The position numbers were made by a program, and so were the translations under genes. 64,000 nucleotides of DNA, from positions 1-64,000 of the forward strand of contig JANXYB010000045.1 in NCBI GenBank assembly GCA_025350325.1, written 5' to 3'. The notes under the pieces are model-generated. The model worked only from the letters and a program-made list of their open reading frames with translations. It was not told the origin of the DNA and did no database searches. The DNA comes from Acidobacteriaceae bacterium (GTDB taxonomy: Bacteria; Acidobacteriota; Terriglobia; Terriglobales; Acidobacteriaceae). Position 1 is the stretch's first letter, and every line of letters begins with the position of its first letter. This document shows, piece after piece, positions 1 to 64,000 of the stretch.

Positions 1-11
1 CTTCAGGGCTG

Positions 12-130
12 GACTTCATTGGAAGCTTTGTATCATGGCATGACTTCATTGAAAGCTTTGTATCAGGGCAAGACTTCATTGGAAGCCTTGTATCATGGCA
101 TGACTTCATTGAAAGCTTGTATCAGGGCAT
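12..130. repeat. Four tandem copies of a ~30-bp unit (GACTTCATTGRAAGCTTTGTATCAKGGCAW)
   Basis: Direct reading: units at 12-41, 42-71, 72-101 and 102-130 (last one 29 bp), contiguous with no spacers, followed by a partial unit. Confidence 0.9.
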
Positions 131-260
131 GACTTCAGTAGTGCCAAAAAAGGCTCATAAACAAATGGGCTTTAGCCCCTGCCGGGTGCGCATCCATGAC
201 CCAGCCACGAGTGGGAAAAGCACGAACCTAAACACCGCCTTGAATGATGCTAGCTTGAAA

Positions 261-281
261 GGGCGCGGCTTCAGCCGCGCC
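261..281. repeat. Short palindromic element GGGCGCGGCTTCAGCCGCGCC
   Basis: Imperfect palindrome; recurs at 1146-1167, with a degenerate copy near 394-415. Confidence 0.8.
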
Positions 282-464
282 TCAACGCCACAAATAAGCC
301 CGCGTTTGAGCCGTGCCGGGTGCCACATCCATGACACAGTCATGGGTGGGAAAGCACGAACCCCAACCCGACTCGAATCCATCCAGCTTTGAAAGGGCGC
401 GGCTTCCGCCTCGCAGTCAACGCCAGAAATAACTCAGGGCTTAGCCCCCGAGGGAATTCCTCCC

Positions 465-929
465 TCATTCCCGTTCGCGCAAACCCCTCCACGCCCCAAC
501 CTTCCAAAATGGAAAACCCGAAACCCGCGCTGCCGCAAACAACAAAACCAAACCAAGTATTGAAACGCCCGGCACCAGCGCCCATCGCCCTTCTTTCAAA
601 TCAAGCGCCGCGTCGAACAACTGGATACACCCCGCGAGCAAAACCAGAACCGAAAGTTGCCCCCTCGCCCGCAGCACCAGCGCGATCGTGAGGAAGAGTG
701 CGACCGCCAAATTACGCGCCACCAGATACCCGGCATAGACCACAACTCCCGCCGTGATCCCTTCACGCGGACCGAGCATCATTCCCGGATTGACCAGGGC
801 GACGATTCCGCCAACCGCCATGAGAAACGCGCCTATGATCACCACCGCTCCGACCCACACGGGAATGGCACTGCGACTCCCCGCTGCCGAGTCACTTACC
901 GGCTCACGATTATCAATCTCTCTCATCAT
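465..929 (-). CDS. Hypothetical multi-pass membrane protein
   Basis: ORF with several hydrophobic segments; internal Met (MREIDNREP) is a plausible start within ORF 465..1007. Confidence 0.5.
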   Translation of the reverse strand: MMREIDNREPVSDSAAGSRSAIPVWVGAVVIIGAFLMAVGGIVALVNPGMMLGPREGITAGVVVYAGYLVARNLAVALFLTIALVLRARGQLSVLVLLAGCIQLFDAALDLKEGRWALVPGVSILGLVLLFAAARVSGFPFWKVGAWRGLRERE

Positions 930-1415
930 GCTTTGGCCTCGCGTCTCTCTTCGAACAACTGTGTGTATCACGAATACGGCACAGACCGAATAAAGGTTCC
1001 TGCTCACTTTCGGTCTGCCCCCGGAGCGACTTCAAAACCATGAATTTAAATGGCGGCCAATCGAAGCCGGGTGCCCATTCACGACGCAGTCATGAGTGGG
1101 AAAGCCCGAACCCAAACACCGACCTGAGTGAACCTAATCTTTGAAGGGGCGCGGCTTCAGCCGCGCCATAGATGCAACATAAAGAAGGTGGCTTCAGCCC
1201 CTGAGGGAAATCTATGTCATGTGCGGAGCCAAGTGCCCATTCATGACGCAGTCATGAGTGGGAAAGCACGAACCTAAACACGCCTGAGTGAACATAAAGA
1301 ACGTGGCTTCAGCCCCCGAGGGAATTCCACTTCTCATGCGCAGACCCCCTCCAACCCATAAGAACATCAATGGTCACTTTGACCCATGCCCCCCGAATGC
1401 TAATCTCGGGGCATC

Positions 1416-1530
1416 GTGCCCACTGTCAAAAACCAGCTCTATTACGGCGACAATTATGAAATTCTGCAGCGCTACATCAAAGACGAGTCCGTCGACCTCG
1501 CCACCTCGACCCGCCATTGAAAAGGTGCGC
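1416..1530 (+). pseudogene. 5' remnant of a site-specific DNA methyltransferase
   Basis: Frame from GTG 1416: VPTVKNQLYYGDNYEILQRYIKDESVDLATSTRH*. The N-terminal methylase-like pattern (QLYYGDN..IL..YI.DESVDL) is followed by LDPP in a shifted frame. Confidence 0.6.
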
Positions 1531-1835
1531 GCTTTGCCGATCATTTCCCTTCCTCGGCACATACTCATTCATAGACATACCCGCGTACGACATAGCGCCG
1601 AAAAACTCCACAAAGCGAAGCTCGTTATGGCCACGACGTCCAAGCCGCGCCGATAAAGGTTCGTGTGCCACCTGCCGAGGAGATCACGCTTTCAACGAAA
1701 TTTTCGCTTGTCGGGCGCGGAACTGCCCATAACTCCTTTGCAATCATATTTCTGCGGCTAAGTCGCATAGAATCAGATTTTTAGGGCCACTCCCTTTACG
1801 TAAGCTATTGATAAAGAATAACTTCTATCCAGATA

Positions 1836-1859
1836 CGGGGGGGGAGGGGGGGAGGGGGT
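1836..1859. repeat. G-run tract (potential G-quadruplex)
   Basis: cggggggggaggggggggaggggg-like run in an intergenic region. Confidence 0.7.
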
Positions 1860-1969
1860 AGCTTCCCACGAGCGGTCAAGAGTCCCCCACGGCCGACGTA
1901 GACTTTTCATACTGACGATTGCCAGTAAATCCGTCGATTGCCCGTAAATATTATTCCCGCACCTAGCCC

Positions 1970-2830
1970 TCAAGCTCGCGGCGGCGCTTTAAGCCCCAGT
2001 TCGTGCATCGCGATCTGCAGGTCGGCCCACGCTTCCTTCTTCTGCCGTGGATCGCGCAGCAAGAACGCCGGATGGTAGGTCACGATCAGCTTGGTTTCGC
2101 GAAATCCATGCACCCGGCCACGCAGACCTGCCAGCGGCTGACGCTGACCTAAAAGATAAGTCGCCGCCGTAGCCCCTAACGCCACCAGTACCTCCGGCCG
2201 CACCACATCGATCTGGCGAAACAGAAATTGCGAACAGGTGTTCGCCTCAGCCGGCTCCGGCGTCCGATTGCCCGGCGGACGACACATCACTACGTTGGCA
2301 ATGTAAACCTCTTCGCGCTTGAGCCCCATCGCCGCGATCATGTTGTTGAGCAACTGGCCGGCCCGGCCGACAAACGGAATTCCCTGCGCGTCTTCATCGG
2401 CGCCCGGCCCTTCGCCGACGAACATAAGCCGCGCCTGCGCGCTGCCGTCGCCAAAGACAATCTTGGTGCGGCCCGTATGCAGAGCGCACCGTGTGCAGTC
2501 GCCAACATCTTCGCGAATCAAACGCAGAGCCGAGACGCGGTCTGCAGGCGGAACGGCTGCCGCAACTTGCGGCGCCGCGGGAAACGGCTTGCGTGGCGGA
2601 ATAGTCTGATCCTCCTGAACGCTTGTCTCTGGCCGGGGTTCTTCGACCACCTCCGCAACGGTGTGCGGAGCTATAGAAATAACCGCGTCATCGATAGGTT
2701 CTGATTCGCATTCAACGATGAGCGACGGATCAACCGGTCGACGATAAAATTCCGTCAGACCCAATTCACCATAAAAACGCAGTCTCTCTTCGAGAGCTTT
2801 GCGGGTCGCTGCATCGAGTGTTCGCGCCAA
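1970..2830 (-). CDS. Uracil-DNA glycosylase, family 4 type
   Basis: C-terminal domain with [25 protein letters not shown], conserved-cysteine spacing ([19 protein letters not shown]) and TYHPAFLLR. Confidence 0.9.
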
Positions 2831-2835
2831 GCTCG

Positions 2836-4131
2836 CTACTCCACAATCAATTGCCGACGCGAACTGGCGATGGAGTTGGACTGGCTCAGGACCCGCTCCT
2901 GCGGCGTTGCATCATCCAGTTCCACCGATAAAGACCGTGGCCGGCGCAACGTGGAAATCTCGTCCAGGATGCGGTCGGCAAGTTTGCGCTTGGTCATCGC
3001 GGGAAGCTCGATCGATGTTGAAGTAGTGAGGAACGTGGCCGCATTCATGTCCGACTCGATACCCAACGCTTCGCTCGATACATCATTCACCACGATCGCG
3101 TCGGCCCCTTTGCGCAGCAGCTTGGCGCGTCCGTTTTCCATGCGGTTTTCGGTCTCCGCCGCAAAGCCTACGATGAGCTGACCCGGGCGCCGCTGCCGCA
3201 CCACTTCGGCGAGAATGTCTTCCGTCGGCGCCAACTCCAGCGTTATTGGGCCGGAGCGCTTGAGCTTGTGGTCCGACACATGCACAGGCCTGTAATCGGC
3301 CACCGCTGCGGCCTTGATCACCATCGTCGCCTCGCCCATGCGCGCCAGCACCGCGACACGCATCTGTTCGGCGGTCGTTACCTTGACAAATTCGCAATGC
3401 GTCGGCGGATGCAGTGCCGACGGACCGCTCACCAGGATCACTTTAGCTCCACGGCTTTGCGCAGCGTCGGCCAGCGCATATCCCATCTTGCCGCTGGAGC
3501 GATTGCCGAGGTAACGCACCGGGTCGACGGCTTCGCGAGTGCCACCTGCTGTCACAAGCACCACTTCACCGGCCAGGTCGTGACGACGGCCGAGGGCATT
3601 CAACACGGTGTCGGCGATGGCCTCGGGCTCAGCCATACGGCCCACTCCAACTGTGCCGCACGCCAGGCTGCCCGTACCGGGCTCGATCACACGAACGCCG
3701 CGCTCGCGCAGTATTTCAAGATTGGCCTGGGTTGCGGGATGCTCCCACATATGCACGTTCATCGCCGGAGCAACCAGGACAGGAGCAGTCGTAGCTAAAT
3801 ACATCGTGGCTAGAAAATCGTCGGCGATTCCGTGTGCGAATTTGGCCAGAATGTTAGCGGTCGCCGGAGCCACCACCAGCGCTTCAGTCCACTGCGCTTC
3901 GCCGATGTGTTCGATCGATGAGTCGGCACCCTCGGTCGGGCCCGGCTCCTCCCACAGGCTGGTGATGACTCTATGCCCGGTCAACGCGGCAAACGTCAAC
4001 GGCTGCACAAATTTGCAAGCCGCCTCGGTCATCACTACGTGGACCTCAAGGGCTTGCCGCTGCAAAGCGCGCACCAACTCCGCCGCTTTGTATGCCGCGA
4101 TACCGCCTGAGACCCCAACCGTTATTCTCAT
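2836..4131 (-). CDS. coaBC: Bifunctional phosphopantothenoylcysteine decarboxylase / phosphopantothenate-cysteine ligase
   Basis: Dfp family: GVSGGIAAYKAAELVR, PAMNVHMWEHPATQANL, VTAGGTREAVDPVRYLGNRSSGKMGYALA. Confidence 0.95.
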   Translation of the reverse strand: MRITVGVSGGIAAYKAAELVRALQRQALEVHVVMTEAACKFVQPLTFAALTGHRVITSLWEEPGPTEGADSSIEHIGEAQWTEALVVAPATANILAKFAHGIADDFLATMYLATTAPVLVAPAMNVHMWEHPATQANLEILRERGVRVIEPGTGSLACGTVGVGRMAEPEAIADTVLNALGRRHDLAGEVVLVTAGGTREAVDPVRYLGNRSSGKMGYALADAAQSRGAKVILVSGPSALHPPTHCEFVKVTTAEQMRVAVLARMGEATMVIKAAAVADYRPVHVSDHKLKRSGPITLELAPTEDILAEVVRQRRPGQLIVGFAAETENRMENGRAKLLRKGADAIVVNDVSSEALGIESDMNAATFLTTSTSIELPAMTKRKLADRILDEISTLRRPRSLSVELDDATPQERVLSQSNSIASSRRQLIVE

Positions 4132-4150
4132 GGCTCGATTGTAGACGCTT

Positions 4151-4639
4151 TCATGAGCCGAGGGCGAAGGCTAGGCCGATCGGCTCTGCTGCCTCTTCCA
4201 AATAAATAGACGAGCTCGCAATGTACTGGTGAAGTTCCTCGACGATGGGCTTGAGCAGGGGGCCGGTGGCGTTGGGGCCGGCCGGTGCACCGGCAAAGCC
4301 CGCGATCTGGATGCGATGCAGGCGATACGTTGAGTTCAGAAGCTTGGCCTCGGCCGCGTAAACTTCGCGCGAACTCGCCAACCCGGGAATCAATATTACG
4401 TCGGGACCTTTGCCCGCGGCCTGTCCCTGGACGAGGACTGAGAAGCGGGTGGGTGCGGCCGCGTTCGGCGTTGTGGTACCGGCGGCGCTGACGCTCTGGC
4501 TATGTGCCTGTGAGAGGATCGCCGTCGTACGATCAGCCCGCTGCCTTCCATGCGGCAGTGATTCGATTCTTGGCTGCCTCCGCGATCGGAAAATAGTCAT
4601 GCTTACAGCGCGGTTGTTATCGGCAGGGTACACGCGCAC
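4151..4639 (-). pseudogene. Truncated alpha/beta hydrolase (N-terminal half only)
   Basis: FSVLVQGQ..GPDVILIPGLASSREVY...YRLHRIQIAGFAG..PLLKPIVEELHQYI resembles the hydrolase start, but the ORF ends before a GxSxG nucleophile elbow. Confidence 0.6.
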
Positions 4640-4741
4640 TGTGCATTGGGGCAGGCCAAGTGCGGCGCGTCAAACGAAAGGACAAACCGCAGCCCTTGAA
4701 GAACCCAGGTCTGCAATTAGTAAGAACGGAGGATCGGACCC

Positions 4742-4972
4742 TTAAAGTTGGTGTGCCGGCGTGTCAATCAGCGGCTTTACGACCGGTCCTTCGACCTTGA
4801 CGTAGGAAATCTTTCCGGCACTTATTTCCTCCTGGGCGATGCGACAAGCCTTTGTCGAATGGCTGGGGATTAGTGCGGCAGAGCCATTTTGAATCTGGCG
4901 TGCACGGCGGGCTGCCACGAGAACCTTGCGATAGTTTGAATCGAAGCCGGTCTCAATCGTCATCGAGGTCAT
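4742..4972 (-). CDS. rpoZ: DNA-directed RNA polymerase omega subunit
   Basis: FDSNYRKVLVAARRARQIQNG...KACRIAQEEISAGKI; position next to gmk; likely start MTSMTIETG overlaps gmk 3' end. Confidence 0.85.
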   Translation of the reverse strand: MTSMTIETGFDSNYRKVLVAARRARQIQNGSAALIPSHSTKACRIAQEEISAGKISYVKVEGPVVKPLIDTPAHQL

Positions 4973-5726
4973 CTCCAAAGGGAAGTTGCTGCTGGCCGGA
5001 TATCCCATCGATGCCGAAGGCTTCCAGCACAGGTTTAAGCCGCTCACGCGAGTTCGACTGACGGCAGGCTGCGGCGACCTCTAACACCCTGCTCGAACGG
5101 TAAACGATGGGTTCTGCGTTTCGATAATAACGCTCCGCCAGCACAATCGCCTCGAGTTGTGCAACTGCCCGGTCGAGGATGTCGTTGATGAGAATATAGC
5201 TGTAATCTCGATAATTCTCAATTTCTTTGCTCGCCTCGCTGAGCCGCCGGTAGAGTTCCGACTCATTGACTACACCCTCGGCGCGACTCCGATTGCGCAG
5301 TCGAGTTCGCAAAACTTTGGGCGTCGGAGGCAGTACGAATATGCTCACGGCCTCGGGCATTGACTTGCGCACCTGCGCGGCGCCCTGCACGTCGATATCG
5401 AGCAGCAGGTCATGACCGACGCGGCGGGCGTCTTCGAGCGAATGGCGCGCGGTGCCGTAATAATTGCCAAACACTTCGGCATACTCAAGGAACATTGACT
5501 CGGCGCGCATGCGTTCAAATTCTTCGCGGCTGGTGAAATAGTACTCGCGCCCATGCTCCTCAGATCCGCGCGGCGGGCGCGTGGTCCAAGAGATTGAGAA
5601 ATCAACCCCGCTGACTTGTTTACGAAGCTCGCTTACCAGCGTGCTCTTACCCGAACCGGAAGGCGCCGAAATGATGAACAGAATTCCTGCCACGTTGCGA
5701 TTGTCCTCTGCTGAGTCTGTGATCAC
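4953..5726 (-). CDS. gmk: Guanylate kinase
   Basis: IISAPSGSGKSTLV, SISWTTRPPRGSEEHGREYYF, DIDVQGAAQVR. Confidence 0.95.
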   Translation of the reverse strand: MITDSAEDNRNVAGILFIISAPSGSGKSTLVSELRKQVSGVDFSISWTTRPPRGSEEHGREYYFTSREEFERMRAESMFLEYAEVFGNYYGTARHSLEDARRVGHDLLLDIDVQGAAQVRKSMPEAVSIFVLPPTPKVLRTRLRNRSRAEGVVNESELYRRLSEASKEIENYRDYSYILINDILDRAVAQLEAIVLAERYYRNAEPIVYRSSRVLEVAAACRQSNSRERLKPVLEAFGIDGISGQQQLPFGDDLDDD

Positions 5727-5795
5727 CCTATAACAAGTGGCTAGTGCGCATCAGCAACATTCTCCCGGTCACGGATGTGCGCCAACACTCGTTGT

Positions 5796-6695
5796 TTATT
5801 CTGCGTTCTGGATTTGCTCGCGCGCCTTCTCGATTTCCGCTTTCATTGCCAGTCCTAATTCCGTGATGCGCATTCCCTTGCCGCCCACACCACCGGTTTT
5901 TGACAGCAGCGTGTTGGCTTCCCGGTTCATCTCCTGCAGCAGGAAGTCGAGCTTCTTGCCTACTTCTCCGCCCGCAGCAAGCAGGTCGCGGAAGTGTCCA
6001 ATATGTGTTGTCATCCGTCCCAGTTCTTCTGAGATATCGCTGTGATCCACCTGCACCGCGACTTCTTCCAGCAGACGCTGGCGGCTGAACTCGTTGCCCG
6101 TGGCCGCAATCAATCGTTGTGTCAGTCGTTCCTGGTAGCGTTGCTCCACTTCGGGTCGCAGCTCCGTCACGCCCTCCACCGCCTCTGTCAGCCTGTCGAG
6201 CGAGGCGAGCAAAATCGTTTGCAGCGCTTCACCCTCGCGGGCGCGCATAAGTTTCAACTCCTCGAGCAGTGGACCGATGCTTCGCGTGACACTCTCTGTA
6301 AGGGCTGCGACATCTCCGTCCCCAGTGCTGCGGCTCTCAGTCTGCAGGGCGCCAGGCATTTGCAGAGCAACATTGATATTGGGCTCACCTGCGATCTGAA
6401 ATTCTTCACGCGCTTGCTTGAAAGCGGCCAGATAACCAGATACTAGTTCGCGGTTATATCCAACCTTCTGCTGCACTGATCGCTCGACAGACAGCGTCAG
6501 GTCCACATGACCGCGCACCAGACTCTCCTTCACCGCACGGCGCAATTCCATCTCGAGTGCATCGAATCCCGACGGCAGGCGCAACTGAATATCGAGGAAG
6601 CGGTGATTCACGCTCTTCAAACTCAGTGTGTAAACCAATAGATCGTGCACACGCACCTGGGTGCGGGCAAACCCGGTCATTGAATAGATCGGCAT
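5796..6695 (-). CDS. YicC/YloC family endoribonuclease
   Basis: MPIYSMTGFART start, SLKSVNHRFLDIQLRLP, and C-terminal EMNREANTLLSK. Confidence 0.93.
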   Translation of the reverse strand: MPIYSMTGFARTQVRVHDLLVYTLSLKSVNHRFLDIQLRLPSGFDALEMELRRAVKESLVRGHVDLTLSVERSVQQKVGYNRELVSGYLAAFKQAREEFQIAGEPNINVALQMPGALQTESRSTGDGDVAALTESVTRSIGPLLEELKLMRAREGEALQTILLASLDRLTEAVEGVTELRPEVEQRYQERLTQRLIAATGNEFSRQRLLEEVAVQVDHSDISEELGRMTTHIGHFRDLLAAGGEVGKKLDFLLQEMNREANTLLSKTGGVGGKGMRITELGLAMKAEIEKAREQIQNAE

Positions 6696-6700
6696 ACGTG

Positions 6701-8617
6701 CTATTCCTCTGCCTCGGCGGAAAGTGCCGGCTCCAACAGTCCCTCAGAAGCCGGGGCCGCGTGTTCAAGCAAATCAAGGTTCTGCGCGTCCGGTACATCC
6801 ATAAACTGCAACTGGTACAGGCGCTGATAGGTGGGCGATGTGGTTAGCAATTCTTCGTGAGAACCGATCGCGGTAATGCGGCCATCCTCAAGCACCGCGA
6901 TGCGATTAGCGCGGCGAATGGTGCCTAGGCGATGTGCGATCACCAACACCGTGCGACCCTGCATCAGGTTGGCGAGAGCCGCCTGCACCAGCGATTCGCT
7001 CTCGGCGTCAAGTGCTGAGGTAGCCTCGTCGAGAATCAGTATCGGCGAATCTTTGAGAATGGCGCGAGCGATGGCCAGGCGCTGCCGTTCGCCGCCGGAA
7101 AGACGAAATCCCTTTTCACCGATTATCGTGTCATACCCCTGCGGCATGCGCTCGATAAAGTCGTGCGCCAGCGCATTGCGCGCGGCCTGCTCGACTATGG
7201 CCTGCTTCACATCCGGTTGACCGTACGCGATGTTGTTCCGCACGGTGTCGTTGAAAAGAATGTTTTCCTGCGTGACTTGGGCGACCTGGCGGCGCAGCGA
7301 ACCAAGCGTGAGGTCGCGCAGGTCGTGGTCATCAATGAGAATACGGCCTGACGTTACATCGAAGAAACGTGGCATCAGGTTGGCCAGAGTGGATTTTCCG
7401 GCGCCGCTCGGACCGACAAGCGCCAGCACTTCACCGGCGCGTACCTCAAGGTCGACATGATGCAAAATCTGGTGTTCGCCATCCTCGGTCGAGTACGAAA
7501 AGCCAACATCTTCAAACCGGACCAAGTTGCGAAACGGCTGCAGAGAAACCGGATGAGGCCGCTCCTTGACGTCATCCTCTTCATCGAAGAAATTGAAGAT
7601 GGATGCAGATGCACCCATCGCCTGCTGGAAACTGTTGTAAAAGTATGCGAACTTGCGCACCGGATCGTAAAGCTTAAAGAGCAGGATGATAAAAGCGCCG
7701 AAGAGGCCCATGGTCATGTGACCGTGGAGAATCTCGTTGCGGCCGATGAAAAGAAACATCGCAATAGCGATTGCGCCGATCGTATCCATCAACGGAGAAC
7801 TGATGGATTGAATGCGCACGCTGCGCAGGTTGGCGCGGAACAGGCGTGTCGCGGCTTTCCTGAAGCGCAACGCCTCCCATATCTCAGTATTGAATGCCTT
7901 GACTATGCGATTGCCGGTGACGGTCTCATGAAGGATGTTTTGAATCTCGGCAAGCTTGTCTTGCCCAGTGCGCGTACGGGTACGCACTTCACTGCCGATC
8001 TTGCGTGCGGATGTGACCACCACGGGTACGAATAACACCAGCGCCCAACTGAGATACCCGCCCAGCTTGATGACCAGCGCAAGTCCCGCGACGAAGGTGA
8101 AGAACTGCTGCAGGAAATCGCCAATCACGGAACTCAGTGCGGTCTGCACCTTGTCGACATCATTGATGAGCGTCGACAGGATCGTGCCGGTTGGGTGCTT
8201 GTGAAAAAAGCTCGAAGAGCGGCGCAGAGTAGTCTCGTAAAGGTGGTTGCGCAGATCGGTGATGGTGCCGAACCCCGCATAATTTACCAGGTACGTACCC
8301 AGATAATCGCAGACGCCTTTGAAGATAGTCGAGATGACAAGCGCGAATGCCACCACATTCCAGGCATTGTGCATGTGCAGGAAATGCGGGATCAGGGCTC
8401 TTAGGTCTAGGTGCCAGGGGGTGCGCGGAAGGCCAAGGAGAATCGGCCCCTCGGGAGCATCGGGGCGCAACACCTGGTCGAAAATAGGCTGCAACAGAAG
8501 GACGCGAAAAGTATCGAGCACGCCCACCGCAGCCAGCAGCAACACGCCGGGGAGCCACTGCAATGAGTAAGGCAGCCCGTACCGCGCGAGGCGAAGAGGC
8601 TTCCTCATGCCTGCCAA
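6701..8617 (-). CDS. ABC transporter, fused permease/ATPase (MsbA-like)
   Basis: N-terminal TM region; Walker A GPSGAGKS, signature LSGGERQRLAIARA, Walker B ILILDEATSALD. Confidence 0.92.
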   Translation of the reverse strand: MAGMRKPLRLARYGLPYSLQWLPGVLLLAAVGVLDTFRVLLLQPIFDQVLRPDAPEGPILLGLPRTPWHLDLRALIPHFLHMHNAWNVVAFALVISTIFKGVCDYLGTYLVNYAGFGTITDLRNHLYETTLRRSSSFFHKHPTGTILSTLINDVDKVQTALSSVIGDFLQQFFTFVAGLALVIKLGGYLSWALVLFVPVVVTSARKIGSEVRTRTRTGQDKLAEIQNILHETVTGNRIVKAFNTEIWEALRFRKAATRLFRANLRSVRIQSISSPLMDTIGAIAIAMFLFIGRNEILHGHMTMGLFGAFIILLFKLYDPVRKFAYFYNSFQQAMGASASIFNFFDEEDDVKERPHPVSLQPFRNLVRFEDVGFSYSTEDGEHQILHHVDLEVRAGEVLALVGPSGAGKSTLANLMPRFFDVTSGRILIDDHDLRDLTLGSLRRQVAQVTQENILFNDTVRNNIAYGQPDVKQAIVEQAARNALAHDFIERMPQGYDTIIGEKGFRLSGGERQRLAIARAILKDSPILILDEATSALDAESESLVQAALANLMQGRTVLVIAHRLGTIRRANRIAVLEDGRITAIGSHEELLTTSPTYQRLYQLQFMDVPDAQNLDLLEHAAPASEGLLEPALSAEAEE

Positions 8618-8788
8618 TCCGCATGCCGTCTACTTAAAGGCCAAGCGCTTTTAAAATCGATTCCCACTCAGGTATTGTATCCGGCTGTGTTCGATGTTTG
8701 CGGAGACCGAGCGCGTTCCTCCGTCATATCCGCCACGCAGCAGAAGCCGAACACTTTAGGGAGATGACGACCCTCAGAAGAACATCAG

Positions 8789-10990
8789 CTAGTAGGAGTG
8801 CAAGTCCGTGATCGCCTTTAAAATGCTGCTCGGCTGCGGCAAGATCGCGTCCTCTAGCACGGGCTGGTAGGCGACGAATGTGTCCATCGATCCGATGCGG
8901 CGAACCGGCGCATCGAGGTCGTCGAAAAGCTCATCGGCGATGCGCGCGGCGATTTCGGCGCCGTAGCCCCAACTCAACATGTCTTCGTGTGCCACGATCA
9001 CGCGGCTGGTTTTGCGCACCGAGCTAGCAATCGTTTCCCAGTCGTAGGGGCTCAAGGTGCGCAGGTCGATAACCTCGACATCAATTCCGTTGTCGCGCTT
9101 GGCAATCTGCGCCGCCTGCAAGGTACGCGGCACGAGAGCGCCGTAAGTGACCACGGTGATGTGTTCACCGGCGCGCACCACTCTTGCCTTGCCAAACGGG
9201 ATTGCAAACTCCGGTCCTGGATACGGTGCACGGCCGTAGGTCTCGCGATAAAGCCGTTTATGCTCGAGAAATAGTACCGGGTCGTCGCAGCGAATGGCGG
9301 TCCGCAACAAGCCATTGGCGTCCAAAGCATTCGATGGAAACACAACCCGTAAACCCGGAATATGCGTGAAAATACTTTCGCCGGACTGCGAGTGATAAAT
9401 CGCCCCACCCGTGAGGTAGCCGCCGATGGGCACGCGAATCACGGCCGGCGCTGCCCATGCACCGTTGGAACGCCACCGCAGCAAGGAGAGTTCGTTGTGT
9501 ATCTGATGCACGGCAGGCCAGATGTAATCGAAGAACTGAATCTCCACCACGGGCTTCATTCCACGCGCTGCGTAACCCACGGCTCGACCGACGATGTTAG
9601 CCTCGGCGAGCGGCGAATTGAAGACGCGCTCTGAACCGAATTCAGCCTGCAGGCCCGAGGTGAGCTTGAATACGCCACCCTTCCCTTTAACCTCTGAGAG
9701 AGCCGCTTCGCGACTCGCGTCAGCGACGTCTTCTCCATAAACAATGACCCGTGCATCGCGGCGCATTTCGTCGTGCAGGCAAGCGTTGATGAGATCGGCC
9801 ATGGTGTGGGGAGTGCTGCCTTTAGAACTGGCCGATTTTCCAGGATTTGAACCAGCCTCTTCCGCCTGCTCCGTCGCAAAAACAGAACTGGTGGGATCGA
9901 GATCTTCTGAATAAACATGCTGCCGGATGCTCTCGATTACAGGCAATGGCGCTGCAAGCGCGCGTTCGGCAGCTTCCGCGGCTTCGCGCTCGGCCGCCTG
10001 CTCAAGCTCGTTAATCTGCTCGGTGGTCAAAATGCCTTCGCGCAACAAACGCATCTGCATTTTGGTCAGCGGATCGCGCATGGCATCGGCTTCTCGCTCC
10101 GCCGCTGAGCGATACAGCTTGTCATCGTCTGACAGTGAGTGCGAATAAACACGCACGCAATGGCCGTGAACAAACGCAGGACCCTTTCCTGCTCGGCAAT
10201 GCTCCGCCGCCGCACTGAATGCTGCCAGGCATGCCTCGGGGTCGGTGCCGTCAACCTCAGCGAAATAAAAATTGGGAAAGTTAGCGACCAGCTTGGAAAT
10301 GTTTCCGCCAGGCGTGTTCACTTCGACCGGAACACTGATTGCATAGCCGTTATCTTCAACGCAAAAGATGACGGGGAGCTTCTGATTCGATGCGGTATTG
10401 AGGGCTTCCCAGAATTCGCCTTGCGAAGTGGACCCCTCACCGAGGCAAGTGAGAACAACTTCATCGCCGTGAAATGTAACTTCCCTGAAAGCGCGATAAT
10501 CGCCCTCGACCTTTGCTGCTGCTTCAGGATGACGGGTGAAATAACGCCCTGCCTCGGCGCAGCCTATGGCATGCAGCACCTGGGTTGCCGTCGAAGAAGA
10601 TGTGCTGACGATATTTAGAGAACGGCTGCTCCAATGGGTCGGCATCTGACGTCCGCCGCTGGCAGGGTCGTCTGCCGAACCAACTGCCTGCAACAACATA
10701 TCTGTGGGAGAGACACCGAGTGCGAGGCACAACGCGCGGTCGCGATAGTAGGGGAAAAACCAGTCGTATCCGGGCCGCAGAGCAAGCGCCGCGCCGACCT
10801 GCAACGCTTCATGTCCAGCCGCTGAAATCTGAAAAAAGATCTTCTGTTGCCGCTTGAGAAGAATTTCACGATCGTCTATACGTCGCGAGAGATACATCAG
10901 CTTGTAAATGTTGATTAATTGCTCGGGGCTCAGGCCTCCTGAGGCGCTACCCAACAGCGGCGCGCGTGCGCTTGAAACCGCAAGTCCCAT
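8789..10990 (-). CDS. Fused E1 alpha/beta thiamine-dependent 2-oxoacid dehydrogenase (branched-chain type)
   Basis: Single 733-aa ORF: E1-alpha-like N-half ([31 protein letters not shown]) and E1-beta-like C-half (VYGEDVAD...[21 protein letters not shown]). Confidence 0.9.
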
Positions 10991-11055
10991 TGAATTTCAC
11001 TCCTGAATCGCGCTCTAATCAGCTTTCTATTTCTACCCGACCTTGCCTGATTGTA

Positions 11056-11541
11056 TCAATCACCGGGCCTCATTCGACCGGGCGGTATCGTTCGTTGGGG
11101 AAAATTGGGTTGACTAAATTCCGGCCCTGATCCCCAGGAAAGAATCATTTTTTGCTTCACGCTTCGTGCCAGTTTTTCGATAGCCTCGACTTTTCGCAGC
11201 TCGTCACCCGTCAAGCCCTCGGTTTTGTTCTCAGCAATTTCCGCATTTAACTGACGCGCCAGCTTTAGAAGCTTTTCCGCGTCTGAGACCATCCCCTTGT
11301 GCCGATCTGCATTCAATGCCCGCAGGCGCTTTTGTTGATCGGCGTTGCCGCTGTCGTTGAATCCATCGTAGTCATCGTGTGCATTCGGTCGGATCTGGCT
11401 TAAAGGCGTTCCCTGCCCATGACAATCAATCGCCAGTGCCACGCACCCAGCCAAAAACACCAGAGTGAACAAGCTTTTAAGCTCTAGCAACCGCAAATGC
11501 CCCTTTCTTCGAAGCGCAAAATTCGCCCCTTCAGTTGCCAC
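11056..11541 (-). CDS. Small exported hypothetical protein, paralogue 1
   Basis: Hydrophobic N-terminus with LAGC; C-terminal module AEKLLKLARQLNAEI...RKVEAIEKLARSVKQKM. Confidence 0.65.
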   Translation of the reverse strand: MATEGANFALRRKGHLRLLELKSLFTLVFLAGCVALAIDCHGQGTPLSQIRPNAHDDYDGFNDSGNADQQKRLRALNADRHKGMVSDAEKLLKLARQLNAEIAENKTEGLTGDELRKVEAIEKLARSVKQKMILSWGSGPEFSQPNFPQRTIPPGRMRPGD

Positions 11542-11977
11542 CTACCGTCATCCTCATTTTAACTTTCACATCGTTGGCGAGAATCTCAATAACGGCAGCT
11601 TCCTTAACCACGACAGGCGGCAATGGCATATCGCCCGCCCTATCCATCTGCAACTTCAAATCGCGCGCGAGAATGAGCAATTTTGCAGTTTCATCGTCGA
11701 TCTGCCGTTTCCGCTCCCGATTCGCCGCATCAAGATTCATGTCCTGCGCCTTGTGCTGATTGATTTTCATCTGGCTGTTGTAGTCCGGAACGCGATCGAC
11801 ACTCAACAATTTTGTTGGTTGCGGGCTGCGCGGCGCCTGCTGGCCGCCTGCTGAGATCGCTAAGACCGTGGATAGAATCGCAACTCCGGCAATACGCACC
11901 ATCTCTTTATTGGCAACTAGCCCGGGCCACATCGAACGGCTGGCGGGCTGGCGCGGACACGTTGTGTGCATCGGCAT
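11531..11977 (-). CDS. Small exported hypothetical protein, paralogue 2
   Basis: RQIDDETAKLLILARDLKLQMD...KEAAVIEILANDVKVKM, the same module as neighbours; later start possible. Confidence 0.65.
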   Translation of the reverse strand: MPMHTTCPRQPASRSMWPGLVANKEMVRIAGVAILSTVLAISAGGQQAPRSPQPTKLLSVDRVPDYNSQMKINQHKAQDMNLDAANRERKRQIDDETAKLLILARDLKLQMDRAGDMPLPPVVVKEAAVIEILANDVKVKMRMTVGGN

Positions 11978-12060
11978 TCTTACCCTCCGAATCGGCTGCA
12001 GATCAGAGCCTGATTAACCTTGCAATAACAACTGCACCTACCGGCATTCCGAACCTGAGC

Positions 12061-12483
12061 CTAACTTGGCCCCACAGCGGATTTCATTCTTTCTTTTACC
12101 GTGTGCGCCAGCTTTTCGATTTCGTCTGCCTTACGGATGACATCCAGCGAGAGCGTATCCTTGGTGGTCTTGTCGACCTCTGCTTTGAGTGAAAGCGCCA
12201 TCGTCAGCAACTTCGCGCCTTCGTCGTTGATCTGTCTCTTCTTCTCATTTTCGGCGGTAGCAGGGGGGCGTTTTTCGATGCCGTTACCCTGCGTGTTTAG
12301 AGGTGCCTGGGCATCGACTACGGGCTTTGAAGCGGTGGTCGCGGTGGCCGGACCCGGCTGCTGGCCTCCGCTACCGACAGATGCCAAAGCTAAACTCGCC
12401 GTGGCGATGACCATCGTTGCCAAAACTCTGTTAGTTCGCGTTGTAATCGACATTCCGCTCGAAAACGTAAGTTTTGAGTTCAT
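12061..12483 (-). CDS. Small exported hypothetical protein, paralogue 3
   Basis: RQINDEGAKLLTMALSLKAEVDK...IRKADEIEKLAHTVKERM with signal-like N-terminus. Confidence 0.7.
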   Translation of the reverse strand: MNSKLTFSSGMSITTRTNRVLATMVIATASLALASVGSGGQQPGPATATTASKPVVDAQAPLNTQGNGIEKRPPATAENEKKRQINDEGAKLLTMALSLKAEVDKTTKDTLSLDVIRKADEIEKLAHTVKERMKSAVGPS

Positions 12484-12811
12484 AGATGGACCTCCGTTTT
12501 TGGGTTGGCAGCGCCCACCGCACTTGCGGGCCCCATTTCAACTCATAAGAACGCCAATTAGAAAGACGGACAGTGAATCACAACGGTATCGGTTCGTCTG
12601 GCTTATCTTCACCAGGGGAAGTGGAAAAGAGCAGACTTACAAAACTTCGATGCCAAAAGTCTCACTAGTGTATGACGTGGTAGCGGAAGATGTGCAAAAG
12701 GTTGAATCAAGTTTGATCCCATTGCGAGTTCCATTGTGCAATACCCGCGTTGCGGGGCCGGGCCGCCAACCGACCGGCGCACACTATAGATAGTAAAAGG
12801 GAGAAGCTAAA

Positions 12812-13819
12812 ATGTTTGTATCGCCTTTGACTTCGAGGATTGGCGCATTCACCGAAGGGCGTTTCCTTGGCAAGATTTTGGACGAATGGGTAGTGGACAC
12901 CCAGGAATTCGTCCACCGTAAGTTGCCTCACCTGCTTTTGGCAGCACTTATCGCTTTCGTTCTCTACCGCTTACTTACCTTAGTCACCAGTAGAATGATC
13001 CGCATTGCCGAGCAGCATGCCAGTGCGCAGTCACGCATCGCGCAGGTCAAAACCATGTCCGGAGTAATCCGGGCTACTGGCATAACCGTCATTGCCGCAA
13101 TCGTGGTCATGCAATTCTTGTCTACTGTTGGCGTCAACCTTGCGCCGCTGCTCGCCTCCGCTGGAGTAGTGGGAGTAGCAGTCGGCCTGGCCGCTCAAAA
13201 CATAGTCCGCGACGTGCTCAACGGCATTCTCATCCTGCTCGAAGACCAATTCAACGTAGGAGAAACCGTTAAAATCGCTGGCGTTGCAGGCGTTGTAGAA
13301 GCGATGACGCTGCGCAAAACCACCCTGCGGGATGGAGACGGTACCCTCTACATCATTCCTAACTCGCAGATTACGACCGTTGCTAACCAAAGCATCGACT
13401 ACTCCGTGGCGACCGTAAATGTAAGTGTCGATTTCTCGGCGAATCCTGACCAGGTTACCGACGTTCTCAAACGCATCGCGATGGAAATCCGCAACAGCGA
13501 AGAGTTCAAAGGAGTGTTTGTTGCAGACCCACAGGTTCTGGGCGTGGACGCTGTCAAGGGATCTGAAATCATCTTTCCTGTCGTCTTCAAAACCCGCGCC
13601 ACTCAGCAATACGGCGCAGTTCGCGAATTTCGCCGCCGTGTACGCCTCGCGTTGGAAGAGAATCACATGTTGCCCGGCGATCCTGGACGCATTTATAACG
13701 TCGCATCGACGGCGACGACAACGACGCGGCCGGCGACTGAGGCTCAATCGCAGCCCCATACCGAGCGGGATCCCACGACAATCAAACCGAAAGAAGGTAA
13801 CCCCTTGACCGGGGAGTGA
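12812..13819 (+). CDS. MscS family mechanosensitive ion channel
   Basis: AGVVGVAVGLAAQNIVRDVLNGILILLEDQFNVGE...VEAMTLRKTTLRDGDGTLYIIPNSQI; ribosome-binding-like GGGAGA upstream. Confidence 0.92.
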   Translation: MFVSPLTSRIGAFTEGRFLGKILDEWVVDTQEFVHRKLPHLLLAALIAFVLYRLLTLVTSRMIRIAEQHASAQSRIAQVKTMSGVIRATGITVIAAIVVMQFLSTVGVNLAPLLASAGVVGVAVGLAAQNIVRDVLNGILILLEDQFNVGETVKIAGVAGVVEAMTLRKTTLRDGDGTLYIIPNSQITTVANQSIDYSVATVNVSVDFSANPDQVTDVLKRIAMEIRNSEEFKGVFVADPQVLGVDAVKGSEIIFPVVFKTRATQQYGAVREFRRRVRLALEENHMLPGDPGRIYNVASTATTTTRPATEAQSQPHTERDPTTIKPKEGNPLTGE

Positions 13820-13821
13820 TA

Positions 13822-16014
13822 TCAGCGCGCGATGGCGGGCGTTGCTTGCAGAGCTTGCAGCAGCGCATCGGCTTCCGTAATTGGAGGAAAGCAGGTTCGA
13901 CCGCGACACACCAGTGCCCACGCCGTCGACCCCTGCGGCGCGGGTACTTGCAGCAACGTCTCGGCCAGTGCCTCGGGAACGCTCTCGACGGTCAGCCTCT
14001 CCGGGGCAACGCAAATGACGGTCTTGTTCACTGCGAATCCTGTGAGCGCTGCGGTTTGGAGTCGATCCGCTTCGACGCCGGAACCGACAACGACCACCTG
14101 CACCGGATCGAGCATCAACCGCTCCAGAGCTAGACCGTAGCTGCCCGCGTAGAGGCCTAGATGCTCGACGACACCGGTGAAAAAGCCCAGTGTGTCCTCT
14201 GCGATTTCGCGAAATTTGGTGCGCCTGCTCAAAGCTTCAAGACGTAACAACGCAGAGGCTGCGGTGGGATTTCCGGCCGGCGTTGGTGAATCCTGCAAGG
14301 GCTTACGACGCGCACCAAGCGCGCCCAGGGGGACTGCACCAGCGACCGGGCTGGCCGTATCGTTGAATGCTCCCGCGGCATGGTCGTAGAAACGAACGAT
14401 CATGGCGTCGGCCAGTTTGACGGCGGCCACGTAATATTTCATCTCCCCGCTCGCGATCCAACCATCGATGCAGGCATGCACAGTGAACGCATAGTCATCG
14501 AGCGTGGCCGGCACTTTTTCGGCATCGGGCACATCGCTGCCCAATCCATCGCCATACGCAATCACGTGATAGAGCGACTCGCTTCCATCCCACGCATCGC
14601 TGAGCAGCCTCGTTAGAGTAAGGAATGCGAAAGAGAGTGCTGAGTCGATGCGCAGTACTTGCGCCGCCTCCAGGTACGCACTCACTGCCATGGCGTTCCA
14701 GCCGGTGTAGAAAGTGCGATCAATGAAAGGCGTTTCGCGCAGCTTCCGTGCGACGAGCATTTTGCGTGCGGCAGACTCAATCAATCGCTGCACTTCAGCG
14801 ACGGTGCGACGCTTCTCCGCTGCCACTTCCTCGATGGTGAAGTTTCGATGCAGCACGTTCTTGGCGGGATTGTGATGCATGTCTCCGAGTTCGCCGATAT
14901 CCCAATACCTCGCCGCAACATCCAATTCGTCGGAGTCGAGCACCGCGCGCGTCTCATCCAGGGTCCAGGTGAAGTAGTCGCCGTCGTCATCAAGATTGAT
15001 GTCCGCGTCTTGCGACGCATAGAACCCGCCCTGTTCGCGATCGGTCATCATTGCATCGAGCCACCCCATTATTTCGCGCGCCGTTTGGCTGAAGTCTTCG
15101 CGCGCAAAACTCAGAAATCCGTGCACGTAATTGCGTAGCAGCTCCGTGTTGTCGTACAACAATTTTTCAAAGTGCGGAACGACCCAGCGCTCGTCCACGC
15201 TATAGCGGTGAAAGCCGCCGGCAAGCTGATCGTAGACGCCACCGCGCGCCATCTTTTCAAGCGTGCGGGTGAACGCCGCGCCTGCCTTTGCATCGCCGCG
15301 GTTCATCGCGATTTGAAGGAGCAAATCGAGCGCTGCAGGATGCGGAAACTTGGGCTGGGAGCCGAAACCGCCATTGCGCGCATCAAACTGCGCCAATGTA
15401 GAAGCAGCGATCTTGTCTACCAGAGCCGTCGTTAATTCCCCACCGCGCGCCGAAAAGCTCTCATTTTGCTCGATAGCGGCCATAACGCTAGCGGCCGATT
15501 CGAGCGCCTCCTCGCGCCTTTCGTGCCAAACATTGGCCATGGTCAAAAGCACCCGGCCAAATCCAGGACGGCCATACCTGTCATCGCGCGGAAAATAAGT
15601 GCCTCCGAAATAGGGCCGACCGTCGGGGGTAAGAAAAGCTGTGAGCGGCCAACCGCCTTGCTCGCTGATGGCGGACACGGCGGCCTGGTAACGGGTGTCC
15701 ACATCGGGTCGCTCATCGCGATCCACCTTGACGGCGATGAAGTGCTCATTAATGATCCGCGCCATACCAACATCTTCGTATGACTCGCGGTCCATCACGT
15801 GACACCAGTGGCACCATACTGCGCCAATATCCAGCAAAATAGGCTTATCTTCGGCTTTCGCTCGCGTGAACGCCGCTTCTCCCCACACCTGCCAGTGGAC
15901 AGGCTGATGCCGCGCCGAGCGCAGGTATGACGACGCCGCATGTTCGAGCTGATTGGCAGAGCTTGTGTCGTCGGAGGATTCGTCTTGCATGGGCCGAGGA
16001 TACATCGCAGGCAC
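13822..16014 (-). CDS. DUF255 thioredoxin-domain protein (YyaL/SPATA20-like)
   Basis: HQPVHWQVWGEAAFTRAKAEDKPILLDIGAVWCHWCHVMDRESY and FGGTYFPRDDRYGRPGF. Confidence 0.93.
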   Translation of the reverse strand: MPAMYPRPMQDESSDDTSSANQLEHAASSYLRSARHQPVHWQVWGEAAFTRAKAEDKPILLDIGAVWCHWCHVMDRESYEDVGMARIINEHFIAVKVDRDERPDVDTRYQAAVSAISEQGGWPLTAFLTPDGRPYFGGTYFPRDDRYGRPGFGRVLLTMANVWHERREEALESAASVMAAIEQNESFSARGGELTTALVDKIAASTLAQFDARNGGFGSQPKFPHPAALDLLLQIAMNRGDAKAGAAFTRTLEKMARGGVYDQLAGGFHRYSVDERWVVPHFEKLLYDNTELLRNYVHGFLSFAREDFSQTAREIMGWLDAMMTDREQGGFYASQDADINLDDDGDYFTWTLDETRAVLDSDELDVAARYWDIGELGDMHHNPAKNVLHRNFTIEEVAAEKRRTVAEVQRLIESAARKMLVARKLRETPFIDRTFYTGWNAMAVSAYLEAAQVLRIDSALSFAFLTLTRLLSDAWDGSESLYHVIAYGDGLGSDVPDAEKVPATLDDYAFTVHACIDGWIASGEMKYYVAAVKLADAMIVRFYDHAAGAFNDTASPVAGAVPLGALGARRKPLQDSPTPAGNPTAASALLRLEALSRRTKFREIAEDTLGFFTGVVEHLGLYAGSYGLALERLMLDPVQVVVVGSGVEADRLQTAALTGFAVNKTVICVAPERLTVESVPEALAETLLQVPAPQGSTAWALVCRGRTCFPPITEADALLQALQATPAIAR

Positions 16015-16099
16015 GCGCCTAGACCAGCCCCGGCATGAGCGACCGATCGGGCAAGCGGTATTGTTTCAGGTTGTTGTTCCGCTCGACACAACATGCAAC

Positions 16100-16127
16100 G
16101 CGCCCGCCCAGCCAATAAAGCGGGCGC
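16100..16127. terminator. GC-rich hairpin between gpx and DUF255 genes
   Basis: Inverted repeat GCGCCCGC ... GCGGGCGC; U-run weak for the minus-strand genes. Confidence 0.35.
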
Positions 16128-16152
16128 TGCCTTTTGCTTTGAAAATTCGAAC

Positions 16153-16710
16153 TTATTCCTTGGCGAGTTCTGCTTCAATGGCTGCAATCAACTCGGGCGC
16201 ATCAGGGGCGGTATCGGGCGCGAAACGTTTCACCACTTCCCCTTTGCGGCTGAGGAGAAACTTCTCAAAATTCCAAAGCACCTCGGGCTCAGAGTTCGTC
16301 TCGATTCCATAGCCCTTCAACTTTTCTGCAAAGGGAACAGCAGACACGCTCACGGCTTTCGGTTGCGCCGCGATCAACGCTGCATACAGCGGATGCTTTT
16401 GTGCGCCCACAACGGTAAGCTTGCTGAACATAGGAAATTTCACACCAAAATTCGAAGTACAAAAGGACTGTATTTCGTCATTCGTCCCCGGCTCTTGGCT
16501 CTTGAAGTCGTTAGCCGGAAAGCCCGCAATCACTAACCCCTGGCCGCGATATTGCTCGTATAGACTTTCGAGACCCTCGTATTGCGGAGTCAAGCCGCAC
16601 TTCGAGGCGACGTTGACAACCAGCAAAACTTTGCCTTTGAATTCAGCCAGCGACGTGTCTTCACCGCTGATCTTTTGTACGGGAATGTCATAAACCAATG
16701 TGCTCACCAT
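16153..16710 (-). CDS. Glutathione peroxidase family protein
   Basis: VNVASKCGLTPQYEGLESLY and GFPANDFKSQEPGTNDEIQSFC. Confidence 0.93.
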   Translation of the reverse strand: MVSTLVYDIPVQKISGEDTSLAEFKGKVLLVVNVASKCGLTPQYEGLESLYEQYRGQGLVIAGFPANDFKSQEPGTNDEIQSFCTSNFGVKFPMFSKLTVVGAQKHPLYAALIAAQPKAVSVSAVPFAEKLKGYGIETNSEPEVLWNFEKFLLSRKGEVVKRFAPDTAPDAPELIAAIEAELAKE

Positions 16711-16763
16711 AACTTCTCCTTCTATGTGCGGCTGGTCGTGCAAAAGGACGATAAGTGGCTAGC

Positions 16764-17798
16764 TCATGCAAGTAACTGTTTCGCCACTTGAATATATAAC
16801 TCGACAGCTTCTTTCAGCTCTTTCTTGGATAACTTTTCAAACGGAGTATGCGCTACATGAATAGATCCAGGACCCAGCAACAGCGGTTCACCCCAATTGC
16901 TCAACTGCGGAATATCCGTCGTAAATTTAGCGATCATCGTGGGCAAGCCGTCGAGGGCGCGCAGGCGTACAAAGGGAATTTCGAGCGTAAAGTCCACCAC
17001 AGCGAGACCTGCCGCAGCCTCGACTAAAGCTGTGCGTATCGGAGCCGAGTCGCCAACCAACCGCACCAGCACTTGCGCTTCAGCCTTATCGGCAATCACG
17101 TTCGGCGCGTGGCCGCCGTCAATCTGACCGATGTTTAACGTGCTGGGTCCAACGTCTTCGGTGACCGGCATGGGCAGCGTCAGCAATCTTGCCATCACCT
17201 CGACCAGTTTGTGAACAGCGCTTTCACCCAGCTCAGGATAAGCAGAATGAGCCATCTTGCCGGAAGACGTGAACACCGCGCGCAATGCGCCTTTTGAGGC
17301 TATTGCGAGCCGATTGTCCGTCGGTTCGCCATTGATAAGGAAGCGACTTCCTTTGGGCGAAAGATTGGCCTGCTTGGCGCCCGCCGAGTCGCGTTCCTCG
17401 CCGGAGACAAATAACAATCCCACACAGAACCCATCCGCGCGCAGTGCCTCGGCCGCGGCAACCTGTGCGGCAATGATCCCCTTTGCATCCGACACTCCGC
17501 GTCCATACATGTATTCCGCATCTTCGCTGAATGGAATATAGGGCGGCACGGTATCCATGTGCGTTGAGAAAACCAGGTCGGGCGTCTCGTCCGAAATTCC
17601 GGCATATACATTCCAGCGATCGCCGCCGCTAGCGCTTTCGGTCGGCTGCGGAACTGGCGTTTTCTCGACCGCCCAGCCTCGCTCACTCAGGAACCCTGCC
17701 AGGAAATCGCCTACCGCTCCCTCGTGGTAAGTAGTCGAGTCGATTTCGCACAAGGCACGCGTAAAACGTATGGGGTCCAAAGGCTGACGTTCGTTCAT
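16764..17798 (-). CDS. M20 family metallopeptidase (ArgE/DapE type)
   Basis: FSTHMDTVPPYIPFSED, YGRGVSDAKGIIAAQ, SGEERDSAGAK. Confidence 0.88.
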   Translation of the reverse strand: MNERQPLDPIRFTRALCEIDSTTYHEGAVGDFLAGFLSERGWAVEKTPVPQPTESASGGDRWNVYAGISDETPDLVFSTHMDTVPPYIPFSEDAEYMYGRGVSDAKGIIAAQVAAAEALRADGFCVGLLFVSGEERDSAGAKQANLSPKGSRFLINGEPTDNRLAIASKGALRAVFTSSGKMAHSAYPELGESAVHKLVEVMARLLTLPMPVTEDVGPSTLNIGQIDGGHAPNVIADKAEAQVLVRLVGDSAPIRTALVEAAAGLAVVDFTLEIPFVRLRALDGLPTMIAKFTTDIPQLSNWGEPLLLGPGSIHVAHTPFEKLSKKELKEAVELYIQVAKQLLA

Positions 17799-17943
17799 GA
17801 TGCAGCCAGAATATCCTACGAGGCGCTCCGCAATCGTCGCGTTCATGGCGAATCACCGGGTCGTGACGGCCTCCGACGATACCTCTCCGCGACTACGAAC
17901 CCTAGCCGGCGGTGCCCGCCATGCGCGTAGAATAGGGCGTGGG

Positions 17944-18660
17944 ATGAATGCCACATCGACCTCACCCGCACCAGGAGCATGTACCGGACCTGCCCTGCTG
18001 CGCAGCGTAAATCTGACTGGCCCCGTTGGCCGCCTGGAAGCCCTTCTAAACGAAGGATCGCCCGACGCGCCGTGCGCGGCGCTGGTCTGCCATCCGCATC
18101 CGCTCGGCGGCGGAACCCTCCACAATAAAGTTGTCTTCCACGCAATGAAAGTCCTCAACGCACCGGAATGGGGTCTGTGCTTGCCCGTGTTGCGTTTCAA
18201 TTTCCGCGGCACTGGATTGAGCGAAGGCAAGCATGAGGGCTTGGCTGAATTCGCAGACGTACTCGCCGCTCTGCACTGGCTTGACGATGAATTTAAAAAG
18301 CCTGTGCTGGTTGTGGGATTCAGCTTTGGCGCTGCTATGGCTCTTAGCGCATGCTGCGGAGCATTGCCCAGCGAGCCTTCAACCGTCAAATTGCGCGCCT
18401 TGGCCGCACTCGGTCTGCCCACTCAAGCCATGGGTCATCGTTTTCACTACCCTTTTCTTTCCAGCTGCACTCTGCCCAAATTATTTCTGAGCGGAGATCG
18501 CGATCATTACGCCCCTGCGCCGCAACTCAGAAAAATAGCCGACGAAGCCGCCGATCCCAAACGATTGGTGCTGATTCCCAACGCCGATCACTCATTCTCA
18601 GGACAATTGGAAGCGATGCAGCAAGCGCTTTCCAGCTGGGTAAAGGAGCAAATGCAATGA
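17944..18660 (+). CDS. Alpha/beta hydrolase
   Basis: CHPHPLGGGTLHNKVV, RFNFRGTGLSEG, VVGFSFGAAMAL, and C-terminal DHSFSGQ. Confidence 0.88.
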   Translation: MNATSTSPAPGACTGPALLRSVNLTGPVGRLEALLNEGSPDAPCAALVCHPHPLGGGTLHNKVVFHAMKVLNAPEWGLCLPVLRFNFRGTGLSEGKHEGLAEFADVLAALHWLDDEFKKPVLVVGFSFGAAMALSACCGALPSEPSTVKLRALAALGLPTQAMGHRFHYPFLSSCTLPKLFLSGDRDHYAPAPQLRKIADEAADPKRLVLIPNADHSFSGQLEAMQQALSSWVKEQMQ

Positions 18661-20114
18661 CGCCCACTAGTGATTCGGCGCTCGACTTTTTGCACTCGGC
18701 GGCCACCGACTTCTTCACAGGTGCACTCGATGCATGCAACATCGCATCCGCATTCGATCGGCGCATTCGTTTCGAGGGCAATACGTTGCAGCGGCTCCTA
18801 CCCGACGGCAGTGGCCCTGACAACATCAATCTTTCGCAATATAAACGCATATTCGTTATCGCTTTGGGTAAGGCCGCGGGCCCCATGCTCGCGGTTTTGC
18901 TTGACCGCATGAAGCGGCGTAAAGGCCTGCGCGGAATCTGTTGCACGAAGTATCTGCCAAACAATCGCAACTGGCGTATCCGGTACTTTGAGGGCGGCCA
19001 CCCTGTGCCCAATCAAGAATCCTTCAATGCGGCGCGCGCGGCCCTGGCAATGCTTAAAAAAGCGAAGAAAGATACGCTGATTTTCTTTCTCATCTCGGGT
19101 GGCGGCTCCGCAATGTTTGACCTGCCTCTCGATCCCCAAATTGGACTGGATGAAACCATTGCGTTTCACGAATCGCTGATCGCATCCGGTGCGCCGATCA
19201 ACGACGTGAATACCCTGCGTAAGCACTTTTCTGCGGTCAAGGGTGGCCGCCTCGCGATCGCTGCGCACGACGCTCAAAAAGTGTCGCTGCTCTTGCCGGA
19301 CGTGCCGCTTCGCTCTCTCGACGCACTCTCGTCCGGCCCCACTTCTCCTGATCACTCCACCGTGGACGAAGTGCATGAGATTCTGGCGAAGTATGAACTA
19401 TCCCCGAAGCTGCCGCCGTCAATTCGTGTTTTTTTTGAGCGCGGCGACTTACCCGAATCTCCTGGTAATAAAAGCTGGCGGCCGCCATTTCTGCCGAAAT
19501 TTTATAGAGGCGGCGACCCCGTGCAGGGGCGCAAAGTCACGTCTGCGATAACATTGACGGGCGAGGATGAAGCATTTCGCGATTCGGTTTTTGAGCTTCT
19601 GCTCTCAAGTCACGATCTGGTCGAGAATGCGCGCACCCTGGCTCAGAAAGCCGACTATTATGTTGCGGTCGATAATTCCTGCGACGACTGGGATTATGGG
19701 GACGCCGCCCACTACCTGCTGGACCGCTTCCACGAATTGCGCAAAAATCATCGACGTTTCTGCCTCATATCTGGCGGCGAGGTGACAGTGACTCTCCACG
19801 GCACGCCGGGCGCCGGCGGTCGAAACCAGCAATTTGCTCTAGCTTGCGCTCTTGAACTCGCGCAACATCCCGGCGAAATGCTGACCGTCCTCAGTGCGGG
19901 CTCCGACGGCATCGACGGCAACACGCGCAGCGCGGGCGCGGTGGCCGATCCCACTACGGTCGGCCGCGCTATCGCGTTCGGCTTCGACCCACAAGAGTCG
20001 TTGCGTGCCTTCAACGCTTGTCCACTTTTCACCGCGCTCGGCGATTCCATAGTGACCGGGCCCACAAGTCACAATCTGCGCGATCTTCGCCTGCTAATGT
20101 CAGATCGATCCTGA
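18657..20114 (+). CDS. Glycerate kinase (DUF4147/MOFRL family)
   Basis: GKAAGPML, LISGGGSAMFDLP, LISGGEVTVTLHGTPGAGGRNQQFALACAL, SAGSDGIDGNTRSAGA; ATGA overlap with upstream gene. Confidence 0.9.
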   Translation: MTPTSDSALDFLHSAATDFFTGALDACNIASAFDRRIRFEGNTLQRLLPDGSGPDNINLSQYKRIFVIALGKAAGPMLAVLLDRMKRRKGLRGICCTKYLPNNRNWRIRYFEGGHPVPNQESFNAARAALAMLKKAKKDTLIFFLISGGGSAMFDLPLDPQIGLDETIAFHESLIASGAPINDVNTLRKHFSAVKGGRLAIAAHDAQKVSLLLPDVPLRSLDALSSGPTSPDHSTVDEVHEILAKYELSPKLPPSIRVFFERGDLPESPGNKSWRPPFLPKFYRGGDPVQGRKVTSAITLTGEDEAFRDSVFELLLSSHDLVENARTLAQKADYYVAVDNSCDDWDYGDAAHYLLDRFHELRKNHRRFCLISGGEVTVTLHGTPGAGGRNQQFALACALELAQHPGEMLTVLSAGSDGIDGNTRSAGAVADPTTVGRAIAFGFDPQESLRAFNACPLFTALGDSIVTGPTSHNLRDLRLLMSDRS

Positions 20115-20242
20115 TAAGTCAGCAATTTTTTTCCTCCCTCGGTCAATTCGCACGCATCGGCGATAATTGCTGGGGATCACTTTCTTATCTGTCCTCGCGC
20201 TCATTCCGTGCATTGCGCGTATTCGTGCATTAGGATTGGTTC

Positions 20243-21298
20243 GTGGCTCAAAAAGGGACTCGCAAGAAGAGCGCCGATAATACGCCCGATATACGGGCCG
20301 TAGCCGCGCTTGCCAAGGTTTCTATCGCCACGGTTTCCAGAACCATCAATGGATCCCCGGTGGTTAGCGAGCGCCTTTCCAAGCGCGTGTGGCAAGCCAT
20401 CCAGCATTTGAATTATTTCCCTAATACGCATGCGCGCACGCTGGTCTCGGGCCGCAGCCGCCTACTCGGTATCATCGTTGAAAACATTACGAACCCGTTT
20501 TTTCCTGAACTCATCCAGAGCTTCGAAGAGATCGCCGTAGCGCACGGTTACGAAATTCTGGTCAGTTCTTCAAACAGTGATCCTGCCGTCTTGACCACAT
20601 GCGTTCGCCGAATGTTAGAGCGCAAAGTTGAGGGTGTGGCAGTGCTCACCTTTGGCGAGGAAGAGCCGGTCCTGGACCAATTGGTCTTTCACGACGTTCC
20701 GATGGTTCTTGCCGAATTCAAAGTCGACGTTCCAAAGGTGAGCACGATCTTGCTCGACTACAGCACCGGTATCCGCGCTGCCGTTAAGCACCTTGCTGAT
20801 TTCGGCCACAGCAACATCGGCTTTCTTGCCGGTCCCCATAAGCTGCATTCTGCGGTCACGCGCGAAAACGATTTCTGTGCTTCGATCGATCAAGCGGGGC
20901 TACGCCTGCAGAGGAAATGGATCATCGAATGTGACCACACGCTCAAGGGCGGCGTAGCCGGGTTTGAAAAACTTCAGGCGCTCGAGGCGCGACCAACGGC
21001 CATCCTCTGCTCTAACGACATGACCGCCATTGGAGTCTTGCGCGCGGCCTATATGAAAGGCTTACGCGTACCGCAGGATCTCTCTGTGATTGGCCTGGAT
21101 GACATCAGTTTCGCCGAATTCACACTGCCGCCGCTGACCACAATCCGCCTGTCGCGCACCGAGCTGGCGCACGCCGCATTTGACGCCCTGCGTCAACAAG
21201 CCGAAGATTCCAACAATCCCAACATGCAGCGCGAATTTCTGGTCTCGACCAGTCTCGTAGTTCGGGAATCGACTGCCCCGCCTCCTGCGCGCAAGTAG
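20243..21298 (+). CDS. LacI family transcriptional regulator
   Basis: HTH AVAALAKVSIATVSRTINGSPVVSERLSKRVWQAIQHLNYFPNTHARTLVSGRS plus periplasmic-binding-like domain. Confidence 0.93.
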   Translation: MAQKGTRKKSADNTPDIRAVAALAKVSIATVSRTINGSPVVSERLSKRVWQAIQHLNYFPNTHARTLVSGRSRLLGIIVENITNPFFPELIQSFEEIAVAHGYEILVSSSNSDPAVLTTCVRRMLERKVEGVAVLTFGEEEPVLDQLVFHDVPMVLAEFKVDVPKVSTILLDYSTGIRAAVKHLADFGHSNIGFLAGPHKLHSAVTRENDFCASIDQAGLRLQRKWIIECDHTLKGGVAGFEKLQALEARPTAILCSNDMTAIGVLRAAYMKGLRVPQDLSVIGLDDISFAEFTLPPLTTIRLSRTELAHAAFDALRQQAEDSNNPNMQREFLVSTSLVVRESTAPPPARK

Positions 21299-21796
21299 AT
21301 ATGCAACGCAATTGGCTTGGATTGTTTTCGTCGTCGGCTCCCCGCTGCAAAATGAGCGCTCGTCCAAAAGAAGAGCTCAGCTTGATGAATAATTCTTGTT
21401 TTGAAAGGGCATGACTTGACAGCTTGGTGAAGAGTCCATTTACCCGTACTCATCCACTCACGAAATCATCCGTCCGAAACACCCGTCAATCACGCGCGAT
21501 AACCCATCGAAATAAGTTCTCCATACCGACCTGATTTACCCTACCCGCTATTGCAGACTATTTCCTCAAAATCACTATCCTTGATTGTGAAGAGCAATAT
21601 GAGGAGATTATGAGAAACAGGTAGCCGACGGACTTCTCGCTAAGAACACCATCCGTCGTTCCTTTATGCGGACCAACCTGAAAGCCTCAGTAACCCCTTT
21701 ATCCAGAGGACTCTGCAGACAACTCTATTAGTTGGACGACTTTACGGCACGTGGCTACCCCCAATGCGCTGAAAACAAATGACTTCCATCCAGAGT

Positions 21797-21815
21797 ATGG
21801 GTGGGGGTGGGGGCA
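21797..21815. repeat. G-run tract, second intergenic copy
   Basis: ATGGGTGGGGGTGGGGGCA; preceded by AATGACTTCCATCCAGAG, similar to AATAACTTCTATCCAGATA before the tract at ~1836. Confidence 0.6.
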
Positions 21816-21956
21816 TAGCGCTAAGTTAACTGAACTAGTTGCAGTTGTTGAGCGACGAGCAATTTACGTTCCAGGCGAAGAATAAGTTGATAGGCAGTCT
21901 GAGTGCTATTCAAAAGAAGAGCTCTCAGTCAACGCCAGCCACTCGTGACTTCCAAA

Positions 21957-22238
21957 CTAAACGCAGCCCCCGGCGATCGATGGAATCACCAACACCTCAT
22001 CGCCTTCCTTGAAGCTGTACTTCTCGTTGCCAAGAAAGCGAATATCCTCTTCGTTCACATAGAAATTAATGAAGCGGCGAATCTGCCCATCTTCGTTGCG
22101 AAGATGCTGCCGCAACGCCGGAAAGCGTCCTTCAATCTCGGTCACAAGCTCAGATAAATTGGTCGCAGTGCTCGAAATTTCGCGCACGTTGTTAGTGTGT
22201 TTTTGAAATGCGTTCGGTAACAAAACCTTAACGGACAT
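21957..22238 (-). CDS. MoaD/ThiS-family ubiquitin-like sulfur carrier
   Basis: MSVKVLLPNAFQKHTNN...EDIRFL...LKEGDEVLVIPSIAGG-type fold signature; C-terminus reads SIAGGCV. Confidence 0.88.
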   Translation of the reverse strand: MSVKVLLPNAFQKHTNNVREISSTATNLSELVTEIEGRFPALRQHLRNEDGQIRRFINFYVNEEDIRFLGNEKYSFKEGDEVLVIPSIAGGCV

Positions 22239-23556
22239 GATTGCCCCCTGCCGTACTCAGTTGCTGGCGCGTCGCGCCATGTTCTTCAACGTATATTTCA
22301 AAATCAGCGAGCCGCGGACGAATCGCTTCGCTCTGCTCGTAGGCCCCATTCAGGCAATCGGTGGTTTTCAGGCCGTTCCCTGTAATGCATGAGACAGTGA
22401 GTTCGTCGCGCTGAATGCGGCCATGCGCATAGAGCCGTGCCGTAACTGCAGTCGTAACGCCGCCGGCAGTCTCGGTGAAGATGCCTTCGGTCTCCGCCAG
22501 TTCCTGGATAGCCGAAACAATCTCGACATCGGAAACATCTTCGGCCCAGCCGCCTGTCGCGAGAATAGTTCGCGCCGCATACATTCCGTCTGCCGGATTT
22601 CCGATAGCCAGCGAGCGAGCAATCGTGTTGGGTCTCTGCGGCTCAATCACGTCTGTGCCGCCTTTGACCGCCTTGGCGATAGGTGAGCAGCCCGTGGCCT
22701 GCGCACCAAAGAAACGCACTGGCTTTTCGTCTACCAGTCCCAACGCGATCAGTTCGTCAAACGCCTTGCGAATTTTGGTGATCAGCGAGCCGCCGGCCAT
22801 CGGGCAGACAATGTTGTCGGGCAGACGCCAGCCCAGTTGCTCGGCAATCTCGTAGCCAACTGTCTTCGAGCCTTCAGCGTAATAGGGCCGCAGATTGACG
22901 TTTACAAATCCCCAGTTGTAGCGGTCTGCTATCTGCGAACAGAGGCGATTGACGTGGTCGTAATTGCCATCGACACGTACCAGGGTCGCCCCATAGACCT
23001 GCGTGTTGAGGATCTTTGCCGGCTCGAGATCGGCTGGAACGAGAATGAATGTTTTAAGGCCAAGGCGCGCCGCCTGCGCCGCCACCGCATTGGCAAGGTT
23101 GCCCGTGGATGAGCACCCGACCGTATCGAAGCCGAAGTCCTGCGCGTTGGCCAGAGCCACCGCGACAACGCGATCTTTAAAGCTCAACGTGGGCATGCAC
23201 ACGGCATCGTTCTTGAGGTATAAATTGCGGGCGCCGATATGTTCGCCGAGCCGTGGAGCTTCCACCAACGGCGTGAGCCCGGCCGGCGTCTTTGGCACAT
23301 AGCTGTCCCGGACGGGCAGTAAAGCACGGTAGCGCCACATGTTCAAAGGGCCGTTGGCAATAGCGTAGCGGGTGAAACGGGTGCGGGCGTATTCCAGGTC
23401 ATACACGATTTCGAGAGGAGAAAAACAGTCTTCACAAATCGAGAGCGGCTGCAGACCGTAGGTCTTGCCGCATCCTTTACATCGCAACTCGTAAGCAGTC
23501 GTCACAAGTCCCTCGCTATGAACGCGAGTGAAAAAGGTCTGCGAGCGCGTGACCAA
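22228..23556 (-). CDS. thrC: Threonine synthase
   Basis: N-terminal zinc-ribbon-like CKGCGKTYGLQPLSICEDC; PLP motif PTLSFKDRVVAVALA; SSTGNLANAVAA. Confidence 0.9.
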   Translation of the reverse strand: MVTRSQTFFTRVHSEGLVTTAYELRCKGCGKTYGLQPLSICEDCFSPLEIVYDLEYARTRFTRYAIANGPLNMWRYRALLPVRDSYVPKTPAGLTPLVEAPRLGEHIGARNLYLKNDAVCMPTLSFKDRVVAVALANAQDFGFDTVGCSSTGNLANAVAAQAARLGLKTFILVPADLEPAKILNTQVYGATLVRVDGNYDHVNRLCSQIADRYNWGFVNVNLRPYYAEGSKTVGYEIAEQLGWRLPDNIVCPMAGGSLITKIRKAFDELIALGLVDEKPVRFFGAQATGCSPIAKAVKGGTDVIEPQRPNTIARSLAIGNPADGMYAARTILATGGWAEDVSDVEIVSAIQELAETEGIFTETAGGVTTAVTARLYAHGRIQRDELTVSCITGNGLKTTDCLNGAYEQSEAIRPRLADFEIYVEEHGATRQQLSTAGGNHVR

Positions 23557-23889
23557 GCCCAGATAGAGCGAACGTGAGGTGACTCGAAATTACCTGCGAA
23601 GCCGCCTGCGCAAAGAGTGCGTAAGCTGCCCCCGAATCTCATGTTCCCCGTCTCCGGGCAAGAGTTGACACCATACTCCTGGATTGCCCAGGCAGGTTGT
23701 CGTGGCGTCACAGGGCTCGTCCCTCAGCCACTCTGCATGAAACTCAGGCTTGCCCTTTGGGGGCAAACATGAATGTTTAGTTTGTACCATAGGACCTGTT
23801 TTGACGCAACCAATCTTGCAGTGAATGGGTCACGAGGGTATCCGATTGGAGAAAATCGAGCCGGAACCGCATCCAAAGGCCCCCGACAC

Positions 23890-25935
23890 TCATTCCGGAT
23901 GAATCCAGATCGCGTTTCCGCCCCCTGAAACCATCCGAATATCAAGCGTCGTGCTGCGATTGACCTGCTGCTTCGAAAACACCGTGTGGGTCGCATTGAC
24001 CGCTGCGTCGGGAGCGTCCGCATAAATTTCGGCGACGTACTTGCCCTCGCCCAGAAAATTCAGCGGCACCTTAACTGTCCGCTCATCCCAGTTGGTGATC
24101 GAACCGACATACCAGTCGCGGCCGCTGCGTCGAGCCAATGTGATGTTCTCCATCGGCCGTCCAGAGAGCACGCGCACTTCATCCCACGTCGTCGGCACCT
24201 GCTTGATAAATTCAAAATCGTGCTGACCCGCGTAGTGCTCCGGGTAGTCTGAAACCATCATCAGCGGGCTCTCAAGCACGACGTACAGCGCAAGCTCATG
24301 CGCCCGTGTGCCGAGACTCATTGGCATCAAATTGCGCGCGACAAAGTTTTCGCGATTGCTGTTGCCAAACGCTCCCGGGGTGTAATCGAGCGGCCCAGCA
24401 AGCATGCGCGTGAAAGGCAGCGTGGTGTTGTGAACCGGTGACGTGCGCGCACTCCATTTTAGATATTCCTTTCCCATCACCCCTTCGCGCGTGATGACGT
24501 TAGGCCAGGTACGCCGCAGTCCATCGGGTTTGTACGCGCCATGATAGTCGAGCATGAGGTGATGCTCCGCGGCTAGCTCGGCAACGTGGCGGTACCATGC
24601 GACCATCTGCTGGTCGTCCCGATTCATGAAATCGATTTTGACGCCCGCGATTCCCCACTGCTCAAAAAGAGGAAAAGCCTGGTCCATGTATTTGTCGACC
24701 GACGTCCAATGCGACCAGAGCCAGATGCGCACATTCTTTTCTTTCGCATAGCGCAGCAGGTCCGGCATGTCGACGTCTGGATTGACCTGCGTAATGTCGG
24801 CCAAGGCCGCATAATCTTGTGGGCCTTTGCGATTGGCAACTGCCCAGCCCGCATCGATCAACATGTAGGGAAAGCCGGACGCCGAAGCAAAATCGATGTA
24901 GTGCTTCATCGTGGCTGTATTCATCCCGGGCTTGAACGTGGCGCTCGGCGCCGCTTCACCCGACCACCAATCCCACGCCGATTTCCCTTCCCGTATCCAC
25001 GACGTGTCCGTAATCTTCGAAGCAGGATTGAGATTGAGAATGATATTCGATTCGACCAGACGTCCCGGATCATCGGCGATCATCAAGACACGCCAAGGCG
25101 TGGTCAGGGGCGCTTCAGTTTCAACCGCGATGCCCGCCGCATCGATGCGCGGCGACAGCTCGGCGCGCACTCCAAAGGCCACGCCATTTTTGCGCAGGTA
25201 CATGCCCGCGTAGTTTTCGATGTTCGCTTCGGTCACAGCGACCCAGCCCACAGCAGGCACTTCAGCCAGTAGCGGCAGAGCTACCAGCCAATCGCGGTGC
25301 AAGCCGCTCACTTGCCGCTTTTGATACTCGTCTTCATATGAAGACTGGTAGCCATCGAGAACCAGCGGATAGACGGTCGCATCCTTGCTATACCTGAACT
25401 CGGTTAACTCATGCTCAACACGCATTTTTGCAAAGGCCGGCTGAGCAGGAAGAAGGTAGCGGAATGCCACTCCATCGTTGAATGCTTTAACTTCGATTGA
25501 GAGTTCGCGACCCGCAGCGTCTTTGAAATCCACAATTGAGTGGTGATTCAGATCGCGAACGGTTCTGCTTTTGCCCACCGGGATGGAGTACGTCTCGTCG
25601 GTGTCGCCCGAATGTACGCCGACTTGCAGCATGCCCGGTCCCAGCAGATCCCGACCTTCAACCTTGATGCCGAGCGCGGATTCATCCATAAGCCATTTGC
25701 CGTGGAAATCAATGGCGTAGTGCATACCTTTACAGGATGGATCGGTCGCCGGACCCACCGATGAGTCTGAAAGTATCAAAACGATCTGGCCGTCAGGCGA
25801 AGCGATGCGGAGCGGGGGGCTATTCTTCTGCTGTGAAATCGCAAGCAGGGGGCCGCAGCTCATTGCCAACAGACACACGAGTATCGAACGTAGACTTGCC
25901 ATTATTCGCCACCTGAAAAGGGATGGTACCACCAC
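23890..25935 (-). CDS. Glycoside hydrolase family 97 protein
   Basis: N-terminal beta-domain plus barrel: WDWWSGEA...YIDFASASGFPYMLIDAGWA, WGIAGVKIDFMNRDDQQMVAWYRHVAELAAEHHLMLDYHGAYKPDGLRRTWPN. Confidence 0.9.
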   Translation of the reverse strand: MVVPSLFRWRIMASLRSILVCLLAMSCGPLLAISQQKNSPPLRIASPDGQIVLILSDSSVGPATDPSCKGMHYAIDFHGKWLMDESALGIKVEGRDLLGPGMLQVGVHSGDTDETYSIPVGKSRTVRDLNHHSIVDFKDAAGRELSIEVKAFNDGVAFRYLLPAQPAFAKMRVEHELTEFRYSKDATVYPLVLDGYQSSYEDEYQKRQVSGLHRDWLVALPLLAEVPAVGWVAVTEANIENYAGMYLRKNGVAFGVRAELSPRIDAAGIAVETEAPLTTPWRVLMIADDPGRLVESNIILNLNPASKITDTSWIREGKSAWDWWSGEAAPSATFKPGMNTATMKHYIDFASASGFPYMLIDAGWAVANRKGPQDYAALADITQVNPDVDMPDLLRYAKEKNVRIWLWSHWTSVDKYMDQAFPLFEQWGIAGVKIDFMNRDDQQMVAWYRHVAELAAEHHLMLDYHGAYKPDGLRRTWPNVITREGVMGKEYLKWSARTSPVHNTTLPFTRMLAGPLDYTPGAFGNSNRENFVARNLMPMSLGTRAHELALYVVLESPLMMVSDYPEHYAGQHDFEFIKQVPTTWDEVRVLSGRPMENITLARRSGRDWYVGSITNWDERTVKVPLNFLGEGKYVAEIYADAPDAAVNATHTVFSKQQVNRSTTLDIRMVSGGGNAIWIHPE

Positions 25936-26088
25936 CCAGCCAACGACGACCCACCGTCAACCAAACTGCTTTAAGATCTCTTTCGGGACGTCCATATCTC
26001 GAGGTTCGGCCAGGGGTGCTGGAACGAAGAGGCGTAGGTCGCCCTATACCTCTCAGGCAAGTGATCGTCTCTTAAAAATCCGCCTCAA

Positions 26089-27240
26089 TTAGTTCGTGTA
26101 GATACGCACGTAATCCACCTGCATATCTCCCGGAAAGACTGTCGTGGCATCGGGATTGCCAGGCCAACTCCCTCCCACAGCGAGATTCAACAGGATGAAC
26201 TGAGGACCGTCGTCGAAGGGCCATGTTCCAGCCGCAGTGCTGGAGGTGAAGGTCTCGTAAATGTTTGTCGGGTCGTCAACGTAGTACTGGATCTGACCCT
26301 TACTCCAAATCATCCCGTAGGTGTGCCACGCTGCAGCGGAAAATCCGGCGGGGTGATACGGAACTCCGCCGTTCAGATTAGTGCCGTGAACTGATGACTG
26401 CACCCAGTCATAGCCTAACGAGGCAGCTCCAGCATAAGGAGGCGGATTGGCGCCATCGATGTGCTCGAGCACATCAAGTTCGCCGCAAGCTGGCCAAGGC
26501 TTGAGGTTGATGTTACTGCCGAGCAGCCAGAACGCAGGCCACATTCCCTGCGACTCGGGAATCATCATCTTCGCCTCGATGCGGCCATATTGAAAGCTGA
26601 AGAGTCCTTGAGTCTTCAACCGCGCGGAAGTGTAGACGCCGGCCGCAGGTTGCCGCGCCACAATATGTAGAATGCCGCTCGTATCCGCATAGGCGTTAGG
26701 ACTTGCCGGGTCACAAGGACTGGCGGTCGAACCCGCAGCGCAATAATCCTCCATTTCGTTATTGCCAAAACCACCATTGCCGGTGTCGTAGGCCCAGACT
26801 TTGGAGTCAGGCAAAGCGTTGGTGGTGCCGCCGTTTGAGAACTCATCGCTCCACACCAGTGTGTTTGGAGGAATATTAGGCGTAAAACTTTTGCTCATCA
26901 CGGAGCTTGTGGTAAAGCCTGACGCGGTAGCAATCGCCTGGACGGTGAGGTTGGTCGCAACCAGAAATGGGGCTTGATATACCTGCGAGGTCGTGGTAGG
27001 TGTCGAGCCGTCGAGCGAGTAGTAGATGGTAGCTCCTGGTGTCGTGCTTGCCACGGTTACAACAACCGCGCCCGCAGCTCCATTTGGCGCCGGAACAGGC
27101 GTAGCTGTTGGTGCGGCCGCCGGCGTAGACGTCGCAGGAGGAGGCGTCGTTGCCGCTCCGGAACCATTGCCACCACCGCATCCGCAAACAAAAAGCCCTG
27201 ACAAAATCAACCCTGCAAGCATTCCTGACCCCATACGCAT
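26089..27240 (-). CDS. GH16 family beta-glucanase-like lipoprotein with N-terminal chitobiase-like domain
   Basis: Lipobox-like LFVCGC; TIYYSLDGSTPT domain; GH16 catalytic pattern GELDVLEHID. Confidence 0.9.
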   Translation of the reverse strand: MRMGSGMLAGLILSGLFVCGCGGGNGSGAATTPPPATSTPAAAPTATPVPAPNGAAGAVVVTVASTTPGATIYYSLDGSTPTTTSQVYQAPFLVATNLTVQAIATASGFTTSSVMSKSFTPNIPPNTLVWSDEFSNGGTTNALPDSKVWAYDTGNGGFGNNEMEDYCAAGSTASPCDPASPNAYADTSGILHIVARQPAAGVYTSARLKTQGLFSFQYGRIEAKMMIPESQGMWPAFWLLGSNINLKPWPACGELDVLEHIDGANPPPYAGAASLGYDWVQSSVHGTNLNGGVPYHPAGFSAAAWHTYGMIWSKGQIQYYVDDPTNIYETFTSSTAAGTWPFDDGPQFILLNLAVGGSWPGNPDATTVFPGDMQVDYVRIYTN

Positions 27241-27443
27241 ACAAACTCCAATCGAACGCGCACCAAACGTATTTGGTCGATGCGCCGTTCACCATCTAAG
27301 CATTCAGCGTCCCAAGCGTCAACCATCGACGGCTGCCTTGGATGTGACAAATCGCACACTAGGATGCGGAAGGACAGGCGCATCCTACCGCGCGGCGGGC
27401 CACGTTGCGATAAAGCATGAGAAGGAAGGGTGAAGAGGCGTGT

Positions 27444-27914
27444 TTACTTAGCGGCCGTCAACGCGCTTACTGGCAGCAGCATGTCTTCCTTGCGCATCAC
27501 CAGGTTGGTCGCATTGAGCGTGGCGAGCTCGAAGCCATGGCCGTGCGTGATGGCGTCGGTAGGGCAGGCCTCAACGCAATAACCGCAGAAGATGCACCGG
27601 TTGTAGTCGATGTTGTAAATCTTGGCGTAGCGTTCCGAAGAGGAGATACGCTGCTCCTCGGTGTTTTCCGCAGCTTCAATAAAAATGCAATTGGCTGGAC
27701 ATGCCGCCGCGCAGAGGAAGCATGCCACGCATTTCTCCAAGCCGTTTTCATCGCGCTGCAGCACATGCGCACCTCTGAAGCGCTGCTCAAAGACAGCACC
27801 GCGCAGAGGGCCTTTGCCGTCGGGGTAATTTTCAACCTGCGTGGGGGCGAACATTTCCCCTAAAGTGATGCTCATGCCCTTGGCGATGGCCGCGATATTG
27901 CGCACAACCGACAT
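27444..27914 (-). CDS. nuoI: NADH-quinone oxidoreductase subunit I
   Basis: Two 4Fe-4S motifs CVACFLCAAACPANC and CIFCGYCVEACPTDA with IEAAENTEEQR...YNIDYNRC. Confidence 0.88.
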   Translation of the reverse strand: MSVVRNIAAIAKGMSITLGEMFAPTQVENYPDGKGPLRGAVFEQRFRGAHVLQRDENGLEKCVACFLCAAACPANCIFIEAAENTEEQRISSSERYAKIYNIDYNRCIFCGYCVEACPTDAITHGHGFELATLNATNLVMRKEDMLLPVSALTAAK

Positions 27915-27951
27915 GCGCTCAGTATACGATGATTCGCAAAGGGAGATCACG

Positions 27952-28533
27952 ATGCGACACGCGACATTAGGATTCGCTTTGATGCTGGCGCTGGGTGGGG
28001 CAACGGGCGCTGCCAACGGCCAGGGGCCGATGAAGGATCTTCCTCTCCATCCTCCAGAACCACCCGACACGACCCGCATGCATCAGCAGGCCGATCAGGC
28101 ACGGGATGCGGCCCTGGGCGCTACGCCTCTAAAAATCACGTTCGGCAAAAAATCGGTTGAGTGGACCAAGGAACGACTGGCAGCGCTGCCCCATGAGACG
28201 GTCACGGTTTTCAATGAGCGAATCAAGTCCAACCAGACCTATACAGGCGTGCCCCTCATTGTTCTGATCGGTCAATTGGGTGTGCCTGAAAAGCCGAATG
28301 GCAAGCAGTTTCGACTCTACCTCGTGGCCGAGGGGGCCGACGGCTTCAGGTCGGTTTACTCGATCGGTGAAATCACGGCCTACGTGCATGACGCGATGGT
28401 CCTGGTCGCGGATACGCTCGACAACAAACCCCTCAGGGACGCTGGCCCTTTGCAACTGGTTTCGACGGGCGAGAAACGACCGGACCGTTGGGTCAAAAAC
28501 GTGGTTTCGATTCGAGTACTGTCGGCCGATTAG
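27952..28533 (+). CDS. Exported protein resembling a molybdopterin-binding oxidoreductase domain
   Basis: Signal-like N-terminus; TYTGVPLIVLIGQLGVPE and VAEGADGFRSVYSIGEI patterns. Confidence 0.6.
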   Translation: MRHATLGFALMLALGGATGAANGQGPMKDLPLHPPEPPDTTRMHQQADQARDAALGATPLKITFGKKSVEWTKERLAALPHETVTVFNERIKSNQTYTGVPLIVLIGQLGVPEKPNGKQFRLYLVAEGADGFRSVYSIGEITAYVHDAMVLVADTLDNKPLRDAGPLQLVSTGEKRPDRWVKNVVSIRVLSAD

Positions 28534-28606
28534 AGGCTGTTCTTAATTTTCTAAAACTGATTTCCTAAAACTTTACTGAATCGAATCTAAATAGTTTGCC
28601 TGCAGG

Positions 28607-28641
28607 GTGGCTTTCCGGTTCGATTAAAACCGGAAAGCCAC
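28607..28641. terminator. Hairpin between convergent genes
   Basis: Perfect 14-bp inverted repeat GTGGCTTTCCGGTT / AACCGGAAAGCCAC with 7-nt loop. Confidence 0.65.
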
Positions 28642-28661
28642 GTTGTAGCAGGCTTTCTGCG

Positions 28662-30692
28662 TCACTGTGTGCGCTTGTCCTTATCTTCTGGACGAGTGCC
28701 TGGTGCCGGCTTGTGCGGCTCCGCCTTCTGTTGTGCCGGCGGTGCCGGATGCGCCGGAGCAGGCTTGGCGGATGGTGCCGGGACCGGTCGCTCTTGCGGG
28801 GTTGGCTGCGCAGGATGCGCAACCGCTGCTGGCCGCTGTTGCTGTTGCGGCGGCATCGGCTGCGGACGCTGCGAGGGCGGAGCCTGAGGTTGCGGTGCAG
28901 GCTGGGGTCTTACCGGTTGCTGCGCGGGCGCGGGCTGCGGACGCGCTGGTTGCGGAACGGGTGCAGTCTGCGGACGCGTCGGTTGTGGAACTGGCGCAGG
29001 CTGGGGACGTGCCGGTTGCGCTACAGGTGCCTGCCGCTGTTGCTGTGCAGGCGGCAACGATTGCTGACGCTGCGGAGCAGGAGCCTGCGGTTGCGGTCTA
29101 ACCGGTTGCGGCGCGAGTACTGGCTGGGGACGTGCCGGTTGCGCTATCGGGGCTGGCGGCTGTTGTTGTTGCGGAGCCCCTTGATGTTGCGGCTGCGGAG
29201 CGGGCAACGATTGCTGACGCTGCGGAACTGGCGTACTGTGCGGACTTACAACCTGCGGCGCGGGTTGCTGGCGCTGGATATTAGGCTGCGGATGCGTCGG
29301 CTGCTGCACCGGCGCAGGCCTCTGCGGTTGTTGGGGCATCGGCTGCGGATGTTGACCTTGCTGGGTTGGGACCGGCTGCGGTCTTCCTGGGGCGTTGTTT
29401 TGCTGAGGAACAGGGGGCCGACCAGCATTCTGTTGCACCGCTGCAGGAGCTCCCGGACGTCCCTGCTGTTGCGGAGCCGCCACCGGAACTGGACCGCGCT
29501 GCTGCTGCGCGTTGTTAACCGTTTGGGCGGCGATGTTTCGCATCGGAACCGGTGCCGGGGGACGAATGTTCCGATCCGCGGGCAGCGGCTGCGCAATCGC
29601 TACGACCGCCGGCTTTCCGTGGTTTACGGCCGCAAAGTTCGCTCTATTCGCCTGCGCTTGCTGTGCGTGCTGCACCTGGGCCGTCATTGGAGGTGTGTGC
29701 TGCTCATGCAGGGCGGCAATCTCGGCGGGACGCGGTTGCACCTGCACTCCGCCTGGACCGTTATAGCTCACATTATTCACTGTGGTGGTGGTGTTGTTGA
29801 TTACGGTGTAGTTGTACACGTTTTTGACTACGGTCGGGTTTACATTGTTTACCGAGCGGTTGTAGTCAAAACGGTCGCCATTCCAATAACCGCCCTGGTA
29901 GCCCGATCCGACGTAGCCGAAACCGTAGTTTATGCCGCCATAGTAGCCGATGTGACGGCCCCAAAAGCCGCGGTGAAAACCGTAACGCCCGCGATCATAA
30001 CCCCAGTAGCCGGGAGTCCACAAGGCACCTTGATACGGCGCTGCCACCCAGGCCCCGGGAACCCAGTAATAACCATCCGATGAATAGTTCCAATATCCCG
30101 GCGTCCATAGGTACCCATCGCCAGGGCAGGATGGCTGATCGTATCGGGGTAGGGGGGGAGGGGGCTGCTGCGCGTATTCGACAGGCTCGTAATACCCAGA
30201 GTCGTAGTTGTTCGACCCATACTGGTCAGAGTTGTAGCCTTGGTCCGAGTTGTAGCCCTGATTAGAGTTGTAGCTCTGGTCGGAGTTGTAGCCTTGGCCG
30301 GAGTTGTATCCCTGGTCAGAGTTGGATCGAGAGTTATCCGCATACCGATCTGAGGACGACCGCCTTGAACGACGCTGCGGCGGTGCGTATTGCCCATTAT
30401 TGGGTGCATATTGCCCGGTGTTTGGCGGTGCATTGGGAGCGCTGTATTGCCCGTTTGCCGGTGCGTTCGGGTCATAGGTTCCGGCATTCTGAGCCGGCGC
30501 TCCGGTTGTGGTATTTGAAATCGGAGCGACGTTCGCCATCGCCGGGTCTTGGGATGGGTCTTGAGGTTGACCTTGCGTGGTGGCCGTGTTTTGATTCGCA
30601 GGGGTTTGGTTGCTTTTACAGCCCACGACGCCGGAGGCGGCGGCCACGATAGTAAGCGTGGCCAAAACAGTAAATCCAGGAAAGGTCTTCAT
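28662..30692 (-). CDS. YXWXGXW-repeat lipoprotein with Pro/Gln-rich C-terminus
   Basis: Lipobox SGVVGC; GYLWTPGYWNYSSDGYYWVPGAW...ALWTPGYWGYDRGRYGFHRGFWG; long PQ-rich tail. Confidence 0.75.
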   Translation of the reverse strand: MKTFPGFTVLATLTIVAAASGVVGCKSNQTPANQNTATTQGQPQDPSQDPAMANVAPISNTTTGAPAQNAGTYDPNAPANGQYSAPNAPPNTGQYAPNNGQYAPPQRRSRRSSSDRYADNSRSNSDQGYNSGQGYNSDQSYNSNQGYNSDQGYNSDQYGSNNYDSGYYEPVEYAQQPPPPLPRYDQPSCPGDGYLWTPGYWNYSSDGYYWVPGAWVAAPYQGALWTPGYWGYDRGRYGFHRGFWGRHIGYYGGINYGFGYVGSGYQGGYWNGDRFDYNRSVNNVNPTVVKNVYNYTVINNTTTTVNNVSYNGPGGVQVQPRPAEIAALHEQHTPPMTAQVQHAQQAQANRANFAAVNHGKPAVVAIAQPLPADRNIRPPAPVPMRNIAAQTVNNAQQQRGPVPVAAPQQQGRPGAPAAVQQNAGRPPVPQQNNAPGRPQPVPTQQGQHPQPMPQQPQRPAPVQQPTHPQPNIQRQQPAPQVVSPHSTPVPQRQQSLPAPQPQHQGAPQQQQPPAPIAQPARPQPVLAPQPVRPQPQAPAPQRQQSLPPAQQQRQAPVAQPARPQPAPVPQPTRPQTAPVPQPARPQPAPAQQPVRPQPAPQPQAPPSQRPQPMPPQQQQRPAAVAHPAQPTPQERPVPAPSAKPAPAHPAPPAQQKAEPHKPAPGTRPEDKDKRTQ
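30221..30328. repeat. 18-bp in-frame tandem repeat encoding (QGYNSD)n
   Basis: About six copies in the minus-strand CDS: DQGYNSGQGYNSDQSYNSNQGYNSDQGYNSDQ. Confidence 0.85.
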
Positions 30693-30866
30693 TTTTAACC
30701 TCATCACGACTTTGGATGCCGATGAAGAGGGAATATTTGTCTTAGCCTCCAACATCCAGCCATTAGAGATTCACAACAGCATTGAGTCAACTGCAAGTGT
30801 TCAAATGACTCGACTTAATGCGATACGCACGAACGCAGTCTTCTTTCGAGCGCACAGGTTCAAGCA

Positions 30867-31847
30867 CTAATGGCGAGCCCCGGGCGGAGAAGACTGGCCC
30901 TGATTATGTGCGGGAGGCGTGGTCACCGGCTTACGCTCCCAACGCATTTTTTGACCTTTCTGGCAGAGCATGCTGTCTTGCCCGCGCGCCAGATCGGCCA
31001 CCGTATCGTCAGGGCGGCACAGACGCAGCTTCATGGCTGCCGCATCGCGTCCAAATAGCAGTTGCGTGCGCTCGATGCCGCCGCTCGGGTCGAGGTCGTA
31101 GCGATAGACAAAATCTTCCGCTGCTTTTTGATTGCCATACTCCAAGTGATTCCACGTGCCAAACGTTTCGTGGCCGTTGGGATCGGCCATTGCGGCATAG
31201 ATTTGCGTTTGTGTTACGCCGGGCGGTGCAGCCGAGGTCCAGACCGGCACCGCCTGCCCTCCCCGCATCCAGCGCGCTGCCCAGCCATGCGATCGCAGAT
31301 CGTAGTAGAAAGCGGTGAAGAATGTTGTAGCTTCGCAATCACGGCAGTTGTCATACAGAGCGCCCAATTCCCGCGGCTTGCCTTCGGCAAAAAGCATCCA
31401 GTCGAGCAGGCGCAGGTTCACTCCACTGAGCAGGGGCGTCACCGCACGGGTCGTCAGCGAGACGCTCCACGCCGATAGCGTATCCGCGTTTCCCGCCGCC
31501 TGCGGTCCGGCGCGCATGCTGGTGAATACGAGAGCAGCATCATATTCCACGCCGATATCCCGAATGGAGGTCCATCGCTGCCCATCGAGCGCGCGCGTCA
31601 CCCACACAACGACATCCTGGTCCTTGGCGGAATGAAAATCGATCCAGCGAAACGTATCTGGCGCCTGCTGTGCACCAATCGGAATCGCCCCCAGCACGAG
31701 CGCTATGAGGGTAATAACCCTCCACAACCCACGCAAGGGTTTACCTATAGCAGAGCTTTCCAAACAGAATTTCACAGTCCGAGTTTTGCCCACAAAGAAT
31801 CCACTCTGGCCTTGGTCCCACGGTCCATTTCGATCATCGCCGGCCAA
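30867..31847 (-). CDS. Hypothetical exported protein
   Basis: Long ORF with internal signal-like segment (ITLIALVLGAIPIGAQQ); start likely downstream of 31847. Confidence 0.55.
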   Translation of the reverse strand: MAGDDRNGPWDQGQSGFFVGKTRTVKFCLESSAIGKPLRGLWRVITLIALVLGAIPIGAQQAPDTFRWIDFHSAKDQDVVVWVTRALDGQRWTSIRDIGVEYDAALVFTSMRAGPQAAGNADTLSAWSVSLTTRAVTPLLSGVNLRLLDWMLFAEGKPRELGALYDNCRDCEATTFFTAFYYDLRSHGWAARWMRGGQAVPVWTSAAPPGVTQTQIYAAMADPNGHETFGTWNHLEYGNQKAAEDFVYRYDLDPSGGIERTQLLFGRDAAAMKLRLCRPDDTVADLARGQDSMLCQKGQKMRWERKPVTTPPAHNQGQSSPPGARH

Positions 31848-33472
31848 GGACGGTCAAAGCCCTCCGCCTTCCATTTGCGCGTCGCGTCAATGCCCATCTT
31901 TGATCCGTAATTGGGCAGCCGCGACGAGTGATCAAGCGAATCGACAGGTCCCATCATGAATTGGATGTCGCGTTCCGGGTCAATGTTGTTAGTCACGCGC
32001 AGCACCACTTCGCCCACATCCTGCACATCGCAATCTTCATCGACAATCACGATGCACTTGGTAAACATGGCCTGGCCCAGCGACCAGATCGCATTCATCA
32101 CCTTACGTGCCTGACCGGCATAGCTCTTGCGAATCGACACCAGCATCAGGTTATGAAACACGCCCTCAATCGGCAGATGAATATCGACCAATTCTGGAAT
32201 CGTCATCTTCATCGCAGGCAGGAAAATGCGCTCGACCGCCTTGCCCATCCAGGCATCCTCCATAGGAGGCTTGCCAACGATCGTGGCTGCATAGATCGGG
32301 TCCTTGCGGTGCGTAATGCAGGTGAGGTGAAAGACCGGATAGTCCTCCGCCATGGTGTAAAAGCCGGTGTGGTCGCCGAAAGGGCCCTCGCTGCGCAGTT
32401 CACCCAATTCGACGTATCCCTCGAGAATGATCTCCGCCTGCGCGGGTACTTCAAGATCGACGGTCTCGCATTTGACGATTTCGACTGGCTTGCCGCGTAA
32501 AAAGCCCGCAATCATGAACTCCTCGACTTCAGGCGGTGCTGGAACAATCGCCGAAAACGTGGTAGCCGGATCGGTCCCAATCGCTACCGCAACCTCGAGC
32601 CGCGAGCCCTTCAGATTACCCATCGCGACTTGCGGTAATCCGCCAATTGGGCCATCGGGAATCGCGACGCTGCCCCCTGCCGACTCGGCCATTGCCGCTA
32701 CGCGAGCCGTCTTTGAATCGGTCGTCGAGGCTGCCGATGCCGCATTACGCAGAGCCTCGCGATAGTGCTCGGCAGCAACTTTTTGCCGCTGCCAATGCAT
32801 GCCGGTAGTTTGCCCGTCGTATACCTGCATGCGATACATCCCAATATTGCGTTTGCCCGAACGCGGGTCGCGCGTATGCACGCACGGTAGCGTGATAAAC
32901 CGGCCGCCGTCATGCGGCCAGCACTTCAAAATTGGAAACGCATTGAGATCGAAATTGTCGCGAAGAATGACTTCTTTGCAGGGTGCGTCCTTAGCGTTCA
33001 CGGTCTTGGGAAATGCACTGGTGAGCGCGCCTAGCTGCGGTAGCATTTTAAGCTTGTCAAGCAGTCCCTCGGGCGCCTTGACGTTCATGAGGCCCGTGAT
33101 GCGACTGGCGATCTCGTCGAGTCGCTCCACGCCCAGGGCGAGAGCCATGCGCCGTTCGCTGCCAAACTGGTTGATCAGGACCTTGTGGCCGGGATGACCT
33201 TTTATATTTTCAAACAGCAATGCGGGGCCACCGGGAGCATACTTCCCGTGCGCCGCATTCGCTGCCGCACCCGCTCGGGCACCGACTTTTGACATACGGT
33301 CGGTAATCTCGGTGATTTCCAAATCTGGGGACACTTCTTCGCGAATGCGCTTCAATTCGCCTTGTTTTTCTAGGGTTTTGATCCATTCGCGCAGATCGTT
33401 ATAGGCCAAGGAATGTATGCTCCGGGCGGTGGTTACCGTCCCTTTCCATACTAGAGCAGTTTGAAGATGCAC
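31772..33472 (-). CDS. UbiD family decarboxylase
   Basis: LREWIKTLEKQGELKRI, HDGGRFITLPCVHTRDPRSGKRNIGMYRMQVYD, EGPFGDHTGFYT. Confidence 0.93.
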   Translation of the reverse strand: MHLQTALVWKGTVTTARSIHSLAYNDLREWIKTLEKQGELKRIREEVSPDLEITEITDRMSKVGARAGAAANAAHGKYAPGGPALLFENIKGHPGHKVLINQFGSERRMALALGVERLDEIASRITGLMNVKAPEGLLDKLKMLPQLGALTSAFPKTVNAKDAPCKEVILRDNFDLNAFPILKCWPHDGGRFITLPCVHTRDPRSGKRNIGMYRMQVYDGQTTGMHWQRQKVAAEHYREALRNAASAASTTDSKTARVAAMAESAGGSVAIPDGPIGGLPQVAMGNLKGSRLEVAVAIGTDPATTFSAIVPAPPEVEEFMIAGFLRGKPVEIVKCETVDLEVPAQAEIILEGYVELGELRSEGPFGDHTGFYTMAEDYPVFHLTCITHRKDPIYAATIVGKPPMEDAWMGKAVERIFLPAMKMTIPELVDIHLPIEGVFHNLMLVSIRKSYAGQARKVMNAIWSLGQAMFTKCIVIVDEDCDVQDVGEVVLRVTNNIDPERDIQFMMGPVDSLDHSSRLPNYGSKMGIDATRKWKAEGFDRPWPAMIEMDRGTKARVDSLWAKLGL

Positions 33473-33562
33473 GCAGTTTCTTGAACCCGGTGAGAGGGGG
33501 CTTTCTCTTGATTAAAAAGCCACTTGAGTGCGTGCTTTCGGTTGATACCAACTCTCAAACTG

Positions 33563-34063
33563 CTATGCCTCTCGAGCGCTATCGCCTAGCAACGTGCCAC
33601 TGTCAACGTGCTCGTCACTAGACGCATTTGGCGCGGGCCTTCGCAGTTGATCGAGAACGGCGCGGCGGGCTGCATCTACCTCGGTTGCAAACAGCTGCAC
33701 AACCTTAAGGGAAAAGAGCGGGCTCGACTCGATCAATGTTCCCAAACTTTTGCGATCGATAAAACTGAGGCGTGCACCTTTCCTCGCAATACCAGTGAAC
33801 GCGTGCGGTTCATTCCCGAGCACCCCCGCTAGTCCCAGCAAAGCAGGCGAGGAGGCTTGACGATAGATGACGAACATGTTTTCCGCGCAGATAGAAGAGA
33901 GTGAGACCACACCCTCGTGCAAGATGTGGAGACCGTCGGGAACCTCGCCTTGCATAAAAATGATGCGGTCCTCATCAAACGACAAGGACATCGACTGTTC
34001 GCGTAAAAGTTCGACGAAGTCTGGATCATTCGTGAATATCGAGAGATGGTCTTGCACGTTCAC
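33563..34063 (-). CDS. Cyclic-nucleotide-binding-domain (Crp-like sensor) protein without evident HTH
   Basis: IIFMQGEVPDGLHILHEGVVSLS...SPALLGLAGVLGNEPHAFTGIARKGARLSFIDR; ends ~50 aa after the domain. Confidence 0.7.
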   Translation of the reverse strand: MNVQDHLSIFTNDPDFVELLREQSMSLSFDEDRIIFMQGEVPDGLHILHEGVVSLSSICAENMFVIYRQASSPALLGLAGVLGNEPHAFTGIARKGARLSFIDRKSLGTLIESSPLFSLKVVQLFATEVDAARRAVLDQLRRPAPNASSDEHVDSGTLLGDSAREA

Positions 34064-34268
34064 CTACTTTGCATGGCGAATACGAATGAGATGGATACCG
34101 GGAACACATGGTTGTCCAGTTTACCCTTCAAGTTGTTGATTTGGCGTTTCTTCAGTATCAGCCATCACAATTTGCGGCCGGCTCGCGACATTCCTAACCG
34201 GAACGCCGTAACCTGGCAAAGGGCGTTAGCTTAGGTTCAACCATTGCGCATGGCCCCTTTGCGTTGGT

Positions 34269-34284
34269 TTGCACACGTGTGCAA
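34269..34284. promoter_or_regulatory. 16-bp perfect palindrome TTGCACACGTGTGCAA (candidate operator)
   Basis: Perfect dyad 48 nt upstream of the S53 peptidase start. Confidence 0.5.
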
Positions 34285-34331
34285 TACTCGCGGCCAGATG
34301 TCAGCAATTTTTCAATAAAAAGGAGCTAGCA

Positions 34332-35447
34332 ATGACCCCGCCCTCCCCATTGGTCAAGTGCAGGCCGTATTTCAAGTTGCGCAGGTTTACCCGGCAAATT
34401 CGCATCGGAACCGCAGCTGCGGTTCCTTGGAGTATTCCCAACTTGTGCGCCGCCTATCAATGGCCGCAAAGCTTACCGGGCGGCGGAGTGATCGCCATTG
34501 TCGAACTAGGCGGCGGCTGGGTGAAGGCCGATATGGATTTGTACTTCAAAAATATCAATCAGCCGGTACCAAAAATCACCGACGTCTCCGTGGATGGCAC
34601 CAAAAACAGTCCCAATCAAAGCACTGGCTCGGCGAGCGACCCCGACTATGAAGTTGCGCTCGATATTCAAGTCTCCGGCGCGGCGTATTATGCGGCTACG
34701 GGAAAAGCCGCCACCATCCGCATGTACTGGTCGCAAGACATTGCTTCGGCGGTCAAAAAAGCGGCCGAAGACGGATGCTCGGTCTGTTCAATATCGTGGG
34801 GCGCTGATGAGGCGAATTGGGGCACCGTGCCGGCCCAGGAAATGGAATCGGCAGCCGCAACGGCGACTGATCTGGGGATGGTGATATTTGCCGCCTCAGG
34901 CGATAACGACTCGAGCGATGGCGGCGCGACGCCCGCCAACGTGGATGTGCCTTCCTCATGTCCGCATGTAATCGGTTGTGGAGGAACCTACAAATCCTCA
35001 AACACCGAGGTCGTGTGGAACGACAATCCGGGCAAGACCGACGGCGAGGGAACGGGCGGCGGCTATTCAACGATTTTTCCAGTGCAGGAGTTTCAGATTG
35101 GCGCGCCGGCCGCGCCCGCCAATACTACCGGAGGCAAAGGGCGCATGGTGCCCGATGTTGCCGGCGATGCTGATCCGAACACGGGATACGACGTTACCGT
35201 GCACGGATCGCAGACCGTAGTAGGCGGCACCAGCGCGGTTGCGCCACTGTATGCCGGGCTGTTTGCCGCGTTTGGAATCAAGCTCGGCTTCGTCACTCCG
35301 ACCCTGTGGCAAAATCCCCAGGCGTTTCACGACATCACATCCGGAGACAACGGATTTTTCAGCGCCGCATCCGGACCAGACGCATGTAGCGGCCTGGGTT
35401 CCCCGATCGGCACCGCCATTGCGGCTTTAATCAAAACGAAGGCTTGA
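34332..35447 (+). CDS. S53 family (sedolisin/kumamolisin) peptidase
   Basis: DPDYEVALDIQV (Glu/Asp), ASGDNDSSDGG (Asp), VVGGTSAVAPLYAGL (Ser); AAGGAG upstream of ATG 34332. Confidence 0.88.
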   Translation: MTPPSPLVKCRPYFKLRRFTRQIRIGTAAAVPWSIPNLCAAYQWPQSLPGGGVIAIVELGGGWVKADMDLYFKNINQPVPKITDVSVDGTKNSPNQSTGSASDPDYEVALDIQVSGAAYYAATGKAATIRMYWSQDIASAVKKAAEDGCSVCSISWGADEANWGTVPAQEMESAAATATDLGMVIFAASGDNDSSDGGATPANVDVPSSCPHVIGCGGTYKSSNTEVVWNDNPGKTDGEGTGGGYSTIFPVQEFQIGAPAAPANTTGGKGRMVPDVAGDADPNTGYDVTVHGSQTVVGGTSAVAPLYAGLFAAFGIKLGFVTPTLWQNPQAFHDITSGDNGFFSAASGPDACSGLGSPIGTAIAALIKTKA

Positions 35448-35449
35448 GG

Positions 35450-36424
35450 TCACTTCGTTATCTGAACTATGGGCGCGGTTACGATCACTGGAGCGACCGC
35501 ATCGAGCGGGAAGCCGAGCCGCTTCCATTCGTCGTAGCCGCCGCGCAAAGGACGAACCCGTTCAATGCCTAGCTTATGAAGGGTCATGGCCGTTTTAGCG
35601 GCCGTGGCCTCGCTGGGACAGGTGCAGAACAGCACCACATCGCGGTCGCGAGGTATCTCGAGATGGCGCGCTGCCAACGCATCCGGCGAAAAGTGGAACG
35701 CCCCCGGCAACGTAAAGGGATCAGCGAGTAACTCCAGCGGATGGCGCAGGTCGACAATATAAACCTGTTCTCCCGCGTCCAATTGCTCCTTCAGTGCAAG
35801 AGGCTCAAGACGCGCTGCTACGAGCTTTCGCAATACCAGTCTGCGACGATACACACGCCCAATAAAGAAACCGAGAATTGCCAACACCAGCAACGCACCA
35901 GAGAAGCGCGCCACCCAGTTAAGCAAAGTCGGATCGCGCTTGAGGGCGTCGCCAAACAGGCGCCCGGCCGCCAGCATAGCGGTCAACCACAGGGTCGCTC
36001 CGATGGAATCGAAAAACAGGAAGGAGCCCAGCGCCATCCCATTTTGCCCGGCGACCGGCGCAGCCAGCGTTGCCAGCCCCGGCACAAATTTCGCAAACAG
36101 CAGCGTCACACCGTGGCGTCGCCCAAACGAATCCTGAGTCCGCCGCACGCAAATCGTCGGCTCCATCGACAACTTGCAGAGAAATCGCAGCACCTGGTGG
36201 CCATAGCGCCGGCCAATCAGAAACCACGTCGTATCCGCAATGAGTGAGGCCACCAAGCCTGCCAGCAGCGCGCCGCCAAAGCTCAGTTGCTGCTCGGCTG
36301 AAAGCGCACCCGCGGCCAGCAAAATCGGTGTCGCCGGCAAGGGAATTCCCAGTTGCTGCACCAGAATCCAAGCGAACAGCAGCAGGTAGCCATAGGTGAT
36401 AAGAATTTGCGTGGGAAGGGCCAT
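35450..36424 (-). CDS. DedA family membrane protein fused to C-terminal rhodanese domain
   Basis: GIPLPATPILLAAGAL, AKFVPGLATLAAPVAG (DedA) and YIVDLRHPLELL...VVLFCTCPSEATAAKTAMTL (rhodanese). Confidence 0.88.
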   Translation of the reverse strand: MALPTQILITYGYLLLFAWILVQQLGIPLPATPILLAAGALSAEQQLSFGGALLAGLVASLIADTTWFLIGRRYGHQVLRFLCKLSMEPTICVRRTQDSFGRRHGVTLLFAKFVPGLATLAAPVAGQNGMALGSFLFFDSIGATLWLTAMLAAGRLFGDALKRDPTLLNWVARFSGALLVLAILGFFIGRVYRRRLVLRKLVAARLEPLALKEQLDAGEQVYIVDLRHPLELLADPFTLPGAFHFSPDALAARHLEIPRDRDVVLFCTCPSEATAAKTAMTLHKLGIERVRPLRGGYDEWKRLGFPLDAVAPVIVTAPIVQITK

Positions 36425-36561
36425 CGGAATTCCATTCGCTAACGAATTGAGTGTTGCTACCGGACGCCTCTGCCAAGGGTCGCCATTGATAGTCGGGACT
36501 CTTCTATGGGATGAAGCAGCGGCCAATATGTTTCAGCCTAATCAAACTGTTTGTGGCTGCA

Positions 36562-36592
36562 AAGGGAAAGCCGCCCGAGAAAGGCGGCTTCT
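36562..36592 (-). terminator. Rho-independent-like terminator downstream of the compact PBP
   Basis: Minus-strand AGCCGCCTTTCTCGGGCGGCTTTCCCTTT. Confidence 0.6.
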
Positions 36593-36623
36593 TTAGCACG
36601 GTTGAAAACTTCCATATTTGGAG

Positions 36624-37946
36624 CTATTGAATAGCGGCTACCGCCGGGACCGGCAAAGCGGCATGGGCTGCCTGTAGCGAACCTTTGCCCGCAAAGTAGT
36701 TCCGTTCCCAAAGATTCTTATAGAATTCGCCGGTCAACTCCGCGGCACGGGGGCCAAATGTTGGCCTGCCGCCCTCGAGGAAAAACACGGTTACAAGGCT
36801 GCCTTGCGGCGCTTCGGAGTACGAGACAAACCATCCAAACCGAGTACCCTTGTCAGAGCATGTGCCGGTTTTGCCGAAAACGGGAAGCTCCTGGAAATTG
36901 GCGCGCAAGCGTCGTGCGGTTCCATATTCGACCGCGCCGGCCATGCCGTCCTGCAGTTCAGGAACGTAGCGAGCGATGTCGAGTGTCCGCTTGATTTTGG
37001 GCGTATAGGTGGAAAGCTCTGCCGTAGTTGTCGGATGTTGAAGATAATAGAGAGTGCCGCCGTTGGCTATCGCCGCCACAAACGCGCCCAGCTGCAAGGG
37101 AGTCATCGAAACTCCTTGCCCAAAGCTGCACATGCGCGAGACGCCGCCTTCTGAGGCTGGCAACACTGTGTCGGGGTACTTGCCTAGTTGCTCGCCGGCA
37201 ATTTTGTAGCCTGCCATCTCTCCGAGACCGAACTGCGTGGCATAGTGGCGCACGCGGTCAAAGCCTAATTCGCGGCCGAGCTCTTCGAAATAGAGGTTGT
37301 TGCTCTTGGCCAGAGCATCCGTCATGTTCATGCGGAAACCAGCCAGTTGCACCTTGGTGTCTCTGGTTACCAAACCCTCGGACAAGGCAGCCATGGCCAC
37401 CGACAGCTTAATCGTCGAGCACGGTTCCGCGCCCGGCGAAAGCGCCAGCTTCTGATTCACCATTGCCAAAATACGGCCATTCGAAGGATCGATTACTACC
37501 GCCGTCCCGTTCATGTCACCCAGCGCGTCGACCGCAGCTTGGCGAACGACTGGATCCTCACCGGCGGTCACATCGCCCTCAAAGGTATTGCCATTAGAAA
37601 ACGAGCTCGCGGTGAAGTGTTCGTAGTAATGATGATGACGTGTGGTCAGGGCGAGACGGCGAATTGTGGCCCTGTCGGCGGCGGATGAATGAACTCTATG
37701 GTGCACCGAAGCTGCGGCAGAATGCGGTGTGGCTAGAGCGGAATGGGATGACGAAAGCTTGGGCGTGGCAGAGTGAAGCGCAGCGCCGGCGTTATGGCTC
37801 CTCGCGTGTCTGCCGATATTGAGCCGCTGGCCCGATGATTTTGAGTGATGCAGAGTGTGCGGAACGTTCAGCGCAATTGCGCGACTCCCGTATGCACCAC
37901 ACCCGACCACTGCGAGCCCCAAGGCTAGTACGCAAGACAATCTCAT
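36624..37946 (-). CDS. Compact penicillin-binding transpeptidase-domain protein
   Basis: SxxK (STIK), SxN (SNN) and KTGT motifs; N-terminal signal-like segment and low-complexity linker, no recognisable PBP dimerisation domain. Confidence 0.82.
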   Translation of the reverse strand: MRLSCVLALGLAVVGCGAYGSRAIALNVPHTLHHSKSSGQRLNIGRHARSHNAGAALHSATPKLSSSHSALATPHSAAASVHHRVHSSAADRATIRRLALTTRHHHYYEHFTASSFSNGNTFEGDVTAGEDPVVRQAAVDALGDMNGTAVVIDPSNGRILAMVNQKLALSPGAEPCSTIKLSVAMAALSEGLVTRDTKVQLAGFRMNMTDALAKSNNLYFEELGRELGFDRVRHYATQFGLGEMAGYKIAGEQLGKYPDTVLPASEGGVSRMCSFGQGVSMTPLQLGAFVAAIANGGTLYYLQHPTTTAELSTYTPKIKRTLDIARYVPELQDGMAGAVEYGTARRLRANFQELPVFGKTGTCSDKGTRFGWFVSYSEAPQGSLVTVFFLEGGRPTFGPRAAELTGEFYKNLWERNYFAGKGSLQAAHAALPVPAVAAIQ

Positions 37947-38212
37947 CCAGACAAATCCCCCGAAAATGTTTCGTGCCAGCCGACACCTGGCCTGTCCGCA
38001 CTCTTAACTTTCGTCACTTCCCTTATCGCGGATTCCCGCGTAAAAGTATGTGAGCAGTGTCACCCCAGAGCCCCAGTGTTTACTAGTCTGACAATGATAG
38101 GGAAGACATCTAAACCGACCTGGTCACCACTGTTGCGTTCTGTTTTCAAGAGCTAACATGAACTATACAGCCGGATTGAATAATCGCAAGTACCTTCGAA
38201 GTTCCCAATGCC

Positions 38213-39712
38213 TCAAAACTTTAGTCGGCGCATGAATGCGGGAACATCGAGATCTCTGTCTGTTTCATCATGCTGCTCGGCGAAAGGACTTACGGCCGCC
38301 TTTACACCCTCGACGGCAGTCGCCGCCGGGATTTGCACCCCATTACCAAAGTCTGATGCAGATTCCCTATGCAGTGGCGCGTATCCAGATTCCTCTGCCA
38401 TTTCTGCGAATCGCGGTTTTCCCTGTGCCGACACCAAAGCTGGTTCAGGAACCTCTACTCTAGAAACCTCTATTCTTTTGACGCTCGGCGGCTTCGATGC
38501 CTCCATCGATACCGGCAAAAACGGCTCCAAATCGCGCTCATCGAAATCTTCATCTTCACTCATAAATTTTGGAGGAGCGGGCACAGGGGGCGGTGGCGGC
38601 GGACCGGCCGGTTCGCGTAGCCATGTGTCGGGCGCTACCACAGGAACCGAGACGACCGGGGTGTCATCGACACTCAGCATGCGCGCGCGCCGCTCTGGCA
38701 TCTGGTCGCGGAAACCTGTGGCGATCACGGTAATCTTGACCTCATCTCCCATGCGCTCGTCCAGAACCGCGCCAAAGATAATGTTGGCGTCCTCGTGCGC
38801 CGAGGATTGAATCAGAGAAGATGCTTCGTTAACCTCAGAAAGCTTCAGCGAACTGGAACCGGTGATGTTGATCAGGATGCCACGCGCTCCGTCAATGGCG
38901 CCGGCCTCGAGCAAAGGCGAAGCCATCGCCGCCTGCGCCGCTTCAATGGCACGATTTTCACCCGATCGCACCGCCGTGCCCATCACCGCGTGACCCATGC
39001 CGGCCATCGTGGTCTTAACGTCCGCGAAGTCGCGGTTGATGATGCCGGGAATCGTAATGATGTCCGAAATTCCTTGCACGCCCTGGCGCAAAACATCGTC
39101 GGCAATCCGGAAACTTTCAAAGAACCCAGCGTCCTTGGCCACCGCCAGCAGCTTCTCGTTGGGGATCACGATCATCGTGTCTACGCTCTCGAGCAATTCC
39201 TTCAGGCCGCGTTCTGCCTGCTGCAAACGGCGCTTGCCTTCAAAGCCGAATGGACGCGTAATCACTGCAACCGTCAAAATCCCCATTTCGCTGGCCAGCG
39301 AGGCGATGACCGGTGCGGCGCCTGTGCCCGTGCCGCCGCCTAGTCCCGCGGTGACAAACACCATGTCTGCGCCCTCAAGTGCCTCAATGATTTTTTCCGA
39401 ATCTTCGAGAGCGGCGCGACGTCCTACATCCGGATTAGCGCCCGCACCAAGCCCCGAAGTGAGTCGCACGCCAAGTTGAAGTTTGACCGGAGCCTGCGAC
39501 AGCTTGAGCGCCTGGACGTCGGTATTGGCGGCGATAAACTCCACGCCCTCCAATCCCGCCTGGATCATGCGATTGACAGCGTTTCCCCCGCCGCCGCCGA
39601 CGCCGATGACCTTGATGCGGGCCCCGCGAGGGCTCTCCTCATGAAACTGGATGCGCATCTCTCCGGCTTCATTCTTCTGCTGATCCTTAGCTGCTTCCGA
39701 CTCTTGATTCAT
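38213..39712 (-). CDS. ftsZ: Cell division protein FtsZ
   Basis: [29 protein letters not shown], long C-terminal linker and terminal [12 protein letters not shown]. Confidence 0.97.
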
Positions 39713-39731
39713 CAAAGACACGACTCCTGGG

Positions 39732-40940
39732 CTAAAAACTTGCTGCAAACATGGCCCGCACTTTGGCTCGCAGACTATTATTCTCTGCCGCGCGTATCAC
39801 CCGGGTACGATGGGCATACAAAAGCAGTCCGATGACAGTCGAGAAAGCCGGGTGAACCAGTTCGCCGGGCATGCCTGAAAGACGAACCGGCATCCCTGTC
39901 CGCGCCGGGACCCGCAACTGGCTCTCCGTTACATCCAGCATACCGGGAAGCATCGCGCCACCGCCGGTGAGCACGCAACCCGCACCTAGAGCATCGACCA
40001 CTCCGCCTTGGCGCAAACTCTCCTTTACAAAATACAGCAACTCGCGCGCACGCGGCTCGAGGATTTCCGCAAGGTTGCGCAGGGCGAGACGCTGCGGCTC
40101 GGGGTTTGAAATCTCAATCTCCGCCTCAAGCGGAACCGCGGTTACCACCGCATGACCGTATTGGCGTTTCAATTCTTCGGCCTGCGCCACTGGCATCTGC
40201 AAACCGACCGCTAGATCGTTGGTAAAGTGCGCGCCACCGATTGGAACAGAAGCGGTATGCGCCACGGCGCCCTCGAAAAATACCACGAGGTCGCTCGAGT
40301 GGGCACCGATATCGAGCAAGCACACCCCCAATTCGCGCTCATCTGCCGAGAGCGTAGCTTCAGCAGCGGCAATCGATTCAAGTACCGCCTCTGAAACTTC
40401 AAGCCCGGCGCGATTGGCACAGGTCACCGTGCTTTGCAGAGCGCTGCCCGAGCACGTCGAGATATGCAGATCGACCTCAAGACGCGCGCCCACCATGCCC
40501 ACCGGATCGAAGATGCCGGGTTGATCGTCGAGAATGAATTGGCGCGGCAGCAAATGCAGAATTTCGCGATCCGGCGGGCGCTCTACTGCCCGCGCCCTCT
40601 CAACCGCAGCACGCACATCGTCGCGCGTAATCTCGCGCATGCGGCTGCCAAGGTCCAGGCCTCCATTGGTATTGAGGCCGCGGATGTGCGGACCGCCTAT
40701 CCCTACCACGCAGTGATCTATGTTGGCGCGCGCCACCCACTCCGCGCGTTCGCTTGCCGCCTTGACCACTTTGGCGGCAGGACCGAGGTCAGAGATGAGG
40801 CCCTTGCGCATGCCTGCCGATTCCACCATGCCATGGCCGCGATACCGCAGCGCGCCCTCGTTCACGTCCGCGGCGAGCATGCGCGTCCATGCGCTGCCAA
40901 TGTCTAGCACTACGATCAGGTTGTCTTGCTTTTCGTTCAT
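39732..40940 (-). CDS. ftsA: Cell division protein FtsA
   Basis: [45 protein letters not shown]; position upstream of ftsZ. Confidence 0.95.
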
Positions 40941-40950
40941 CGGTAAAGGC

Positions 40951-42240
40951 TCACTGACCTTGCCCCACTAGACCGGTGGGGTGCGGTTTTACAACGGATT
41001 TAGGTTCGGACGTATCCATCGCGGCGCGATTCGTTTGAGCGTGCTTCTTTTTCTGAATGGTCTTGTTCTTTGCGGACCGCGACTTCGTTGCAGGTCTAGT
41101 AATTGCGCGGGCCCTGACTGGCTTATTACCTCGCACATGTTTTGGCTCTTCAACCTTCGCTGCCGCCGGTTTCGCTTTTGCTTTTTCACCGCTGGGCGTC
41201 TGTGCATTCGCCTGTTCGGGGCTAACGTCGGTTGCGCTCACCGATGCGGGCGCGGCATTGCTACCGGGCATCATCTGCAGCACTACTTGCTGGTCGTAGC
41301 GAAGGTCGACTTCTGCCAATTTTGGATACTGCTGACGCCAATCCGCGATGTGCGCCTTGTAGCGTTGGTAGCGCTCGAGAAAGCGATCTTCGCCGAAGTG
41401 GGCAAGTATGTCAGTACCCTGCTCCGGCATCAGAACGCGCGCATCTTCGGGATCGGTCAGGTCAATCTCCGAAAGCTGGTCAGACAAATGCTGGCCATTG
41501 GCATCGAGTTCGCCCAACAGGCGCTGATAGACAGCCATCCGCGTTTTGCGCGAGGCGATCGGGTCGCGGCCATCGATACCTGTCACCACGGGGAACGAGT
41601 AGTTGTGCTTGGCCATGGTTGAGGCCGGCATGGCAAGCAGCACGCCGTTGCTATCGACCAGGCCGATCTGCTGGCCTTGGCGAACAAAAGCTACCGGCTG
41701 CCGCTCGACAATCGCTACACGGATTTGATCGGGCATCAGGCGCATCACAGTGGCCCGCTCGACCCACGGAATCTCTTCCAATTGCTTGCGCCGTTCGCCC
41801 AGCGGAACGAAAAAGATATTGCGTCCCACATCTTCGCCAAAGACCGGGAGCATTTCGGAGCGGTTGAGTTCAGCCAGGCCGGTCGCTTGAATATTGCTGG
41901 TTCCGGCGATGCGAAACCGAGAATCGCGCTCGAAAAATCGCTTCGTCGCAAAAGCTGAAACCGCCATTACAGTGAGAACGAATAATGCTCCCGCAGCCAG
42001 GGACACACGGCCTATCGTGCTTGCCGGACGCCACCATGGCCTGTGCGGATCGTCGGAGAATTTTCGCACCCGGTCGCGCGCCGCAAAACCCTCGCCGTCC
42101 GCATTCTCCATGTCCACTGGCATACCCGGTAATCCGCGCCCCGAAAGAGGCACACCCGGCTGCACGCGCCGGAAACGGGGTTCCGCGGATGTATCGTCTT
42201 CCCACACGAGGGGCCGGGTTTGATTATCGCGTTGTGCCAC
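40951..42240 (-). CDS. ftsQ: Cell division protein FtsQ with extended basic C-terminus
   Basis: Single TM, POTRA-like FRIAGTSNIQATGLAELNRSEML, EEIPWVERATVMRLMPDQIRVAIVERQPVAF. Confidence 0.92.
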   Translation of the reverse strand: MAQRDNQTRPLVWEDDTSAEPRFRRVQPGVPLSGRGLPGMPVDMENADGEGFAARDRVRKFSDDPHRPWWRPASTIGRVSLAAGALFVLTVMAVSAFATKRFFERDSRFRIAGTSNIQATGLAELNRSEMLPVFGEDVGRNIFFVPLGERRKQLEEIPWVERATVMRLMPDQIRVAIVERQPVAFVRQGQQIGLVDSNGVLLAMPASTMAKHNYSFPVVTGIDGRDPIASRKTRMAVYQRLLGELDANGQHLSDQLSEIDLTDPEDARVLMPEQGTDILAHFGEDRFLERYQRYKAHIADWRQQYPKLAEVDLRYDQQVVLQMMPGSNAAPASVSATDVSPEQANAQTPSGEKAKAKPAAAKVEEPKHVRGNKPVRARAITRPATKSRSAKNKTIQKKKHAQTNRAAMDTSEPKSVVKPHPTGLVGQGQ

Positions 42241-42381
42241 GCCTGAGCTAGATCGGGAGAATCGCCAGGCTCAACTATAGCCCGCATTCAGGGGCTTTTT
42301 TTCGCAAGCCCGCTAAAGGGAATCCGCACCGTTACGGGGCGTGGAAACTCAATGCAATAAGCTCTCACCGGCTCATCTTAC

Positions 42382-43821
42382 TTACGCCCAATGCAGAGTT
42401 TGCACCGAGTCGGCCGGCAGATCTACATCCAGCGCCTTCGACCCAAGCACCAGTTGCACGCGCTTCTGCGCACCGCGATTTGCAACCACCGCAACACAAC
42501 TGCCGTCGGGGTTGCAAAATCCCGTGTGCGAAACATCGACGCCTGCGCCGACACCACCGACTCCGTCCGTGGCAAAAACACGCGCGCCGCGCTGCACATG
42601 TTTTGAGTAGTGCGCGAACGCCCAGTACTGGCCGCTGAGGGTAACCTTATGCGTTGTGTTATCCACCGTGACCACTCCGCCGCAGGGGAACGGGCCAATA
42701 TTCGGATTGCCCTTCTCATCGAGCGCGATGTTCCATGCCGTGATAGAGCGTGCCCAGTTATTGAGGATGCCGTTAAACTGGTCTGCCCACTTCGTAAAAT
42801 CCGTCTGATAATCTGGTGCCGTAATATCGGAGCCGCCTTCGGTCCAATACGCATTCTTCTGCGGGAATGCATCGTGCACGCGGCTCATTGCCGACGGTTC
42901 GCCAACATAACCGTGCCATGCGATGCCATCAATGTACTGGTAGGCTGCGGGATCACTGAGCTCGTCAATCGCGCGGCCCCACAGGTTGTAATTGTGATCG
43001 AGTACCCAGATTTTTGTATCCAGGCCTGCCTTGCGCAGCGTGGGTCCAAGATGACTCTTTACAAACTCGATCTCATGCTCCTGCGACCACAGACAAGCCG
43101 GCATGCGCCCTTCCTGCTCGGCGTCGGCTTCGTTTTGCACGCTCACCGCGTCGATGACCACACCCTCAGCCTTGTATGCCTCGAGGAACTTTAGGAAGTA
43201 GCGAGCGTAAGGATCATAACTCTGCTTGCGCATCGCTCCGCCAAGCATCGAGTTGCTCGACTTCATCCATCCCGGCGGCGTCCACGGAGACGAGAACAAG
43301 AACAGTTCCGGATTGGCTTTGCGTGCCTCGCGCAACATGGGCAGGTAGTACGCTTTGTCGTGATCGATTGAAAATTTCTTCAACTCAGGATCGGGCTCAG
43401 GACTCTCATCGAAGGTGTACGCCGTACGTGAATAGTCGCTCGAACCGATACAAGTGCGGCAAACATTCAGAGCCAACTGATCGGGAGCAAACAACTCACG
43501 CATCACCGCTTGCCGGTCGTTATCGTTAAGGCGGCTTAGCACGTACGCCGAAGCATCGGTGATCGCTGCACCGAAGCCAAGCATCTCTTGTCGCGGCACA
43601 TGTACATTCAACAAAATTGCGTCAGCAGCGATCTGCGTTGTGGGCTTCCACGCCAGAGGCTCAAGTGCGGCGTGGCGGCGGTCACGAAACGTTCCCCACA
43701 CTTTCACCGGTCCCGGAGCCTTATCCTCTGCAGCCCAAACCGTGGCGCGGCTTGAAACCGCAAACCCGGCCGCCACAGCTGAAGCCGCCTTCAAAAATCC
43801 TCTACGAGAACCGACCGTCAT
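42382..43821 (-). CDS. Glycoside hydrolase family 30 (glucosylceramidase-like)
   Basis: SRRGFLKAASAVAAG (Tat-like), GFGAAITDASAYVLSRL, acid/base region VSVQNEAD, nucleophile region YWTEGG. Confidence 0.9.
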   Translation of the reverse strand: MTVGSRRGFLKAASAVAAGFAVSSRATVWAAEDKAPGPVKVWGTFRDRRHAALEPLAWKPTTQIAADAILLNVHVPRQEMLGFGAAITDASAYVLSRLNDNDRQAVMRELFAPDQLALNVCRTCIGSSDYSRTAYTFDESPEPDPELKKFSIDHDKAYYLPMLREARKANPELFLFSSPWTPPGWMKSSNSMLGGAMRKQSYDPYARYFLKFLEAYKAEGVVIDAVSVQNEADAEQEGRMPACLWSQEHEIEFVKSHLGPTLRKAGLDTKIWVLDHNYNLWGRAIDELSDPAAYQYIDGIAWHGYVGEPSAMSRVHDAFPQKNAYWTEGGSDITAPDYQTDFTKWADQFNGILNNWARSITAWNIALDEKGNPNIGPFPCGGVVTVDNTTHKVTLSGQYWAFAHYSKHVQRGARVFATDGVGGVGAGVDVSHTGFCNPDGSCVAVVANRGAQKRVQLVLGSKALDVDLPADSVQTLHWA

Positions 43822-43943
43822 TTCGTGCTCCTTGCAAGAGACAGAGTTTTGCCAGCGGGATGATAGCAGAGCCTGATCATCGCAGTAAACCGTTTAAGCA
43901 GCGAGTGCAATGCGCATAATACGCCCATCTCCGGCCCAAATTT

Positions 43944-45311
43944 TCAGTTCGCTTCCAGTGCCGCGAGGATCTGCGGCGCGAGGTGACTCACGCTCCCGGC
44001 GCCGAGGGTCAGGATCATGTCTCCCTCTTGTGCCTGCCGGGTGACCGTCACGATTGCAGCGGCAAAGTCAGGAGCGAACTCGACCTGCGGCCCTTTGATC
44101 TTGTCCACAAGCATCTGTGCCGACACGCCCGGAATCGGCTCTTCGCTGGCCGCATAGATAGGAAGCAGTATCACGCTGTCGGCGTCTCCGAATGCACTGC
44201 TGAATTGTTCAAGCAGATCAAGCGTGCGCGAATACCGATGCGGCTGAAAGACAACCAGAACGCGTCGTGGGCCACATTCACGCGCTGCCGCCAATGTAGC
44301 GCGAATCTCTGTCGGATGATGTCCATAGTCGTCGACGACTGTAACTCCGCGCGCTTTGCCGTGAATCTGGAAGCGTCTGTCGACACCGCGAAAACTTTTT
44401 AGCCCCGCAGCAATCTTGCTCGCGTCTACTTCCAGCTGATGTGCAATTGCCACCGCCGCTGTAGCGTTGAGCACATTGTGTCGCCCCGGCACATGCAATT
44501 CAAACGGCCCGAGCGGCCCTGCGGCGGTCGTCACAGTAAAACGCGAGTAGCAGCCGGGCTCCGTCTCAAGATGGTCAAGCCGAAAATCGGCCGCGGCTGC
44601 CGCACCGTATGTGAAGATGCGTCGCCGCGCACGCGGCAGAATTGCTGCCAATACGGCGTCGTCGATACAGGCCGTCACCGCGCCATAAAACGGTACTTTA
44701 TCCATGAAAGCGAGAAAGGCATTCTCAACGTCGGCCATGTCGCGGTAACAATCCATGTGTTCGCGATCGAGATTTGTGACCACCGCCAGGATTGGCGAAA
44801 GCTTGAGAAACGAGCGGTCGCTCTCATCCGCCTCGGCGACCAGGTATTGTGTCGTTCCCAGTTTTGCATTCGATCCGAGCGCATCGACGCGGCCACCCAC
44901 CACCACTGTAGGGTCGAGCCCACCAGCAGAGAGCACCGCCGCTACCATTGAAGTCGTGGTCGTTTTACCGTGCATGCCCGCGATCGCGATGCCGTACTTG
45001 AGGCGCATCAGTTCAGCCAACATTTCAGCGCGCTGTATGACGGGTATTTTGAGTGCGCGAGCTTCGACTACTTCAGGATTTGAAGGGGACACGGCGGAAC
45101 TGGTTACAACCACCGTTGCGCCCGCGACGTTTGAAGCCTGGTGTCCTTCGTACACCTGCGCGCCAAGTTGACTCAGCCGGTCGGTTACCGGACCCCGCCG
45201 CAGATCGGAACCAGAGACTTTGATTCCCATACTCAGCAGAATCTCGGCAATGCCGCTCATGCCGATGCCGCCGATACCGATAAAGTGCGCGTGCTGAGAA
45301 GTGGCAAACAT
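43944..45311 (-). CDS. murC: UDP-N-acetylmuramate--L-alanine ligase
   Basis: HFIGIGGIGMSGIAEILLSMGIKVSGSD, AGMHGKTTTTSM, DDYGHHPTEIRATL. Confidence 0.96.
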   Translation of the reverse strand: MFATSQHAHFIGIGGIGMSGIAEILLSMGIKVSGSDLRRGPVTDRLSQLGAQVYEGHQASNVAGATVVVTSSAVSPSNPEVVEARALKIPVIQRAEMLAELMRLKYGIAIAGMHGKTTTTSMVAAVLSAGGLDPTVVVGGRVDALGSNAKLGTTQYLVAEADESDRSFLKLSPILAVVTNLDREHMDCYRDMADVENAFLAFMDKVPFYGAVTACIDDAVLAAILPRARRRIFTYGAAAAADFRLDHLETEPGCYSRFTVTTAAGPLGPFELHVPGRHNVLNATAAVAIAHQLEVDASKIAAGLKSFRGVDRRFQIHGKARGVTVVDDYGHHPTEIRATLAAARECGPRRVLVVFQPHRYSRTLDLLEQFSSAFGDADSVILLPIYAASEEPIPGVSAQMLVDKIKGPQVEFAPDFAAAIVTVTRQAQEGDMILTLGAGSVSHLAPQILAALEAN

Positions 45312-45377
45312 TAGGGTTGAAAATCAAGGCTATCACCCGAGGGGCCAAAGCTTTGTCGCAGCCGCCACGCCGCCTGC

Positions 45378-45809
45378 TCAGGGCATCAGAAAGAAACGTG
45401 GATTGAAGACGTACTTCTCCGCAGCGTCATGTTTTATGCGCGCAAAGCCCGGATGGGCAGGATTCAGCACAAAGTTGGATTCCATCTGATTTACCGCTAC
45501 GCTGGGTACACGCAAAACTGCGCTGCTGGCCCGCTTGACCCATGCGTCTCCGAAGGCTTGGGAGGTGGGCGTCCCCATCCATGCGGCGTCCTCGACCACA
45601 AGGTCATCGGGCACCACAATACGCGTAAGGGATCGTGGAGGAATTTTCTTCCCACCGGCGTGAATCAGCGTTTCGAGAACCGCTAGGCTGGCGTGTTGGG
45701 CGGTATAGACGACCCTCGTTCCTGCGGAGTGCCACCGGCCAGGCTGCAAAAATGCGCCCGTCGTATCGAACACGCCATGGCTGACCGCATGCATCCTGAA
45801 GACAATCAT
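45378..45809 (-). CDS. RES-domain toxin
   Basis: FRMHAVSHGVFDTTGAFLQPGRWHSAGTRVVYTAQHASLAVLETLIH, typical RES start pattern. Confidence 0.88.
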   Translation of the reverse strand: MIVFRMHAVSHGVFDTTGAFLQPGRWHSAGTRVVYTAQHASLAVLETLIHAGGKKIPPRSLTRIVVPDDLVVEDAAWMGTPTSQAFGDAWVKRASSAVLRVPSVAVNQMESNFVLNPAHPGFARIKHDAAEKYVFNPRFFLMP

Positions 45810-46298
45810 CTAGACAGGAAAACCGAACTCGAGAGCGCCCAGGAGCGCCTCTACGGCCCGGCCTCCCGTTTCAGTGCGCAACAGCGACAGCGGGGTAGAG
45901 CCCTGCAATTCTGGATGGGGGCTATTCAACCACTCGGTAGCGTCATTCTCGTTACCCCACACCCGCTCCGCGATCGCCAGCACATGACGCAGCCGCGCGG
46001 TGGTCTGGCTTGCTTGAGGACCGAGCGTCTTACGAGCGCGCTTCCAGCTTGAATCGGGAATCAACTCGGCCCGCAACTTGCCCAGGGGCAAGGCCGAGGT
46101 CGCCGCTATCCGCTCGAACAGGTGGAATGCGTCGACCTTCGAGAATCCACGATCAGCGTCAAACGCCTGGCTGACGAGGGTCCGCGCAGATTCAGGGCGA
46201 AGGCCGGGCTTGGCTGCGGAAGCGCGTCGATGCAGCTTCAGCTTTTTTGTGGAACCGATGTTTTCCGGGGTGGTATGTACCGTTTTTGTGTCTGCCAT
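45810..46298 (-). CDS. Xre/MbcA/ParS-type (DUF2384) antitoxin
   Basis: C-terminal VWGNENDATEWLNSPHPELQGSTPLSLLRTETGGRAVEALLGALEFGFPV; immediately upstream of RES gene. Confidence 0.88.
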   Translation of the reverse strand: MADTKTVHTTPENIGSTKKLKLHRRASAAKPGLRPESARTLVSQAFDADRGFSKVDAFHLFERIAATSALPLGKLRAELIPDSSWKRARKTLGPQASQTTARLRHVLAIAERVWGNENDATEWLNSPHPELQGSTPLSLLRTETGGRAVEALLGALEFGFPV

Positions 46299-46577
46299 TC
46301 AATCCTTGTCCTGGTGCCATATTACACCAATAGTTAGTCTCACTTGAACCCCTTGTGACTTTTACTTTCGCGCATCGTGGCCACGCGACGACACCGACTC
46401 CGGCGAAATGTTGCGCATATTTATTTGCAGCAGAATCCGCAACCTTCTGAATAGGCAGTGTTTGCACTACACATAACCGGCGCGACTGGGAGGCAGCAAT
46501 ATACAAGCCTCAAGGATGTGGCAGCCGGAGCGGCCATCTCGCTGGAACGCGATCTGGCTGGGCCGGATGGAGGAATT

Positions 46578-46982
46578 ATGAGCAGCATGAAGAGCTTAAT
46601 GCTTGGTGTAGCAGTATTGGCTGGCGGTTTAGGCCTTGGAGCGACCACGGCCCAGGCAGCCGAGTTTAGGATTTATGCTGGTGGGCCGGTGGCCTATGTT
46701 CCTCCGTGCCCCGGAGCGGGGTATGTTTGGGTCAACGGCTACATGGACGACGGCTATTGGATCCCCGGACGGTGGAACTTTGTTGGAGTACGCGAAGGGT
46801 ATGGCTATGCTCGCTTCGACGGTGACCGCGACCGCTACGCACGATTTGATCGCGAACGTGGCCGTGAGTTCGAACGCCACTATGATCGCGGACGAGATTT
46901 CGAGCGCCGCGATGACCGCGACCGGGGTCTCGACCGGCACGAAGAGCGGGGTCGCAACTACGATCGCGAATTCCGCCGCTAA
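46578..46982 (+). CDS. Exported YXWXGXW-like protein with Asp/Arg-rich tail
   Basis: Signal peptide ending TTAQAAE; GYVWVNGYMDDGYWIPGRW; RBS GGAGG before ATG. Confidence 0.75.
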   Translation: MSSMKSLMLGVAVLAGGLGLGATTAQAAEFRIYAGGPVAYVPPCPGAGYVWVNGYMDDGYWIPGRWNFVGVREGYGYARFDGDRDRYARFDRERGREFERHYDRGRDFERRDDRDRGLDRHEERGRNYDREFRR

Positions 46983-47003
46983 CCCTGAGTAGCGAGTTAC
47001 AGA

Positions 47004-47036
47004 AAACGGTCTCCCCCGGCGGGAGGCCGTTTTCTT
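47004..47036 (+). terminator. Rho-independent terminator
   Basis: AAAACGGTCTCCCCCGGCGGGAGGCCGTTTTCTTT hairpin with U-rich tail. Confidence 0.85.
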
Positions 47037-47256
47037 TCCCATCGGTTTTAACTGACGAGCAACTTTTCAGCTAACCACGGGCTCGGACCGCCGGACGGGT
47101 CATCGCGCCGGAATCTTTTGCAGTACCGCAACTAATCTTCAATTGTATTGTTTAGATGTATAGAAGCTGGCCAGAGCGAAGAAACTCAAGTCAGCAGGTG
47201 CTGGAAATATAATCCCGGGCCGGAACGGCAGGACGGGCAGCACGTCGGAGGACATA

Positions 47257-48036
47257 ATGAAGAATTTCCGCTTGGTTCTTGTTGCAATGCTGTTCGCACT
47301 GCCATTCGCGTCGGCCAAGGCTCAAATTTCTGTAGGAATCGGGGTAGGCCCGGCGATAGTCGGCGCTCCCATAGAATATGGGCCTCCCGTATGCGATTGG
47401 GGCTATTACAGCTATTATCCTTACTCCTGCGCTCCTTATGGATACTACGGACCTGAGTGGTACAGCGGCGGCTTCTTCATCGGTACGGGTCCTTGGTGGG
47501 GCTGGGGCGGCGGCGGATATGGATACGGCTATGGCGGCGGATATGGATACGGCCGCGGCTACGGGTACCGTGGACATGATCGTGACGACGACTACGGGCG
47601 CGGCGGACGTGATGGATACGGACGTGGGGGACGTGACCGTGATGGTGACGGCCGCGGCGGTAATGCGTACGGTGGCCGTGGCGGATATGGCTACAATGGC
47701 GGAGCGCGAGGTGGCGTAGAACCGCGCGGATTCAGCGGCGGCCCGCACGGTGGGTTTAGTGGCGGTGGCCGAGTATCCGGTGGATTTGGCGGTCGCGCTG
47801 GCGGCGGCTTCGGCGGCGGAAATGCCGGCGGCGGCTTTAGCGGCGGACATCCTGGTGGCGGCTTCGGCGGCGGACATCCCGGCGGCGGCGGTGGCTACAG
47901 TGGCGGCGGACACGCCGGTGGGGGCGGCTTCGGTGGCGGTCATGCTGGCGGAGGCGGTGGCTTTAGTGGCGGTGGACATGCAGGTGGGGGTGGTGGATTT
48001 GGCGGCGGTGGCCACGGGGGTGGCGGCCATCGGTAA
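47257..48036 (+). CDS. Exported glycine-rich repeat protein
   Basis: Signal peptide MKNFRLVLVAMLFALPFASAKAQ; Tyr/Gly-rich then GGFGGGHPGGG repeats; GGAGG RBS. Confidence 0.75.
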   Translation: MKNFRLVLVAMLFALPFASAKAQISVGIGVGPAIVGAPIEYGPPVCDWGYYSYYPYSCAPYGYYGPEWYSGGFFIGTGPWWGWGGGGYGYGYGGGYGYGRGYGYRGHDRDDDYGRGGRDGYGRGGRDRDGDGRGGNAYGGRGGYGYNGGARGGVEPRGFSGGPHGGFSGGGRVSGGFGGRAGGGFGGGNAGGGFSGGHPGGGFGGGHPGGGGGYSGGGHAGGGGFGGGHAGGGGGFSGGGHAGGGGGFGGGGHGGGGHR

Positions 48037-48056
48037 GACCTAACGTCTAATCACCC

Positions 48057-48090
48057 AAAGCCCGGCTGCTTCGGCAGTCGGGCTTTTTGT
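48057..48090 (+). terminator. Rho-independent terminator
   Basis: AAAGCCCGGCTGCTTCGGCAGTCGGGCTTTTTGTTTTT. Confidence 0.9.
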
Positions 48091-48144
48091 TTTTGCGCTT
48101 ATCAGATCCGTTGCGAATCATCCACTTCGCATAATTGCTTGACA

Positions 48145-49293
48145 TTATCGGATGGTCGCAATTCTCTGCCCGGCCAGAGTAGCAAGTTGATCGGCAATGC
48201 GCTCTGCTGCTCCAGGATGGGCCTGGGTGCGCGCAGCAACGGCCATCGATGCCAGCCGCGCAGGAGAAGTCAGCAGTAACTTTAGAGCGGTAAGCAATTT
48301 TGCCGGATTCGCCAATTCGAACTCCTCCAGCATCACGGCCGCTCCAGCAGTCACCATTTCCTCTGCATTGCGTTTCTGATGATTGTCGGCGGCGGCGGCA
48401 AACGGTACCAGCAGGGCCGGCTTTCCGGCTGCGGCTAACTCTGCAACCGTGGACGCGCCGCTGCGCGCCATTACCAGGTTGGCTTGCGCGAAACGCGCCG
48501 GCATGTCATCGAAAAAAGGATTCACCTTCCATCTTTCAGGATCGGCCCCGCTCGCAGTATATGCCGCCTGTGTCGATTCCAGATGACGCACTCCACTCTG
48601 GTGCAGCACGGTGAGTCCCGGCACGGCGTCGAGCAGATCAAGCATGATTAGGGGTAAGGTCAGATTGAAAAGCCGTGCCCCCTGCGATCCGCCAAAAATC
48701 AGCAGGTGCAGCGAGTCGCCGACCGGTGGCTTCAGGGTGAAAAACTCCGGCCGCACCGGAATTCCCGTCACCTCAACGTTATGAAACCATGCCGCTGCCG
48801 ACGCGAAGTTGACAGCCGCTGCCTGCACGCGTTTGCCGACCAGCCGGTTGGCCAATCCGGGAACCGCATTGGGCTCAAACGCCATGGCGGGCACGCGCAG
48901 TTGCAAAGCCGCTGCCATACCCGGGCCCGACGCGTAACCGCCAACGCCGAAAACCACATTGGGCTTGAATTCCTTAATCAGCTTTCTGCAGCCTGCCACA
49001 CTGCGCGGTAATTCGAGCATGGTGCGCAGGCGCGTGTAGAACGACACATTTTTGAGCGGTCCAACATCTACCAGCCGCAGTTGAAATCCTGCCTCTGGCA
49101 CCAGGCGCATTTCCATGCCGCGCGCAGTGCCGACAAAGAGCACATCCGCATCGTGGCGCGACACCAGTTCGCGAGCCACGGCAAGTGCTGGAATGATGTG
49201 ACCGCCGGTGCCGCCTCCGGCGATGAGAACGCGCAATGCCGACAAGCTTGCCTCTCTTGGGACCTGCCTACAGTTTCGCAGATTGAAGTGCAT
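48145..49293 (-). CDS. murG: UDP-N-acetylglucosamine--N-acetylmuramyl-(pentapeptide) pyrophosphoryl-undecaprenol transferase
   Basis: VLIAGGGTGGHIIPALAVAREL, GVGGYASGPGMAAAL, LIFGGSQGARLFN, MARSGASTVAELAAAGKPALLVPF; start may be internal. Confidence 0.95.
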   Translation of the reverse strand: MHFNLRNCRQVPREASLSALRVLIAGGGTGGHIIPALAVARELVSRHDADVLFVGTARGMEMRLVPEAGFQLRLVDVGPLKNVSFYTRLRTMLELPRSVAGCRKLIKEFKPNVVFGVGGYASGPGMAAALQLRVPAMAFEPNAVPGLANRLVGKRVQAAAVNFASAAAWFHNVEVTGIPVRPEFFTLKPPVGDSLHLLIFGGSQGARLFNLTLPLIMLDLLDAVPGLTVLHQSGVRHLESTQAAYTASGADPERWKVNPFFDDMPARFAQANLVMARSGASTVAELAAAGKPALLVPFAAAADNHQKRNAEEMVTAGAAVMLEEFELANPAKLLTALKLLLTSPARLASMAVAARTQAHPGAAERIADQLATLAGQRIATIR

Positions 49294-49402
49294 TCAATGC
49301 CAAAACTTGGCTGCGCAGAATGAGAAACCAAAAGGCCGCTCATGTTGTATGTCAACCGTCACATCTCGCGAGACCAACACGGAACAATATTGAGCTTTAA
49401 AA

Positions 49403-49965
49403 ATGATGCTGGGAATTGCAGATATGCGCTTGAATCAATTTAATCCGCCCGCTGGTAAACTTCGACAACTTGTTCTCGATCTCGCCCACTGCGTTCGTTC
49501 ACGTCCGCTTGGAAGTGCTGCGGTCTTAGTCGCGGCTCTGCTGCTTCACACCTACTCAAGGGTTACCGCAAGGCTGAACACATGTATCGCAAAGCCCTAA
49601 AATTGCAGCCGCAAAACGCCCTTGTGCGCAAGAACCTCGGGACCGACCTGATCGCCCAACACAAATATCAGCAAGGCTGGGAAAGCTATCAAACCGCCCT
49701 TGACCTTGATCCGAAGATATTCGAAAACCACGTCGCGGCGATTGTGCCCAACAATGCCGCCATCGCGGAACGCGGGGCGATGAACTACTACATGGCCAAG
49801 GGCTGCATTCGCTCGGGAAAAAACGAGTGCGCCCTCGAGTATTTACGCAAATCGGTCAGCGAAGGTTTTGTAAAGCCAGAAACAATCATGGCGGATCGGT
49901 CCTTTGCAGCGTTGCTAAATTTCCCGGAGTTTCAGCAATTCCTGACCGAACAACAAGCACGCTAA
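49403..49965 (+). pseudogene. TPR-containing protein, apparently disrupted/frameshifted
   Basis: 49582..49965 encodes TPR-like MYRKALKLQPQNALVRKNLGTDLIAQHKYQQGWESYQTALDLDP; upstream GYRKAEH continues in that frame without a good start, while a separate frame (49403..49600) supplies a start. Confidence 0.5.
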
Positions 49966-50029
49966 GCGGCAGGTTCGTCGCTTCCGCGTGCTCACAGCGG
50001 CCGGCCGGGCTTTCCGGGCGACACGCTAG

Positions 50030-51124
50030 TCAGTTGACCTTCTTTGAAATATTCAGCAAGATCCCAATTCCAGCGAGTGTGAAAAACAAAGACGTCCCGC
50101 CGGAAGAGATGAACGGGAGCGGAATCCCTTTGGTCGGCAGCAGCGATAGCACCACGCTGATGTTAAAGAATGCCTGCAGCAAGATCGCCGTCGTGATACC
50201 AAAGGCTGTTAGCCGTGCGAACGGATCGGTAGAGCGAAACGCAGTGCGCAAGCCGCGGTAGCCAAGCACAAGGAACAAAATGAGGATGCAAATTGCGCCG
50301 ATAAATCCGAGTTCTTCCGCGATGTTGGCGAAAATAAAATCGGTCGAAGCCTCTGGCAGATAGAAAAGCTTTTGCATGCCCTCCATGTATCCACGGCCCA
50401 TCACGCCACCCGTGCCGACCGCGATCAAAGACTGATTGATGTGAAAGCCTGCGCCCTGCGGATCGGAATCCGGATGAAGAAAGACCAGCATGCGCTGCCG
50501 CCGCCAGGGAACCCAGAACAGCAGCGCGGCCAGCGGCGGCAATGCGGCTCCGACAGCAAGCGCAAGATACTTCCACTCCATTCCGGCCAGCACCATCATC
50601 ATCGCTGTAACGCCCGCAACGACCAGTGCCGTGCCTAGGTCCGGCTGCTTCACAATCAGCAGCACGAACGCCACTGGCATGATGGCTGCACGCATCAACG
50701 TATGTCGCCAGTCGTTCATGGTGTTGAGGCGTGTATGCAGAAACCAGGCCAGGAACAGGATGATCACCGGCTTCGCGATTTCCGATGGCTGAAACGTGAA
50801 GAAGCTTCCAAATCGAATCCAACGATGAGTGTTGTGCGAATCGCGAAAAAAGAAAACCAGCACCAGCAGCATCGTGGTGAGCGAGATTGCGGGATAGATG
50901 AAGCGCGGGGAATTGTAGCGGCTATAGTCGATGCGCATCAGCGCAACCATAGTCAGCATGCCGGCCAGCGCCCATCCTGCCTGCCTGCCTACAAATGCGT
51001 ACGGGGAGTGATAGCGCTCCTGCGCCACGACGGCCGAGGCTGAAAACACCATCGCCAGTCCGACAACGACCAGCAATAGGGTCGTAAAGAATATCCACTT
51101 ATCGACCCCTACACGTTTAGCCAT
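50030..51124 (-). CDS. ftsW: SEDS peptidoglycan polymerase FtsW
   Basis: GLAMVFSASAVVAQERYHSPYAFVGRQ, FQPSEIAKPVIILFLAWFL, KGIPLPFISSGGTSLFFTLAGIGILLNIS. Confidence 0.95.
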   Translation of the reverse strand: MAKRVGVDKWIFFTTLLLVVVGLAMVFSASAVVAQERYHSPYAFVGRQAGWALAGMLTMVALMRIDYSRYNSPRFIYPAISLTTMLLVLVFFFRDSHNTHRWIRFGSFFTFQPSEIAKPVIILFLAWFLHTRLNTMNDWRHTLMRAAIMPVAFVLLIVKQPDLGTALVVAGVTAMMMVLAGMEWKYLALAVGAALPPLAALLFWVPWRRQRMLVFLHPDSDPQGAGFHINQSLIAVGTGGVMGRGYMEGMQKLFYLPEASTDFIFANIAEELGFIGAICILILFLVLGYRGLRTAFRSTDPFARLTAFGITTAILLQAFFNISVVLSLLPTKGIPLPFISSGGTSLFFTLAGIGILLNISKKVN

Positions 51125-51394
51125 TTACCACTCCACGGACGAAGACCTGTCCGAGGCGACCCCGGATTCAACATTGATCATCCTGAAGATATGGTTTCAT
51201 GCGCGGGCTGTGGAGATTCGGGACCGGGTGGGATCATGAATCAAAGTGGTCAATTTACGCGCCGCTACCGCTGGCATAGATAGCGCGTACCTGATGGGAA
51301 ACTGCGACCGCGTCGAAGCCGTATTGAGGTTGCAACGGTCTCAAGACTGGCAGCCATGAAATGACATATGAGAGCCGTTAATCAATGCGACCCG

Positions 51395-52774
51395 CTAGAC
51401 GTTTTGCCAGACTTTCCAGCCGCGCCATTCGTTGACAAGTTCCTTGAAGACACGGCCACGATGCTCATAGCTTTCAAATTGATCAAAGCTTGAGCAGGCT
51501 GGCGCCAGCAACACCACTTCGCCCGGTCGGGCAGCCATCGCCGCGGCATTCACGGCTTTAGCCAACGTTTCGCAGGAGTGAATTGAAACTACCCCGCGCA
51601 ACTGCGACTCAATCTTGGCGGCGGCAGAACCGATGGTGTAGACCGCTTTTACATGGCCGCGCAGCAACTGCGTTAGCTGCGTGTAATCGGAATTCTTGTC
51701 TTTGCCACCCATAATAAGGTGGACACCGGAGGCAAACGAGGCGATCGCTTTGGCAGTCGCGTCAACATTGGTTGCCTTGGAGTCGTTGTAGATCTCGACG
51801 CCATTGATCGTGGCGACGTACTCAAGCCGATGCTCGACCGCCTTGAAGTTCTCGATGGCCTTGCGAATAGTTTCTGCCTGGGCCCCGGCGAGGCGCGCCG
51901 CACACACCGCTGCCAAGACGTTTTCTACGTTGTGCTCGCCCTTCAACGGAATGCCTTTTAACGGCATCACCGTCTCAGGAGTCGCGTCTTTTCCAGAGCG
52001 ATATAGGACGAATCCATCTTCAACCCAGGCGCCTTGCTCGACCGGGTGCTCGAACGAAAACCAATAGACGTTTGCTTTGGACCGGCTGGCAGATTCCGCG
52101 GCACGCACGTTGTCAGCGTTCAACACGACAAAGTCCTGATCGTTTTGCGCGGCAAAAATGCGCTCCTTGGCCAGCGCATAATTTTCAAAACTGCCGTGGC
52201 GGTCAAGGTGGTCGGGAGTGATGTTCAGGATCACAGCGATCGTGGGGTGAAACTGCTCCGTGCTTTCAAGTTGAAAGCTGGACACCTCAAGCACCGACCA
52301 GGTCTGATCCGTGCTCTCCTCAATCAGTGCGACCACCGGCACGCCGATGTTGCCGCCCACCAGCGTTGGCAGGCCGGCCTGCTCCAGAATTTCGCCAAGC
52401 AGCGAAGTCGTGGTGGTCTTTCCGTTGGACCCGGTGACCGCCAGAATTTTTCCCTTGAGGAAGCGGGCGGCGAGTTCCAATTCACCGATTACGGAACGGC
52501 CAAAGCTTTTAGCTTGCACCAGTTCCGGCGTGTCGAGGGGCACTCCCGGACTCACTACGATCAGGTCCTGGCGGCGAAACGTCAGCAGCCCGTGCCCGCC
52601 TGCCTCGACCATTATGCCCGCGTCTAGAAGGGCTGGAATGTCTTTGGCCAAGGCCTCGGCGCTGCGAATATCTGAAACGGTTACCTGGGCCCCGCGGTGG
52701 CGCAGAAACAATGCCGCGGCCAGACCGGATTTTCCCAGCCCCACGACCAGCACTTTTTTGCCTTTGAGTTCCAT
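51395..52774 (-). CDS. murD: UDP-N-acetylmuramoylalanine--D-glutamate ligase
   Basis: VVGLGKSGLAAALFLRHRGAQVTVSD, AVTGSNGKTTTTSLLGEIL, NDSKATNVDATAKA. Confidence 0.96.
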   Translation of the reverse strand: MELKGKKVLVVGLGKSGLAAALFLRHRGAQVTVSDIRSAEALAKDIPALLDAGIMVEAGGHGLLTFRRQDLIVVSPGVPLDTPELVQAKSFGRSVIGELELAARFLKGKILAVTGSNGKTTTTSLLGEILEQAGLPTLVGGNIGVPVVALIEESTDQTWSVLEVSSFQLESTEQFHPTIAVILNITPDHLDRHGSFENYALAKERIFAAQNDQDFVVLNADNVRAAESASRSKANVYWFSFEHPVEQGAWVEDGFVLYRSGKDATPETVMPLKGIPLKGEHNVENVLAAVCAARLAGAQAETIRKAIENFKAVEHRLEYVATINGVEIYNDSKATNVDATAKAIASFASGVHLIMGGKDKNSDYTQLTQLLRGHVKAVYTIGSAAAKIESQLRGVVSIHSCETLAKAVNAAAMAARPGEVVLLAPACSSFDQFESYEHRGRVFKELVNEWRGWKVWQNV

Positions 52775-52842
52775 TTATCGATCCGTCCTACAGGTGTTCG
52801 TGGCACGCGCTCTTTTCATTGTGCAGCGGATGCCGGGCCTTA

Positions 52843-53976
52843 CTAACGCAGTTTCAGTGTTGTTAGTGCAAATAATGCAAAAACCAGAGCGCCGATCCAG
52901 AATCGAACAATCACTTTCGATTCGCTCCACCCGAGCTGTTCGAAATGATGATGAAGGGGCGCCATCTTGAAGATACGCTTTTTTCGAAGCTTGTAGCTGC
53001 CGACCTGCAGCACGACCGACACGGCCTCAAGCACGAAGATGCCGCCGATAAACGGCAATAAAAGTTCCTGGCGAATGATGACCGCTACCGTGCCGATTGC
53101 GCCGCCCAGGGCTAGCGATCCCACGTCGCCCATGAACACTTCTGCGGGGTGGGCGTTGTACCAGAGAAAACCGATTGAGGCGCCGACCATCGATCCGCAA
53201 AAGACGGTCAACTCGCCCGCCATGGGCATGCGCTGCAATTCAAGATAGTCGGCAAAAACCAGGTGGCCGCTGATGTAAGTAAGCACGGCCAGCGCGCCAG
53301 CCGCGATGATGGTGCAGCCGATGGCCAGCCCGTCGAGGCCGTCGGTCAGGTTAACCGCGTTGGTTGAGCCCATCAGCACAAACACTACAAACGCGACGAA
53401 TGGCAAAAATACTAGAAAGCCCATGTGGGGCAGCGAGGCGGCCCCATGCCATTGCAGGTCGGGCCGAAACTGCTTTACGAACGGCACCGTCAAAACAGTC
53501 GAGAACATTTTGAATTGCGAGAGCGTGATCAGCGCGACCGCAACCAGTGCTGCGACCAAAGCCTGCCAAAACAGCTTCGCGCGCGCCGTGAGCCCAAGGT
53601 TGCGACGCTGTACCACCTTGATGTAATCGTCCGCAAAACCAATTGCGCCAAACGCCAGCGTTGATGCAACAGCGATCCAGACAAACACATTTGACGGATC
53701 GGACCACAGCACCGTTGGCAAAATAATCGCGATAACGATTAGCACGCCGCCCATGGTCGGTGTGCCCGACTTCTTCAAATGCGACTGCGGGCCGTCTTCG
53801 CGAATATACTGGCTGATTTGAAATTCGCGCAGTTTCTGAATGACGTAAGGGCCGATAAACAGCGCGATCAGCAGTGCCGTCAGCGATGCAAACACCGTGC
53901 GAAAAGTAAGGTAGCGAAAGATCCGGAACGGATGAAAGAACGGGAACAATTTTTCGTAAAGCAGCCAGTAAAGCAA
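52843..53976 (-). CDS. mraY: Phospho-N-acetylmuramoyl-pentapeptide transferase
   Basis: KKSGTPTMGGVLIV, NAVNLTDGLDGLAIG, MGDVGSLALGGAIG, MAPLHHHFEQLGWSE. Confidence 0.97.
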   Translation of the reverse strand: MLYWLLYEKLFPFFHPFRIFRYLTFRTVFASLTALLIALFIGPYVIQKLREFQISQYIREDGPQSHLKKSGTPTMGGVLIVIAIILPTVLWSDPSNVFVWIAVASTLAFGAIGFADDYIKVVQRRNLGLTARAKLFWQALVAALVAVALITLSQFKMFSTVLTVPFVKQFRPDLQWHGAASLPHMGFLVFLPFVAFVVFVLMGSTNAVNLTDGLDGLAIGCTIIAAGALAVLTYISGHLVFADYLELQRMPMAGELTVFCGSMVGASIGFLWYNAHPAEVFMGDVGSLALGGAIGTVAVIIRQELLLPFIGGIFVLEAVSVVLQVGSYKLRKKRIFKMAPLHHHFEQLGWSESKVIVRFWIGALVFALFALTTLKLR

Positions 53977-54055
53977 GGGTTCTCCAAAGCCGGAATGATG
54001 CGGGGTTCAGACTGATTTTACAGGGCACACCGCGCGGCTCGCTGTGGGCAAAGAT

Positions 54056-54931
54056 CTAAAGTTTGCGAGCCGATTGCCGGGCAAACTCCGCTTCAAACGC
54101 CTTTTCACGGTCGTCGATGTACTGGCTGTAGCCGCCCGCGTCGATGAAAGCATCGTGGTCTCCATCCTTCCAGCGTTGATATTTCGCCTTCATGCCGAAA
54201 TAGCTGCCGTGCGCGCCGAGAAACACATCGCACTTTAAGTCCCTGAGCAACTTGAATTCATGGCGGTAGTCGTCAGCGATCTTCGGGTACTGCTGGTTAC
54301 CGACCAATTTATATCCGGGATTCACATTGGGGCTGCCGACGATCACCACGTGCAGGGTTCGACCGGCTTCATTTTCGTCCAGCGTCCAAGTCGTAGTCCC
54401 CTTGGTATGGCCCGCCGTCATATGCGCAGTCAAAACCGCGTCTCCGAGCCGCACCTGTTCACCATCGTGCAACGCGCGATCGACATGAGTCGGCGGAAAA
54501 TGCATCGATTTGTCCGCCGCATATTGAAAGTCCGATTCCCCTCCCGACTCCACCACCGGAACATCGGCTTCCATCACAAAGTATTTTGCGCCGGTGAGGT
54601 GCTTTATCTCGGCGCTGCCGGCGCAGTGATCGTAATGGGCGTGACTGATGAGCAAAATCTTCGTATCACTAAATTTGAATCCCAGCGTCTCAACGCTTTT
54701 CTTGATGAGCGCCGGCGATGATGCGAGATTGCTGTTGATCAGGATGTTGCCTTGCTTGGTGACGATGAAGTACGCCGCGAGGTCTTCGCTGCCGACGTAA
54801 TAAAGATTGCCGGCGATATGAAACGGCGGGAATGCCGTAGTCCACGCGGCATCGGCATTCAGTGGCCGAGGCAGGGTCACCAGAATGGTCATGCACAAAA
54901 CGATTTTGCTCAATAGTGCCAGGCCCTTCAC
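54056..54931 (-). CDS. Subclass B3-type metallo-beta-lactamase-like protein
   Basis: Signal peptide; PPFHIAGNLYYVGSEDLAAYFIVTKQGNILIN; HAHYDHCAG (HxHxDH), TAGHTKGTTTW, LGAHGSYFGMK supply the expected B3 metal ligands. Confidence 0.9.
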   Translation of the reverse strand: MKGLALLSKIVLCMTILVTLPRPLNADAAWTTAFPPFHIAGNLYYVGSEDLAAYFIVTKQGNILINSNLASSPALIKKSVETLGFKFSDTKILLISHAHYDHCAGSAEIKHLTGAKYFVMEADVPVVESGGESDFQYAADKSMHFPPTHVDRALHDGEQVRLGDAVLTAHMTAGHTKGTTTWTLDENEAGRTLHVVIVGSPNVNPGYKLVGNQQYPKIADDYRHEFKLLRDLKCDVFLGAHGSYFGMKAKYQRWKDGDHDAFIDAGGYSQYIDDREKAFEAEFARQSARKL

Positions 54932-56340
54932 TGCTCCTCCGGCGATGGAAATTGCTTTTTTAAAACATCGATCGCATGTTCAAGCTGCACACCGCGCGAA
55001 CCCTTCACAAGCACCACATCGCCCGGCTGCACGTTTTTCGCGAGCCACTCTCCAGCTGCTGCCGCGTCTGGCAGAAACAACGAAGCGACACCGCCGGCGC
55101 AAGCAGCCGAGGCAAGATGTGCAGCCTTACCCCTCACCCCCACAACCACGTCAAGACCCGCCTCTGCGGCAGCTTTGCCGCATGCAGCATGCAGTGCCGG
55201 CCCATGCTCGCCGAGCTCAAGCATTTCGCCGGCGATCAAAATGCGTCGTCGCGCCGGCCGCGCAGCAAGCGTTTGAATCATTGAACGCAACGCTTCAGGA
55301 TTGGAGTTGTAGCTATCGTTAAGCAGCGTCGCGCCGGCGATCTCTATCACCTCGCCGCGCCTGTTTCCGGTGGTGAGCGTCTCAAGAGCCGCGATTGCAG
55401 CTTTGGCATCGACGCCTGCTTCAATCGCGACAGCCAGCCCAGCCATCGCATTCGACGCATTGTGGGCACCCAGCAAATGCAACGTGAGGTCGCCCTGACT
55501 CTCGCCTGTGCGATATCGAATGTGCAGACCCTCGACATCCTCGGTCACATTGAGAACGCCGGGATTCGCACACGGCCCCACTCCGAAATAAACGACGCGC
55601 CCCGGAAAATCGCGCCCAAATTGCGACACGTAAGGATCGGAGCAATTGAGAAACGCCACGCCGTTGGCGGGCAATGCGGCCACCAATTCAAACTTGGCAC
55701 GTGCGATGCCGGCCTGCCCCTCAATGAAATTTTCGATGTGCGCCGTGCCAACATTGGTCACCACGCCCCAGTCGGGAGCGGCGATGCGCGCTAGAGTCGC
55801 GATCTCGCCAAGATGATTCATGCCCATCTCGATCACCGCATACTCATGCTCCGGTTCAAGCCTCAGTAACTGCAGCGGCAAGCCGAACGCATTGTTCAAA
55901 TTGCCAATCGATTTGAGCACGTTGTATTTCGCACCGAGCGCTGCGGCAATCGCTTCCTTGGTCGTAGTCTTGCCTGCCGAGCCTGTTACCGCGACGACGC
56001 GCTTGCCCCACTGCCTACGGACATGCGCGGCCAGGGCCTGCAGCGCAAGCAGCGGATCTTCGGCGATCAACAGCGGCACGGCAAGCGCCGCGTCTGGCAG
56101 CGTGGCCACACGTGCGCGCGACACCACCGCCGCAACTGCGCCGCCCTCAATTGCGGCTGCAACATAATCGTGACCATCGAGCCGCTCACCACGCACCGCA
56201 AAAAACAATTCACCGCGACCGACCGTGCGCGAGTCGATGGAGCATCCGCTGGCCACCAATGCGCCAGCCTTTGTGACGCTCGCGGGAGCCTCGAGCACCG
56301 CTCCTGCACCAATAGCCGCCTCTGCCAGCGTCAATTTCAT
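54928..56340 (-). CDS. murF: UDP-N-acetylmuramoyl-tripeptide--D-alanyl-D-alanine ligase
   Basis: AVTGSAGKTTTKEAIAAAL, VIEMGMNHLGEIATL, LLNDSYNSNPEALRSMI. Confidence 0.96.
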   Translation of the reverse strand: MKLTLAEAAIGAGAVLEAPASVTKAGALVASGCSIDSRTVGRGELFFAVRGERLDGHDYVAAAIEGGAVAAVVSRARVATLPDAALAVPLLIAEDPLLALQALAAHVRRQWGKRVVAVTGSAGKTTTKEAIAAALGAKYNVLKSIGNLNNAFGLPLQLLRLEPEHEYAVIEMGMNHLGEIATLARIAAPDWGVVTNVGTAHIENFIEGQAGIARAKFELVAALPANGVAFLNCSDPYVSQFGRDFPGRVVYFGVGPCANPGVLNVTEDVEGLHIRYRTGESQGDLTLHLLGAHNASNAMAGLAVAIEAGVDAKAAIAALETLTTGNRRGEVIEIAGATLLNDSYNSNPEALRSMIQTLAARPARRRILIAGEMLELGEHGPALHAACGKAAAEAGLDVVVGVRGKAAHLASAACAGGVASLFLPDAAAAGEWLAKNVQPGDVVLVKGSRGVQLEHAIDVLKKQFPSPEEQ

Positions 56341-57848
56341 TGCACTCCACCGTAACCCAAATCGTGAAGCGCTGAAAGTGCAACCTCGGCATCATCGAAA
56401 GGAATTGTTGTAAATCCGACGATCTGCTCCTTCTCATGGCCTTTGCCCGCAAGCAGAACTACGTCGTCCGCCTTGCCCGCTTCGAGAGCCAAACGAATTG
56501 CCCTGGCGCGATCCGGTTCAACGATGTAACGGACGCCGGTCGCCTTGAGGCCCGGCTCAATCTCGGCAAGAATTGCCAACGGCTCCTCGGTGCGCGGATT
56601 GTCGCTGGTAGCCACCACGAAATCGCTGCCCTCGCCCGCCGCCTGGCCCATGCGCGGACGCTTGGTGCGATCGCGGTCTCCGCCGCAGCCAAAGAGCGTA
56701 ATCACGCGGCCGCCCGTCTGCGCCGTCATCTGCCGCGCCAATGCAGTCAGATTGCGCAACGCATCATCAGTGTGCGCGTAGTCCACAATCACGGTGAATG
56801 GCTGGCCCGCATCCACCGGCTGAAAGCGTCCCGGCACCGGCTTGAGGCGCGGCACAAATTCAGCAAGGTCGGCGAAGCTCACGCCGCGTGCGTGTGCCGC
56901 CGTAAAGGCTGCGAGCAGGTTCAGAATATTCACTTCGCCTGCAAGGCGCGATGTCACGCGCGCCGCGCCTGCCGGTGTTTCAAGCTCAAGCACTGCACCG
57001 CCGGGGGTGAGTGTGTGATGCGCGACGCGCCAATCGCCCTGACCGATGCCGTAGGTGCGCACCTCTGCGCCTGCCTTACGCGCGGCCGCGCCCAGATCAG
57101 CGCTGCGCGCATCGTGCGCATTCAACACCGCGACACGGGGAGCGGCATACACCGTGCCATCAAACATCAGCCGCTTGGCGGCAAAATACTTTTCCATGGT
57201 GCCGTGATAATCAAGATGATCGCGCGTTAGATTGGTGAAGATGGCGACGTCAAAGCCAATCCCGGCTGCGCGTCCCTGGTCCAACCCGTGACTTGAAATC
57301 TCCGTCACCAATTCGGTGGCTCCACGGCTCGCACCTTCTGCCATCAATTCAAACAGGTCGCGCGACTCAGGTGTGGTATGAACGGACGCACGCACTTCGC
57401 CGGCAACATGATATTCAATGGTGCCTACCAGCACCGTTTTGCGGCCCGCCTCGTTGAGCAAACCTTCGGTGAGAAACGCGGTCGTTGTCTTGCCGTTGGT
57501 GCCGGTGATTCCTGTGGCTGCGAGCTTGCGTTCAGGATGGCCGAAAAATGCTGCTGCGGCCTCGGCCAGCGCGCGACGACCGTGCTCCACCTCGAGCACC
57601 GGAATGCCTGCCCGATAGACGAGCAGATGATCGAAGGTCGGCGAAGAATCGGTTATGATGCCGAGTGCGCCCGATGCGAGCGCTTTGTCGATGAAGCGAT
57701 TCCCGTCGGTTGAGCCTCCCTTCATCGCCACAAAGACAGCGCCCGGCCGCACGCGGCGCGAGTCGTATTCAACTCCGGTGATAGCCTCAGGCGAATCGCC
57801 CGACGCGTCGACGGCCGTGATTTCAGCAACTAAATCTTTCCAATTCAT
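56337..57848 (-). CDS. murE: UDP-N-acetylmuramoyl-tripeptide synthetase (MurE)
   Basis: GITGTNGKTTTAFLTEGLL, TEISSHGLDQGRAAGIGFDVAIFTNLTRDHLDYHGTME, FGCGGDRDRTKRPRMGQ, SDNPRTE. Confidence 0.96.
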   Translation of the reverse strand: MNWKDLVAEITAVDASGDSPEAITGVEYDSRRVRPGAVFVAMKGGSTDGNRFIDKALASGALGIITDSSPTFDHLLVYRAGIPVLEVEHGRRALAEAAAAFFGHPERKLAATGITGTNGKTTTAFLTEGLLNEAGRKTVLVGTIEYHVAGEVRASVHTTPESRDLFELMAEGASRGATELVTEISSHGLDQGRAAGIGFDVAIFTNLTRDHLDYHGTMEKYFAAKRLMFDGTVYAAPRVAVLNAHDARSADLGAAARKAGAEVRTYGIGQGDWRVAHHTLTPGGAVLELETPAGAARVTSRLAGEVNILNLLAAFTAAHARGVSFADLAEFVPRLKPVPGRFQPVDAGQPFTVIVDYAHTDDALRNLTALARQMTAQTGGRVITLFGCGGDRDRTKRPRMGQAAGEGSDFVVATSDNPRTEEPLAILAEIEPGLKATGVRYIVEPDRARAIRLALEAGKADDVVLLAGKGHEKEQIVGFTTIPFDDAEVALSALHDLGYGGVQ

Positions 57849-57902
57849 ATCGTGTTGATTGTAGATGGCTATGCCGATTTCACTGTGTGATACAGGTTCG
57901 TC

Positions 57903-60194
57903 TCAACGTCCGCAGCGCACGACAATTTTGGTTCCCGTCGGCACGAGGGTACCGGCTGCGGGTGCTTGTTCGCGTACGGTTCCGTTCCCGTTGATCTGCA
58001 CCGTGAGTCCTGCGGCTTCGGTCAATTCAATCACCTTGCGTACGGGCAGCCCAATCAGCGATGGAACACTCAACAACTTGCCGTCACTGATCGTGACCCG
58101 CGTCGCCTGCTTCGGTAGTGAGGTCGCCGCATCCTTTTCTGGGCGGCTGAGCCCAGATGCATCCGTTGCGTCTGGATTCGCTTGCTCATCGGTCCCGGCG
58201 GGAACGGACGTAGAAGGAACCGGAATCTGCGTTGGCGTTGCCGGCTGACGCAGGGGATCGTCGGCTGGTAGATCGTTGACTGCCGCGAAGAGTGCATTCA
58301 CCTGGTTCTGGTCGGCGTCAGCGTCATCCTCCTGCATTGCCTTCTCGGCTTTGGGTGTCGCTCTGCCGGCGGCCTTCGCGGCGTGCACATCGACGTCATG
58401 CGGAACACCCAGGTATTCAAGCACCTGCTGCGCAACCTCAGAAAACACCGGCGCAGAAACTGCAGTCCCGTAATACGACGGACCCTTCGGGTTATCCATA
58501 ATCACGGCAACGGCAATAACCGGGTTATTCACCGGCGCAATGCCGGCAAAGGACGCTACGTGCATTGACTTCGAATAAAGATGTGTGACCGGATCGACCT
58601 TTTGAGCAGTGCCAGTTTTGCCGCCGGATGAATACCCATTGAGTTGCGCTGGTTTGCCGGTACCAAACAGGACGACCCCCTCCATCATCTTGCGCATCTG
58701 TGCCGCGGTGAGCGTTGAGATCACGCGGTGCGCTCCCGCTGGCAAGGGATTGGGCAATTCACCGCCCGCTCTGAAAGGTACCCTCAGCAATTGGGGAGTG
58801 GACTGGCCAGTCGCATTGTGATCGAGTTGCTGAGGCATGAGCACGTGCGGCGGCATGTAAACACCGCCGTTCGCGATGGTCGAGACCATCGAAACGAGCT
58901 GCAACGGCGTGACGCCGATTTCCTGGCCGATTGCGATTGAGCCGATGGAAGACGACCCCCATTTGTTTGGAGGACGCAACAGGCCCCGCGTTTCGCCGGG
59001 CAATTCAGTGCCGGGACGACTGCCGAATCCAAAAGCGCGAACGTATTTATAGAGGTTGTCAGGCCCCAACTTGAGCGCGAGCTTTACCGCAGCCACGTCG
59101 CTCGAATGCTCCAGCGCCTCGTGCACCGGGATAACACCGAAGTGGTCCGCCTTGTCGTCGTGAATTACGCGGCCGCCCGCCATCGTAATCTTGCCGCCTT
59201 GGCAGTCGATCATATCGTCGGGATGGGTGACGTTCTGATCGAGAGCGGCTGAGTAAGTGACGAGCTTGAATGTAGAACCCGGCTCGTAAACGTCACTGAC
59301 AGCATGATTTTTGAGCAGCGCGGGCGTGGTGTGGCGGAACTGGTTGGGATTGAACGTGGGGCGAATCGCAAGCGCGAGAATCTGGCCCGTATGCACGTCC
59401 TGCACAACTACCGTGCCGCTGTCAGCATGGGTGCGTTCCATGTTGTGATCGAGGGCGCGCTCCGCCATGAACTGTATATTCTCGTCGATGGTTAGCTCGA
59501 GGTTCTGCCCCGGCTCGGGCTCGTGCGCGACCGATCCCAGCACGCGGCGATGCGCATCCATTGCCGTAAACATGCGCCCCGAAACTCCGTGCAGCCGGGA
59601 ATCGAATTTGCCCTCGAGCCCGCCCAGGCCGTTGTCATCGAGGCCGACGTAGCCAAGCACCTGCGCGGCGATCTGGTTGTCGGGATAGAACCGCTGAAAT
59701 TCTTTTTGAAAGTAGATGCCTTTCAAGTTAAGGCTCTTGACGCGATCCGATGTTTCCGGCGTCACCCGTCGCGCCACCCACGCAAAACTTCGTCCTGCGT
59801 CTAGCCGGTTGGCGATTTGTAATTCTCCCGTTTGCGCATCTTCAGGATCGACGTGCACCGCTGCCGAAAGCACGCGGGCGGCTGCATTCTTGTCTCCGAT
59901 CTCGCTAGGGTCAGCGTAGATCGAGTCGACCTGCACCGTCATTGCCAGTTCGCGCAGATTGCGATCGTAGAGCACGCCGCGCCGCGGAGCGACCTCAAAG
60001 GTGCGCTGCTGCTGCTTTTGCGCGCGATCGACAAATTCTTTGTGCCGTACTATTTGCAGCCAGAACAGGCGCGTCGCGATGGCGCACGCCCAAAACAGAA
60101 AAAATCCGCACACAAGCCAGAAGCGCGCCAGCCTCATCGGCGTGGCGCGCGGTGCATTGCTACGAAGACGGTTGGCTCGGAGAGTTGCCTGCAT
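57903..60194 (-). CDS. ftsI: Division-type class B penicillin-binding protein with PASTA domain
   Basis: RGVLYDRNLRELAMT, YEPGSTFKLVTY, HSSDVAAVKLALKLG, GGKTGTAQKVD; C-terminal PASTA-like VPSLIGLPVRKVIELTEAAGLTVQINGNGTVREQAPAAG. Confidence 0.94.
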   Translation of the reverse strand: MQATLRANRLRSNAPRATPMRLARFWLVCGFFLFWACAIATRLFWLQIVRHKEFVDRAQKQQQRTFEVAPRRGVLYDRNLRELAMTVQVDSIYADPSEIGDKNAAARVLSAAVHVDPEDAQTGELQIANRLDAGRSFAWVARRVTPETSDRVKSLNLKGIYFQKEFQRFYPDNQIAAQVLGYVGLDDNGLGGLEGKFDSRLHGVSGRMFTAMDAHRRVLGSVAHEPEPGQNLELTIDENIQFMAERALDHNMERTHADSGTVVVQDVHTGQILALAIRPTFNPNQFRHTTPALLKNHAVSDVYEPGSTFKLVTYSAALDQNVTHPDDMIDCQGGKITMAGGRVIHDDKADHFGVIPVHEALEHSSDVAAVKLALKLGPDNLYKYVRAFGFGSRPGTELPGETRGLLRPPNKWGSSSIGSIAIGQEIGVTPLQLVSMVSTIANGGVYMPPHVLMPQQLDHNATGQSTPQLLRVPFRAGGELPNPLPAGAHRVISTLTAAQMRKMMEGVVLFGTGKPAQLNGYSSGGKTGTAQKVDPVTHLYSKSMHVASFAGIAPVNNPVIAVAVIMDNPKGPSYYGTAVSAPVFSEVAQQVLEYLGVPHDVDVHAAKAAGRATPKAEKAMQEDDADADQNQVNALFAAVNDLPADDPLRQPATPTQIPVPSTSVPAGTDEQANPDATDASGLSRPEKDAATSLPKQATRVTISDGKLLSVPSLIGLPVRKVIELTEAAGLTVQINGNGTVREQAPAAGTLVPTGTKIVVRCGR

Positions 60195-60230
60195 GGCGAA
60201 TCGCTATTAAAAGGTTACTACCACGCGGCC

Positions 60231-60737
60231 TTACTGCGCTGGCGACTGCATCGGTGTGGCTTGCGCAAAAATAGGGGCGCTGGTATCGGCATGGGCGTTA
60301 GCGTGGACCACCTGGCCCGGCTGCGGCTCCGCCATACCCAACTGGCGCGCCATGCCATCGATGCGGCCCGGTTGCGTCAACTGCGCCTCAGACAAACGCA
60401 ACTGACGATTGCCTTCGCGCAACTGATCGCGAACTTGCTTATCCGACTCCATTTTGTAAGAGCCTTCGATAGCAGTGAAATGTTGCAGCCCGTAGATCAT
60501 TACCAGCGAAAATAGCAACGTCACCGCCGCCGAGAAAATGCGCATCTGCCGCACCCGCACCAGGTCTGGAGCTTTAACCAAGCGAGAGTTGTCCATATGC
60601 CGGGGAAACATGACCTCCGGCGTACGCACGCCGCGGCGGCGCGTTGGTTGTTGGGCAAGCAAAGCTGCGTTGCGCTCTGCCACCCGGGTAGTCCAGCCTC
60701 GGCCAGTGTCAAAATAGGTTGTCGCGCATGCTGCCAT
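60231..60737 (-). CDS. ftsL: FtsL-like division protein
   Basis: Small single-TM coiled-coil-like protein between rsmH and ftsI; family assignment rests mostly on position. Confidence 0.7.
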   Translation of the reverse strand: MAACATTYFDTGRGWTTRVAERNAALLAQQPTRRRGVRTPEVMFPRHMDNSRLVKAPDLVRVRQMRIFSAAVTLLFSLVMIYGLQHFTAIEGSYKMESDKQVRDQLREGNRQLRLSEAQLTQPGRIDGMARQLGMAEPQPGQVVHANAHADTSAPIFAQATPMQSPAQ

Positions 60738-60794
60738 AGTAGTTCTCCTAAGCCGGTCTCTATTGCCTGTTGCCCAGTCCCTGGTCCCTGGCGT

Positions 60795-61727
60795 CTAGTC
60801 CCTTTTCCCTGGTCCCTTAGTCCCTGTCTTCATTTTTTCCGCCGCTCTCAACTTGGCGCTCCGCGAGCGCGGATTGCGATCCATCTCTTCTTCGCTTGCG
60901 GTCACCGGTTTTTTGGTGAGTAATTCCCAGATTCCCTGGTGCGCGCCTTCGCGCAAACTGTCTTTTGCGATTCGATCTTCAAGAGAATGAAAGCTAATCA
61001 CTACAAGTCTTCCTGAGGGCTTAAGCAACCTGGGTGCGGCCTCGAGAAGCGCCCTTATTTCGTCCAATTCGCGATTCACATAAATACGAAGAGCTTGAAA
61101 TGTTCTGGTCGCTGGATGAATCCGGTCCTGTTTCATTGCCGGGGCGGCTGAAGCAACGATTCGGGAAAGTTGCCCGGTAGTTGTAACTGGCCGCCCGCGA
61201 ACAATGGCTCTGGCGATTCTCCGCGACCTCCTTTCGTCTCCGTATTCGTAAATAAGATCGGCAAGCTCTCGCTCGTCCGCCTCATTCACCACTTGTGCGG
61301 CGTTCTGGCCCGATCGCGTGTCCATCCGCATATCCAAAGGCCCGTCCGCCATAAAACTGAATCCTCGGTGCGCCTCATCCAACTGCAAACTGCTCACGCC
61401 AAAATCCGCCAGCAAGCCGTCCAGCGAAGCCGGCTCTACGTGCCCGGCGATGGAACTGAAAGCCTCGCCCACCAAAGTTATTTGCGGTGCCTGATCACCG
61501 AGCTCTTCGCAAACTTGGTCAAGCTTTGCCTTGCCCAGCGCTAGAGCCTCAGCATCGCGGTCAAATCCAAGCAACCGCCCCGTCGGACCCAGCCGCTTCA
61601 CGACCTCGGCGGCGTGCCCAGCCATGCCAAGCGTGCAGTCCACATAAGTTCCGCCGGCGCGCACATTGAGAAATTCAATCGCAAAATTTAAAAGAACTGG
61701 CACGTGACGTTCACTGCGACTCGTCAT
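60795..61727 (-). CDS. rsmH: 16S rRNA (cytosine(1402)-N(4))-methyltransferase
   Basis: HVPVLLNFAIEFLNVRAGGTYVDCTLGMAGHA, LLADFGVSSLQLDEAHRGFSFMADGPLDMRMD, VVISFHSLEDRIAK. Confidence 0.96.
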   Translation of the reverse strand: MTSRSERHVPVLLNFAIEFLNVRAGGTYVDCTLGMAGHAAEVVKRLGPTGRLLGFDRDAEALALGKAKLDQVCEELGDQAPQITLVGEAFSSIAGHVEPASLDGLLADFGVSSLQLDEAHRGFSFMADGPLDMRMDTRSGQNAAQVVNEADERELADLIYEYGDERRSRRIARAIVRGRPVTTTGQLSRIVASAAPAMKQDRIHPATRTFQALRIYVNRELDEIRALLEAAPRLLKPSGRLVVISFHSLEDRIAKDSLREGAHQGIWELLTKKPVTASEEEMDRNPRSRSAKLRAAEKMKTGTKGPGKRD

Positions 61728-61754
61728 GCGCTCCCCCTGAGGGGCTTGTCCCAC

Positions 61755-62204
61755 TCAACCCCGACGACTCAAAATTGCCGCCATTGTTTTCCGGTCATCG
61801 GGTGTCAATTCATTGGCCTGCATATTTCGCTCAAAGATTTCCCGGTTGTGAACTTCCAGGTAGGTCTGCATTCCAAGAACCGCTACTTCCGCGTCGAGCT
61901 TGGCCGACGTGCGCAGGATCTGGGGCAGCAACAGGCGCGCCTGGTTGTCCATTTCTACCTGCTGACCGTAATAGCTCGTTACATTTAGATACTTTTTGAC
62001 CGCGTCTTCCATGGTGCTCGAGTCGGCCAACTGCTTCTCCACTTTTTCCCACTCCGGCAGGGGCCAGATCTCCGCGCTCTTGCCATCCGTGCTGGTGACA
62101 TAAAACTGCGTCACATTGTTGGCGTCCGCCAGCTGTTTGAAGGCAGAGGGCATCTTCAAGCGCCCCTTGTCATCGACCTTTGCTGGATGGTTGCCGCGAA
62201 ACAT
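61755..62204 (-). CDS. mraZ: Transcriptional regulator MraZ
   Basis: MFRGNHPAKVDDKGRLKMPSAFK and second half DNQARLLLPQILR. Confidence 0.96.
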   Translation of the reverse strand: MFRGNHPAKVDDKGRLKMPSAFKQLADANNVTQFYVTSTDGKSAEIWPLPEWEKVEKQLADSSTMEDAVKKYLNVTSYYGQQVEMDNQARLLLPQILRTSAKLDAEVAVLGMQTYLEVHNREIFERNMQANELTPDDRKTMAAILSRRG

Positions 62205-62362
62205 CAGGCTTGCCTCTCACTGCTGCTGCTTAAAATCTGCCGTCTAACGACCGGGCGACGCCCCTATTAGGTGTTACACCCGATTCCAAATGGCGAATCT
62301 TGCTACCTGAAACCCCACGAGAGACCAAAATTGAATTAACCTTAGAGAAGAAAGCGAGATTG

Positions 62363-62390
62363 ATCCCTTCTGCTCCACTTTGCTCCACCA
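62363..62390 (-). promoter_or_regulatory. Candidate MraZ operator: TGGAG-N5-TGGAG-N5-GGGA direct repeats
   Basis: Minus strand TGGAGCAAAGTGGAGCAGAAGGGATC, ~10-bp periodicity, ~160 nt upstream of mraZ. Confidence 0.6.
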
Positions 62391-62621
62391 CAGACACGAT
62401 AATAGCCCAGAAAGTTTTGCCACGGCGGTGGATAAATCGTTGAAACCCTGCAAAAAGTAACGTTTAGAGTTTGTGGTTCCGGCTGAGACTTTATTTATAG
62501 CGCCTAATAGATTTACATTTCAGAGAACCACAATAGGTAGTGTTTACCCCTGTGAGTCCTCTGGCCATAAGGTATCTGTTCAAAAAGAAGATCTGGGCTT
62601 ATAGGAGAATAAAAAGCGAAT

Positions 62622-63131
62622 CTAATCCACCAAAACCGCGGCAGGCTTTTTCTTCCGACCCGATACCAAGCCTAATAGATAGATGAAAACCAGAATGTTG
62701 ACCACAAGCAGTCCGACGCGCACCCAGGTAAGCCGATGAATAATCTCGAATATCTCCCAGGGCAAAAACGAAGCTGTAACAACCAGGGTGAGGTATTCGC
62801 CCCAGGCTTTCTCTAGATAAAGGCCGACTCCCTCCGCCGCGCTGAGGCCGGCATAACTAAAAGCCAGCGCACCTATGCGGCGCAGCATCGGGTCATTGAG
62901 GAGCGATGCCTTGTCTAAAAGGAAGTTCACAAATTTTGACTCGGGATTAAAGCGTAGATCGAACGCCAAGCGGGCCAGGGAGTCTTCAATATCTTTATGC
63001 ATCAGGTGCAATGCGCCCACGCCTATTGAGATGAATAGCAGCGCTAAACCCGACTTATACGCGGCAATAAGCACCAGCACTTTATTGTGACGCTGTCGCT
63101 CTTCGTCGAACTGCGATGGGGAGTCGGTCAT
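62622..63131 (-). CDS. DUF2127-like membrane protein
   Basis: VLVLIAAYKSGLALLFISIGVGALHLMHKD...YAGLSAAEGVGLYLEKAWGEYLTLVVTASFLPWEIFEI. Confidence 0.75.
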   Translation of the reverse strand: MTDSPSQFDEERQRHNKVLVLIAAYKSGLALLFISIGVGALHLMHKDIEDSLARLAFDLRFNPESKFVNFLLDKASLLNDPMLRRIGALAFSYAGLSAAEGVGLYLEKAWGEYLTLVVTASFLPWEIFEIIHRLTWVRVGLLVVNILVFIYLLGLVSGRKKKPAAVLVD

Positions 63132-63352
63132 GGTCTTCGGGCAGTTCGGCAACTGAGCGAACCGTCCTGTTCATCTTACGTGACTAGGTGCGCCCCGGTT
63201 ACGGAACGCAAGCCGCCGGCCTCTCTCCGCCTTGTTTGGCACTTTTTCCCCAGCACTGACAACGCCGTCAAATTTGTCGATAGGGTCAAATTGCTCAAAG
63301 CGTTTTGAATCCGTTCGACGCCGCACCGCGTTTATCGAGTGTAGTCAATTTC

Positions 63353-63946
63353 ATGAACGGAGCCCATACATCCATGATTCACATCAAGAAATCTCTAGTG
63401 GCCGCAGTTACCGCCACCACACTCTCGCTCTCTGCAGCGTCGCTGATGGCGCAAATGACGCAAAAGGACCCCGACGTAGGCGGGGCGGCCATGTATCCCA
63501 GCAAAAACATCGTTGAAAATGCGGCAAACTCTAAGGACCACACCACGCTGGTCGCGGCTGTCAAGGCGGCCGGCCTGGTACCCACGCTACAGGGCACTGG
63601 CCCTTTCACCGTCTTTGCGCCCGTAAACAGCGCATTTGAAAAACTTCCGGCTGGCACGGTGGACACACTGCTCAAGCCTGAAAACAAGGAGCAATTGACC
63701 AAGATTCTTACCTACCACGTCGTGGCCGGCAAGGTTAGCGCTCAGGACCTGATGGCTCTCATCACCAAGGGCGGCGGCAAAGCGGAGTTGAAGACCGTCG
63801 CAGGCGGAACACTTATTGCCACCACAGAAGGCGGCAAAGTCATGCTGACCGATGAAAAAGGTGGGATGGCCACGGTCACCATTGCCAACGTTTATCAGTC
63901 CAACGGCGTCATTCACGTTATTGACACCGTTCTGATGCCCAACTAA
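63353..63946 (+). CDS. Exported fasciclin-domain protein
   Basis: Signal peptide; TTLVAAVKAAGLVPTLQGTGPFTVFAPVNSAFEKLP...LTKILTYHVVAGKV...GVIHVIDTVLMPN. Confidence 0.92.
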   Translation: MNGAHTSMIHIKKSLVAAVTATTLSLSAASLMAQMTQKDPDVGGAAMYPSKNIVENAANSKDHTTLVAAVKAAGLVPTLQGTGPFTVFAPVNSAFEKLPAGTVDTLLKPENKEQLTKILTYHVVAGKVSAQDLMALITKGGGKAELKTVAGGTLIATTEGGKVMLTDEKGGMATVTIANVYQSNGVIHVIDTVLMPN

Positions 63947-64000
63947 CCCTCACCTGTTTTGCAGAATCAAACAAATGCCGGAAAGGTACGGCTCGGCGAT

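Follow-up and report, generated by a model that had tools for sequence, protein, structure and literature searches.

The locus raises the question of why a gene for a sulfur carrier protein, whose product ends in Gly-Gly-Cys-Val, should overlap a gene resembling that of threonine synthase. Both genes lie on the reverse strand of the 64-kb stretch of Acidobacteriaceae DNA analysed here (the window), and an earlier note made from the sequence had described them as a ThiS/MoaD-like carrier with a GGCV tail that overlaps thrC by 11 nt. This description was confirmed by the open reading frames (21957-22238(-) and 22228-23556(-)) and by a match of the carrier to PF02597. The evidence presented below makes it very probable that the window operon is of the MetM/MetO type, serves methionine biosynthesis and is repressed by SAM. 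MetM is a homocysteine synthase of Streptomyces, and in S. albulus its gene carries a SAM riboswitch and is neighboured by the carrier gene metO (PMC12172450, 2025, citing Hasebe et al. 2024, AEM 90:e01247-24).

The metO-like gene (21957..22238, reverse strand) encodes a beta-grasp sulfur carrier of 93 amino acids with a Pfam ThiS match of 42.9 bits (cut-off 22.5). An AlphaFold2 model of the carrier had a pLDDT of 89.7, with the lowest confidence at residues 90-93, and its best matches in the PDB were CysO (3dwg_C and 4n6e_B, from CysM:CysO and BexX:CysO complexes). SAMP1 and Urm1 were also among the structural matches, and the closest relative both by structure and by sequence was CysO. The metM-like gene (22228..23505, reverse strand) encodes a paralogue of threonine synthase, a PLP enzyme of fold type II with an N-terminal 4-Cys motif (PALP, 229 bits; TIGR00260, 277 bits) that exceeds the thrC equivalog cut-off of TIGR00260. 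Its open frame extends back to a TTG at 23556 (22228-23556(-)), but judging from the GCGAGGGA just upstream of it the GTG at 23505 is probably the start. The stop of the metM-like gene and the start of the metO-like gene overlap by 11 nt (22228..22238, reverse strand), the Shine-Dalgarno sequence of the carrier (GGGGG) sits within the upstream gene, and the two genes are likely to be translationally coupled through this overlap. The neighbouring genes, judged from translation only, resemble a glycoside hydrolase (23890-25935(-)) and a LacI-type regulator (20243-21298(+)) and are apparently unrelated to the operon.

The carrier terminates in VIPSIAGGCV* (codons GCC GGG GGC TGC GTT TAG), and the Cys-Val codons after Gly-Gly (21960..21965, reverse strand) are predicted, from the sequence and the tails of relatives, to specify a pro-peptide removed by a JAMM protease. 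In 23 other genomes of the family the carriers ended in AGG followed by CV, CI, CC, C, TL, SL, AI, SF, IA, TI, CK, CM or a longer extension, and one stopped exactly at GG. AGG was invariant in the carrier family and was followed by one or two variable residues in nearly all members, sometimes by about 10-30. A sequencing error at the tail was ruled out because AGG with extra residues of like kind recurs in these relatives, and tails were found across many phyla. Carriers with a tail of about 80 residues after the Gly-Gly were present in the metM operons L099, L105, L113, L120 and L124, and in the three tested with Pfam (L099, L105 and L124) this tail was a NIL domain; a further locus with a NIL-type tailed carrier (L111) was cut by the contig end. 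A fusion between carrier and ThrC was considered and rejected, since the long frames with distant carriers that were read were carrier-MoeB or JAMM-carrier-MoeB fusions.

The earlier note saw neither a JAMM protease nor an adenylyltransferase in the window, suggested that the carrier is activated by proteins encoded elsewhere, asked for a genome search for both partners and held that their absence would count against the pathway. That objection falls away because both exist: in the host genome (99% complete) exactly one Prok-JAB and one ThiF/MoeB match were found, both on contig C79 and none in the 64-kb window, which is consistent with activation from outside the window. The JAMM protein (Prok-JAB, 78.5 bits) has an intact HxH-x7-S-x2-D motif (HSHPDHPAQWSSTD) and the E1 protein bears a rhodanese domain. 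They are encoded in a cluster (L006:3744-8948) with the order cysM-JAMM-(unassigned)-cysO-(unassigned)-moeB/rhodanese, in which the second carrier of the genome, CysO, is also tailed and ends in GGCSLKG. As a separate observation, plasmid pACIB of Aliarcobacter cibarius (L096) carries genes for a cysteine synthase, an M67 (JAMM) peptidase, a MoaD/ThiS protein, a rhodanese and a family 2A encapsulin, split by two transposases. MoeZR is a known example of an E1 that serves more than one carrier, namely CysO, MoaD1 and MoaD2 (PMC3227635). We infer that the C79 JAMM and the C79 E1 serve the metO-like carrier.

The distributions of tails and JAMM genes were compared using Fisher's exact test, with JAMM presence scored by E-value from genome tables. 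With kinship ignored throughout, JAMM was present in 25/25 genomes with tailed carriers and absent from 6/14 with untailed carriers in the phylum sample (one-sided p = 9×10−4; five of the six were from family f18), and in the 50 genomes reached via the 80 best loci outside the family it was present in 26/26 tailed genomes while 10/24 untailed genomes were without a strong JAMM (p = 2×10−4), giving 51/51 versus 22/38 for the combined sets, with 16/38 untailed genomes lacking it (p = 1.3×10−7). Untailed carriers thus occur in JAMM genomes too, which indicates that JAMM has other work. Given this co-occurrence, Cys-Val is probably removed by the only JAMM of the genome, and the simplest reading is that JAMM exposes Gly-Gly and leaves the remaining tail free to vary.

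It is also conceivable that the pathway operates as proposed here and the tail is cut by another peptidase or retained. The MoaD-MoaE fusion MoaX of M. tuberculosis is cut after GG by a protease reported as unidentified (PMC4326299), and this may be taken in favour of such a peptidase. The third ThiS protein of the host genome is likewise a MoaD-MoaE fusion (L007:4772-5497, contig C53) with VSGG at the junction, for which, by analogy, the single JAMM of the genome is a candidate cutter. The tails also vary freely, so that the cutter, whichever it is, would depend only on GG. Against another peptidase or retention stand the association of tails with JAMM described above and the requirement of E1 adenylation for a free C-terminal glycine, which is established for MoaD, ThiS and CysO. 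We regard this alternative as unlikely and removal by the C79 JAMM as the preferred reading.

The regulation of the operon points to its function. A full-length SAM-I (S-box) riboswitch aptamer (23636..23743, reverse strand; RF00162, model positions 1-108/108) was found directly 5' of the metM-like gene on the same strand, 130 nt ahead of the GTG, with a score of 70.7 bits (gathering threshold 44.4, E = 1.6×10−14). It was the only Rfam match in the 64-kb window and the sole SAM riboswitch found in the host genome, and the genome search found none before the C79 CysO/CysM cluster. SAM-I was located at the same place in 19 of the 20 family genomes whose upstream DNA was examined, upstream of metM in distant Acidobacteriota (L058, L067, L071, L072, L077, L081, L084, L085 and L086) and in 15/32 loci from other collections, including Nonomuraea (Actinomycetota), Planctomycetota and Verrucomicrobiota; at L118 a SAM riboswitch is followed by E1-metM-metO. 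In three loci of distant Acidobacteriota (L059, L060 and L065, family f70) SAM-II (SAM_alpha, RF00521) takes the place of SAM-I before metM. Two unrelated SAM sensors ahead of one gene pair are a strong argument for a role in methionine synthesis, and the RF00162 match upstream suggests that the window operon shares the SAM control that is a trait of MetM/MetO. This control favours methionine/homocysteine over cysteine and threonine. The mode of control may be translational: in a possible expression platform (23501..23587, reverse strand), deduced from the minimum-free-energy fold and the sequence, GUCACCUC could form base pairs with GAGG, the Shine-Dalgarno sequence, and with GUGAC at the start, the fold of the leader having a z-score of only -1.2, which is not significantly stable. 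An intrinsic terminator after the riboswitch was rejected, as there was no terminator-like site on that strand.

The association of enzyme and carrier was highly conserved. The orthologous enzyme adjoins the carrier in 24/24 family genomes having this carrier (65-81% identity in the relatives), and six of the seven sampled family genomes without this carrier were also without the enzyme. The exception (G023, locus L074) has metM, preceded by SAM-I, on a short contig with no carrier beside it; a different contig holds the single carrier match of that genome. Outside the family, a carrier gene was found downstream of metM in 75 of the best 80 loci, which represent many phyla, with E1 in the same locus in 25 cases and JAMM in 12. 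The order at L055 is metM-metO-rhodanese-E1, and at L059 and L066 the pair stands beside cysM-JAMM-CysO~MoeB. In 11 Nitrospirota loci (L127, L128, L130, L137, L140, L143, L144, L146, L165, L169 and L173) a canonical ThrC is encoded just downstream of metM-metO, suggesting that both enzymes use the same intermediate side by side.

The host genome encodes three ThrC-like proteins, L015 (contig C52), L012 (contig C98) and the window enzyme. A housekeeping ThrC would be the sole ThrC of its genome or linked to thrB, and neither applies to the window enzyme, since L015 adjoins the homoserine kinase gene (thrB). In a tree of 40 sequences the enzyme of the window and the relatives linked to a carrier gene formed one side of a 100/100 branch, with L015 and the ThrC of Thermus, Aquifex and Nitrospirota on the other; MetM is represented on its side by a Nonomuraea MetM-like protein in place of the S. 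albulus sequence. The two sides also differ in conserved ThrC residues as numbered in Thermus: R160 is replaced by Tyr and N157 by Arg in 123/123 MetM-clade enzymes, whereas R and N are kept in 17/18 other ThrC, a motif that is partly circular for the best 80 loci, which were picked with it, and not circular for the Acidobacteriota set, which was picked by whole-protein similarity. N188 is Gly or Ser in the MetM clade and Asn in other ThrC. The window enzyme has Tyr and Gly in place of Arg160 and Asn188, which we take to be the contacts of Thermus ThrC to the phosphate of O-phosphohomoserine.

The equivalog match to thrC would also be expected if the enzyme were an ordinary or bifunctional threonine synthase and the carrier a neighbour without a role in the reaction. 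A Microcystis homologue, 51.6% to MetM, did form threonine from O-phosphohomoserine in vitro and was judged not fully MetM; the assay used Na2S in place of a thiocarboxylated carrier (PMC12172450). However, a thrB-linked ThrC is present elsewhere in the genome, the operon appears to be regulated by SAM and not by threonine, a canonical ThrC lies beside metM in Nitrospirota and the carrier stays adjacent to the enzyme across many phyla. Together with the replacement of the two presumed phosphate contacts by Tyr and Gly/Ser, this makes a plain threonine synthase quite improbable. The earlier note called the gene thrC, although the housekeeping gene of that name is the one on C52. Its proposal of a protein-thiocarboxylate pathway tied to this enzyme gains support from the MetM clade, the conserved pair and the partner genes, although it overlooked the SAM-I riboswitch and did not name the MetM/MetO precedent; of the two products it considered, homocysteine is favoured by the riboswitch and cysteine is not.

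Cysteine formation from O-phosphoserine in the manner of CysM/CysO would fit the close relationship of the carrier to CysO, and M. tuberculosis CysM does use O-phosphoserine with CysO (PMC3227635). Against this, a CysM-JAMM-CysO-E1 cluster is encoded separately in the genome, as are further CysK-like genes besides the C79 CysM, the partner of the carrier is ThrC-like and not of the CysM family, and the switch senses SAM, so that we consider this extremely unlikely. Hardly more credible is a carrier that acts mainly as a ubiquitin-like protein modifier deconjugated by JAMM, for which the structural matches to SAMP1 and Urm1 and the pair SAMP1 and HvJAMM1 (PMC4443979) could be quoted, given that the carrier shares a SAM-controlled operon with a PLP enzyme and that some genomes have carrier and enzyme but no JAMM.

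As a SAM-repressed operon of the MetM/MetO type, the window pair would function as follows. At low SAM the S-box leader would permit translation of the two coupled genes, and MetO would be synthesized as a pro-protein ending in AGG-CV. The C79 JAMM, common to the CysO/CysM pathway, would clip Cys-Val to give a free Gly-Gly, and the C79 E1-rhodanese, the only one in the genome, would adenylate the MetO C-terminus and lead to the thiocarboxylate. MetM would eliminate phosphate from O-phosphohomoserine, the product of the homoserine kinase encoded elsewhere in the genome, and take sulfur from MetO-COSH to form homocysteine, which would be freed either directly or once JAMM had cleaved a carrier adduct. 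The host genome also encodes MetX and MetY in addition to homoserine kinase, so that homocysteine could be made without metM-metO; this pair may be a second, SAM-controlled route beside MetX-MetY. Complementarity between MetX and MetM in the family was partial at best: the host has both routes, MetX is missing from G036 and G179, which have MetM, and MetM is missing from G007, which has MetX.

Tentatively, the tail could be a control point of methionine synthesis, with MetO stored as a pro-protein and its trimming by JAMM regulated, though the odds are rather against it. The NIL domain type, a putative methionine-binding domain, occurs also in the methionine transporter MetN, and a NIL tail could therefore let the end product gate the release of active carrier on top of the riboswitch. 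Through the tailed and NIL-fused carriers methionine synthesis becomes connected with a JAMM protease, and its regulation becomes testable. As MetM-clade enzymes pass the NCBI threonine synthase model they are likely to be misnamed in many genomes, and the clade signature together with a SAM riboswitch and an adjoining carrier offers a simple rule for reannotation of a homocysteine route in many bacterial phyla.

Iyer 2006 was rejected as a source of the link between carrier and ThrC, as threonine synthase is absent from its main text. The nearest known system is MetM/MetO of Streptomyces, with which the window shares a ThrC-like PLP enzyme, an adjoining carrier gene and a SAM riboswitch upstream. 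In Nonomuraea (locus L094) the genes stand in this order too and the VNVNLRPYYAEGSKT motif recurs, but the carrier there ends exactly in AGG, whereas that of the window ends in GG-Cys-Val and would need trimming. For the Streptomyces pair, Hasebe et al. (2024, AEM) reportedly obtained homocysteine from O-phosphohomoserine and MetO-COSH. The HcyS/HcyD/HcyF-MetY system of Wolinella succinogenes, reported by Krishnamoorthy and Begley in 2011, likewise forms homocysteine from a carrier thiocarboxylate, as proposed here, and combines a residue after GG with a JAMM that reportedly removes it; the enzyme there is MetY, reportedly acting on O-acetylhomoserine, in place of a ThrC-like MetM, and in our case JAMM and E1 lie outside the window operon. 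QbsE also has two residues after GG, removed by the JAMM protease QbsD, and differs in belonging to a secondary-metabolite thiocarboxylate pathway without a ThrC-like enzyme. In M. tuberculosis, CysO-CysM-Mec+ works together with MoeZR (PMC3227635), and this system resembles the proposed one in carrier fold, E1-rhodanese, JAMM and a PLP enzyme. It differs in making cysteine from O-phosphoserine with another PLP subfamily, and the host has its own cluster of this type, with the tailed CysO and no SAM riboswitch found before it. The MetM/MetO pathway is thus already known, as is the tail/JAMM principle in QbsE/QbsD and HcyS/HcyD; judged by the sources consulted, what is new is that MetO can be tailed or fused to NIL, that tails are statistically associated with JAMM, that control can be by SAM-II and that the system ranges over many phyla.
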